Below, piece by piece: positions 1 through 39,246 of a DNA stretch of 39,246 nt (positions within the stretch are counted from its first letter, which is position 1; the number at the start of each line of letters is the position of its first letter). A program made the position numbers and the translations under genes. A model generated the notes under the pieces. The model had not been told where the DNA came from, did no database searches, and was given only the letters and a program-made list of their open reading frames with translations. Source of the stretch: a virus. The stretch covers positions 1 to 39,246 of the IMG/VR virus record IMGVR_UViG_3300031784_002645; one strand, written 5' to 3'.

Positions 1-2
1 TG

Positions 3-86
3 GTACAAATCATGTCGGGCAATCTTGAACAGGATATTATTGATGAAACTGGAACAGACGATACTAAAGAATCTGATTTACAATGA
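3..86 (+). CDS. 3' end of an upstream gene (possibly UvsX recombinase), partial
   Basis: The frame is open from the window edge to a TGA at 84-86. It gives a 27-residue acidic tail rich in Asp and Glu that overlaps the start of the gp41 helicase by 44 bases. In T4-like genomes uvsX commonly lies just upstream of gene 41 and ends in an acidic tail, so uvsX is the first guess. That rests on position and composition only, because no UvsX motif lies inside the window. The piece could also be a tiny ORF starting at the ATG at position 12. Confidence 0.4.
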   Translation, partial: VQIMSGNLEQDIIDETGTDDTKESDLQ

Positions 87-1446
87 TGAGTATTTACGAA
101 AAGTTATTCCTTTTCTAAAAGCAGAATACTTCTCAGACAGAACCGAAAGAACAATTTTTGATGAAATAATATCATTCGTATCGTCTTACAACTCTCCACC
201 AACGATTGAAGCTATTACACTTGCCGTCAAAGAGAAGAAAAATCTTACAGATGACCAAGTGACTCAATGTGAAACGTATCTACAAGAAATTGTTGAAACT
301 TCAAAGGAGATTTCAAAAATCGACTGGCTCCTTGACAAATCCGAGATATTTTGTCAAGAAAAAGCGATTTATAATGCCGTCTTGGCATCTATTTCTATTC
401 TTGATGGAAAAGATAAAGCACAGGAAAAAGGAGCTATTCCCAAGATACTCGCAGACGCATTGGGTGTAGGTTTTGATACAAACATTGGACATGATTACTT
501 AGAAAACTCTGATGAACGATATGAATTTTATCATAGGAAAGAAGAACGTATTCCGTTTGATCTTGAATACTTCAACAAAATTACAAAAGGTGGCCTTCCA
601 GCTAAGACTCTTAATATCGCTTTGGCTGGTACCGGTGTTGGTAAGTCTCTTTTTATGTGCCATGTTGCCGCTGGCTGTATGGTACAAGGGAAGAATGTTC
701 TCTACATCACAATGGAGATGGCAGAAGAAAAAATTGCAGAACGAATAGACGCCAATCTATTGAATGTGACCATTGATGAACTTACATCGTTGTCAAAAGA
801 AATGTATGATAAGAAGGTGCAAAGAGTAAGAAATAACACAACAGGAAAACTTATCATCAAAGAATATCCTACCGCAGCAGCATCTACTGTACATTTTAGG
901 ACACTTCTAAATGAACTTCATCTCAAACGTAGCTTCACTCCTGACATTATTTTTATTGATTATCTTAATATTTGCGCCTCTGCAAGAATCAAAGCAGGAG
1001 CAAATGTCAACTCATACACCTACGTCAAATCCATTGCCGAAGAACTGCGAGGTCTTGCAGTTGAGTACGGAGTACCAATCGTTAGTGCTACACAGACTAC
1101 AAGAAGCGGATTTACTTCATCTGATCCCGGGCTCGAGGACACAAGTGAGTCTTTTGGTCTGCCAGCAACCGCAGACTTGATGTTTGCTTTGATAACATCA
1201 GAAGAACTTGAAGCATTGAATCAGATTATGGTCAAACAATTAAAGAATCGTTATTCCGATCCTACAACACACAAGAGATTCGCTGTTGGTATTGACAAAT
1301 CAAAGATGAGACTGTATGATGTTGAACAAGCGGCACAAGATGGTATTGTTGATGCGGGTAAAGTTGACGATAAACCTTTGAATTCATTTGGTGAGAGAGA
1401 ACGAATGTCATCAATGAAAAAGAAGTTTGGTGGATTCAAAGTATAA
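43..1446 (+). CDS. 41: Replicative DNA helicase, T4 gp41 (DnaB-type)
   Basis: This is the hexameric 5'-3' helicase that unwinds the fork and recruits the primase. From the ATG at 43 the protein is 467 aa, close to T4 gp41. The N-terminal helical domain is followed by a RecA-fold ATPase with Walker A GTGVGKS at about residues 196-202, an acidic element (ITMEMAEE) and a Walker B strand (IIFIDYLNI). The ATG at 43 is preferred to an in-frame TTG at 25 because AGGAT sits about 7 bases upstream and the N-terminus then matches gp41-type proteins. The stop codon lies inside a late-promoter octamer. The partner primase is encoded about 21 kb downstream, whereas in T4 the two genes are close together. 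Confidence 0.96.
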   Translation: MKLEQTILKNLIYNDEYLRKVIPFLKAEYFSDRTERTIFDEIISFVSSYNSPPTIEAITLAVKEKKNLTDDQVTQCETYLQEIVETSKEISKIDWLLDKSEIFCQEKAIYNAVLASISILDGKDKAQEKGAIPKILADALGVGFDTNIGHDYLENSDERYEFYHRKEERIPFDLEYFNKITKGGLPAKTLNIALAGTGVGKSLFMCHVAAGCMVQGKNVLYITMEMAEEKIAERIDANLLNVTIDELTSLSKEMYDKKVQRVRNNTTGKLIIKEYPTAAASTVHFRTLLNELHLKRSFTPDIIFIDYLNICASARIKAGANVNSYTYVKSIAEELRGLAVEYGVPIVSATQTTRSGFTSSDPGLEDTSESFGLPATADLMFALITSEELEALNQIMVKQLKNRYSDPTTHKRFAVGIDKSKMRLYDVEQAAQDGIVDAGKVDDKPLNSFGERERMSSMKKKFGGFKV

Positions 1447-1449
1447 ATA
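1442..1449 (+). promoter_or_regulatory. T4-type late promoter octamer TATAAATA
   Basis: This is an exact match to the T4 late -10 consensus TATAAATA, which is read by the gp55 sigma factor with the sliding-clamp co-activator. It overlaps the TAA stop of the helicase gene and lies 29 bases before the ATG at 1479. It is the nearest promoter upstream of the 2958-11637 sugar cluster, with no obvious terminator between. This implies late transcription of the nuclease-like gene and possibly of the whole cluster. Confidence 0.75.
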
Positions 1450-1478
1450 TTTGATTATAACCTAATTCCTAAAACGAC

Positions 1479-2210
1479 ATGAGTGCAGCATCAGATAAAT
1501 TTGAACAAGATGTAGCAAAAGAAATCAACAAGCTACCAGGTATTAAGGCTTCTAGACCATCAGTTGGTACAGATTTCTCCGATGTTAAAGTTGAATATAA
1601 AAACATAAAGACTTGGGTTGAAGTTAAAATGTCTCATACCGACAATTTATCCAACCCTAGAGTCTATTATGAAAAAGGTCAATGGAGAACAACATACAAA
1701 ACGCCTACAGCCTTTGCTGCTGTAGAAATTCTGAACAAGTCTCAAGAAGCAAAAAAATTCATTGATGCGATTTCTAAGTATTCTGGTATACCAAAAAAAG
1801 ATATTAAAATTCCTACAACGAAGTCGGGATTGAAAGAACCTGGTGCAGTTCCGCTTCATGTCATGAAGTCTTTTTTTGATCAACCAGGAATCAATCGTTA
1901 TATTGCGAATGACGAAAATCGTGATCTAGGTAAACTAGTAACTGAGCATTATACAGAAGGTAAAACTGAACCAGCATACTATATGCAAGCAGGAGATGAT
2001 TTCTATAGAGTTTCAAACAAGAATCCTTTAGGTCTTGATACGTCAATACCTCTACTAAAAGGCTCTGGTGATTTTAAAGTCCGTGTTGCAACCCGTTCAG
2101 AATTTTATGAAGTGCAAGCCGAAATCAAAATCAAAAAAATGCCAAACAGTAAATTTTCTGTGGCACCAAAAACTAAAAAAGAAAATCCATTTATGGGAAT
2201 GAAAAAATGA
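1479..2210 (+). CDS. Putative PD-(D/E)XK nuclease-like protein
   Basis: This 243-aa protein has a restriction-endonuclease-like signature near the N-terminus. A helix (FEQDVAKEIN) is followed by an acidic beta-hairpin with D35 and then E48-V-K50 in WVEVKM, which fits the D...ExK metal site of that superfamily. The rest is Lys-rich with no recognised domain. It begins 32 bases after gp41, follows a late promoter and overlaps the next gene by four bases. A late nuclease could act in DNA processing or degradation, but the role is inferred. I do not recognise a named T4 gene. Confidence 0.55.
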   Translation: MSAASDKFEQDVAKEINKLPGIKASRPSVGTDFSDVKVEYKNIKTWVEVKMSHTDNLSNPRVYYEKGQWRTTYKTPTAFAAVEILNKSQEAKKFIDAISKYSGIPKKDIKIPTTKSGLKEPGAVPLHVMKSFFDQPGINRYIANDENRDLGKLVTEHYTEGKTEPAYYMQAGDDFYRVSNKNPLGLDTSIPLLKGSGDFKVRVATRSEFYEVQAEIKIKKMPNSKFSVAPKTKKENPFMGMKK

Positions 2211-2491
2211 GTTTATCATATGATTTTGATAAAGTATTCAAAGAATACCAGAATGCTACTGATGATTTTGGGTTCTCTGCCGTATCAGAAGAAGAATACA
2301 ATTCGGTAATAAACAAAACAGCAGAAACAGCAGATGATTATAAAACACGTTTGAATGAAGTAGAAAAACTTATTATACCATTCTTACAAAAGTTATATCA
2401 AACAGCAGACAAAGAATACATTTATTGGCCAAACAGAAAGCCAGTAATAGAAAAACAAATTGAGAGGATATTAAAACTCACCCGTGGATGA
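2207..2491 (+). CDS. Conserved T4-like hypothetical protein, 94 aa
   Basis: The ATG overlaps the previous TGA (ATGA), which indicates translational coupling. The protein has an acidic N-terminus (FGFSAVSEEEY) and a helical middle containing EVEKLIIPFLQKL. Its tail KEYIYWPNR...IEKQIERIL is a pattern I recognise from small uncharacterised proteins of T4-like phages. No enzymatic motif, signal peptide or membrane segment is visible. Function unknown. Confidence 0.8.
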   Translation: MSLSYDFDKVFKEYQNATDDFGFSAVSEEEYNSVINKTAETADDYKTRLNEVEKLIIPFLQKLYQTADKEYIYWPNRKPVIEKQIERILKLTRG

Positions 2492-2513
2492 TGTTGACCT
2501 AAAGGTATAGGAA

Positions 2514-2717
2514 ATGTCAGACGATATCAAACCAGATTTTAAAAAATTCAAAAACAAAAAGAAGCTAACAGTACCAGAAGAATTTCTAGATAATGCAAAA
2601 AGTTATGAAGATAAACAGATGCTCGTAAGAGTATTGACAGAAAGAGAAAAAGGAAGAGTTCTATTGATAATGAAGTCACTTTTGGCTGATGCAGTAAAAT
2701 CAAGAAACCGAAAATGA
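2514..2717 (+). CDS. Small hypothetical protein, 67 aa
   Basis: This 67-aa charged protein has a Lys-rich N-terminus (FKKFKNKKKLTVPEEFLD) and a helical C-terminal half. It starts 22 bases after the previous stop behind an AGGAA-type ribosome site. The end overlaps the next gene by four bases (ATGA), which supports it as a real coupled gene. I do not recognise the family and no function can be assigned. Confidence 0.7.
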   Translation: MSDDIKPDFKKFKNKKKLTVPEEFLDNAKSYEDKQMLVRVLTEREKGRVLLIMKSLLADAVKSRNRK

Positions 2718-2950
2718 AACAATTACTTGAAATGCTACCCAAAATCTTAGGCATGATGCCTGAGATTGTGAAATACATAAAGTACATTCCAATAATTATG
2801 GTGTTAGCGGGTATTGGTTATGGAGTGTATTATGTAACAAAGAACTACAGAGATCCTTACGTGTGCTATGATAATGAAATCTATGAACAAATATCAATCA
2901 CATCAGGTGTTTATAAATTTAAAGGTGGGTATTGCATAAGCGATAAGTGA
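2714..2950 (+). CDS. Small single-pass membrane protein, 78 aa
   Basis: A hydrophobic stretch at about residues 25-43 (IPIIMVLAGIGYGVYYV) follows an amphipathic N-terminus. The remaining ~30 residues contain Cys 51 and Cys 74 (numbering approximate), which could form a disulfide if that side faces the periplasm. It overlaps the preceding gene by four bases. The function is unknown. The short tail is unlike a typical holin. Confidence 0.7.
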   Translation: MKQLLEMLPKILGMMPEIVKYIKYIPIIMVLAGIGYGVYYVTKNYRDPYVCYDNEIYEQISITSGVYKFKGGYCISDK

Positions 2951-2957
2951 GGTTATT

Positions 2958-3668
2958 ATGAGTGCAGTGGTAATTATTCCGACTACTGGAGCTGATACAG
3001 TAAAACGCTCCATTGAAAGTGTTTTATCCCAAACCTATCCGACAACTTGTTATGTTGTCTGTGATGGTAATCAATTCAGAGGTAAAGTCAAAGTTATTGT
3101 TGACAACTACCTATCAAATAAAAATATTAAACTCTGTTTCTTGCCAGACAACGTAGGTGCTAATGGATTCTATGGCCATAGAGTTTATGCTGCGTTCTCC
3201 CATTTAGTTAATGAAGATTACGTTATGTTTCTGGATCAAGATTGTTGGTTTGAAGATAATCATGTTCAGTCCTGCGTGAACACAATTCAATCTAAAGAAT
3301 TAGATTGGACGTATTCTTTGAGAAAAATTACCGACAAAGATGGAAACTTCTATTGTAATGATGACTGTGAAAGTCTTGGTAAATGGATAGCATGGACAAA
3401 TACACACCATATTGACACAAATAGTTATTGCGTTCGTCGTGAAATCCTGATAAGATTAGCATCTACGTGGCATGGTGGGTGGGGTCAAGATAGAGTGTTC
3501 TTCAATACAATAGCAACCAACTTTCAGAAGTGGGATTGTACAAGAAGATACACAGTCAACTACAGAGTTGATGGTAATGCAGGTTCTGTGACAAAAGGAT
3601 TCTTTGATCAAGGTAATAAAGTGATGCATGATTTCTATAAAGGAAAACTTCCTTGGCGAGAAGATTGA
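2958..3668 (+). CDS. Family-2-like (GT-A) glycosyltransferase
   Basis: This 236-aa protein opens with the GT2 nucleotide-binding strand VVIIPTTGADTVKRSIESVL and SQTYP. It carries a D93-Q-D95 metal-binding motif in VMFLDQDCWFED and a later GGWGQDRVF element like the acceptor/catalytic region of small GT2 enzymes. It should transfer a nucleotide-activated sugar, with donor and acceptor unknown. It is the first gene of the sugar cluster and overlaps the next by 16 bases. There is no membrane segment, so the protein is probably cytoplasmic. Confidence 0.82.
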   Translation: MSAVVIIPTTGADTVKRSIESVLSQTYPTTCYVVCDGNQFRGKVKVIVDNYLSNKNIKLCFLPDNVGANGFYGHRVYAAFSHLVNEDYVMFLDQDCWFEDNHVQSCVNTIQSKELDWTYSLRKITDKDGNFYCNDDCESLGKWIAWTNTHHIDTNSYCVRREILIRLASTWHGGWGQDRVFFNTIATNFQKWDCTRRYTVNYRVDGNAGSVTKGFFDQGNKVMHDFYKGKLPWRED

Positions 3669-4444
3669 TAGTAGGTAAAACTAGTTTTATTGGTAACGAA
3701 CTAGCTAAACTAAAAAATTTCGATATTGTTGCATACAAAGATATTCATCATGTTGACTTTTCTCAATATGATGGCGTTATCAATTGTGCATTGAATCCTG
3801 TGTTTAAAACTCAAACATATGATGAAAAAATTGATGTTGATTATGAGATAGCAAAACTTGCGTATGAAAATAATTGCCATTATGCAATGATTTCAACCAG
3901 AAAGGTTTATGGATCATCATCAGAACTGAAAACATATACAGAAGAAAGTCCTACAAATCCATTTGACTTCTATAGTGAAAACAAATTGATTTGTGAGAAT
4001 AAAATTCTAAATGAGTTTGGGGATAAAGCAGTCATAGTCAGAGGATCTAATTTGTTTGGATTTGAATTGGGTAGGCAATCTTTCATGGGCTTCTGTATGG
4101 ATCAATTGAAGCACAGTGAAAAGATTGTATTTTCAATTAGCGAAAAAACAAAAAGAGACTTTATTGATGTGACTACATCAGCATGTATGTTAGATAAAAT
4201 TTTAAGAAGAAAATTGACAGGAATATATAATTTAAGTTCTAACTATGGTCTTGAAATAGGCAAAGTAGCAAAACATTTAATTCGTGGTTATGGTAAAGGT
4301 GAGTTTTTATGTACCAGTGATGTTGTCAAAGAGCAGTTCATCATAGACAACACAAAACTAATCAAACAGCTCAAACTTATTTCTCACCCATTTTATATCA
4401 CAGGTATCATTGAAAATTTAGGAGAAGAATTGTGCAAGATATGA
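3653..4444 (+). CDS. NAD(P)-dependent sugar epimerase/reductase (SDR, RmlD-like)
   Basis: This extended short-chain dehydrogenase has an N-terminal Rossmann strand RLIVGKTSFIG, a relaxed Gly motif, with S91/T92 in STRKVYG and the catalytic pair Y107-SEN-K111. The length of 263 aa fits a small RmlD/epimerase enzyme. A TTG start at 3653 is preferred because AAAGGA lies 7 bases upstream and the Rossmann strand begins at once. It would reduce or epimerise a nucleotide-sugar for the transferases around it. The exact substrate is not readable. Confidence 0.8.
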   Translation: MARRLIVGKTSFIGNELAKLKNFDIVAYKDIHHVDFSQYDGVINCALNPVFKTQTYDEKIDVDYEIAKLAYENNCHYAMISTRKVYGSSSELKTYTEESPTNPFDFYSENKLICENKILNEFGDKAVIVRGSNLFGFELGRQSFMGFCMDQLKHSEKIVFSISEKTKRDFIDVTTSACMLDKILRRKLTGIYNLSSNYGLEIGKVAKHLIRGYGKGEFLCTSDVVKEQFIIDNTKLIKQLKLISHPFYITGIIENLGEELCKI

Positions 4445-5280
4445 TCATTAGTGCCGTGTCGGAATACAAGTACGACAGAATGAAACATTGGGTGAACTCA
4501 ATCAAGAAGTGCGGATTTAAAGGTAGAATCGCAGTCGTTGCATTTAATATCACAGACAATACAATTAGGAAACTAAAATATGAAGGTGTTGAGGTTTACT
4601 TAACAACAAATCAAAGAAACGAAAAAGATGATGGATACTTGTACGCAAACGGAATAACTTATCACGTACCAATGCTTAGACATTATTTTTATTGGGCAAT
4701 ATTGTCTCAAATGAAAGACATTCGTTATGTCATTTCTACAGATATATCTGATGTTGTATTTCAACTAGATCCTTCTGTGTGGTTAGAAAATCATCTCGGC
4801 GATAAAAAATTAAATTATGGATGTGAAGGTCTATTGTACAAAGACGAAACATGGGGAAATCAAAACATGATGGAATGTTTTCCTCAACTATATCATCACA
4901 TGAAGGACAGACCGATCTACAATGCCGGATCAATGGCTGGCGAGTTTGAGATGTTTAAAAACTTTTCATTAGCTGTTTCTTTGGCTATTAACAATATTCC
5001 ACATCCAACTCCAGATCAAGCTGGTGTTAATGCTATGTTATCAATCGAACCATATCACTCACTTACCAAGTTCAATGACCACGATACAAATTGGGCATGT
5101 GAATGTGGGACTACTGTAGACCCAAATAAAATAGAACGATTCAGACCCCATCTATTGAGTCCTGAGCCTATCTTTGATGGGGAGTATGTGTATACAAGTA
5201 AAGGCGAGAAATATGTAATGGTACACCAATATAATAGAGTGCCAGAATGGAAAGAAAAGATTGAGAAAAAATATGGATAA
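4432..5280 (+). CDS. Putative GT-A-fold glycosyltransferase
   Basis: This 282-aa protein has an N-terminal alpha/beta half and a STDISDVVFQLDP segment (D104, D107) that resembles the acidic metal site of GT8/GT34-like transferases. It also has YNAGSMAG and DQAGVNAML, two elements typical of that fold's acceptor side. A GTG start at 4432 is supported by AGGAG 7 bases upstream; the in-frame ATG at 4441 lies too far from it. It overlaps both neighbours. The family assignment is by pattern only. Confidence 0.65.
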   Translation: MQDMIISAVSEYKYDRMKHWVNSIKKCGFKGRIAVVAFNITDNTIRKLKYEGVEVYLTTNQRNEKDDGYLYANGITYHVPMLRHYFYWAILSQMKDIRYVISTDISDVVFQLDPSVWLENHLGDKKLNYGCEGLLYKDETWGNQNMMECFPQLYHHMKDRPIYNAGSMAGEFEMFKNFSLAVSLAINNIPHPTPDQAGVNAMLSIEPYHSLTKFNDHDTNWACECGTTVDPNKIERFRPHLLSPEPIFDGEYVYTSKGEKYVMVHQYNRVPEWKEKIEKKYG

Positions 5281-6097
5281 TGATATTTCAGTAGTTACAG
5301 CATTCTATGATATTGGTAGAGGTAATCTACCAAAAGTAAAACATGGTAGAGAGTTACCATTCTATCAGCATAGAAGTGTAAATCAATATTTTGATTTTTT
5401 CAGTAACCTAGCTAAACTTCAAAACGAAATGGTGATTTACACAACACCCGATTTTGAAGATAAAGTTAAAACTATCAGAAAAAATGTTGGGTTGGAAGAA
5501 CTGACGAAAGTTGTTATTGCAGATTCATACCTACCTGAAAGATATGAACTAATTAAACCTATGGTTCAAAAGGTAATGGATGATCCCGCATATTATGGTA
5601 AAGTGGTGAATCCTCAACTGATTGAATATTGGCATGCCGATTATGTTCTTGTCAATATTTTTAAAGCCTGGTATGTTACTGATGCAATTGAGAAAGGTCT
5701 GATAAGTAATGATCTTACTGCATGGATAGATTTTGGTTATGTTCGTGATGATAAAACAATACCAGCATCAAATCGTTGGACTTATAATTTTGATCGTGAG
5801 AAAATTCATTTCTTCAATCAATATACTATACACAAAGAAAGACCGATTGACAATATAATCTATACAGGTGATGTTTACATTCAAGGATGTCATATTGTAG
5901 CAGGAACAAAGAAATGGGAACTTCTTAAGCAATTGGTTCTCAAAAATCTAGAAGTTCTATTACAAAATAATTTAATTGATGATGATCAAACATTATTGCT
6001 CATGTCGTATCTGACAAGCCCACAAGATTTTCAGTTACATATTGCTGATCCAAACGATTGGTTTAGAATCTTTAGAATATTTAATGATCAAATATGA
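5273..6097 (+). CDS. HtrL/YibB-family protein, putative glycosyltransferase
   Basis: From the ATG at 5273 the protein is 274 aa. It contains WIDFGYVRDD at residues 151-160, the hallmark of the HtrL/YibB family associated with lipopolysaccharide gene clusters in bacteria. The N-terminus (ISVVTAFYDIGRG) also matches that family. An upstream in-frame TTG at 5261 would lengthen the overlap with the previous gene and has no better ribosome site. The biochemical activity of the family is not well established; a GT-A-like sugar transfer is inferred. It overlaps its neighbour at 6094 by four bases. Confidence 0.7.
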   Translation: MDNDISVVTAFYDIGRGNLPKVKHGRELPFYQHRSVNQYFDFFSNLAKLQNEMVIYTTPDFEDKVKTIRKNVGLEELTKVVIADSYLPERYELIKPMVQKVMDDPAYYGKVVNPQLIEYWHADYVLVNIFKAWYVTDAIEKGLISNDLTAWIDFGYVRDDKTIPASNRWTYNFDREKIHFFNQYTIHKERPIDNIIYTGDVYIQGCHIVAGTKKWELLKQLVLKNLEVLLQNNLIDDDQTLLLMSYLTSPQDFQLHIADPNDWFRIFRIFNDQI

Positions 6098-6834
6098 TTA
6101 AAATATATTCGCCAAGAATTCATAATCTGGGAGATTTTATGCATTGTCTCCCAGCATTATCGGGTCTACATAAAAAACTAAAGTATAAATTCTCATTTGT
6201 CATTTGTGATAGGCTAGAAAGATTTGTTGGTATAAAAGAATTATTGATGCAGCAAGAGATGTTTGCTGAAGTAAAATTCATGCATGAAGAAACCATGATT
6301 GCTGAAAGATATATTCTATTGGATGATATTGGTGAGGAGAAACAACATGGTAACAGTCCAATAGCATGTCATAGATTTTATAATTTCATCAGAGATAATT
6401 ACAAAATAGATTTTGATATTGATGATGATTTTGAATTAAAAGTGCCAAAACTAGATATAGACTTTCAAACAGACAAGTTAATCATTGGTGATAGATGGTC
6501 ATCTAGAGATGCACCAGATGTTGATACTAGAAGATATTCTAATCTTATAGAAAGTGCAGAAATTGTACCAAAAGAAAAAGCATTATATCTTGACTATAAA
6601 AAAGATTTAATATATAATTGTTCTCTAATTAAGCATAATCCAAATCCATTTATTACCACATTTACTGGAATAGGTATTGTTGCCGATTTGATGAAAAAAG
6701 ATTGTTACATTTTGTGGGATGAAGATATACGAAACTGGCAAGGTTGGGGTGTAGAACAAGATTATAAACTACACTACTATCAAGATAGAAAATCAAAACT
6801 TGTTTATATAAGAGATTTTAAGTATGATAATTAA
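6094..6834 (+). CDS. Putative GT9-like (GT-B) glycosyltransferase
   Basis: This 246-aa protein begins with an N-terminal LGDFMHCLPALSGLHKKL, resembling the GD-x-(h)-x-LPAL start of heptosyltransferase-type GT9 enzymes. The later TTFTGIGIVADLMKK resembles the donor-binding lobe. It is shorter than typical 320-350-aa GT9 enzymes, so it may be a minimal or divergent form. It overlaps both neighbours, consistent with one co-translated unit, and is very AT-rich even by the standard of this genome. Confidence 0.6.
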   Translation: MIKIYSPRIHNLGDFMHCLPALSGLHKKLKYKFSFVICDRLERFVGIKELLMQQEMFAEVKFMHEETMIAERYILLDDIGEEKQHGNSPIACHRFYNFIRDNYKIDFDIDDDFELKVPKLDIDFQTDKLIIGDRWSSRDAPDVDTRRYSNLIESAEIVPKEKALYLDYKKDLIYNCSLIKHNPNPFITTFTGIGIVADLMKKDCYILWDEDIRNWQGWGVEQDYKLHYYQDRKSKLVYIRDFKYDN

Positions 6835-7528
6835 TGTTCCTTTAGGCGCATTTGGTGGCCCTCTCAGAAATGGTGATATTGTTGCTGTAGCAAATGTCGT
6901 TGAATATCTTAGAAAAGTAGAAGATAAAAATATAAAATTCCATCTTTTACCTAACTCTGTGTCATCAGCAGATTACTGTCAGAAATTTTTAAAGTTTATG
7001 TTAGAGAATACAGATTATTTCTCTGATAACGCAGGTGAAAAAGAACTTTCATGGAAAAATATTAATCTTTGGGATTTTAGAGGATTATCTGGTGATTTAG
7101 TGAGAATCCCAAATAATAAAAAGCAAGAAAAGAAGATAGTTATCTGTCCTTTATTTAATGCCCAATACAACACATACAGAAATTGGCCAAAACATATTTT
7201 TGAAAAAATGCTTGAGAGATTTAAGAGCGAAGCATATTCGGATTATAGAAAAATCATTTGTACAGAGGCAACTATAGGCCACATTGATGGGTGGGAAGAA
7301 TCTACAGATTTTCTAGAAAATTTAGATCACATAATGACAAGTGAAATATTCTTTGGGGGTGATACTGGAACTAGTCACTTTGTTGGTGCATTAGAAAGTG
7401 GACCAGGTGAAATATTATATTTCTATTCTGGTCATGGTCTTATTCACACAACTCCTTTCTATTCTACCTTAGGAAAAGGAAGAGTCATTCAGTACTGGCA
7501 TAACTTTGAACAAGCAACTTGGAGTTAA
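6824..7528 (+). CDS. GT9-like (heptosyltransferase-type) glycosyltransferase
   Basis: This 234-aa protein contains YRNWPKHIFEKML and GGDTGTSHFVGAL (D180, H185). These match the RxWP and (S/G)GDTGPMHLAAAL motifs of GT9 enzymes that bind ADP-heptose or similar donors. The N-terminal half is truncated relative to bacterial GT9 proteins. It follows another GT9-like gene, so the two could each act alone or be split halves working together. An ADP-heptose donor would fit the heptose kinase/adenylyltransferase genes at 37102-38233. Confidence 0.68.
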   Translation: MIINVPLGAFGGPLRNGDIVAVANVVEYLRKVEDKNIKFHLLPNSVSSADYCQKFLKFMLENTDYFSDNAGEKELSWKNINLWDFRGLSGDLVRIPNNKKQEKKIVICPLFNAQYNTYRNWPKHIFEKMLERFKSEAYSDYRKIICTEATIGHIDGWEESTDFLENLDHIMTSEIFFGGDTGTSHFVGALESGPGEILYFYSGHGLIHTTPFYSTLGKGRVIQYWHNFEQATWS

Positions 7529-7529
7529 T

Positions 7530-8237
7530 ATGAGAATTAAATTATTCAGTCACATGGTTGACATTGGTTGTGGAAAAGATATTACAGTAGAACAAACAGA
7601 GCTACTAGAAAAAACAGGTTTGCTTGATGCTGTTGAACACGCATATTTCTTTGCACACTTTGATAGAGATAACTATTCCTGGTTAGAAGAAAGATGGAAA
7701 GACAGAAAGAACGTTGATATTCTACATTATAATCAAGATTATCAGCCTTGGTATGAGGCAACTTCAGTAAACTATTTGCAAGAATATTGTCATGAGAACG
7801 ATGAAGAATTTTATGTTTGCTTCATGACACACAAAGGAGCAAGTCATGGTCCTGGTGGTCATCAAAACTGGCGAAGATATATGCAATACTGGAATATAGA
7901 GAAATGGAAAGACTGTGTTGCAAAGCTTGATGAAGGTTATGACATGTGTGGTGCTGCATTTTTAAATAACCCGCCACATCCTTTTTATGCGGGTAACTTT
8001 TTCTGGGCAAAAGCATCATATCTAAGGAAGTGTCGTAGACTAAAAACTCCACCAGAAAATATGTTCAAGCCACAATTTGAAGAACAACCACACCATCGTT
8101 TTGATCTTGAGTGTTGGCATGGTAGTGGTGCACCTAATGCATATGATATGCATCCTGGAGAAACAAATCGATGGTATTTACCTCCAGAAACATACCGAGA
8201 TGATATGGAAGAAACCTTTACTTACAGAACAGTATGA
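7530..8237 (+). CDS. Putative glycosyltransferase of a capsule/LPS-cluster type
   Basis: From the ATG at 7530 (GGAG 5 bases upstream) the protein is 235 aa. An upstream in-frame start at 7506 lies inside the previous gene and has no ribosome site. The sequence contains FMTHKGASH, NWRRYMQYWNIEKWKDC and FYAGNFFWAKASYLRK, a set of elements I know from proteins annotated as glycosyltransferases in polysaccharide clusters. No canonical DxD is evident, so the activity is inferred. It is followed by an ATGA overlap with the next gene. Confidence 0.6.
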   Translation: MRIKLFSHMVDIGCGKDITVEQTELLEKTGLLDAVEHAYFFAHFDRDNYSWLEERWKDRKNVDILHYNQDYQPWYEATSVNYLQEYCHENDEEFYVCFMTHKGASHGPGGHQNWRRYMQYWNIEKWKDCVAKLDEGYDMCGAAFLNNPPHPFYAGNFFWAKASYLRKCRRLKTPPENMFKPQFEEQPHHRFDLECWHGSGAPNAYDMHPGETNRWYLPPETYRDDMEETFTYRTV

Positions 8238-8875
8238 ACGATACGGCAATCATAGTTACCTCTTATTGTGGAGGTAATTTTCAAGAAGAAAAAAGAAAAA
8301 TGACTAAGACAATCTGTAAAATGTTGTCTGAAAAAGGTCATTATGTTATTCTTACTACACACTCACCTGTAGACGTTGATACACAAAATTATTGTGATGT
8401 ATTTGTTTATGATAAAGACAATAGATTTTCTTTTGATGACGTTCCACAAAGAACGACAAATCATGGTGTCGCAGAGTTGACACTTATGAGAAATGCAGTA
8501 AAATTAATACCTGAAAATTTCAAATATCTACTGAAGATGGCATATGATAATAAGCCAGATTTAGATTATCATGATATCATACAGAAGTGTAAAGAAACTA
8601 ATAAGAAAGCGGTCACAGCAAAATGGGGTAACGATATTACGTTAGGAACTCAGATGTATTTTTCTGAGATTGCATTCTTTAGAGAAACATTATCAATGAA
8701 TGAATTATGGCGATGCGAAAAAGACTTAGAATATGTTTGGTATGATTCTGTAAAAGATAAAAACTTATTAGATCAAGTGCATGTACTAGACCTATACAGA
8801 AACTTCTTTGGCCATGATGTTCTTCAATATGCTCATGCAGCAGGAACTTTTGTAGATCACTATCCATATGATTAG
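8234..8875 (+). CDS. Putative GT-A-type glycosyltransferase, 213 aa
   Basis: The N-terminus IIVTSYCGGNFQEEKRKM and the strand YVILTTHSP followed by DVFVYDKDNRF resemble the nucleotide-sugar-binding half of small GT-A proteins found in phage and capsule clusters. A FKYLLKMAYDN segment may be the metal-site strand. No textbook motif is complete. It overlaps both neighbours (ATGA upstream, 8 bases downstream), and much of the assignment rests on cluster context. Confidence 0.5.
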   Translation: MNDTAIIVTSYCGGNFQEEKRKMTKTICKMLSEKGHYVILTTHSPVDVDTQNYCDVFVYDKDNRFSFDDVPQRTTNHGVAELTLMRNAVKLIPENFKYLLKMAYDNKPDLDYHDIIQKCKETNKKAVTAKWGNDITLGTQMYFSEIAFFRETLSMNELWRCEKDLEYVWYDSVKDKNLLDQVHVLDLYRNFFGHDVLQYAHAAGTFVDHYPYD

Positions 8876-9539
8876 TTTAACTTGTATTGATGCCTTAGAT
8901 TACGAACCAACAATTCGTGCAATACGAAGCACGATCAAGTGTATTCCTATAAGCAGAGTATATTGGTTTAGTGATGTTAATCTAATCTCGGATGAGTTTC
9001 CTGTAACTTGGATAAAAATAAACAAATTCAAACGATATACTGATGAATATAATTTTATAACCTTGAAATTAGTACCTCATGTTGTTACTGAACCATACAA
9101 CATAATAATTCATGCTGATGGATTTGCTGTAAATCGGAGTGCATGGGATGAACAATTCTTAAATTATGATTATATTGGCGCCAGATGGAATAATGGCATG
9201 GTAGGTAATGGTGGATTCTGTCTGAGAAGTAGAAAACTATACGATGCTTTACTGAATCTAGATGTTAAGTACAAAACATCAGATTATTCACAAGAAGTAA
9301 TAGATAATTCGGAGCACTATGTGTTTGATGCATATGGTGATAAAGTGATTCCTGAAGATAATATTATCTGCAAGATACATAGAAAAGAACTTGAAGAAAA
9401 TTATGGTATTAAATTTGCTGAAGGTGACATTGTAGACAAATTTAGCATAGAACATAATACGTCATCTTCTTGGTTAGGTAGAAGTTTAGGATTTCATGGT
9501 AAACATGGAATAGCAAAACATTATGGAGTTGAGTTATGA
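8868..9539 (+). CDS. DUF5672-like protein, putative glycosyltransferase
   Basis: This 223-aa protein has IIIHADGFAVN (H82, D84), W93, YDYIGARW at 100-107 and VGNGGFCLRSRKL at 112-124. This motif set belongs to the DUF5672 family of glycan-cluster proteins. The H-x-D and GNGGF elements resemble donor and acceptor sites of GT-A enzymes, but the reaction is not established. It is the last transferase before the dideoxysugar-type genes, with a 14-base gap holding a GGAG ribosome site. Confidence 0.7.
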   Translation: MISLTCIDALDYEPTIRAIRSTIKCIPISRVYWFSDVNLISDEFPVTWIKINKFKRYTDEYNFITLKLVPHVVTEPYNIIIHADGFAVNRSAWDEQFLNYDYIGARWNNGMVGNGGFCLRSRKLYDALLNLDVKYKTSDYSQEVIDNSEHYVFDAYGDKVIPEDNIICKIHRKELEENYGIKFAEGDIVDKFSIEHNTSSSWLGRSLGFHGKHGIAKHYGVEL

Positions 9540-9553
9540 TATGGAGAAATTAA

Positions 9554-10834
9554 ATGACACCAAATGAAATGATTGAAGCACTATCAAAATCAGTGCAACC
9601 AAAGTATGTGAAAAATTATGATAATTATCAAGAAGGCCAGTTTGTGCAGTATTCTGGTCAACTTTGGGATCATAACGAAATACGAGTAGCACTAGACGCA
9701 CTTCTAAATGGTGCATGGATTGTTTCTGGAGAAAAAGTATCTGAATTTCAAGATGCTTTTAGTAAAAGATTCAATGTCAAATATTCCCATATGGTGAACT
9801 CAGGTAGTTCAGCAAATCTTGTGATGGTGACTGCTGCTAAAAAATATTACAAGTGGCAAGACGGCGATGAGATTATTGTTTCTCCTGTCGGGTTCCCAAC
9901 AACTATTGCACCTATTATTCAAAATGGAATGAAACCAGTTTTCATTGACATTGAACTTGAAACATTAAATTTTGATGTTAGTAAAATTGAAGAAAAGATC
10001 AATTCAAAAACAAGAGCAATTTTTGTATCTCCTGTTTTGGGTAATCCTCCAAACATGGATGTGATTGTTGACATATGCAATAAACATGGTCTTACTTTAC
10101 TTGGTGATAACTGTGATTCGCTAGGCTCACTTTGGAATGGAAGATTAATTACAGACTACTATGATACATGGACAACATCATTCTATCCTGCTCACCATAT
10201 TAGCACAGGTGAAGGTGGTATGGTATGTTCAGATAACGAAGATTTCATCAAAGAAGCAAGAAGCATTTCATGGTGGGGTAGAGATTGCTACTGTGTAGGA
10301 TCAAACAATCTATTAGAATGTGGCACTTGTGGTAAACGATTTGACAATTGGCTTGAGAATTACGATGGTATTATTGATCACAAATATCTGTTTACAAACA
10401 TCGGATATAATCTAAAACCTCTTGATCTTCAAGGTGCTATTGGTCTTGAGCAATTGAAAAAGTTTGATATGCTTGAAAGTAAACGCAGAGAATATAAAGA
10501 AACTATTCAAAAATACATTGAAGATAATATCCCTGGTGCAAGAGTTATTAATGCTACAGAAAACTCAGATCCTTCTTGGTTTGGTGTTCCCATCTATTGC
10601 GAATCACAAGAGATGAAAGAGTTGCTAGTATCTCATTTTGAATCCAATAAAGTTCAAACTAGAAACTACTTTAGCGGGAATATTCTTTTACATCCAGGAT
10701 ACAAACATCTAGATGATTATAAGAATTATCCCAATTCGAATCTAGCTTTAAGTAATGTATTCTTTATCGGTTGCTCTCCTCTATACAACGAAAAGATTTT
10801 GAACTATATTGAGAAGGTATGTCAAAAATGGTAA
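9554..10834 (+). CDS. E1-type [2Fe-2S] PMP-dependent sugar 3-dehydratase (RfbH/DdhC-like)
   Basis: This 426-aa DegT/DnrJ/EryC1-fold protein is an internal match to CDP-6-deoxy-L-threo-D-glycero-4-hexulose 3-dehydrase (E1, RfbH), which starts 3,6-dideoxyhexose formation. The PLP lysine of aminotransferases is replaced by His in SFYPAHHISTGEGG (H214/H215). The Fe-S cysteines of E1 are present: C187 (DNCDS), then after 57 residues C245-x-C247, then C256 and C259 (CGTCGKRF). The spacing C187-x57-C245 equals that of E1. E1 needs a reductase partner (E3) and a CDP-4-keto-6-deoxyhexose substrate; neither E3 nor the CDP-glucose enzymes are in the window. The start has GGAG 8 bases upstream. Confidence 0.9.
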   Translation: MTPNEMIEALSKSVQPKYVKNYDNYQEGQFVQYSGQLWDHNEIRVALDALLNGAWIVSGEKVSEFQDAFSKRFNVKYSHMVNSGSSANLVMVTAAKKYYKWQDGDEIIVSPVGFPTTIAPIIQNGMKPVFIDIELETLNFDVSKIEEKINSKTRAIFVSPVLGNPPNMDVIVDICNKHGLTLLGDNCDSLGSLWNGRLITDYYDTWTTSFYPAHHISTGEGGMVCSDNEDFIKEARSISWWGRDCYCVGSNNLLECGTCGKRFDNWLENYDGIIDHKYLFTNIGYNLKPLDLQGAIGLEQLKKFDMLESKRREYKETIQKYIEDNIPGARVINATENSDPSWFGVPIYCESQEMKELLVSHFESNKVQTRNYFSGNILLHPGYKHLDDYKNYPNSNLALSNVFFIGCSPLYNEKILNYIEKVCQKW

Positions 10835-11637
10835 ACGTTCTTGGTGCTGGATTTGTTGGTGGTAGATATGCTGAACTAACTAAAAATGTAATTGTCAATG
10901 ATAGAAATGATTATGAAGTGAAATCAAATGAAGTTCTTTATTTCATCTCTACAATTGACAATTATAATGTATTCACAAATCCATATATTGACATTGAAAC
11001 AAATCTAACAACATTGATAAAGACTTTAGAATCATGTAAAGACAAAGATGTTACTTTCAATTTCATTAGTTCTTGGTTTGTATATGGAAATGTAGATTTG
11101 CCGGCAAAAGAATCTGCTTATTGTGATCCGAAAGGATTCTACAGCATAACCAAACGAACAGCAGAGCAACTTCTCATTTCATATTGTGAAACGTTCAACA
11201 TTAAGTACAGGATTCTCAGACTAGCAAACGTTTTAGGAGAATCTGACCACAAGGTATCTAAAAAGAAGAATGCTCTGCAATACATGATCAATGAACTGAA
11301 AGCAGGAAACACAGTTTCGTTGTATGATGGTGGTGAAGCATATAGAGACTATATCTATGTTGACGATGCGGTTCGTGCTATTAATCTAGTATTGCAAAAA
11401 GGAAAAGTCAACGAAATCTATAATATTGGTAATGGCGTTCCAGTCAGGCTGGTAGATGCTATTAACTATGCTGCCACAAAGTTGAGTTCATCATCTAATG
11501 TGGAAACTATTGAAACCGCAGCATTTCATAAGGTGGTACAAACCACAAACATGGTCCTTGATATTACCAAAATTAAGAGTCTGGGCTATGTACAAACTAA
11601 GTCAGTTTATGATATTATGGACAAATTAATCGTATAA
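10819..11637 (+). CDS. NAD(P)-dependent nucleotide-sugar reductase/epimerase (SDR)
   Basis: This 272-aa extended SDR has GAGFVGG at residues 9-15, SSWFVYG with S84/S85, and the catalytic Y118-SIT-K122. Later it has YRDYIYVDDAVRAI and YNIGNG, both standard for sugar epimerases/reductases. It overlaps the E1-type dehydratase by 16 bases. It therefore probably acts on that enzyme's product, as abequose or paratose synthases do when they reduce the C4 ketone of CDP-3,6-dideoxyhexulose. That substrate is inferred from adjacency. It is shorter than GalE (about 338 aa). Confidence 0.82.
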   Translation: MSKMVNVLGAGFVGGRYAELTKNVIVNDRNDYEVKSNEVLYFISTIDNYNVFTNPYIDIETNLTTLIKTLESCKDKDVTFNFISSWFVYGNVDLPAKESAYCDPKGFYSITKRTAEQLLISYCETFNIKYRILRLANVLGESDHKVSKKKNALQYMINELKAGNTVSLYDGGEAYRDYIYVDDAVRAINLVLQKGKVNEIYNIGNGVPVRLVDAINYAATKLSSSSNVETIETAAFHKVVQTTNMVLDITKIKSLGYVQTKSVYDIMDKLIV

Positions 11638-11640
11638 ATA
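11633..11640 (+). promoter_or_regulatory. T4-type late promoter octamer TATAAATA
   Basis: This is an exact TATAAATA match containing the stop codon of the preceding SDR gene. It lies 40 bases before the ATG of the ligase-like gene. It marks the start of the late block of virion-type genes and suggests that block can be transcribed apart from the sugar cluster. Confidence 0.75.
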
Positions 11641-11680
11641 CTCAATAGGTAATCACAGGGTATTGCCATTTGAGGAATCA

Positions 11681-12856
11681 ATGCAAAAATTCAAGACTTT
11701 TCTAAAAGAAGAAACTACAGAACCGGAAGGCGAAAAACTCAAGCACATTGAGCATCTAGAGGACCATCCTATCAACGATGGAGCCAAAGGCTTTGAACAT
11801 GCCGTTGGTGCTCTAGATCAAGCCCACAATCATATTATTGCTGGTGCCCACGATTCAACATTGACCATGAAGCATGATGGTTCACCATCTATTGTATATG
11901 GTCATCATCCAGAAACTGGCAAGTTTTTCGTTGCTTCTAAGTCTGCATTTAACAAAAACCCAAAGATTAATTATACGGAAAAAGACATTCAACAGAATCA
12001 TGGTCACGCACCGGGTCTAGTTGAAAAACTCAAGTCTGCATTGCAGCATTTACCGAAGATAACACCAAAACAAGGTGTCTATCAAGGTGATGTTTTATTC
12101 TCAGATAAAGACAAGAAAAAGGAAGGAGACAAATACACCTTCACACCAAATGTCATCAAATACTCTGCGAAAAAAGGCACACCAGAACACGACAAAATAA
12201 AAAAAGCAAAATTTGGTATATACAATCATACTGAATATGTCGGTCCCACAGCAAAGGCTATGACTGCAAACTATAGTCCAGACCTATCTAATTTCACAGA
12301 GCATCCTGATGTTTATCATAGACTTCCTGGTCATGATACGTCAAAAGTTGTAATGACTAAGACTGCTCACGGTGAATATGCAAAGCATGTTGCTGCCGCA
12401 CAAAAAGTACACGACAAAAATCCTCATATGTACCACTCTATTGATCCAGTTAGAGAGCATATGAAAACATATATAAATTCAACGGTTGATACACAAGAGA
12501 AGCCAACAGTTGCAGGTCTACAGAAGCACATAGAAAACAAACTGACAAAAGAAATAGATAAGAAAAAAACTGATGCTGGTAAGAAGAAGTATCAAGATCA
12601 ATTATCCGACTTGATTCAGCATACAAACGTGCATAAGAAAAACCTTGAAGATGTTTTTGCTGTACATCATCACCTACAGAATGCAAAGAATGTTTTAGTT
12701 CATACACTGGCACAACATACTGGTGGATTAGAACATGAAATCAAAGGACAGTCAGTAAAACCAGAAGGCTTCGTCGTAAATCACGAAGGTACAGTTTCTA
12801 AACTAAACGACAGGAACGAATTCAATAGATTGAATCGTCTAGCAAGAGCAAAATGA
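11681..12856 (+). CDS. Ligase-like nucleotidyltransferase (DUF6267-like)
   Basis: This 391-aa protein carries a K-x-D-G motif in TMKHDGSPSIVYG (K64, D66, G67). That is the adenylated-lysine site of the DNA/RNA ligase and capping-enzyme superfamily, and it is followed by FFVASKSAFNK, a downstream FGIYNHTEY strand and a C-terminal PEGFVV resembling ligase motif IV. I recall this layout from the phage family DUF6267, though I am unsure of the number. The ATG at 11681 is chosen over a TTG at 11663 because GAGG is 5 bases upstream. It lies behind a late promoter and overlaps the NadR-like gene. Substrate unknown. Confidence 0.7.
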   Translation: MQKFKTFLKEETTEPEGEKLKHIEHLEDHPINDGAKGFEHAVGALDQAHNHIIAGAHDSTLTMKHDGSPSIVYGHHPETGKFFVASKSAFNKNPKINYTEKDIQQNHGHAPGLVEKLKSALQHLPKITPKQGVYQGDVLFSDKDKKKEGDKYTFTPNVIKYSAKKGTPEHDKIKKAKFGIYNHTEYVGPTAKAMTANYSPDLSNFTEHPDVYHRLPGHDTSKVVMTKTAHGEYAKHVAAAQKVHDKNPHMYHSIDPVREHMKTYINSTVDTQEKPTVAGLQKHIENKLTKEIDKKKTDAGKKKYQDQLSDLIQHTNVHKKNLEDVFAVHHHLQNAKNVLVHTLAQHTGGLEHEIKGQSVKPEGFVVNHEGTVSKLNDRNEFNRLNRLARAK

Positions 12857-14712
12857 AAAGATTCTCACAACTAGTAGAAGAACAACAAAAAAAACTTACG
12901 ATGTTGTTTGGTCGTATGAATCCTCCAACAAAAGGTCATGAGGAGAATGTTGAGGGTCTAAAGAAAACAGCAGAGAAAGAGAATTCAGACCATTTGGTCA
13001 TTGCATCTCACTCACAGGATGCTAAGAAGAATCCTCTATCTCCAGATACCAAACTGAAGCATCTTAAAAGAGCATTCCCTGGTACAAATATTATAACATC
13101 AAGTAAAGAGAAGCCTACAATTATGCATCATGCTGCTGATGCTCATGCTAAAGGTTATACTCATCTTCATGTTATTGCGGGTGCAGATAGAGTGGATGAA
13201 TACAAAAGACTACTTCATCATTATAATGGTAAGACTCATGATGATGCGGGTAGACCATATAAACACGGGTCTTTCAATTTCAAAAAGATAACAGTATCAT
13301 CGTCAGGTGAAAGAACGAAAGGTGTTTCTGGAACTGATATGCGTAATCATGCACAGAACAATGATTACAAATCATTCAAGAGTAATCTTTCTTCACACAT
13401 GCAACAAAATGATAAACATGCTAAAGAACTATTCAATGATGTTCGTAAAGGAATGGGTTTACATGAAGATGTAAATCGTGGTATGTTCAAAGCGATCTTT
13501 ATTACTGGTGGTCCTGGTTCCGGTAAAGACATTATCATTCGTGAAGGTATTGCAGAACAAAGAGCAGTAGAGTTAAGCACAGTTCAAGCCTTTGACTATT
13601 TGATGGATAAAAAGAGACTGTCAGAAAGTAGCAAAGATTTTCGTAGAGAAGCTATTCGCCATCGTAGTCCGCTGGTCATCAACGGATCAGCAGACAATAT
13701 TGATATTGTTTGCACCATCAGAGAAGAATTAGAGGAACTTGGGTATTCTACCATGATGATATATGTTGACACTCTAAATGAAGTTAGCCGTCAACGTAAC
13801 CTCGGATTAAAAAGAATGATATCCGAATCCGTTCGTCAAGAGAAATGGAACAAAGCACAAGTTAATAAAGTAAAGTTTCACGAAATGTTTGATGACTTTA
13901 ATTTGTTTGAAAACAACGACAATTTAGAGATAGTTGAGGAATCAATAAGTGATGTTTATGACCATGTAAATGATTTCCTAGACAGAAACACATTAAATGA
14001 AACATCAACTGATTGGTTGATGCGAAACAAGAAACTAAACATTAACGAAAAAGTTTCATTACTATTTAAGGAGCAAGAAAATGTTAAACTGGATTCTAAA
14101 TCTATTCAAAAGTCCAACCTCAGAAGTAAAGGTATCAAAGGACAATACATTGCAGACAACAACGCCCCAGCCATCCAAATTGCCAGAAAAGCAGGAAGAA
14201 TTGATGATGTCCGAGACGGAGACGTTGCCAGTAACTCCAGCTACATCTTCAGAACCTACGTTGAAGGAAAGCCAACCCTCAAAGTCAACCCGCCGCCCAA
14301 GGAAAGCAACTTCAGCAAAGACAAAGAAAAGCTGAAGAAAAAAGGATTAGTTGATTCACCAACACAGAATCAACGTCTAAGAAATGTAGCGGGGATAGGA
14401 CCGGAGTATGATACAAGACAACAAGGAACAGTTTATCCTATGTCTGGTCTTGGTGATGTAACTTATCGTGAAAATACAGAACTTTCTAAGCATAAATATA
14501 TGAAGGAAGGTACCGCAGCAGGACTTCGCAAAAGTTTCAACAAGTTCAGAACTCAAAAAGAAGCAATAGACGATCCTGGTGCTGTAGATATGGGTGTTGG
14601 TGGTGTGTTAAATGGCGCCACAAATAAAGAACCTTTGCAAACTTACAGAGACCAAGATAAAACTGTAGGTTCGCTAATTAAAAAGAATAAGAAACAAAAA
14701 CAGGAGAAATAA
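12853..14712 (+). CDS. NadR-like bifunctional protein: adenylyltransferase plus P-loop kinase
   Basis: The N-terminal ~190 residues form an NMN/cytidylyltransferase-type domain with GRMNPPTKGH at residues 20-29 (the T/HxGH nucleotide site) and VSGTDMR near 160, equivalent to the ISSTxxR motif. A second domain has the Walker A GGPGSGKD at 219-226 and resembles a nucleoside/nucleotide kinase, as in NadR. The C-terminal ~220 residues are polar, Lys-rich and unassigned, ending in Gly-rich GVGGVLNG and KKNKKQKQEK. A role in NAD metabolism is inferred. Residues ~410-494 overlap a second gene in the +1 frame, and codon use there is unusually GC-rich at third positions. Confidence 0.75.
   Translation: MKRFSQLVEEQQKKLTMLFGRMNPPTKGHEENVEGLKKTAEKENSDHLVIASHSQDAKKNPLSPDTKLKHLKRAFPGTNIITSSKEKPTIMHHAADAHAKGYTHLHVIAGADRVDEYKRLLHHYNGKTHDDAGRPYKHGSFNFKKITVSSSGERTKGVSGTDMRNHAQNNDYKSFKSNLSSHMQQNDKHAKELFNDVRKGMGLHEDVNRGMFKAIFITGGPGSGKDIIIREGIAEQRAVELSTVQAFDYLMDKKRLSESSKDFRREAIRHRSPLVINGSADNIDIVCTIREELEELGYSTMMIYVDTLNEVSRQRNLGLKRMISESVRQEKWNKAQVNKVKFHEMFDDFNLFENNDNLEIVEESISDVYDHVNDFLDRNTLNETSTDWLMRNKKLNINEKVSLLFKEQENVKLDSKSIQKSNLRSKGIKGQYIADNNAPAIQIARKAGRIDDVRDGDVASNSSYIFRTYVEGKPTLKVNPPPKESNFSKDKEKLKKKGLVDSPTQNQRLRNVAGIGPEYDTRQQGTVYPMSGLGDVTYRENTELSKHKYMKEGTAAGLRKSFNKFRTQKEAIDDPGAVDMGVGGVLNGATNKEPLQTYRDQDKTVGSLIKKNKKQKQEK
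14081..14335 (+). CDS. Overprinted gene nested in the NadR-like gene, 84 aa
   Basis: This 84-aa ORF lies wholly inside the NadR-like gene in the +1 frame. It starts with an ATG preceded by AAGGAG at 7-base spacing, one of the best ribosome sites in the window. The protein has a short hydrophobic/amphipathic N-terminus (MLNWILNLFK), a Pro/Thr/Ser/Glu-rich middle and a basic tail (STRRPRKATSAKTKKS). Over about 14150-14335 the host frame uses roughly 56% G/C third positions by my count, against about 17% just downstream. That is what a second coding constraint would produce. Function unknown; a DNA-, membrane- or virion-associated peptide is possible. Confidence 0.65.
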   Translation: MLNWILNLFKSPTSEVKVSKDNTLQTTTPQPSKLPEKQEELMMSETETLPVTPATSSEPTLKESQPSKSTRRPRKATSAKTKKS

Positions 14713-14713
14713 C

Positions 14714-16135
14714 ATGTTTGCCAAAGATAGAGTGTCCCAATCACTAATTGATGCAGTTAATAAAGTTCTGACTACAGAATCTAAACAGCCAGAACAACTC
14801 AATGAAGCATTCCCTACTGTAGCGGATGCTCAAAAGAGAGCAAGTGAGCCTAAGCCTAGTGGTGGTGCGGGAATTAAATTGGGAACACGTTATGGTGGTG
14901 GTCGTCAAGCTGATGAGCCAGAAAAAGACGATGAGCCTAAACAAAGAGCAAAATATGGTGCTCGTAAAGATAGATTTACAAACACAAAACTATACAAAGA
15001 AGCTGATGATTGTGTAGATGAGCCAAAAGCAAAAGAGATTGCTAAAAAAGAAGTCGGTAATCATGAGAAGTCAATGCACAAAGAAGAATTAAAAGGTAAT
15101 CAGCACAAGATTGATGCTAACAAGAATGGCAAAATTGATTCGCATGATTTTAAACTTCTGCGTTCAAAGAAAAAGAAAATGACAGAAGGATTGTCTTTTG
15201 CTGAACAACTAATTGAATCAATGTATGGTAAAAAGTCTGCACTTCCCATTGATGAAAAAGAAATGAGTGATACTCAAAAGAAAAAGAAAGAAGATATCGT
15301 TATGTCAATGAAGAAAGACACAGCGGGTCTTAAAAAGCGTTATGGGTCACGTTGGAAAGACGTAATGTACGCTACTGCTACAAAACAAGCCATGAAAGAA
15401 GAAGTTGACGAATTTGAAGAAGAAATTGATCCAGATGTAAGAACAAAAGATGCTATCTCTGGTGCAAACAAGCCAACAAAACAAAAAGATGATGTTGGTC
15501 CTGGTGCAGATAGCAGAAGCACTAAAGTAAAATTCAAAGCTGGTCCTATGAGTGAAGGACATGAGGACGAAAAAGAAGATGAAGGACACGAGGACGAAAA
15601 AGAAGATAAAGCTTTAGTAAAGAAGATGGTCAAGAAAGATGCTTTGAAAGAAGATGAGCAACTTGATGAGTTGTCAAAAGACACATTATCATCTTATTTG
15701 CAAAAGCGTGGTTCTATGGTTTCTTCACGTTCAAAAAATAATAAAGGTAATGAAAATATGGTGAGAGCAGTAAATAAAATGGCCAATAAGAAAACAAACG
15801 AAGAAGTTGAACAACTTGATGAATTAAGCCATGATACTTTGCGTAGCTATGTGGACAAAGCTAAAAAAGAAAATCTTCCTGGAAAAGGTGGCAATAGAGG
15901 CGTTGCTCTATTGACTCCTGGCACCAGAGATAAAGGTGTTCATAGAGCAGTTGATAGAATGAAAAAGATGAAAGCCAATGAAGAAGTTGAAATTCATGAA
16001 AATGAAAGAGAAGATGCAGATGACATGCATTTTGCCAAAAAGAATAAACCAAAATCATTAAAGTCATTCATGTCCATGAAGAAAGAGATGATAGGTAAAG
16101 CTGGTATGACTTCAGAGAAAAAAGATGAAGAATAA
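14714..16135 (+). CDS. Lys/Glu-rich late protein with EF-hand-like loop and DEL repeats
   Basis: This 473-aa, highly charged protein contains one canonical-looking EF-hand loop (DANKNGKIDSHD at about residue 134, with D/N/N/I/D at positions 1, 3, 5, 8 and 12). It also has a GHEDEKEDE tandem repeat near 281-298 and two related segments, EQLDELSKDTLSSYLQK and EQLDELSHDTLRSYVDK, near residues 314 and 364. Such repeats occur in several proteins of aquatic T4-like phages. A virion-internal or scaffold-like role is inferred from late position and composition. The start has CAGGAG 8 bases upstream, and the end overlaps the next gene by 11 bases. Confidence 0.72.
   Translation: MFAKDRVSQSLIDAVNKVLTTESKQPEQLNEAFPTVADAQKRASEPKPSGGAGIKLGTRYGGGRQADEPEKDDEPKQRAKYGARKDRFTNTKLYKEADDCVDEPKAKEIAKKEVGNHEKSMHKEELKGNQHKIDANKNGKIDSHDFKLLRSKKKKMTEGLSFAEQLIESMYGKKSALPIDEKEMSDTQKKKKEDIVMSMKKDTAGLKKRYGSRWKDVMYATATKQAMKEEVDEFEEEIDPDVRTKDAISGANKPTKQKDDVGPGADSRSTKVKFKAGPMSEGHEDEKEDEGHEDEKEDKALVKKMVKKDALKEDEQLDELSKDTLSSYLQKRGSMVSSRSKNNKGNENMVRAVNKMANKKTNEEVEQLDELSHDTLRSYVDKAKKENLPGKGGNRGVALLTPGTRDKGVHRAVDRMKKMKANEEVEIHENEREDADDMHFAKKNKPKSLKSFMSMKKEMIGKAGMTSEKKDEE
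15554..15607 (+). repeat. Two-copy 27-bp in-frame tandem repeat
   Basis: Two adjacent 27-base units differ at one base (T/C at position 8 of the unit). Each encodes EGHEDEKED within the Lys/Glu-rich late protein. The near identity points to recent slippage or unequal recombination. Confidence 0.85.
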
Positions 16136-17276
16136 AAAGACTTTTAAAGAAGCATTTGGTAGAAACCCATGGGATCCATGGTCAGCGAAAGCTGGCCTGG
16201 ATGAAACTTCTGAAGCTCAACTTCAAAAGTATCTCATGTCTAGAGGAATCAATCCTCAGTACGTCACCAAAGATGTTAAAATAGCTCACTCAAAATCTAA
16301 TCAGTTTAAACAGTGGGCAGCTACTCATAGAGAAGAAGTGCAAAACGAAGATCATGTCGCAATCGCTATGGGCAAACAACTTGATGATGAAGGTAGCATG
16401 ATTCTAAATCAACTTGATATCCTAGACGATGCAATTGCAAAACTGAGAGAAGTTGTCAAAGATCCTAACATGCAAATTCCTGCTTGGGTTCAATCGAAAA
16501 TAACTTTAGCAGCAGATTATATGGATACTGTTGGACATTATATGTCTAGCAAGAACGAAGATGGTATGAATGAAGAAGTCGAACAAATTGATGAACTCAA
16601 AACTTCTACACTTCTAAGATACGCTACAAAAGCAAACAAAGCTTTGATCGGTGGAGACAGAAATAAAGAACAAAAAAGAATTCAAGGAATTCAAAAGGCA
16701 AATTACAAAATACAAAGTAGATATAAAGTAAAAGAAGAAGTTGAACTAGAAGAAGGAAGTGTTCAAGATGCTTTACATCAACGCCAACAAGCATTACGCA
16801 AGAAAAGCGGATTACCTCATCCAGATTATTACAAAGAATTAGGCAAGTCATATGATATTGAAGATGACAAAGAAAGACTATCAAAACAGTCTGAGATTAA
16901 AAAGAAATACAATGTTGAATCCGTATTGTATGATAATCCAAAAGGAACTTTAACTAGAGTAACTGAACGTAAGAAAGAATTAACTCGTTCTGCAAGAATC
17001 ATCAAATCTTTGTATAAGAAAAAAGGTATAAAAGAAGATACCTATGATTGGGAAAAAGATGACAAAGATACGTCATCTTATGGTAAACAACCTAAGTTTA
17101 CGAAGTCTGATGATAAAGCAAGTAAAGTTAAAAAAGAGTCTGATGCTGCTGCGATATTGTCTGGAGGCACAACACTAACGAAACAAAATCGTGATATAGT
17201 TGAGCTAGATCCTAAAATGAAAATGCGTCCCAATAAAGATGCACAAGATGCTAATGACAACGACAAGAATCAATAA
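16125..17276 (+). CDS. Charged late protein with EEVEQIDEL repeat, paralogous in part to its upstream neighbour
   Basis: This 383-aa protein begins KKTFKEAFGRNPWDPW. Residues ~148-171 (EEVEQIDELKTSTLLRYATK) repeat the element seen twice in the upstream protein, and a shorter EEVELEEG copy follows near residue 204. The middle (DHVAIAMGKQLDDEGSMILN) is a helical segment found in other phage proteins of this sort. The C-terminus is disordered and rich in Lys/Asp. No enzyme motif is visible. A virion-internal role is possible. Its stop lies in an AATAAATA late-type octamer. Confidence 0.72.
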   Translation: MKNKKTFKEAFGRNPWDPWSAKAGLDETSEAQLQKYLMSRGINPQYVTKDVKIAHSKSNQFKQWAATHREEVQNEDHVAIAMGKQLDDEGSMILNQLDILDDAIAKLREVVKDPNMQIPAWVQSKITLAADYMDTVGHYMSSKNEDGMNEEVEQIDELKTSTLLRYATKANKALIGGDRNKEQKRIQGIQKANYKIQSRYKVKEEVELEEGSVQDALHQRQQALRKKSGLPHPDYYKELGKSYDIEDDKERLSKQSEIKKKYNVESVLYDNPKGTLTRVTERKKELTRSARIIKSLYKKKGIKEDTYDWEKDDKDTSSYGKQPKFTKSDDKASKVKKESDAAAILSGGTTLTKQNRDIVELDPKMKMRPNKDAQDANDNDKNQ

Positions 17277-17279
17277 ATA
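17272..17279 (+). promoter_or_regulatory. Late-type promoter octamer AATAAATA (one mismatch)
   Basis: AATAAATA differs from the T4 late consensus at the first base. It contains the preceding stop codon and lies 31 bases before the ATG of the Ig-domain virion protein, the same geometry as the two exact TATAAATA sites in this window. A strong AAGGAG ribosome site follows. Confidence 0.5.
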
Positions 17280-17310
17280 ATCAACAAACAGGATATTTAA
17301 GGAGAAAAAC

Positions 17311-17988
17311 ATGTCCTCATGGGGTAATAACGACAACTCAGCAAATGCACCTTACTGGGCAGTAAACTCAGCAATTGCACCTGCTAATCCAAATAGAGCA
17401 GCACCTACAGCGGCTAACGTAGCATTGCTATATGCAAACACTACAGCAAACGTGTATACTGCTGCCGAAACAATTGGTCTATTCGGACTAGATTCTCAAG
17501 AAATTGATGTTCTAGGAGATACAGGAGCACACACTGGTTGGGTACTAAAAACCGAAGGATCTGGTGGTAGAGCAAATCGTGTACAATACGAAACTCTTGT
17601 AGCACTAAGTAGCATGATTAGAGATGGGGATGCACAATTGTTCCCGAACGTAGCGATTTCTTTAGCAGTAACTTCAGCCGCTTCTGTTGTTGCTAACACA
17701 CTATACGCTAATTCAGCAACATTTGTTGTAACACCAACGCTGACTGGAAACACCGCTGCCGCTCTAACATATCAGTGGCAAGTCAACAATGCAGCTGGTT
17801 CGCTAGGATGGACGAACGTTGTAAATGGAACACCAGCGAATACAAACTACACTGGTGGAACCTCAGCAACACTACTTGTCAAGCCAGCAGATACAACAGT
17901 AAACACCCACAGATTCCGTGTTACTGTTACAGCAGCAGATCAAGGAGTATCTGCAACATCTTCAAACGGCGTAATTACTGTAACTTAA
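17311..17988 (+). CDS. Virion structural/decoration protein with C-terminal Ig-like domain
   Basis: This 225-aa protein is rich in Ala, Asn, Thr and Val and is more GC-rich at third codon positions than its neighbours, as highly expressed structural genes often are. The N-terminal ~100 residues (SSWGNNDNSANAPYWAVNSA...) resemble a T4-like virion protein. Residues ~120-225 form an Ig-like beta sandwich, with TYQWQVNN, the strand LLVKPAD and a final RFRVTVTAADQGVSATSSNGVITV. Ig domains on phage capsids or tails often bind surface carbohydrate. It is flanked by a late-type promoter, AAGGAG and a downstream hairpin, so it may be a single-gene transcript. Confidence 0.75.
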   Translation: MSSWGNNDNSANAPYWAVNSAIAPANPNRAAPTAANVALLYANTTANVYTAAETIGLFGLDSQEIDVLGDTGAHTGWVLKTEGSGGRANRVQYETLVALSSMIRDGDAQLFPNVAISLAVTSAASVVANTLYANSATFVVTPTLTGNTAAALTYQWQVNNAAGSLGWTNVVNGTPANTNYTGGTSATLLVKPADTTVNTHRFRVTVTAADQGVSATSSNGVITVT

Positions 17989-17996
17989 TTGAAAGT

Positions 17997-18020
17997 GTGG
18001 GGAGGAGAAATCTTCCCCAC
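17997..18020 (+). terminator. Strong GC hairpin with GAAA tetraloop, probable terminator
   Basis: GTGGGGAGGA-GAAA-TCTTCCCCAC forms a 10-bp stem (one G-U pair) closed by a GNRA tetraloop and followed by TTTAAT. It sits in the only roomy gap behind the structural gene. The U tract is short, so it may work as a partial terminator or a 3'-end stabiliser. The 5' arm also contains a GGAGGA Shine-Dalgarno-like run, but the next ATG (18029) is beyond the hairpin. Confidence 0.65.
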
Positions 18021-18028
18021 TTTAATGC

Positions 18029-18415
18029 ATGTTTGATGATTTGAATGAAGATAATTTTATGATGTATGCGGTGAAAGCATATCAATCACCAAATTGCATC
18101 ATGTCTGAATTTGAAGGAGACTTAAAGAGAACAAAATATCTTAAAAGACTCTTTCGGAGATATAAGACAACAAAAGAATTAAAAGAAAGATTGATACTGA
18201 ATCATTTGGTATTGCTATACAATGTATTTGGCGCAGAAGCTACAGCAAGAATATTGTTCTATCGTATTGATGAAAAAGATTATGACGTTCTGAAAACTTT
18301 CTTGATGTATCTCAACCTGCTACCCACAGTTGTTAGAGGTGTTAAAGGGAAAGATATAATAACCTCCCATATTTCAGTAGATTTAAGTGTAGCGGAAACA
18401 TTAAGACAGATATGA
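18029..18415 (+). CDS. Conserved T4-like hypothetical protein, 128 aa
   Basis: The helical sequence MYAVKAYQSPNCI, LKRTKYLKRLFRRY and ELKERLILNHLVLLYNVFG matches a protein I recognise as conserved across T4-like phages with no assigned function. It has no enzyme motif or membrane segment. It starts just past the terminator-like hairpin with little ribosome site, and its ATGA end is coupled to the next gene. Confidence 0.8.
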   Translation: MFDDLNEDNFMMYAVKAYQSPNCIMSEFEGDLKRTKYLKRLFRRYKTTKELKERLILNHLVLLYNVFGAEATARILFYRIDEKDYDVLKTFLMYLNLLPTVVRGVKGKDIITSHISVDLSVAETLRQI

Positions 18416-19422
18416 AAACTCTAAAAAGTTTCTTACAGAACGAAGATTTAAGACAATGGTTCAGCAAGACACATCCAAAAGGTGACTGGAAAAGAATCAA
18501 CTCAAAAGGCGAAGTTGTTGGTCCTTGTGCAAGAGAGCCTGGTGAAGCAAAACCGAAGTGCATGTCAAAAGAAAAGAGAGCGTCACTTTCTAAGAAAGAA
18601 CGTGCTGCTGCGGTGAAGGCAAAAAGAAAGCACGATCCTAATCCAGAAAGAAAAGGTGCTCCTATCAATGTATCAAGTTACGGAAAAGGAAAGTTGAGTG
18701 AGGATATGGAACATTTAGACGAAAAAAATAAACCAACGAATCCTAAGCTTTGGTCCAGAGCGGTGTCACTAGCAAGATCCAAATTTGATGTTTATCCTTC
18801 CGCATATGCAAACGGTTGGGCTTCCAAATGGTACAAGTCAAAAGGTGGTGGTTGGAGATCAGTAAAAGAAGAAAGAGAACCAGTGAAATCATTTAGACAA
18901 TTTGTTACTGAAGTCAATGATAAAAAAGACACTATCACTTTAAACATTCCTCTCATGATTCGTATGCTAGAACTAGCAAGAGAAGATGTTAAAGATGATA
19001 TGGAACTTCATGCTATTACAGAAAGACTAATTGAGATTCGCAACAAAGGTGTCCTAACAATGGACGATTACAACTTTATTGCAGGCTTGAAAGAAGATTT
19101 TGATATTGGTGATGATGAGGTTCTGACAGAAGAATCTATCATGGAAAAATCACCAGCATGGCAACGTGCAGCAGGTAAAGATCCTGAAGGTGGTTTGAAC
19201 CGTAAAGGTATCGCATCATATCGTCGTGCTAATCCTGGTTCTAAACTTTCAATGGCTGTAACAACAAAGCCATCAAAGTTGAAGAAAGGTTCAAAAGCAT
19301 GGAATCGCAGAAAGTCATTCTGTTCAAGAATGTCTGGAATGAAACGCCGTCTTACTTCAGCAAAGACAGCAAGAGATCCAAATAGCAGAATTAATAAATC
19401 TTTGAGAAAGTGGAATTGCTGA
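18412..19422 (+). CDS. DUF5872/DUF6321-like multidomain phage protein
   Basis: This basic 336-aa protein has three parts. Residues ~15-90 contain WFSKTHPKGDWKRINSKG and VVGPCAREPGEAKPKC, a DUF6321-type pattern. Residues ~105-145 have NPKLWSRAVSLARSKFDVYP and ANGWASKWYKSKGG, the DUF5872 signature. The C-terminal ~85 residues (SPAWQRAAGKDPEGGLN, RRKSFCSRMSGMKRR, ending SLRKWNC) repeat a DUF6321-like half. Both families are common in giant and T4-like viruses with unknown function. The basic charge fits nucleic-acid or capsid association. It overlaps its upstream neighbour by four bases. Confidence 0.72.
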   Translation: MKTLKSFLQNEDLRQWFSKTHPKGDWKRINSKGEVVGPCAREPGEAKPKCMSKEKRASLSKKERAAAVKAKRKHDPNPERKGAPINVSSYGKGKLSEDMEHLDEKNKPTNPKLWSRAVSLARSKFDVYPSAYANGWASKWYKSKGGGWRSVKEEREPVKSFRQFVTEVNDKKDTITLNIPLMIRMLELAREDVKDDMELHAITERLIEIRNKGVLTMDDYNFIAGLKEDFDIGDDEVLTEESIMEKSPAWQRAAGKDPEGGLNRKGIASYRRANPGSKLSMAVTTKPSKLKKGSKAWNRRKSFCSRMSGMKRRLTSAKTARDPNSRINKSLRKWNC

Positions 19423-19661
19423 TGAAAAAGTTTAAAAATATAAGAGAACTTTGCTGGTCAGGATATAGAAAAGTTCCAGGCAAAGCACCATATTCAAAAG
19501 GTAGTTGTGTTAAAGAAGATGGAGCAGTAGGTGGGTCAGCAGGTCCGACAGTAGTTACTGGACCACAGAGTGCTACTGATCCTATTAGTGCAACAGCAGT
19601 TAAATTACCGATGAAGAAAAAGAAGTACCCAACACTGGTTAGAAAATCACCAAAAATGTAA
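19422..19661 (+). CDS. Small Cys-containing phage protein, 79 aa
   Basis: The ATG overlaps the previous TGA (TGATG), which is preferred over an upstream in-frame GTG at 19410 inside that gene. The motif CWSGYRKVPGKAPYSKGSC-VKED is a short element seen in many T4-like proteins near DUF6321-type genes. A Gly/Thr/Ala-rich tail ends in a basic KKKKYP stretch. The function is unknown; association with the neighbouring late proteins is inferred from coupling. Confidence 0.7.
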   Translation: MKKFKNIRELCWSGYRKVPGKAPYSKGSCVKEDGAVGGSAGPTVVTGPQSATDPISATAVKLPMKKKKYPTLVRKSPKM

Positions 19662-19673
19662 AGAGAGTATGAT

Positions 19674-20132
19674 ATGTGGATTTTAAAATGGTTACCCGAT
19701 TGGATTTTTTATGCGGTCTTAGTTATTGGAATCGTAGGATTGATTTCAACATATTTGGTTAAGTTTTTAGCTAAGTTCTTCCCTCCCCTCTACGTGTACA
19801 AGACACCTATACAGTTAGTGTCTATTGCATGTATAGTTTTGGGTGTGTTCATGTCTGGTGCAATATACAACAATGATCAATGGGAAGCAAAAGTCAAAGA
19901 GCTACAAGAAAAAGTAAAGATTGCAGAAGAACAATCAAAGCAAGTTAATACTGAGATTGTTGAAAAAGTAGTTACAAAGAACAAGATTATAAAAGAAAAA
20001 GGTGAAGAAGTTGTAAAATATATTGACAAAGAAGTTGTTAAGTATGACACAAAGTTCTTGCCTAGTGGTGAATGTGAAATACCAAAAGAATTCTTAGGGG
20101 CAATAAATAAAGCAGCGGAGACTCCAAAATGA
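19674..20132 (+). CDS. Inner-membrane spanin subunit (Rz-like)
   Basis: This 152-aa protein has two hydrophobic segments at ~10-33 and ~45-64. A long charged coiled coil follows at ~68-120, then a tail LPSGECEIPKEFLGAINKAA that matches phage Rz-type proteins. The coiled coil would cross the periplasm and bind the outer-membrane lipoprotein encoded next, fusing the membranes at lysis. Two membrane segments rather than the single one of lambda Rz is the common form in T4-like phages. It overlaps the partner gene by four bases and lies just before the endolysin. Confidence 0.75.
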   Translation: MWILKWLPDWIFYAVLVIGIVGLISTYLVKFLAKFFPPLYVYKTPIQLVSIACIVLGVFMSGAIYNNDQWEAKVKELQEKVKIAEEQSKQVNTEIVEKVVTKNKIIKEKGEEVVKYIDKEVVKYDTKFLPSGECEIPKEFLGAINKAAETPK

Positions 20133-20386
20133 AATATATTCTAATTGCTTTGATGCTTGTGGGATGTTCAACGCCAGTACCTGTAGCGCCAAAGTTTCCT
20201 GAAGCACCAAAGATTTTATTAGAAAAATGTAAGGAGTTACAAATGACTCCTGAAGATGCTACTCTAAGTGAGATAGCAAAAAAGATAGGTATTAATTACG
20301 GTAATTATCATGAATGTTCTGCGAAAAATGATGCATGGGGTGAATGGTATCATAAGCAAAAAAACATTTATGAAAGTGTAAAATAA
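20129..20386 (+). CDS. Outer-membrane lipoprotein spanin subunit (Rz1-like)
   Basis: This 85-aa protein has a lipoprotein signal peptide ending LMLVGC, so Cys 13 would be lipidated. A proline-rich stretch (STPVPVAPKFPEAPK) typical of o-spanins follows. The C-terminal part, EIAKKIGINYGNYHEC and WGEWYHKQK, is a pattern shared with other phage proteins next to Rz-like genes. It is coupled to the Rz-like gene and abuts the endolysin start. Confidence 0.75.
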   Translation: MKYILIALMLVGCSTPVPVAPKFPEAPKILLEKCKELQMTPEDATLSEIAKKIGINYGNYHECSAKNDAWGEWYHKQKNIYESVK

Positions 20387-21000
20387 TGGAACTAAAAAAA
20401 GAACAACTAAGACAATTACTACCAAAAAATCCATATATTGATCAGTGGCACAAGGCTCTAAGCCAATTACTTCCAGATTATGAAATCAATACACCACAAC
20501 GTATTGCTGCTTTCGTGGCTCAGTGTGCCCACGAATCTGGTAATTTCATTTTCTTAACTGAAAATTTAAATTACAAAGCTGAAAGTCTTTTAAAGGTATT
20601 TCCAAAATATTTCAAAGACATGGCTACAGCAAAAGCATACGAAAAGAAACCAGAAAAAATTGCAAATCGTATCTATGCTGATCGTATGGGTAACGGTAAC
20701 GAAGCATCTGGTGATGGCTACAAATATCGTGGTCGTGGACTAATTCAGTTGACCGGAAAAACAAACTATACTTGGTTTGCTGCATCACTAGAAATCTCAC
20801 CAGAAGAAGCAGCAGAGTATACTCAAACATTTGAAGGTGCTGCACAGTCTGCGTGTTGGTTCTGGGAAACAAACAAAATCAATCAATGGGCAGATAAAAA
20901 TGATATCGTTACCATGACCAAGAGAATTAATGGTGGGACAATAGGACTTGATGATAGAATAAAACACTATGAACACGCATTGCATGTCTTAGGAGTATAA
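20386..21000 (+). CDS. Endolysin, GH19 (chitinase/lysozyme-fold)
   Basis: This 204-aa protein contains the GH19 signature. E50 in CAHESGNF is the acid and E59 in LTEN the likely base. It also has GDGYKYRGRGLIQLTG at ~109-124 and NGGTIGLDDR near the C-terminus. It should cleave the glycan strands of peptidoglycan at lysis. The length is typical of phage GH19 endolysins without a cell-wall-binding domain. There is no signal peptide, so a holin must release it. The genes on either side encode spanins and membrane proteins. Confidence 0.93.
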   Translation: MELKKEQLRQLLPKNPYIDQWHKALSQLLPDYEINTPQRIAAFVAQCAHESGNFIFLTENLNYKAESLLKVFPKYFKDMATAKAYEKKPEKIANRIYADRMGNGNEASGDGYKYRGRGLIQLTGKTNYTWFAASLEISPEEAAEYTQTFEGAAQSACWFWETNKINQWADKNDIVTMTKRINGGTIGLDDRIKHYEHALHVLGV

Positions 21001-21001
21001 A

Positions 21002-21277
21002 ATGACAGACGCAAAACTTGCAAAGTTTATGCTTGTGTTGGTATTGTTACCTATAGGTATGGCAATGTGTAGTGGAGATAGATTCAGATATCCTTGTCAG
21101 GATCCATCAAATTGGGATAAGGATATTTGCAAAATGCCGGCATGTGATGTGACAAGAACTTGTCCAGAACATATTTTCAAAGGACAACGTGACCCTAGAT
21201 TAGGACCTCTAAAAGATGAACCAACTCAAACAATTAATACACCGCCTGTTTCACAAGGAGCAAACTGTGGAAAATAA
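21002..21277 (+). CDS. Small exported or membrane-anchored Cys-rich protein, 91 aa
   Basis: A hydrophobic N-terminal segment (FMLVLVLLPIGMAMC) resembles a signal peptide, possibly with Cys 23 as a lipidation site. The mature part has several cysteines in RYPCQDPSNWDKDIC, CDVTRTC and the final NCGK. I recognise the RYPCQDP...W pattern from small proteins of aquatic T4-like phages, function unknown. It lies in the lysis module, and its end overlaps the next gene by 11 bases. Confidence 0.7.
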   Translation: MTDAKLAKFMLVLVLLPIGMAMCSGDRFRYPCQDPSNWDKDICKMPACDVTRTCPEHIFKGQRDPRLGPLKDEPTQTINTPPVSQGANCGK

Positions 21278-21716
21278 TCAACCATTCTTATATACAGATG
21301 AACAGTTGATGGCTAGATTGAAGTTTTTTATTGGTATTTGTTTAGCATTAACATTAACTGGTATCGTTTTCGTTGTGTTATATTCTCTTATTTTCGTAAC
21401 ACAACCTTTAAACGCTATCTCTCCAATCGATCAAAAATTCTTTGAGTTGATTGTTCCTATTGCTACATTCTTAACAGGTACTCTATCAGGTATTATGTTA
21501 GCAGGAACCTCTAAGGAAGATAAAGAAGCAATGCTTCAGGCACAAAAAATGGCCAACGAGAACTTTGAAGCAACCAAGAAAGTCATGCATGATGTTCCAC
21601 CACCGGCACCAACAGTAGTTGTGCAACAAGCACCGATAGTTGCAGCAACAGGACAAGTTGTTACTGGATTTAATGGTAAAGAAGCACCAGAACAACCTTC
21701 TCATCCGGAGAAGTAA
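21267..21716 (+). CDS. Two-segment membrane protein, holin candidate, 149 aa
   Basis: A GTG start at 21267 is supported by AAGGAG 6 bases upstream; an ATG at 21216 would give 17 extra residues overlapping the previous gene. Two hydrophobic helices lie at ~15-40 and ~52-78, followed by a charged helix and a Pro/Ala-rich tail. The layout is compatible with a holin or holin-like regulator. Its position between the endolysin and a second small membrane protein supports a lysis role, but none is proven. Confidence 0.6.
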   Translation: MENNQPFLYTDEQLMARLKFFIGICLALTLTGIVFVVLYSLIFVTQPLNAISPIDQKFFELIVPIATFLTGTLSGIMLAGTSKEDKEAMLQAQKMANENFEATKKVMHDVPPPAPTVVVQQAPIVAATGQVVTGFNGKEAPEQPSHPEK

Positions 21717-21944
21717 ATGAGAATGTGGTTTAGTAGTTTGCTTGCTGATGGAACTAATAAGACTGTCAGCAGCAAACGCTTTATTACTTTAGCAGCATTT
21801 TTAATGTGTTCTATTGCTTTTATGACAGAGTTATTTACTGAATATCATGTATCAAAAGAAGCCTTTGATTCAATGATGTATATTGTAATCGCAGGATTAG
21901 GTTTTACTGCATCTGAAAAATTTACTAAAAAGGAAGAAAAATGA
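21717..21944 (+). CDS. Small two-TM membrane protein, holin candidate, 75 aa
   Basis: The 75-aa protein has two hydrophobic segments (FITLAAFLMCSIAFMTEL and MMYIVIAGLGFTAS) around a short polar loop, and a Lys/Glu tail (KFTKKEEK) as in many class II holins. It starts immediately after the previous stop and overlaps the next gene by four bases. Of the two holin candidates here, its size and topology fit better. Confidence 0.6.
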   Translation: MRMWFSSLLADGTNKTVSSKRFITLAAFLMCSIAFMTELFTEYHVSKEAFDSMMYIVIAGLGFTASEKFTKKEEK

Positions 21945-22120
21945 ACTACATATTTGCCCTAGCAATTGCATTGTTTCTTGCAACATCAGTATATGCCGCA
22001 GAAGAAAAGAAAGTCTGTGTTAAAGAATTTGACAACAAGGCTAAAAAAGAAAAAGAAGTCTGTAAAACTATCAAGGTTCACAAAAAATTAGATGGTACAA
22101 AAATTCCAGAAAAAAAGTAA
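21941..22120 (+). CDS. Small secreted protein with signal peptide, 59 aa
   Basis: The 59-aa ORF overlaps the previous gene by four bases (ATGA). It has a clear signal peptide (ALAIALFLATSVYA, with likely cleavage before AEEKK). The mature peptide is Lys-rich with two cysteines in KVCVKEF and KEVCKTI, possibly a periplasmic disulfide. The location in the lysis module suggests envelope action. No family recognised. Confidence 0.7.
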   Translation: MNYIFALAIALFLATSVYAAEEKKVCVKEFDNKAKKEKEVCKTIKVHKKLDGTKIPEKK

Positions 22121-22130
22121 AGAAATAGAA

Positions 22131-22559
22131 ATGTCTGACGATAAAGAAGTAGTGAATCTGCAAATTGATGTAGGAGTGCTGAAGCAACAAGTCAGCACCC
22201 TATGTACTCTCTGTGACAAAATGGATAAAGTCATGGAGAAACTGGTAGATCAGCACGATAGACATATCGCCAAAATATATACAGACATGGACAACAGAAG
22301 ATTAGAAACAGAAGCAGATATTAAAGAGATTCATGTCAGAATAGACACGGTTCTTGATAAGCTACAAGATTCTGAGTTAAGACTCATGGATGAATTAAAA
22401 GCCATGCGTAAGGACATGCAAGACCATAATAACAAAGAGAAAGAATCTTTGGACAAACTTCTGCAATGGAAGTGGATGGTAGTAGGTGGTGTTATTGTGT
22501 TTTCTTGGATAATATCCCGTGTCAACTTAGATACATTTTCCAATCTATTCGGTAAATAA
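22131..22559 (+). CDS. Coiled-coil protein with C-terminal membrane anchor, 142 aa
   Basis: From the ATG at 22131 (an in-frame 22092 start has no ribosome site and overlaps the previous gene) the protein is mostly helical. Heptad-like repeats span ~10-105 with a CTLCDKM motif, and a C-terminal hydrophobic segment (WMVVGGVIVFSWIIS) follows. This tail-anchored arrangement recurs in T4-like phages. The function is unknown; position suggests a lysis or membrane role. Confidence 0.65.
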   Translation: MSDDKEVVNLQIDVGVLKQQVSTLCTLCDKMDKVMEKLVDQHDRHIAKIYTDMDNRRLETEADIKEIHVRIDTVLDKLQDSELRLMDELKAMRKDMQDHNNKEKESLDKLLQWKWMVVGGVIVFSWIISRVNLDTFSNLFGK

Positions 22560-22570
22560 CTTTTTACCAC

Positions 22571-22599
22571 TTTACATTCTATCAATTCCATGATAGAAT
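22571..22599 (+). promoter_or_regulatory. Sigma70-type promoter of the primase gene
   Basis: TTTACA (22571-22576) and TAGAAT (22594-22599) are separated by exactly 17 bases. Both boxes match the sigma70 consensus at 5 of 6 positions. The predicted transcript start is at about 22605-22606, on the A of the primase ATG. No Shine-Dalgarno is present upstream of that ATG. Confidence 0.6.
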
Positions 22600-22600
22600 G
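22575..22600. repeat. Perfect 10-bp palindrome inside the primase promoter
   Basis: CATTCTATCA and TGATAGAATG are perfect inverted arms around a 6-base centre. The palindrome spans the spacer and the whole -10 box. It could be an operator for a DNA-binding repressor or an RNA hairpin on read-through transcripts. It has no T tract, so it is not a typical terminator. Confidence 0.7.
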
Positions 22601-22605
22601 ATATC

Positions 22606-23643
22606 ATGAGCATACACATTGATCGTAAATTTCTACATCTAGTTTCACCGAAGCTAGAACGGTTCGCACAAAAGAAACCGGACCTGTATAACTTTAGGTG
22701 TCCCATTTGTGGGGATTCTCAAAAGAATAAATCCAAAGCCAGAGGTTTTGTTTACAAGAAAAAGAATGATTACTTTTTCATGTGCCATAACTGTGGCGCT
22801 GGACATACGTTTTATAACTTTCTAAAACTTGTTGATCCATCTTTGCTAAAAGAATATGCATATGAAAGATTTACCAATGGTGAGACCGGGAATCATAATT
22901 ATCCGAAGCCTACGTTTGAGGAATTCAAGAGTCAACCTGCGTTCAATGAAAAACCAACGCAAAAGAAGATCGAGTTGGATACAATTGAGTCCTTACCAGA
23001 ATCGCATTATGCGAAAGCATATGTTAAAGCCAGGAAGATTCCTGAAAAATATTTCTCAGAGTTATACTTTGCACCTGACTTCAAGATGTTGGTACAATCT
23101 CTCGGTGTTGAAAATGAAAATCTCAAAGAGAAAGACCCTAGGCTTATCATACCATTCTACAACGAAAATAATGAACTCTTTGCCATACAGGGTAGGGCGT
23201 TATCGGAATCAAAGATCCGTTACATCACAATCACCTTGGTGGAGAATGAACGAGTTCAAGGATATATGAAGTTTTATGGTTTAAATAAATTAGATAGAAA
23301 TAAAAAAGTTTATGTTGTTGAAGGTCCTATTGATTCAATGTTTTTACCAAATGCAATTGCAACTGCTGATGCAGACCTGACAAGAGCGGCGAAGTTAGAA
23401 CTAACTGATTTTGTTTTAGTGTATGATAATGAACCAAGAAATAAAGATATTGTAAAGCAAATCGGCAAAGCAATTGCTTCTGGTTATAATGTAACATTAC
23501 TGCCGGAAAACATCAAACAAAAAGACATAAATGATATGATTTTAGCAGGAATTTCGCCTGGTGAAATCGTGGATCTTATAGATAAATTTACTTTCAGTAA
23601 TTTGAGAGCTAATCTTGAGTTTTCCTCTTGGAAAAAAGTTTAA
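22606..23643 (+). CDS. 61: DNA primase, T4 gp61-type
   Basis: This 345-aa protein has an N-terminal zinc-binding domain (C32, C35 in CPICGDS and C60, C63 in CHNCGAG). A TOPRIM catalytic domain follows with the metal-binding Glu in VYVVEGPIDSMF (about residue 240) and LVYDNEP near 270. It makes RNA primers for lagging-strand synthesis with the gp41 helicase. The length fits T4 gp61 (342 aa). The ATG lies directly at the predicted transcript start of its own promoter, with no ribosome site. Confidence 0.92.
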   Translation: MSIHIDRKFLHLVSPKLERFAQKKPDLYNFRCPICGDSQKNKSKARGFVYKKKNDYFFMCHNCGAGHTFYNFLKLVDPSLLKEYAYERFTNGETGNHNYPKPTFEEFKSQPAFNEKPTQKKIELDTIESLPESHYAKAYVKARKIPEKYFSELYFAPDFKMLVQSLGVENENLKEKDPRLIIPFYNENNELFAIQGRALSESKIRYITITLVENERVQGYMKFYGLNKLDRNKKVYVVEGPIDSMFLPNAIATADADLTRAAKLELTDFVLVYDNEPRNKDIVKQIGKAIASGYNVTLLPENIKQKDINDMILAGISPGEIVDLIDKFTFSNLRANLEFSSWKKV

Positions 23644-23658
23644 TATGGAGATATTATA

Positions 23659-24318
23659 ATGGATGTAAAAATGGTGTCCTATTCTCAAGGGACTGATGGA
23701 AGAAACCTTTTGGAACAGGTTGCTTATGTAGCTAGAGTTTCCAATCCAGCAAACCAAAACAATAATGAATCAGCCGAAAAGTTGGTTCGTTACCTAATCA
23801 AACATCAACATTGGTCGCCACTTGAGATGGTCAATGTTTGTTTGGAAATTAACACTACACGGGACATAGCTAGGCAAATCCTTAGGCATAGATCATTTTC
23901 TTTTCAAGAGTTTAGCCAAAGGTATGCTGTAGTAGATTTTGGTATTGCTGGTTCTAATTGGGTCAGTCGTGAAGCAAGATTACAGGATCAAAAGAATCGC
24001 CAAAATTCTATTGAAACTGAAAATTTAGGACTACAAGAAACATGGAAAACTCAACAAAGTTATGTAACATATGCTGCTGAAAAAGCATATAATTGGGCAA
24101 TTGAAAACGGTATAGCAAAAGAACAAGCAAGAGTAGTTTTACCTGAAGGGTTGACAGCATCTCGTCTTTATATGAACGGAACTTTACGTTCTTGGGTACA
24201 CTATATACAACTCAGGAGTGCAAATGGTACACAAAAAGAACATCAAGAAATTGCTATAGCATGTGCAAAAGCTATTGAGCCTATTTTCCCGATGATAGAA
24301 GAATTCGTACAACAATAA
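23659..24318 (+). CDS. thyX: FAD-dependent thymidylate synthase (ThyX)
   Basis: The ThyX motif RHRxxSxxExSxRY is complete as RHRSFSFQEFSQRY at residues 76-89, and QHWSPLEM is the substrate-binding region. The enzyme makes dTMP from dUMP with methylenetetrahydrofolate and FAD. At 219 aa it is a standard length. It lies between primase and NrdA in the nucleotide-supply block. T4 itself uses the unrelated Td enzyme, whereas many aquatic T4-like phages carry ThyX. Confidence 0.96.
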   Translation: MDVKMVSYSQGTDGRNLLEQVAYVARVSNPANQNNNESAEKLVRYLIKHQHWSPLEMVNVCLEINTTRDIARQILRHRSFSFQEFSQRYAVVDFGIAGSNWVSREARLQDQKNRQNSIETENLGLQETWKTQQSYVTYAAEKAYNWAIENGIAKEQARVVLPEGLTASRLYMNGTLRSWVHYIQLRSANGTQKEHQEIAIACAKAIEPIFPMIEEFVQQ

Positions 24319-24331
24319 TAAGGCAGAAGAA

Positions 24332-26116
24332 ATGGAATATTTAGGAATCAAGATAGACTTAGAGAGAGATAAACTGTTTGATGAACTTGGAATTAAAAGA
24401 CTTAAAGAATCATATATGCGAGAAGATGAAGAATCTCCGCAACATAGATTCGCATTTGTATCAAAGAGCTTCGGAAGTAATCCTGAACATGCTCAAAGGT
24501 TGTATGAATATAGTAGTAGACACTGGCTATCTTATTCTACGCCTATTCTTTCTTTTGGTCGTTCTAAGCGTGGAATGCCTATATCTTGTTTCCTCAACTA
24601 TATTGAAGATACTGCGGAGGGATTAGTTGATAATCTATCTGAAACGAATTGGCTTAGTATGCTTGGCGGTGGTGTTGGGATTGGTTTTGGAATTCGTTCG
24701 GCTGACGATAAAAGCACTGGAGTTATGCCTCACCTCAAAATTTATGACGCATCTAGTTTGGCATATCGTCAGGGTCGCACCCGCCGTGGTAGTTATGCTG
24801 CTTACTTGGATATTAGCCACCCTGATATTATCGCTTTTCTAGAGATGCGTAAACCAACAGGTGACCCAAACGTGCGTTGCCTAAATCTGCATCATGGTAT
24901 CAACATTACAGATGATTTCATGTCCATCATTGAAAACTGTATGTTAGATTCAAATGCAAACGATGATTGGGAACTCAAGGATCCACATACGGGTGAAATA
25001 AGAGAGATTGTGTCTGCAAGACATTTATGGCAAATGATTCTTGAATTAAGAATGCATACTGGTGAACCATATATTCATTACATTGATACTAGCAACAAAC
25101 ATTTACCCCAATGGCTAAAAGATAAAGGATTGAAAATTCATCAATCAAATCTTTGTAGTGAAATTGTTTTACCGACTGATGAAGAACGAACCGCAGTATG
25201 TTGTTTATCGTCATTGAACTTGGAGACTTATGATGAATGGAAAAATGAACCACTATTCCTCAGAGATGTTGCTGAGATGCTTGATAATGTGTTACAGTAT
25301 TTTATTGATAATGCTCCTGACACAATCAGCCGTGCAAGACATTCTGCATCCCGTGAACGTAGTATTGGGATTGGTGCTCTCGGTTTCCACGCTTATCTAC
25401 AACGCAACAATATTGCTTTTGAAGGAGTTGTTGCCAAAGTTACCAACAATAGAATCTTTAAAACAATAAGAGAAGGACTTGATAATGCAAATCTGGAACT
25501 TGGTAAAGAGCGGGGTGAAGCACCCGATGCCGTGGGTACCGGCCGTCGTTTCTCTCATCTTATGGCTATCGCACCAAACGCTTCCAGTTCCATTATCATG
25601 GGTAATACCAGCCCTAGTATTGAACCTTATCGTGCAAATGCTTATCGACAAGACACACTCTCAGGCGCTTACCTCAACAAAAACAGATGGCTCGACCAAC
25701 TCATCAGAAGTAAGATAACAGACGAAGGTGAGTACAATGATATTTGGTCGAGTATTATTGCAAATGATGGTTCAGTACAACACCTAGACATTCTTGATGA
25801 AAATGAAAAAGATATTTTCAAAACATCGATGGAAATTGATCAACGCTGGGTAATTGATCTGGCGGCTGATAGACAACAATACATTGATCAAGCACAATCA
25901 TTGAATTTATTCTTTAGACCTGATGCAAACATAAAATATATACATGCTATTCACTTCATGGCATGGAAAAAAGGTTTGAAGTCATTATACTATTGCAGAA
26001 GTGAGAAAATTGGTAAAGCAGATAAAGTATCAAAGAAAATTGAACGTCAAGTAATTAAAGAACTTGATATGACACAAATTGCACAAGGAAATGATTGTAT
26101 TGCATGTGAGGGCTAA
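24332..26116 (+). CDS. nrdA: Ribonucleotide reductase large subunit, class I (NrdA)
   Basis: This 594-aa alpha subunit of aerobic class I RNR reduces ribonucleotides to deoxyribonucleotides. The active site is readable: C86 in PISCFLNY, N273/C275/E277 in SNLCSEIVLPT (thiyl-radical Cys and partners) and C290/C291 in CCLSSLNL for the redox pair. The C-terminus ends DCIACEG, the CxxC relay recharged by thioredoxin. It lacks the N-terminal ATP-cone and is shorter than the 761-aa E. coli enzyme, suggesting relaxed allosteric control, as in other phages. NrdB and thioredoxin are encoded just downstream. Confidence 0.96.
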   Translation: MEYLGIKIDLERDKLFDELGIKRLKESYMREDEESPQHRFAFVSKSFGSNPEHAQRLYEYSSRHWLSYSTPILSFGRSKRGMPISCFLNYIEDTAEGLVDNLSETNWLSMLGGGVGIGFGIRSADDKSTGVMPHLKIYDASSLAYRQGRTRRGSYAAYLDISHPDIIAFLEMRKPTGDPNVRCLNLHHGINITDDFMSIIENCMLDSNANDDWELKDPHTGEIREIVSARHLWQMILELRMHTGEPYIHYIDTSNKHLPQWLKDKGLKIHQSNLCSEIVLPTDEERTAVCCLSSLNLETYDEWKNEPLFLRDVAEMLDNVLQYFIDNAPDTISRARHSASRERSIGIGALGFHAYLQRNNIAFEGVVAKVTNNRIFKTIREGLDNANLELGKERGEAPDAVGTGRRFSHLMAIAPNASSSIIMGNTSPSIEPYRANAYRQDTLSGAYLNKNRWLDQLIRSKITDEGEYNDIWSSIIANDGSVQHLDILDENEKDIFKTSMEIDQRWVIDLAADRQQYIDQAQSLNLFFRPDANIKYIHAIHFMAWKKGLKSLYYCRSEKIGKADKVSKKIERQVIKELDMTQIAQGNDCIACEG

Positions 26117-26754
26117 TGAAAACCATAGCTTTGTTTTTGAATCACCCGAAATGTTCGGTACAATCTGGTAATGGTATAATCAAAGCTTTACATCCACATT
26201 ATAAATTTAAGATATTCACCAAACATGAAGTTGAGGATGATTTCTTTGATGATGTAGATATGGTTTGTTTTCCTGGTGGTTTTGGAGATAGTGATTCTTG
26301 GGATATTCTCTTTAAGACCAACGGCTCTCAAATACTACGCTATATAGAGAACGGCGGAAGGTATTTAGGTGTCTGTATGGGTGCGTATTGGGCGGATGCA
26401 GACTATTTTAATATCATGTCAGACCTAAGAGTAGAGCAGTATATAAGACAACCAAATACAGACACAAAACGACCACACGCTAAAGAAATGAAAGTAATCT
26501 GGAATAATAATCCGGAAAGTTTGTATTTCTATGATGGTAGTGTTATTATTGGTGACGAATCGAAATTTGAGACAGTAGCAAGATATGCGAATGGTATACC
26601 TATGGCTATCATTCAAAATAAGATAGGACTAATCGGTTGTCATCCTGAAGCAGAAAAATATTGGTATGATAGTTATTCATGGATGAAGAAATATTGGAAA
26701 GGTAATAAACATCATTTGTTATTGAACTTTGTAAACGAACTGATGGAAAAATAA
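26116..26754 (+). CDS. Class I glutamine-amidotransferase-like protein (BPL_N type)
   Basis: This 212-aa protein has FPGGFGDSDSW, then a nucleophile elbow YLGVCMGAYWA with C87, and GCHPEAE with H176/E178 as the rest of a triad. This matches the biotin-protein-ligase N-terminal (BPL_N) branch of the DJ-1/GATase-like fold. Its enzyme activity is not established. It begins at the last base of NrdA (stop/start overlap) within the nucleotide block. It could feed ammonia to, or hydrolyse an amide in, a nucleotide pathway, but this is speculation. Confidence 0.75.
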   Translation: MKTIALFLNHPKCSVQSGNGIIKALHPHYKFKIFTKHEVEDDFFDDVDMVCFPGGFGDSDSWDILFKTNGSQILRYIENGGRYLGVCMGAYWADADYFNIMSDLRVEQYIRQPNTDTKRPHAKEMKVIWNNNPESLYFYDGSVIIGDESKFETVARYANGIPMAIIQNKIGLIGCHPEAEKYWYDSYSWMKKYWKGNKHHLLLNFVNELMEK

Positions 26755-26756
26755 AA

Positions 26757-26921
26757 ATGAAACAAAATAAAGATTACAACAATTTCGAAACACAAAAAGA
26801 AATACTATTAGAGTATTTACAAGTAATGATTGCAATTGAAGATTGGCATGGAGTATCTGATCTTGCAAATGACCTGCGTGAACTTGAAGCAAAACAGGAT
26901 GTAAAATATAAAAGTAAATAA
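26757..26921 (+). CDS. Small helical protein, 54 aa
   Basis: The ATG follows two bases after the previous TAA. The predicted helix YLQVMIAIEDWHGVSDLAND is followed by an acidic/Lys tail. The pattern (LLEYLQ...IEDWHGV.D.A.DLREL) recurs in small T4-like phage proteins. Function unknown. A strong AAGGAGA ribosome site for the next gene overlaps its stop. Confidence 0.7.
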   Translation: MKQNKDYNNFETQKEILLEYLQVMIAIEDWHGVSDLANDLRELEAKQDVKYKSK

Positions 26922-26930
26922 GGAGACATT

Positions 26931-27068
26931 ATGGCAGCGAAAAACCCACTAGTGAATAGTCATAGATCAGTTGAAAAGAGAACCAAACAAGGTGGCCACA
27001 ACAAAACATCAAGTATGAACAAACATGAAAAACGTTCATTTAAAAAATATAGAGGACAAGGCAAATGA
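26931..27068 (+). CDS. Small basic protein, 45 aa
   Basis: The 45-aa ORF is preceded by AAGGAG and overlaps the thioredoxin start by four bases (ATGA). The tail GGHNKTSSMNKHEKRSFKKY is strongly basic and matches a tiny conserved protein I recognise from aquatic T4-like phages. It may bind nucleic acid. Function unknown. Confidence 0.7.
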   Translation: MAAKNPLVNSHRSVEKRTKQGGHNKTSSMNKHEKRSFKKYRGQGK

Positions 27069-27313
27069 AAAGAATTCTACGATTCACTGCATCGTGGTGT
27101 CAGCCGTGTAAAATGTTAGCTGCTAATCTAGGAGAAACTGATTGTAAGATACCCACCGAAGTTGTTGATATCGACATACATCCAGAAATCGCAGCAGAAT
27201 ATGGTATTAGAAGTGTTCCCACTCTTGTTATGTTACATGAAAATATAGAAGAAAAAAGATTAATAGGAAATAAATCACCAAAAGAATTAAAGGAGTGGAT
27301 CTATAATGATTAA
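27065..27313 (+). CDS. nrdC: Thioredoxin (NrdC-like)
   Basis: This 82-aa mini-thioredoxin has the WCQPCK active site (C12, C15) and the cis-proline loop RSVPTLVML. Its place between NrdA and NrdB, coupled to both neighbours, indicates that it regenerates the RNR disulfide. The CQPC dipeptide differs from the bacterial CGPC, which can shift redox potential. It is shorter than bacterial thioredoxin (about 108 aa) but normal for phages. Confidence 0.9.
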   Translation: MKRILRFTASWCQPCKMLAANLGETDCKIPTEVVDIDIHPEIAAEYGIRSVPTLVMLHENIEEKRLIGNKSPKELKEWIYND

Positions 27314-28292
27314 GAAGCAGCAATCAGATTTAACAGAAGAAAGAAACTATTTTAAACCATTTAATTATCCTTGGGCGTATGATGCTTGGTTGAAACATGA
27401 ACAATCACACTGGTTACATACCGAAGTTCCGATGCTTGAGGATGTTAAGGATTGGAAAAAGAAGCTTACTGATTCTGAGAAAAAGTTTCTCACTCATATA
27501 TTCAGATTTTTTACTCAGGGTGACATTGATGTTGCAGGTGGCTATGTTAATAATTATTTACCTCATTTCCCTCAGCCTGAAATAAGAATGATGTTAGCTG
27601 GTTTTGCTGCAAGAGAAGCATTACACATTGCAGCATACTCTCATCTTATCGAAACACTAGGGTTACCGGAGACAACATACAATGAATTCTTGGAATATGC
27701 AGAGATGCGTGAAAAGCATGATTATATTCTTGATCTTAGCTCACAGAATGGTGATAGGACTTCTACTGCTACTCATATTGCAGTATTCTCTGCTTTCACC
27801 GAAGGGATGCAACTATTCAGTTCCTTTATCATGTTACTTAACTTCCCTCGCACCGGTAAAATGAAAGGTATGGGTCAGATTGTAACATGGTCGATTGTAG
27901 ATGAGACACAACATTGCGAGTCTATGATTAAGTTGTTTAGAACTTATGTTGAAGAAAATAAAGAAATTTGGAATGATGATCTAAAATCAAAGATTTATAC
28001 GATTGCAGAAAGAATGGTTGAACTTGAAGATAAGTTTATTGATTTAGCTTTTAGTGTAAATGAAATGGAAGGACTGACTGCTGAAGATGTGAAAAAATAT
28101 ATTCGTTACATTGCAGATAGAAGATTGATTAGTCTAGGACTAAAAGGAATCTTTAAAGTAAAAAGAAATCCTCTACCTTGGGTAGAAGAAATGATTAATG
28201 CACCAACACACACCAACTTCTTTGAGAATAGAGCAACTGATTATGCAAAAGGAGCACTCTCTGGGGATTGGGCTGATGTTTGGGCACACTAA
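27306..28292 (+). CDS. nrdB: Ribonucleotide reductase small subunit, class I (NrdB)
   Basis: This 328-aa beta subunit generates the radical for NrdA. All metal ligands can be placed by spacing: D73, E104 and H107 (REALHIAAY), E166 (FTEGMQ), E200 and H203 (DETQH), plus the radical Tyr Y111. With Tyr and all ligands present it should be a conventional metal/tyrosyl-radical enzyme, not a metal-free class Ie form. The C-terminus ends SGDWADVWAH, the tail that docks in NrdA. It overlaps the thioredoxin gene by 8 bases. Confidence 0.95.
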   Translation: MIKKQQSDLTEERNYFKPFNYPWAYDAWLKHEQSHWLHTEVPMLEDVKDWKKKLTDSEKKFLTHIFRFFTQGDIDVAGGYVNNYLPHFPQPEIRMMLAGFAAREALHIAAYSHLIETLGLPETTYNEFLEYAEMREKHDYILDLSSQNGDRTSTATHIAVFSAFTEGMQLFSSFIMLLNFPRTGKMKGMGQIVTWSIVDETQHCESMIKLFRTYVEENKEIWNDDLKSKIYTIAERMVELEDKFIDLAFSVNEMEGLTAEDVKKYIRYIADRRLISLGLKGIFKVKRNPLPWVEEMINAPTHTNFFENRATDYAKGALSGDWADVWAH

Positions 28293-28301
28293 GGAAACAA
28301 A

Positions 28302-28487
28302 ATGAACGACAAAATAATAACAGCAGAATGTCACAACTGCGAATCATCATATCAAATTAACTATACTGAGGAATTTGTGTCTCAAGAATATCCAGAACAT
28401 TGTCCATTTTGTGGAGAACTCATTGAAGAAATTGAAGAAGAATATATAGAAGATGAGGACTCTGAAGATGATGAAGAATGGAATTAA
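28302..28487 (+). CDS. Small acidic zinc-ribbon protein, 61 aa
   Basis: Two cysteine pairs (CHNC and CPFCG) in the first 40 residues form a probable zinc ribbon. A very acidic tail (EEYIEDEDSEDDEEWN) follows. The size and architecture suggest a nucleic-acid or protein-binding regulator. AAGGAAA lies upstream. The ORF ends overlapping the GIY-YIG gene by 10 bases. Function unknown. Confidence 0.7.
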   Translation: MNDKIITAECHNCESSYQINYTEEFVSQEYPEHCPFCGELIEEIEEEYIEDEDSEDDEEWN

Positions 28488-28915
28488 ATTGGAAATATAA
28501 TAACGAAGATTTTACTGAAGGCTTGATTGGTGATAATTACGGATTCGTTTACGAGATTACTAATCTCACGAATAAAAGAAAATATATAGGCAAGAAATTT
28601 TTTTACTCTGCCAAAACCAAACAAGTCAAAGGTAAGAAAAAGAAAGTGAAAGTACCAAGTGATTGGCAAACTTACTATGGTTCTAACACAGAACTTGTAA
28701 ATGATGTTAAACTACATGGAGAAGAAAACTTTTCTAGAGAGATTCTACATCTATGCAAAACAAAAGGTGAATGTGGATATCTTGAAGCGAAGGAACAGTT
28801 CGTTCGTGGTGTGATGGAAAGTGAAGATTACTACAACGTATGGATAATGGTAAGAGTTAGAAAATCACATATTAAAGGATACAATGCTAGACTTTCTGAG
28901 AGAACTCAAGGATGA
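28478..28915 (+). CDS. GIY-YIG-type nuclease domain protein
   Basis: The N-terminal half has GFVYEITNLTN and KYIGKKFF, a GIY-YIG pair with Phe-Val-Tyr in place of GIY. SDWQTYYGSN and an ECGYLEAKEQF segment supply the later Tyr and catalytic Glu, and YYNVW may give the Asn. At 145 aa it is about one domain. Such proteins in phages include T4-type endonuclease II and free-standing homing enzymes. Its position beside the duplicated tail at 29157/29770 is noteworthy. Confidence 0.7.
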   Translation: MELNWKYNNEDFTEGLIGDNYGFVYEITNLTNKRKYIGKKFFYSAKTKQVKGKKKKVKVPSDWQTYYGSNTELVNDVKLHGEENFSREILHLCKTKGECGYLEAKEQFVRGVMESEDYYNVWIMVRVRKSHIKGYNARLSERTQG

Positions 28916-29228
28916 TCATTTTGATGCACTCTTTTTCATGCCTGGTCCAGAAGAAGATATGGTGAAAGTAGAGGCAGCAAAATACAAAACACCCGGTGAA
29001 GATATTGATGCCTGTAATATGGGAAACATGTATCATATCGTTCTATTCAAACAAGACAACAAAGGAAATCCTGTAGATCCTGACCTATTTGAAGCCATTT
29101 TAACAGAACCTCTAGAATATATTTCTAGAATGATAAAATGTGACTTCTATGGAGTAGTTGCTAAAAAAACAACTACCTCCAATGATTTTATCCAAAATAT
29201 GTTTGAACGATTGAAGGAAATAGACTAA
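28884..29228 (+). CDS. Hypothetical protein, 114 aa (source of a duplicated tail)
   Basis: This acidic 114-aa protein overlaps the GIY-YIG gene by 32 bases and has AAAGGA before its ATG. No motif is recognised. Its last ~23 codons (AKKTTTSNDFIQNMFERLK) recur in diverged form about 610 bases downstream, after the next gene. That indicates a rearrangement at this spot. Confidence 0.65.
   Translation: MLDFLRELKDDHFDALFFMPGPEEDMVKVEAAKYKTPGEDIDACNMGNMYHIVLFKQDNKGNPVDPDLFEAILTEPLEYISRMIKCDFYGVVAKKTTTSNDFIQNMFERLKEID
29157..29227 (+). repeat. Duplicated gene tail, copy A
   Basis: This is the 3' end of the 114-aa gene from GTTGCTAAAAAAA to its stop. It shares long identical runs such as GATTTTATCCAAAATAT with copy B at 29770-29835. 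There are several substitutions and one 3-base indel, so the copies are related but clearly diverged. Confidence 0.8.
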
Positions 29229-29249
29229 AGTTTTGTTGGAGGAAATGTT

Positions 29250-29777
29250 TTGATTGATAACAGATATTATCGGCCTATATCTATTCCATTTGATATAGAA
29301 CACCCAAAATTTGCCGATCCTATTCGCAATCAATTTATGACAAATCGTAAATACGATGTTATCGATAAGAGATTATTGGATTTTATGGATTCATGTGAGG
29401 TCTATCCTGTTTACAATGAGTACTTTATATTTGTCCCGGGAGCAGATATAAAAATTCATATGGACGAGCCTACACTAAAAAGTGTGTGTAAACTTGATAT
29501 ATTTTTTGGTGGCACCGGAACATTAAAATGGTTTGATCCTCTTCCCGAATTCGAAGATCAACGCATTCGTGTCTTTAGACCTGAAACCGTTACTCAAGTG
29601 TATGAGAGAGAGATGACAGGTGAATATATAATCAACGTTGGTATACCACACAAATTTGTAAACACTAGTGATTCTTTATGTTATGTCGTTGGGTTTTTGT
29701 TATTTGATAAACATACAAACACATTTTTAACATTTGAAGATGGAATTCAAAGATTTAGTAAATATATAAGTTGCTAA
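29250..29777 (+). CDS. H-x-D...H double-stranded beta-helix protein (2OG-oxygenase-like)
   Basis: The protein is 175 aa from a TTG at 29250, chosen because GGAGG lies 7 bases upstream; the nearby ATG at 29245 meets a stop at once. It has IKIHMDEP (H-x-D), a beta-rich middle FFGGTGTLKWFDP and a later VGIPHKFVNTSD with a second His. This is the 2-His-1-carboxylate arrangement of 2-oxoglutarate/Fe(II) oxygenases and cupin-like proteins. A downstream Arg for 2OG binding is not evident, so activity is uncertain. Its last codons run into a duplicated gene tail. Confidence 0.55.
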   Translation: MIDNRYYRPISIPFDIEHPKFADPIRNQFMTNRKYDVIDKRLLDFMDSCEVYPVYNEYFIFVPGADIKIHMDEPTLKSVCKLDIFFGGTGTLKWFDPLPEFEDQRIRVFRPETVTQVYEREMTGEYIINVGIPHKFVNTSDSLCYVVGFLLFDKHTNTFLTFEDGIQRFSKYISC

Positions 29778-29835
29778 AAAAATAACTTCTAGTGATTTTA
29801 TCCAAAATATATTTGACAAATTGAAGAAAACATAG
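29770..29835 (+). pseudogene. Duplicated gene tail, copy B (orphan 3' end)
   Basis: Read in frame from 29770, this stretch gives VAKKITSSDFIQNIFDKLKK and a TAG at 29833-29835. It matches the last ~22 codons of the 114-aa gene (copy A). It has no start and begins inside the stop region of the beta-helix gene. It looks like the remnant of the 3' end of a related allele. It now holds the -35 box of the RNase H promoter. Confidence 0.75.
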
Positions 29836-29841
29836 TAGACT
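29813..29841 (+). promoter_or_regulatory. Sigma70-type promoter of the RNase H gene
   Basis: A perfect TTGACA (29813-29818) lies 17 bases before TAGACT (29836-29841), a 4/6 -10 box. The predicted start is near 29848, giving a leader of about 20 bases to the ATG at 29869. The -35 box falls inside the duplicated gene tail. Confidence 0.55.
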
Positions 29842-29868
29842 GTAGTTTCCTAACTATAGAGTGTTATC

Positions 29869-30726
29869 ATGATACTAATTGATCTCAACCAAGTACTGTT
29901 GTCTGGCATTATGGCACAACTTGCATCACAAAAAAATGTCAAGCTGGAAGAAGGACTTGTTCGCCATATGGTATTGAATGTTCTAAGAACTCATACCAAT
30001 AAATTTAAAGAATATGGCGAAGTTGTCTTATGTTGCGATAATCGTAACTATTGGCGAAAATCTATTTTTCCTTTCTACAAAGCAGGTCGTAAAAAAGCCC
30101 GTGAGAAGTCGGATTTAGATTGGCACCTAATCTTTGACATTCTGTCAAAACTCAAAACAGAATTGAGAGAAAACTTTCCATACAAAGTAATCGATGTTGA
30201 AGGAGCCGAGGCTGATGACATTATAGGCACATTAGTTCCTCGTCATATCATGCATGAAAATATCTTGATTCTTTCTAGTGATGGTGATTTCTTACAACTT
30301 CAAGCATATAACAGTAAAAGTGCATTTAATGTAAAGCAGTACAATCCTGCTTTGAAGAAGTTTGTCATTTCACAGAATCCACAAAAAGACCTGAAAGAAA
30401 AAATCATCAAAGGCGACAAAGGCGATGGTATACCAAATATCTTGTCTCCTTCGGATTGTTTTGTTCTAGATAAACGCCAGACTCCTATTACAAAAGGAAA
30501 ACTAGATAAATTTCTATCTGAGCATTACAGTAACTATGAATCTGTAGCAAATACTGGCTTTACCCGCAATCAACTCCTAATTGACCTGTCTTTAATACCA
30601 GGTGATATAAAGGAGAAAATCATAAATACTTATGAAGAAACAAAACCTGCTCCTAGAAGTAAGCTGTTGAATTACTTTATTGAGAACCGACTGAAGAATC
30701 TGATGGACGTTATTGAGGAATTTTAA
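29869..30726 (+). CDS. rnh: T4-type RNase H (FEN-family 5'-3' exonuclease)
   Basis: This 285-aa nuclease removes RNA primers and flaps on the lagging strand. The acidic sites of the FEN/5'-exonuclease fold are visible: D5 (MILIDLN), D57 (CCDNRNYW), E111/E114/D116/D117 (EGAEADDIIG) and D138/D140 (SSDGDF). The helix-hairpin-helix-like KGDKGDGIPN follows. The length is near T4 Rnh (305 aa). Its own sigma70-type promoter lies upstream, and it abuts the next gene at the stop. Confidence 0.93.
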   Translation: MILIDLNQVLLSGIMAQLASQKNVKLEEGLVRHMVLNVLRTHTNKFKEYGEVVLCCDNRNYWRKSIFPFYKAGRKKAREKSDLDWHLIFDILSKLKTELRENFPYKVIDVEGAEADDIIGTLVPRHIMHENILILSSDGDFLQLQAYNSKSAFNVKQYNPALKKFVISQNPQKDLKEKIIKGDKGDGIPNILSPSDCFVLDKRQTPITKGKLDKFLSEHYSNYESVANTGFTRNQLLIDLSLIPGDIKEKIINTYEETKPAPRSKLLNYFIENRLKNLMDVIEEF

Positions 30727-31148
30727 TGAAAAATATATATGAGATATTTGATGAATTTGAAGAAGCTAAAACAAAAGCAGATAGGAAAAAAGTAATAGAA
30801 CAAAATCTTTCTCCTACCCTTGTAAAAGTTTTAGAATATGCATTTCATCCTAATTATAAATGGACAGTAAAAGAAGTACCAGACAATTACAAAATTCCTG
30901 ATACATTACCTGGAGTTTCTTTTGCTCATCTTGGAACAGAGCTACGAAGAATCTATTTGTTTCAAGAAGGACATCCTACATCATTAAGTTTGGATGAACA
31001 AAGAAAAAATGAATTACTAATTCAACTCTTAGAATCTTTGGAACCGAGAGAAGCTGAAGTAATCATAGGAATAATGAAAAAGGATTTAGGTGTTAAAGGA
31101 TTAACATATAATTTTGTTAAGGAGTGTTTTCCCAACATGTTACCATGA
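30726..31148 (+). CDS. Conserved T4-like hypothetical protein (DUF6433-like), 140 aa
   Basis: The helical protein starts with YEIFDEFEEAKTKADRKKVI and has LVKVLEYAFHPNYKW, LLIQLLESLEPREAEVI and a VKECFPNMLP end. I recognise this pattern as a T4-like family (I believe DUF6433, uncertain), commonly placed near replication genes. No catalytic motif. It is coupled to both RNase H and the next gene by overlaps. Confidence 0.78.
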   Translation: MKNIYEIFDEFEEAKTKADRKKVIEQNLSPTLVKVLEYAFHPNYKWTVKEVPDNYKIPDTLPGVSFAHLGTELRRIYLFQEGHPTSLSLDEQRKNELLIQLLESLEPREAEVIIGIMKKDLGVKGLTYNFVKECFPNMLP

Positions 31149-31522
31149 AAATAAGAAAAGAAAAAATAATCGTAACGATTGGTGCTTTTGATCCTGTAGA
31201 ATTATCTGATATCAATTTTTTGAAAAGAGCTAAATCAAAAGGTGATTGGTTAATCATTGGCGTACATTCCGACATATATCTGACAAAATATGAAAAAGGT
31301 TTTATTCAAAACTACAACTCCCGATCAGAGATCGTCAAACACTTAAAATTTGTGGATGAAGTTTTCATGTATAATGATACTGACGGTACTGCATGTCAAT
31401 TACTTAAGATAGTACAAATGTGCTATCCTTATTCCGAAATAATCTTTATATCTAAAAATGGAGATAAAGAAACCTCGCCTGAAGGTAAAATGAAAGGCAT
31501 CAAGTTCCTACTAATGAAATAA
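31145..31522 (+). CDS. Degenerate cytidylyltransferase-like (RfaE-C-type) protein
   Basis: From the ATG at 31145 (ATGA with the previous stop) the 125-aa protein follows the nucleotidyltransferase alpha/beta fold: IIVTIGAFDPVELSDINFL, then GDWLIIGVHSD and a YNSRSEIVKHLKFVDEV segment. The catalytic HxGH motif of this family is replaced by E-L-S-D, so nucleotide transfer seems unlikely unless rescued elsewhere. An intact paralogue of this fold is encoded at 37102-37494. A structural or sugar-nucleotide-binding role is possible. Confidence 0.7.
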   Translation: MKIRKEKIIVTIGAFDPVELSDINFLKRAKSKGDWLIIGVHSDIYLTKYEKGFIQNYNSRSEIVKHLKFVDEVFMYNDTDGTACQLLKIVQMCYPYSEIIFISKNGDKETSPEGKMKGIKFLLMK

Positions 31523-31540
31523 TGGAGTTCATAAAATCAA

Positions 31541-31720
31541 ATGACTAAGTTTGCTGGTAAATTCCGTAAAAATAATGATTACGGTGACGATTTTGAATTT
31601 GCTAAAAGTTCAAGAAAGAAACGCAAATTCAAAGAACACGGTGAAGTTAAGAAAAAGTTAAAACAATGGGAATATGAAAATCGCCATGAAGATGAAGAAC
31701 ATCGTCATTACAAATATTGA
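31541..31720 (+). CDS. Small charged protein, 59 aa
   Basis: This 59-aa ORF has a Lys/Arg-rich centre (SSRKKRKFKEHGEVKKKLK) and a His/Glu-rich tail ending in HRHYKY. It lies between the nucleotidyltransferase-like gene and a strong promoter. It is probably nucleic-acid-associated by composition. No family recognised. Confidence 0.6.
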   Translation: MTKFAGKFRKNNDYGDDFEFAKSSRKKRKFKEHGEVKKKLKQWEYENRHEDEEHRHYKY

Positions 31721-31733
31721 AACAAAAAAGCCC

Positions 31734-31762
31734 TTGACAATTCACTCGTAGGTTGATATAAT
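31734..31762 (+). promoter_or_regulatory. Consensus sigma70 promoter (TTGACA-17-TATAAT)
   Basis: Both hexamers match the consensus exactly: TTGACA at 31734-31739 and TATAAT at 31757-31762, with a 17-base spacer. The predicted start is near 31769, giving a 20-base leader with a GGAG ribosome site before the ATG at 31790. This is the strongest host-type promoter in the window and is expected to be active early. Confidence 0.88.
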
Positions 31763-31789
31763 GTAGTCTAGTTGAGTGGAGATATCATT

Positions 31790-32152
31790 ATGATAGTTTA
31801 TGGCTACATTCGTAAATCAAAACCGAAGAAATTGACAAAAGTGCAACAAGCTGAGTATGATGTATGGTGTCGTAAAGTTGGCATTGGTACTTCACCAAAA
31901 GTTACTAAGATAACAAAGACAACTTTCAAAACTAGCAACAAAATGCCTAAGCTTGTTATTCCTGCTGAACGAAACCCTAAGAAGTATCCTTCAGTAGACA
32001 CTGGCGTACAGGTTGCAAACTGGAATAGAAAAGACAAAGTTACACAATATACTGGCGATAAAATGCTAGGTGTTGGTACTTTACACAAATCTAACGCTGT
32101 TCCCGTTTTCAATGATACTGAAGCAAAAGATATGGCTAAGATGAGGCGATAA
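31790..32152 (+). CDS. Conserved T4-like hypothetical protein, 120 aa
   Basis: This basic 120-aa protein starts IVYGYIRKSKPKKLTK and has VWCRKVGIG, PAERNPKKYPS and a tail KMLGVGTLHKSNAVPVF followed by EAKDMAKMRR. That tail is a pattern I recognise in many T4-like phages, without function. The ATG at 31790 is preferred over a TTG at 31772 because GGAG lies 8 bases upstream. It is the first gene behind the consensus promoter, so it should be an abundant early product. Confidence 0.82.
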   Translation: MIVYGYIRKSKPKKLTKVQQAEYDVWCRKVGIGTSPKVTKITKTTFKTSNKMPKLVIPAERNPKKYPSVDTGVQVANWNRKDKVTQYTGDKMLGVGTLHKSNAVPVFNDTEAKDMAKMRR

Positions 32153-32153
32153 A

Positions 32154-32288
32154 ATGAAGATTTTATTGAAAATACCGAAGCCAATCTGCCGTACACCTAT
32201 TCCTGCCCCACAAAAACATAAAATTGATGTACGATATACCCGAAAAGTGAAGCATAAGGAGAAAATTGATGTACGAACCTTTGGATAA
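32154..32288 (+). CDS. Tiny basic protein, 44 aa
   Basis: The 44-aa ORF starts one base after the previous stop and overlaps the methyltransferase start by 20 bases. It is rich in Lys, Arg and Pro (PKPICRTPIPAPQKHK). It contains an in-frame direct repeat, KIDVR, encoded twice by the same 15 bases. Similar tiny Pro/Lys proteins occur at this position in related phages, but I have no function. Confidence 0.55.
   Translation: MKILLKIPKPICRTPIPAPQKHKIDVRYTRKVKHKEKIDVRTFG
32220..32276 (+). repeat. 15-bp direct repeat AAAATTGATGTACGA
   Basis: The identical 15 bases occur at 32220-32234 and 32262-32276, 42 bases (14 codons) apart, so both are in frame in the tiny ORF. The second copy carries the ATG of the methyltransferase-like gene. 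AAGGAG lies just before it, whereas no ribosome site precedes the first copy. Confidence 0.8.
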
Positions 32289-32967
32289 TTGTATTTTGTA
32301 CAATGATGATTGCTTAGAGGTCATGAAACGTGACCTTTCTTATCATTATGTCATCACTTCTCCACCAGATTTTGATGAAATTGGGGAAAATCCTGATGAT
32401 TCTAGGGCAAAATGGGAAAGATTGATGTATGACACCTTTTCCATGATCAATCCAATCAATAATGTTGTTACAATTATCCTTCGTGACCGTAAATCTGGAG
32501 GAAAAGTGGTGAAAAAGCACAGTTTCATCACAGATACGATGGAAGAATTGGGTTGGATTCACAAAAGTCAAAGAATTTGGGTGCGTTCAATGAATGCAAA
32601 CCTATATCGCTTCAACTATTCCTTTATTTTAACCTTCAAAAGACCCGGAAAACAGTTTTCTCGGGAAGGTTTTAGTGATTTGTCTATTCCTGATGTACTT
32701 GAACATTTTATAAAACCAATTGAGGGTTATGTTGACAACTATCCAACTGATCTTGTATCAAATTTTCTTGATGTATATACAAATCCTGGCGAAACTGTCT
32801 TTGATCCATTTATGGGTTCGGGTAGTACCGCAGTTTCATGCATATATTCAGATAGAAAATGGGTAGGAGCAGAAATTGTTCCTGAAGTTTATCAACTTGC
32901 AGTCAATCGCTTGAATACAATTTATGATGAAAGGAACACCGAGTATGTCGGACTTAAATTTGAATGA
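32269..32967 (+). CDS. DNA methyltransferase-like protein with altered motif IV
   Basis: This 232-aa protein has the beta-class amino-methyltransferase order: motif IV (TSPPDF, residues 30-35) precedes motif I (DPFMGSGST at 179-187), and WVGAEIVPE follows as motif II. In active N6/N4 methylases the position after PP is an aromatic residue (Y/F/W); here it is Asp 34, with Phe one later. It may therefore be inactive, shifted in register, or modified in specificity. The ATG at 32269 is set by AAGGAG 7 bases upstream. T4-like phages often carry a Dam-type enzyme; this one is of a different layout. Confidence 0.75.
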   Translation: MYEPLDNCILYNDDCLEVMKRDLSYHYVITSPPDFDEIGENPDDSRAKWERLMYDTFSMINPINNVVTIILRDRKSGGKVVKKHSFITDTMEELGWIHKSQRIWVRSMNANLYRFNYSFILTFKRPGKQFSREGFSDLSIPDVLEHFIKPIEGYVDNYPTDLVSNFLDVYTNPGETVFDPFMGSGSTAVSCIYSDRKWVGAEIVPEVYQLAVNRLNTIYDERNTEYVGLKFE

Positions 32968-33139
32968 ACTTGATCATTTTAGTGATGAAGAAATTGTTCT
33001 CTTGGAGGAAATGAGTGAAATGCTTGCAGAAATGACACAAGAGGAATATGATGACTTTGTGGCCATGGTTGAAATCATGGGAAAAAAGAAAAAAGAGAAT
33101 AATTTTTTGTTGGTTGATAGAAGTGAATTTTATCATTAA
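32945..33139 (+). CDS. Small acidic protein, 64 aa
   Basis: From the ATG at 32945 (AAAGGA 9 bases upstream) the protein is strongly acidic in the first two thirds (LDHFSDEEIVLLEEMSEML), then has KKKKENN and ends DRSEFYH. It overlaps the methyltransferase-like gene by 23 bases. It resembles DNA-mimic-like small early proteins in charge, but the function is unknown. Confidence 0.65.
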   Translation: MSDLNLNELDHFSDEEIVLLEEMSEMLAEMTQEEYDDFVAMVEIMGKKKKENNFLLVDRSEFYH

Positions 33140-33150
33140 TGGGAGAAAAC

Positions 33151-33300
33151 ATGAAAGCCGAAGATACAGTGAAATTGCAAAATCAAAAAGAAGCACTGGA
33201 TGAAATTGAACAGATTGTCAAACAATGGGTAGCTAAAAGAAAGTGGCAAGAAGATTTAGATCACTATGAAGATTTAAAAAAACAATTCATGTATGGATAA
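33151..33300 (+). CDS. Small helical protein, 49 aa
   Basis: The 49-aa ORF has GGGAGA 6 bases upstream. It is predicted to be one long helix (LQNQKEALDEIEQIVKQWVA) with alternating charge, suggesting a coiled coil. The spacing to the next gene is 3 bases. No family recognised. Confidence 0.65.
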   Translation: MKAEDTVKLQNQKEALDEIEQIVKQWVAKRKWQEDLDHYEDLKKQFMYG

Positions 33301-33303
33301 ACC

Positions 33304-33480
33304 ATGTCTAAAATATATACCTCAGTAGTTAAAGAGTGTGAAGATGGTTCTGGAGATGTTTATATTGAACTTCCAGATGAAATGCTGGCAGACCTAGGAT
33401 GGAAAGAAGGTCAAACTTTGGACCTTGATATAAAAAAGGATCCAACAGGTAATGTCATTGTGTTAACTGCTGTTGCGTAA
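33304..33480 (+). CDS. AbrB/MazE-like small protein, 58 aa
   Basis: This 58-aa protein has the swapped-hairpin pattern of AbrB-type DNA-binding domains: DVYIELPDEMLADLGWKEGQ, then LDLDIKK and NVIVLTAV. It is short on basic residues, so DNA binding is doubtful. Related small AbrB-like proteins are common in T4-like phages. There is no toxin gene beside it, so an antitoxin role is not supported. Confidence 0.65.
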   Translation: MSKIYTSVVKECEDGSGDVYIELPDEMLADLGWKEGQTLDLDIKKDPTGNVIVLTAVA

Positions 33481-33501
33481 ATACAACAATCAGGTTTTCC
33501 A

Positions 33502-33530
33502 TTGACAAAACATTGGATTTATGCGATAAT
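33502..33530 (+). promoter_or_regulatory. Sigma70-type promoter of the CobT-like gene
   Basis: TTGACA (33502-33507) and GATAAT (33525-33530) are separated by 17 bases. The predicted start is near 33537, 22 bases before the ATG at 33559. The leader contains AGAGAG as a weak ribosome site and a GATATCA motif just before the ATG, also seen before the 31790 gene and, as GATATC, before the primase gene. Confidence 0.7.
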
Positions 33531-33558
33531 GTATCATCTTCAATAGAGAGATATCAAA

Positions 33559-35685
33559 ATGCAAACGACACAAGAATCCAAATCACAACTCGCCAAACTG
33601 ATGGCGACGGAAAACCTGATTGTTGAACACAAGAAAGTTCCTACCGCTTATTTCAATACAAAAGAACGTAAGCTGGTAATTCCTATTCTTAAAGATACTC
33701 TTACTCCTGAAATGTATGATCTGTTCGTAGGTCATGAAGTTGGTCATGCATTGAATACTCCCGCTGAAGGTTGGCACGATTCAGTTATTGATTTGAAAAT
33801 TCCTAAAGTTATTCTCAATATTGTAGAAGATGCGAGAATTGAGAAACTCATTAAACGCAAATATCCTGGCCTGCGTTCCTCATTCTCAAAAGCATATCGT
33901 CAACTTTACAACGATAACTTTTTTGCAACTGAAGGTGTTGATCTCAATGGTATGAATATTCTAGACCGTTTGAATATTCATTTCAAGATTGGCGCACACC
34001 TTGGCATCAAGTTCAATGAAGAAGAACTTACAATTGTTGATGAAATGAATCAATTGGAAACTTTTGATGATGTTGTTGAACTTTCTAAAAAGATTCAAGA
34101 ACTTTATCGTCAACAAAAAGAAAAACAAAAAGAAAAACGTCAAGAAGAAGAAACTCCTACTGATGAGTGGGATGATGATACCGAGTATTCATCAGAGACC
34201 ATGGATTTTGATGATGGCGAAGAAGAAGATGATGATGGTGAAGAACAAGAAAACCGTCAGTCACCAGAATTTTCTGATGAGATGGATTCTGAAGAAACTG
34301 AGAATGAAAGTTTTAATGAAGGTGAAGATAAAGTAGAATCACACACCGACGAGGCGTTTCGTAACCATGAAAAAGAACTTCTGTGTGAAGATTCAACGGA
34401 TTACAATTATGCTAATGTTCCAGAAAACCTCAATCTAGATAATATTGTAATACCATATAAGCGTATTATCAATCGTTACAAGAAAGACTCATATTATGCT
34501 GATCAAGTAGACACAAGCGTATTCAACACTTTCAAATCCAAATCAGCGAAAGTTGTTTCTTATCTTGTGAAAGAATTTGAACTCCGTAAAAATGCGGATC
34601 AAATGAAACGTGCGAGTGTTGCAAAAACTGGTGAACTCAACATGAGTAAAATTTACTCGTATAAGTTCAATGATGATATCTTCAAACGATTGACTATTGT
34701 CCCTGGTGGTAAATCTCACGGTCTTGTGATATTTCTAGACTGGTCTGGTTCAATGATTAACTATTTACACCCAACTATTAAGCAACTCTTAAATCTTGTT
34801 TTGTTCTGCAAGAAAGTAAATATTCCGTTTGAAGTATATGCATTCACAAATATGTACTATCCCGAAAGCGGTGAAAGAAAAAATGCCGAAGAGGCAGAAT
34901 ACAAAGAAAATGATGTTCTGATTCGTTCATTCAATTTGCTGAATTTATTTTCAAGTAAAATGAATGCAAGTGACATGTCTTACATGGCATCTGCTTTGCT
35001 ACACGGCTCTGCAAGTATGTATCCAAATGTAGCAAGAATGGCACACCGCATTAACGGTTTCCCACGATGGTTAGATATGCAGTACACTCCACTCAACGAA
35101 ACAATCTTTACCGCAATGAAGATTGTCCCTGAGTTTCAGAAACAGCACAAACTGCAAGTAGTCAATACTGTGTTTCTTACTGATGGTGAAGGTCACATGT
35201 TAACACAGAAAAAAGTTACTGATGGTGAATATGGTTCAAGTTCCCGTTTTATGACAACAGGAACCCAGATTGGTGTTCTGCGTCATCAAAGTACTGGAAT
35301 TTCTGAAAAAATCAAACATAGCGGATGTGAAGCATTTACTTCAGCAGCATTGAAGATATTCAAACAAGTTACAAAAAGTAATGTTGTTGGCTTCTATCTT
35401 GTAAATAGCCGTGAGTTCAGACAATCAACTTCTCGTTTGTTTCCTAAGACTGCTAACATGGATGACATCCGTGAAAAGTTCATGAAAGAAAAAAGTGTTG
35501 TCTGCACAACATCTGGCTATGATGAATATTATATTGTTCGTGCCGAAACTGATGTTGACAATGACAGTGAACTTGAAGTAAAATCAACAACTACCCGAGG
35601 TCTTGTAAACGCCTTTACTAAGTACAATACAAGTAAAGTTATTAATCGTGTTGTACTCAACCGCTTTATCGGAATGATTGCATGA
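33559..35685 (+). CDS. CobT-like metallopeptidase plus VWA domain protein, 708 aa
   Basis: The N-terminal domain has a zinc-protease motif HEVGH (H59, E60, H63) followed by IVEDARIEKLIKRKYPGL. An acidic low-complexity linker spans ~190-270. The C-terminal VWA domain carries a MIDAS in VIFLDWSGSM (D394, S396, S398). This layout is that of CobT-like proteins of T4-like cyanophages and relatives, usually annotated for cobaltochelatase, but no cobalamin gene is present. The combination resembles MoxR/VWA chaperone-like systems whose AAA+ partner (CobS-like) lies outside the window. It may remodel phage or host complexes. It has its own early-type promoter. Confidence 0.85.
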   Translation: MQTTQESKSQLAKLMATENLIVEHKKVPTAYFNTKERKLVIPILKDTLTPEMYDLFVGHEVGHALNTPAEGWHDSVIDLKIPKVILNIVEDARIEKLIKRKYPGLRSSFSKAYRQLYNDNFFATEGVDLNGMNILDRLNIHFKIGAHLGIKFNEEELTIVDEMNQLETFDDVVELSKKIQELYRQQKEKQKEKRQEEETPTDEWDDDTEYSSETMDFDDGEEEDDDGEEQENRQSPEFSDEMDSEETENESFNEGEDKVESHTDEAFRNHEKELLCEDSTDYNYANVPENLNLDNIVIPYKRIINRYKKDSYYADQVDTSVFNTFKSKSAKVVSYLVKEFELRKNADQMKRASVAKTGELNMSKIYSYKFNDDIFKRLTIVPGGKSHGLVIFLDWSGSMINYLHPTIKQLLNLVLFCKKVNIPFEVYAFTNMYYPESGERKNAEEAEYKENDVLIRSFNLLNLFSSKMNASDMSYMASALLHGSASMYPNVARMAHRINGFPRWLDMQYTPLNETIFTAMKIVPEFQKQHKLQVVNTVFLTDGEGHMLTQKKVTDGEYGSSSRFMTTGTQIGVLRHQSTGISEKIKHSGCEAFTSAALKIFKQVTKSNVVGFYLVNSREFRQSTSRLFPKTANMDDIREKFMKEKSVVCTTSGYDEYYIVRAETDVDNDSELEVKSTTTRGLVNAFTKYNTSKVINRVVLNRFIGMIA

Positions 35686-36656
35686 AGAAAGCATTAGTGA
35701 CTGGAGGTGCTGGCTATATTGGTCATCACCTCCAGAAAGAACTGAAGAAGAATGGTTACTATGTGATTGTGATGGATCGCAAACATCCGTCACAACTTAT
35801 GGCAACAAAGTATTGTGATGAGTACATTCATACTGATATAAGAAATTATGATCATATTCTTGATGAGATAGAATATGGTAAAATGTTTGATGATGATAAG
35901 TTCAGCTTTGATATTGTCTTTCATCTTGCGGGTTCCATAGAAGTAGGTGAGAGTGAAGAAATGCCTACATACTATTACGAGAACAATGTTTCTGGTACAA
36001 TCAATATCTTGAGATTGATGAAAGACTATGATTGTGATAAGATTGTATTTTCATCATCTTGTGCTGCTGAGAATCCAGAATCAGTTTATGGTCAAACAAA
36101 ACGAATGTGTGAAACCATTCTAGCAGATGCAAATAAAGAAGGAATCAATAGTGCTATTCTTAGGTACTTCAATGTTGCTGGTGCTGATCCTGACGGCGAG
36201 TTTGGTGAGAATCACCAGCCCGAAACTCATCTCATTCCCCGTATCCTTACTTTGCCTGATTTCACTGTGTATGGTAATGATTTTCCTACTCCTGACGGTA
36301 CCTGTATAAGAGACTATATACATGTATCCGACTTAGCAGATGCCCATGTGAAGGCAGCAGAATTTCTAAATGAAAGTAAAACTTCTAGCATTTTTAATCT
36401 CGGTTCTGGTACAGGTTATTCTGTTCTGGACGTTATTGCAATGGTAGAAGAAGTAACGGATACTGATTTTAAGATTAAATATAGTAATCGTAGAGCTGGT
36501 GATCCTGCTAAGTTGGTATGTGAGGATGTCGAACACTCAGAAAAAATATTAAAGTTTAAACCCAAATATGGACTAAAGGAAATAATTGCTAGTGCATATC
36601 AATGGGAAGTTAAGCAAAGGAGAACACCAAATGCTACTGTCGGAGTTTCAGATTGA
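35682..36656 (+). CDS. galE: UDP-glucose 4-epimerase (GalE)
   Basis: This 324-aa extended SDR has GGAGYIG at 8-14, FSSSCAAENPESVYGQTK with S124-S126 and catalytic Y136/K140. It also has RYFNVAGADPDGE, PDGTCIRDYIHVSDLADAH and the C-terminal RRAGDPAKL, all diagnostic of GalE. It interconverts UDP-glucose and UDP-galactose (or the N-acetyl forms). It overlaps the CobT-like gene by four bases and precedes heptose genes, so it probably supplies sugars for the 2958-11637 transferases. Confidence 0.92.
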   Translation: MKKALVTGGAGYIGHHLQKELKKNGYYVIVMDRKHPSQLMATKYCDEYIHTDIRNYDHILDEIEYGKMFDDDKFSFDIVFHLAGSIEVGESEEMPTYYYENNVSGTINILRLMKDYDCDKIVFSSSCAAENPESVYGQTKRMCETILADANKEGINSAILRYFNVAGADPDGEFGENHQPETHLIPRILTLPDFTVYGNDFPTPDGTCIRDYIHVSDLADAHVKAAEFLNESKTSSIFNLGSGTGYSVLDVIAMVEEVTDTDFKIKYSNRRAGDPAKLVCEDVEHSEKILKFKPKYGLKEIIASAYQWEVKQRRTPNATVGVSD

Positions 36657-36822
36657 TAATAGAAAAGCAACTGTATCTAAATTCTCAGATACTTATATGA
36701 TTGATTTCTTTGTTGATGGAAAACATATACAAAGAATGAGTGAAATGAGAATTAATTACGCAGAGAAATTAGCAGAAGATTTTGTACATGAAGGTTCCTC
36801 ACCAATATTTTTGGCAGAGTAA
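36631..36822 (+). CDS. Small hypothetical protein, 63 aa
   Basis: The ATG at 36631, with AAAGGAG 9 bases upstream, lies inside the end of galE (26-base overlap). A longer in-frame version from 36586 has no ribosome site. The sequence (ATVSKFSDTYMIDFFVDGKH) looks like a beta hairpin followed by a helix. Similar small proteins occur in T4-like phages, function unknown. Confidence 0.65.
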   Translation: MLLSEFQIDNRKATVSKFSDTYMIDFFVDGKHIQRMSEMRINYAEKLAEDFVHEGSSPIFLAE

Positions 36823-36823
36823 T

Positions 36824-37105
36824 ATGATGGATCAAGAAACTAAAGATAAGCATTCTAAAAGAATTCAACAAAAAGAAAATTATGTAAAGAAGCAAGTTCA
36901 AATAGCTAAAGATTATGGGTATCATAAACTGAATAGTTCTATGCACAAGTGGCGTTATCTACTTCAACCACATCGTGCCCATAAGGTACATATTTTCAAT
37001 TGTGGTGATCCTAAATGTTCTATGTGTGGTAATCCTAGAAAGTTCTTTGAGGAAGAAACCATGCAAGAAAAAAGTCATAAACAGAAAAAACTATATCAAG
37101 AATGA
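36824..37105 (+). CDS. Small Zn-binding protein with CxxxCxxC motif, 93 aa
   Basis: From the ATG at 36824 the protein has a helical basic N-terminus. It then has HKWRYLLQPHRAHK and NCGDPKCSMCGNPRKFF, a compact cysteine cluster found widely in small bacterial and phage proteins. The Cys positions suggest a single metal site, and the high Lys content suggests nucleic-acid association. It overlaps the heptose adenylyltransferase start by four bases. Function unknown. Confidence 0.75.
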   Translation: MMDQETKDKHSKRIQQKENYVKKQVQIAKDYGYHKLNSSMHKWRYLLQPHRAHKVHIFNCGDPKCSMCGNPRKFFEEETMQEKSHKQKKLYQE

Positions 37106-37494
37106 AAAAAATATTTGTTAATGGTACCTTTGATATTTTACACAGAGGTCACCTTGAGATGTTATTATTTGCCCGTGAACAAGGAGACTTTCTCACAGTA
37201 GCAGTAGACACGGATGAAAGAGTGAAAAGATTAAAAGGACCTACACGACCAATTAATCCATGTGCCGATAGAATGTTAATGTTGATGCATCTAAAGGTTG
37301 TTGATGCTGTGGCCAACTTTGATACTGATGAACAGCTTATTGATTTAATATCAAAACATGATGCTATGGTAAAAGGTTCCGACTATATAGGTAAAGATAT
37401 TGTCGGACAAGAAGTATGTAGAGAAATTATTTTCTTTGATTTAATAAAAGGATGCTCAACAAGTGAAACGATTAAACGTATTACTAATCGGTGA
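37102..37494 (+). CDS. Heptose-1-phosphate adenylyltransferase-like (HldE/RfaE C-terminal domain)
   Basis: This 130-aa enzyme has the intact cytidylyltransferase motif GTFDILHRGHLEML (H14, H17), then LKGPTRPINP and MVKGSDYIG, each conserved in RfaE-type adenylyltransferases. It should form ADP-D-glycero-D-manno-heptose from the heptose 1-phosphate. It is a free-standing protein, whereas E. coli HldE fuses this domain after the kinase. Here it precedes the kinase gene, with 32 bases of overlap. The end product would be an ADP-heptose-type donor for GT9-like enzymes. Confidence 0.85.
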   Translation: MKKIFVNGTFDILHRGHLEMLLFAREQGDFLTVAVDTDERVKRLKGPTRPINPCADRMLMLMHLKVVDAVANFDTDEQLIDLISKHDAMVKGSDYIGKDIVGQEVCREIIFFDLIKGCSTSETIKRITNR

Positions 37495-38233
37495 TATCTG
37501 TGATGATGTTTATCATTATGGTAGCGTGAACCGAATCAGCCCAGAAGCTCCCGTACCTGTATTAGAACTCACCCACACAAAAAAGCTTGCCGGTATGGCA
37601 GCAAATGTTTCTAAGAACTTACAGTCACTTGGTGCTAATGTCACCGAAGTTGTAGGAAATAAAATCTCAGTTAAAACTAGATTCATAGATGAGAAGTCTG
37701 GTCATCAACTTCTTAGATTAGATGAAGATGCAATTTCTGATCATATCTCTCTAAATGATATTCCAAAAAAAGAATACGATTGTGTTGTTATCTCTGATTA
37801 TGGTAAAGGAACTCTTACATATAAAAATATAAGAGAAATTATTGATTCATATAAATCTTTACCTATCTTCATTGACACAAAGAAACCAGATTTAGAACAA
37901 TTTGATCAGATATATCCACCTACAAATGTTTTTATTAAAATCAATTCACCCGAAAGTAAAAAGCTAACTTCATTTCACAAAAATGTGATCGTAACTGATG
38001 GTAAAAATGGAGCAAGATATAAAGGAAATAACTATCCTTGTCTACAAGTAAATGTTGCTGATGCTTGTGGTGCAGGAGATACATTCTTAGCCGCACTTGC
38101 AGTATATTACTGTGGATCAAAAGATATTCAAATTGCAATTAATTATGCTAATATAGCAGCATCACTAACAGTGCAGCATCTTGGAGTGTATGCACCAACA
38201 TTAAAGGAAATTGATGATGCGATTGTCAGGTAA
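37463..38233 (+). CDS. PfkB-family heptose kinase-like (HldE/RfaE N-terminal domain)
   Basis: This 256-aa kinase has NVLLIGDICDDVYHYG, VNRISPEAPVPVLE and GMAANVSKNLQSLGA at the N-terminal side. The catalytic ACGAGDTFLAAL (D206) lies near the C-terminus. These match the HldE kinase that phosphorylates heptose 7-phosphate at C1. It is shorter than the HldE kinase domain (about 318 aa), suggesting a minimal form. A GTG start at 37463 has AAAGGA 10 bases upstream and lies inside the adenylyltransferase gene. GmhA and GmhB are not in the window. Confidence 0.85.
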   Translation: MKRLNVLLIGDICDDVYHYGSVNRISPEAPVPVLELTHTKKLAGMAANVSKNLQSLGANVTEVVGNKISVKTRFIDEKSGHQLLRLDEDAISDHISLNDIPKKEYDCVVISDYGKGTLTYKNIREIIDSYKSLPIFIDTKKPDLEQFDQIYPPTNVFIKINSPESKKLTSFHKNVIVTDGKNGARYKGNNYPCLQVNVADACGAGDTFLAALAVYYCGSKDIQIAINYANIAASLTVQHLGVYAPTLKEIDDAIVR

Positions 38234-38576
38234 AGTAGAAAAAGGTTGGGGCCACGAAGAAATCTGGGCAACCAATGATAAGTATTGTGGTAAGATGATG
38301 CACTTTAAAAAAGGTGCAAAGTTTAGTATGCATTTTCATGCTGAGAAAGATGAAACTTGGTATGTCTTGTCTGGTGACTTTCAAGTAAATTGGATAGATA
38401 CAAAAGATGCATCGATAAAACATTCCAGATTATCAGAAGGTTCTGTTTGGCATAATCCTCCATTGATGCCGCATCAGTTAGTTTGCCACCAAGAAGGAAC
38501 TATTATTGAAGTTTCAACACCAGATTCTGTGGAAGATAACTATAGAGTTTTACCAGGAGACTCACAAAAGACTTGA
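38214..38576 (+). CDS. Cupin, sugar-phosphate isomerase-like
   Basis: This 120-aa single-domain cupin has WGHEEIWATNDKYCGKM, then FSMHFHAEKDETWYVLSGDF (His-x-His and Glu of the metal site) and a later PHQLVC and EVSTPDSVEDNYR. This resembles the mannose-6-phosphate isomerase/guanylyltransferase cupin module. ATG codons at 38214 and 38217 are both possible behind AAAGGA. It overlaps the kinase gene by 20 bases. It may isomerise or epimerise a sugar for the cluster; the specific reaction is inferred. Confidence 0.75.
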   Translation: MMRLSGKVEKGWGHEEIWATNDKYCGKMMHFKKGAKFSMHFHAEKDETWYVLSGDFQVNWIDTKDASIKHSRLSEGSVWHNPPLMPHQLVCHQEGTIIEVSTPDSVEDNYRVLPGDSQKT

Positions 38577-38601
38577 CAATTCATCCCATCTTTGATATGA
38601 T
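38573..38601 (+). promoter_or_regulatory. Sigma70-type promoter of the 38608 gene
   Basis: TTGACA (38573-38578) and TATGAT (38596-38601) are separated by exactly 17 bases. The predicted transcript start falls at about 38608, on the ATG itself. No Shine-Dalgarno is seen before that ATG. The -35 box overlaps the cupin stop codon (TGA at 38574-38576). Confidence 0.75.
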
Positions 38602-38607
38602 ACTACC

Positions 38608-38853
38608 ATGAAAGATAAAACTCCAAGCCAGCTAACTAGCGAAATCATTGACCGAATGAAACAGACACAACAGTTTCGTATTATGCGACCTGTGCCTGAT
38701 GACTTTGAGTTTCGTGGTGGTCCTGTACCTTTTACTATTTCTATCAATGCTAAGGGTGTGATGACATTTACTGTCTATGCGGTATCACTTGAAGAAGCTA
38801 ACAAGAAGATAGATGCGTATTTGAATCCATATGATGGAGATGAATCAGCATGA
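38608..38853 (+). CDS. Small hypothetical protein, 81 aa
   Basis: This acidic 81-aa protein has an N-terminal helix (PSQLTSEIIDRMKQTQQ) and a beta-rich half (PVPFTISINAKGVMTFTVYA), then a helix and NPYDGDESA. The ATG lies at the predicted start point of its promoter and has no ribosome site, so translation may be leaderless. It overlaps the next gene by four bases. No family recognised. Confidence 0.7.
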   Translation: MKDKTPSQLTSEIIDRMKQTQQFRIMRPVPDDFEFRGGPVPFTISINAKGVMTFTVYAVSLEEANKKIDAYLNPYDGDESA

Positions 38854-39062
38854 GATGGAAGTTGAAAAATCCCGAACCTAAGATAGGTGATATTCGTCAT
38901 TTAAAAGCATTTGCATTGTTTCCCACTATTGTTGGTGAATACATAGTTTGGTTAGAAAGTTGGCAAGTAACAGAAGAATATATGTTAAGTCTTGATGCAG
39001 CAGGTGCACCAAGACCAGAGTGGACAGAAGTATCACGGAGAACTTTAGATTATGACTTTTGA
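38850..39062 (+). CDS. Small hypothetical protein, 70 aa
   Basis: This ATGA-coupled 70-aa protein contains KNPEPKIGDIRHLKAFALFP and a WLESWQVTEEYM segment, then RPEWTEVSRRTL. Such short Trp-rich proteins recur in T4-like early regions, without known function. It overlaps the downstream partial gene by 11 bases. Confidence 0.65.
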   Translation: MRWKLKNPEPKIGDIRHLKAFALFPTIVGEYIVWLESWQVTEEYMLSLDAAGAPRPEWTEVSRRTLDYDF

Positions 39063-39246
39063 TAATTTTGAGAAATATCTCAAAGAAACTTATCCTAAAA
39101 TGTATGACGATGTTTATTGTGGTGTCTACATTGACGAAGGATGGTATCATCTAATTGACATGGTATCTGAAATCATCCATAATCATGTAAAGTCTAGTAA
39201 TAATGCTCGTCAATATTATATTGAAAAACAATACGAAAAAATTCCA
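39052..39246 (+). CDS. Hypothetical phage protein, 3' end outside window
   Basis: The frame is open from the ATG at 39052 to the window edge (65 codons). It has YCGVYIDEGWYHLIDMVSEI, a pattern seen in small proteins of T4-like phages (DxGWxxxIxxxSE). No function is known. The C-terminus lies outside the window. Confidence 0.6.
   Translation, partial: MTFDNFEKYLKETYPKMYDDVYCGVYIDEGWYHLIDMVSEIIHNHVKSSNNARQYYIEKQYEKIP

Follow-up and report, generated by a model that had tools for sequence, protein, structure and literature searches.

Background

The product of Rz1, a gene lying in another reading frame of Rz, is rich in proline. Rz1 is described as a complete gene, embedded in Rz of phage lambda (the spanin genes) and provided with its own start (PMC8785237, PMC5295617); it encodes an outer-membrane lipoprotein, which pairs with Rz in lysis (PMC6139136). 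The embedded sgl genes of leviviruses, as presented in PMC7693330, are small, overlap an essential phage gene in a second frame and are usually unannotated; they belong to tiny RNA phages, evolve fast and show little similarity. For overprinted genes of small eukaryotic viruses, a disorder-biased product, an overlap located in a disordered part and a reduced synonymous change are reported (PMC8227390). Embedded genes are considered rare in Caudoviricetes, where annotators are advised to use extreme caution in recording them (PMC8785237).

The sequence analysed here, indicated as the window, is a stretch of 39,246 nucleotides, corresponding to the IMG/VR virus record IMGVR_UViG_3300031784_002645. 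Positions 14081-14335 (+ strand) contain an ORF of 84 aa, which begins with ATG, ends with TGA and is read in frame +1 with respect to a larger gene (12853-14712, + strand). Judging from sequence comparison, this ORF very probably represents a genuine gene for a protein, entirely contained in that portion of a nucleotidyltransferase/kinase gene which encodes a disordered tail. Like Rz1, it is a small, Pro-rich gene, with its own start, embedded in another frame of a larger phage gene; unlike Rz1, it encodes a protein with no lipobox-like motif, and the enclosing gene codes for a nucleotide enzyme rather than a spanin. With the sgl genes it shares the birth of a small gene in the second frame of a larger phage gene, but it is kept at one place across divergent dsDNA phages, whose records measure 104-180 kb, and a separate endolysin gene is present in the window. 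The disorder-biased product, the overlap in a disordered part and the reduced synonymous change are features in common with the overprinted genes of eukaryotic viruses, from which it differs in having a prokaryotic Shine-Dalgarno start, inside a phage of large genome. Nested genes are a known kind; the 14081-14335 family is in no library searched, and none of the literature titles and abstracts surveyed, whose coverage is thin for subscription papers and preprints, describes it.

Position, start signal and composition of the nested gene

A preliminary description, made from the sequence alone, had reported an 84-codon ORF in the +1 frame, preceded at 7 bases by AAGGAG. Both are found: the ORF runs from ATG to TGA at 14081-14335, and the Shine-Dalgarno-like site is at 14068-14073 (+ strand), inside the enclosing coding sequence and 7 nt 5' of the nested ATG. 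When both strands of the window are searched for AAGGAG-N4-9-ATG, 8 occurrences are found, all on the + strand, versus 3.08 expected; none of 100 shuffled sequences reaches 8. On the mRNA common to both genes, ribosomes would be recruited by the internal AAGGAG and initiate at the nested ATG, independently of the translation of the enzyme.

The same description had noted a third-position G+C of about 56% in the enclosing frame, dropping to about 17% just downstream. When recomputed, the values are 57.1% for 14150-14335 (+ strand, 63 codons) and 17.7% for 14336-14520 (62 codons); in the 40 non-redundant members described below, the mean is 0.47 in the overlap and 0.26 elsewhere. The rise over 14150-14335 is due to the fact that the same DNA spells a second protein, rich in Pro, Thr and Ser.

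Conservation among homologues

IMG/VR was scanned for relatives of the enclosing protein, and the best 80 of 167 were used for alignment. Once identical sequences were collapsed, 69 distinct ones were left of 81 (window included), and 68 after dropping L017, truncated before the overlap. Eleven of the 68, including the window, are 86-100% identical, while the other 57 are only 47-58% identical (best segment). The non-redundant set contains 40 members, at less than 92% identity. One contig, L014, was included in the column and open-frame counts, and excluded from the dNN/dNS, synonymous-change and nested-frame stop analyses, and from the 39-sequence alignment.

The preliminary description had proposed to look, in aligned homologues, for an open +1 frame, a kept AAGGAG-ATG and a reduced synonymous variation, frequent stops in the +1 frame being regarded as contrary evidence; the alignment bears it out on each of these points. 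With codons aligned, 67 of the 68 distinct homologues have the nested ATG in one column, and 64 have the nested stop in one column. AAGGAA or AAGGAG is located exactly 7 nt before the ATG in 64 homologues; of the remaining four, two carry GAGG, at a spacing of 6 nt, one lacks any such site and one lacks the ATG. The 67 nested proteins, of which 55 are distinct, can be aligned over their whole length. In 37 non-redundant members the codon that carries the site encodes Lys, and it is AAG every time, versus 23.5% AAG elsewhere in the gene; the sequences being related, these figures are given as counts, not as a probability. The comparison shows frame, start codon, stop and Shine-Dalgarno-like site to be kept by selection across a divergent phage group.

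Synonymous change in the enclosing frame was evaluated in 417 pairs, drawn from 67 sequences: relative to expectation, it falls to 0.54 in the overlap, and to 0.23 at the site and start. Within the overlap it is lowest in the N-terminal part (0.34), followed by the C-terminal part (0.41) and the middle (0.70); directly after the overlap it is 0.91. Changes silent in the enzyme and nonsynonymous in the nested frame occur at 0.525 of the rate found elsewhere in the gene (95% interval 0.44-0.64). The nested-frame dNN/dNS, a ratio of the dN/dS type, is about the same as the value obtained by reading the remainder of the gene in that frame: 0.757 versus 0.736 in 125 close pairs and 0.797 versus 0.794 in 301 pairs, becoming slightly higher (0.905 versus 0.846) when 2165 pairs are considered. 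The evidence for a gene consists, therefore, of the absence of stops, the conserved start and stop, the ribosome site and the suppression of enzyme-silent change, rather than of a classical dN/dS signal. Nor is a low synonymous change, by itself, a proof of a gene, since the lowest 30-codon window of the whole enclosing gene (0.326, at 14467-14556) lies outside the nested ORF.

The latter belongs to a second stretch of low synonymous change, at 14437-14562 (codons for QQGTVYPMSGLGDVTYRE and beyond), with no evident nested ORF, where an internal start, a promoter or a recent gene conversion are possible causes. Its presence indicates that constraint at the nucleotide level does occur in the enclosing gene. 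The overlap itself might likewise be conserved as a promoter, an RNA structure or another cis element, with no protein made, and a dNN/dNS which does not show protein-level selection would fit such a reading. A cis element, however, needs neither an ATG, nor a ribosome site at fixed spacing, nor a stop-free run of 79-100 codons, variable in length and closed by a stop at the same place; in addition, the start region shows no excess structure, being less stably folded than the shuffle mean in all five members folded. Conservation of this kind is, altogether, a very improbable explanation.

A product might also arise by +1 frameshifting, or by polymerase slippage, from the enzyme frame: this would generate an enzyme with an alternative C-terminus, and no free small protein. 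Just 5' of the ATG, a run of 6 A is present in 29 of 67 members, with a purine-rich site upstream, and both resemble known slippage sites. The A-run, however, ranges from 0 to 6 A (none in 6 of the 67), whereas the ATG is found in 67 of 68 homologues, and in L059 a stop directly abuts the ATG (TAAATG), blocking any read-through from upstream. On these grounds frameshifting is extremely unlikely; the maintenance of the 7-nt spacing between site and ATG also speaks against it.

The openness of the frame was evaluated against a null model, in which each enclosing protein is kept fixed and synonymous codons are redrawn from the rest of the same gene. The +1 frame is open through the overlap in 39 of the 40 non-redundant members, versus 2.84 expected; in the 39 members left after excluding L014, no nested-frame stop is present, versus 93.8 expected. 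Three control stretches of the enclosing gene, read in the same way, contain 106, 316 and 221 stops. Pairwise identity in the nested frame is 0.480, versus 0.293 expected; the control stretches exceed the null less (0.391 versus 0.327, 0.440 versus 0.367 and 0.416 versus 0.335), and their excess is the share due to common ancestry. ORF length, in contrast, is within chance: among 300 versions of the enclosing gene with randomised synonymous codons, a fraction of 0.197 contain a +1 ORF of this length or longer. What exceeds chance is the conservation across homologues, rather than the length.

The primase gene of the same window (22606-23643) provides a control, which covered 24 of the 80 fetched loci plus the window. 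It contains a +1 ORF of 137 aa, at 22856-23269, whose length is matched by none of 300 randomised versions. This ORF is open in the window and in four close relatives, and is interrupted in all of the 20 more distant homologues looked at: it is probably not a gene. Since the longer primase ORF fails and 14081-14335 passes, it is conservation, not length, that separates real from spurious nested ORFs, and the method does so within one genome. That the +1 frame at 14081-14335 is merely left open by the composition of the enclosing gene, no protein being made, is exceedingly improbable: the length is unremarkable, and the primase ORF indicates that these genomes can give rise to ORFs of this type and retain them for a short time, but the frame stays free of stops far beyond expectation, and start, stop and ribosome site are kept in homologues only 47-58% identical. 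The comparative evidence for a nested gene is very strong, and comes from records of 104-180 kb, where space does not force overlap.

Two other +1 ORFs are found in the window. One, of 89 aa, is located at 911-1180, in a DnaB-like helicase gene, and its length is equalled or exceeded in 0.007 of 300 randomised versions; the other, of 62 aa, lies within the gene for the ribonucleotide reductase small subunit (27306-28292), the corresponding figure being 0.003 of 300.

The enclosing gene

The enclosing gene (12853-14712) encodes a protein of 619 aa, composed of a nucleotidyltransferase-like domain, a P-loop kinase-like domain and a disordered tail. In the AlphaFold2 prediction, residues from about 10 to 398 are folded, while pLDDT is under 50 over 399-619. 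The overlap corresponds to residues 410-495; it falls, therefore, in the predicted disordered tail and not inside the catalytic domains. The nested ORF had been initially described as overprinting inside a conserved enzyme: the overlapping gene is supported, while its location has to be moved to the predicted tail, outside the catalytic domains.

The protein matches the cytidyltransferase-like family phrog_3041 (E 1.3e-52), while all its Pfam matches are below cut-off. Foldseek matches of the folded part, with E under 0.001, include NMN adenylyltransferases (8aih, 6kh2) and folds of the adenylate-kinase type. Since nucleotidyltransferases and P-loop kinases are both matched, the term "NadR-like", used in the preliminary description, is fair only as far as architecture is concerned, a nucleotidyltransferase-like domain being followed by a P-loop kinase-like one.

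In Pelagibacter phage HTVC008M (L094, 3462-5911), the nucleotidyltransferase and the kinase-like part are encoded by distinct genes, whose order is reversed. This indicates that either the enclosing gene results from a fusion, or its parts were split.

The two genes downstream, at 14714-17276, contain repeats of a motif similar to EEVEQLDELSKxTLxSYxxKA, also present in proteins of L156 and L157. Likely lysis genes are located at 19674-21000, with a weak match to Rz-like spanins (E 0.0007) and a strong one to endolysins (E 1.7e-75).

The nested protein

An amphipathic N-terminus, a middle rich in Pro, Thr and Ser and a basic tail had been anticipated for the product, and the analysis recovers the three parts as an N-terminal helix, a P/T/S-rich linker and a Lys-rich tail. 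The 55 distinct members are 79-100 aa long, with a net charge between +4 and +18 and a predicted pI of 9.5-11.5; the median content of P, T, S, Q, E and K is 69%. For the first 11 residues, encoded at 14081-14113 (+ strand), the hydrophobic moment has a median of 0.64 in the 55 distinct members, versus 0.32 for shuffles of the same residues. Structure prediction yields a single short helix, at residues 2-9, and little else (mean pLDDT 64.7). The basic tail consists of the last 13 residues, RPRKATSAKTKKS, encoded at 14294-14332 (+ strand): a TS(P/A)(K/R)TK motif is present in 51 of the 55 distinct members, and the net charge of the last 20 residues is between +6 and +10.

Searches for known relatives of the nested protein gave no convincing result. 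When 39 members were singly scanned against the libraries, the best E values were 0.029 for PHROG and 0.012 for Pfam, each in single members; comparison to PDB sequences gave no match at E 10. A lipobox, defined as [LVI][ASTVI][GAS]C in the first 40 residues, is found in none of the 55 distinct members, and the window protein has no Cys. By tblastn, none of 50,697 annotated phage records yielded a credible relative, the window protein producing one match at E 0.2 and that of L061 none. The family being absent from the libraries searched and from the annotated phage records, the nested gene is missed by current catalogues of phage proteins.

As a guess from composition, the product could tentatively be seen as a small, soluble, mostly disordered accessory peptide, with the helix lying on a membrane or on a partner protein, and the Lys-rich tail binding nucleic acid or an anionic surface. 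It is rather unlikely, if conceivable, that it serves the enzyme encoded by the same mRNA as a dedicated partner or regulator; in that case the shared message would fix their ratio, which would be the reason why the two still overlap in genomes with room to hold them apart, and helix and basic tail would tether the enzyme, or phage nucleic acid, to the membrane.

Distribution and age of the nested gene

A profile of the nested protein matches 172 of 195 sources scanned, many loci repeating one contig, and all 172 matches are in the +1 frame of the enclosing gene; no standalone copy, that is no match outside this frame, is found in the loci scanned. For 171 the match reaches the N-terminus: all of them start with ATG, and 167 feature AAGGA upstream. 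Each of eight long phage records (104,626-179,754 bases) contains one copy. The 23 sources which do not match comprise loci cut off before or within the overlap (L017, L149, L155), loci with matches to other portions of the enclosing gene but no significant one to this region, and L014 (= L150), a contig which covers the region and yet lacks the nested ORF; in L014, the initial half of the region is absent. In a phylogenetic tree L014 branches close to the base (support 87); the outgroup is not close enough for rooting, so that L014 may either have lost the ORF or never have had it.

In HTVC008M, Methylophilales phage Melnitz-3 and phage C48C1 the nucleotidyltransferase is present, with no nested ORF of the 14081-14335 family. 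The small proteins annotated beside it in these three phages were considered as possible relatives and discarded: they do not look similar by eye, and the profile finds none. In L157, a phage without the nested gene, a 118-aa protein with a hydrophobic N-terminus and a basic tail is encoded near the nucleotidyltransferase gene, at 5644-6000. No relatives of it are found among the loci compared; that it is an analogue of the nested protein is possible only.

Bacterial and archaeal genome contigs contain 13 relatives of the enclosing protein, none with a match to the nested profile. Eleven of the 13 match the first domain only, while L170 and L171 show further weak matches, that of L171 being not significant. 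Codon usage gives no order of age for the two frames, the r values being 0.41 and 0.41 for the window, 0.408 and 0.372 for pooled sequences. The nested gene is probably younger than the enclosing one, because it is not found without it, while the first domain of the enzyme is widespread without the nested gene.
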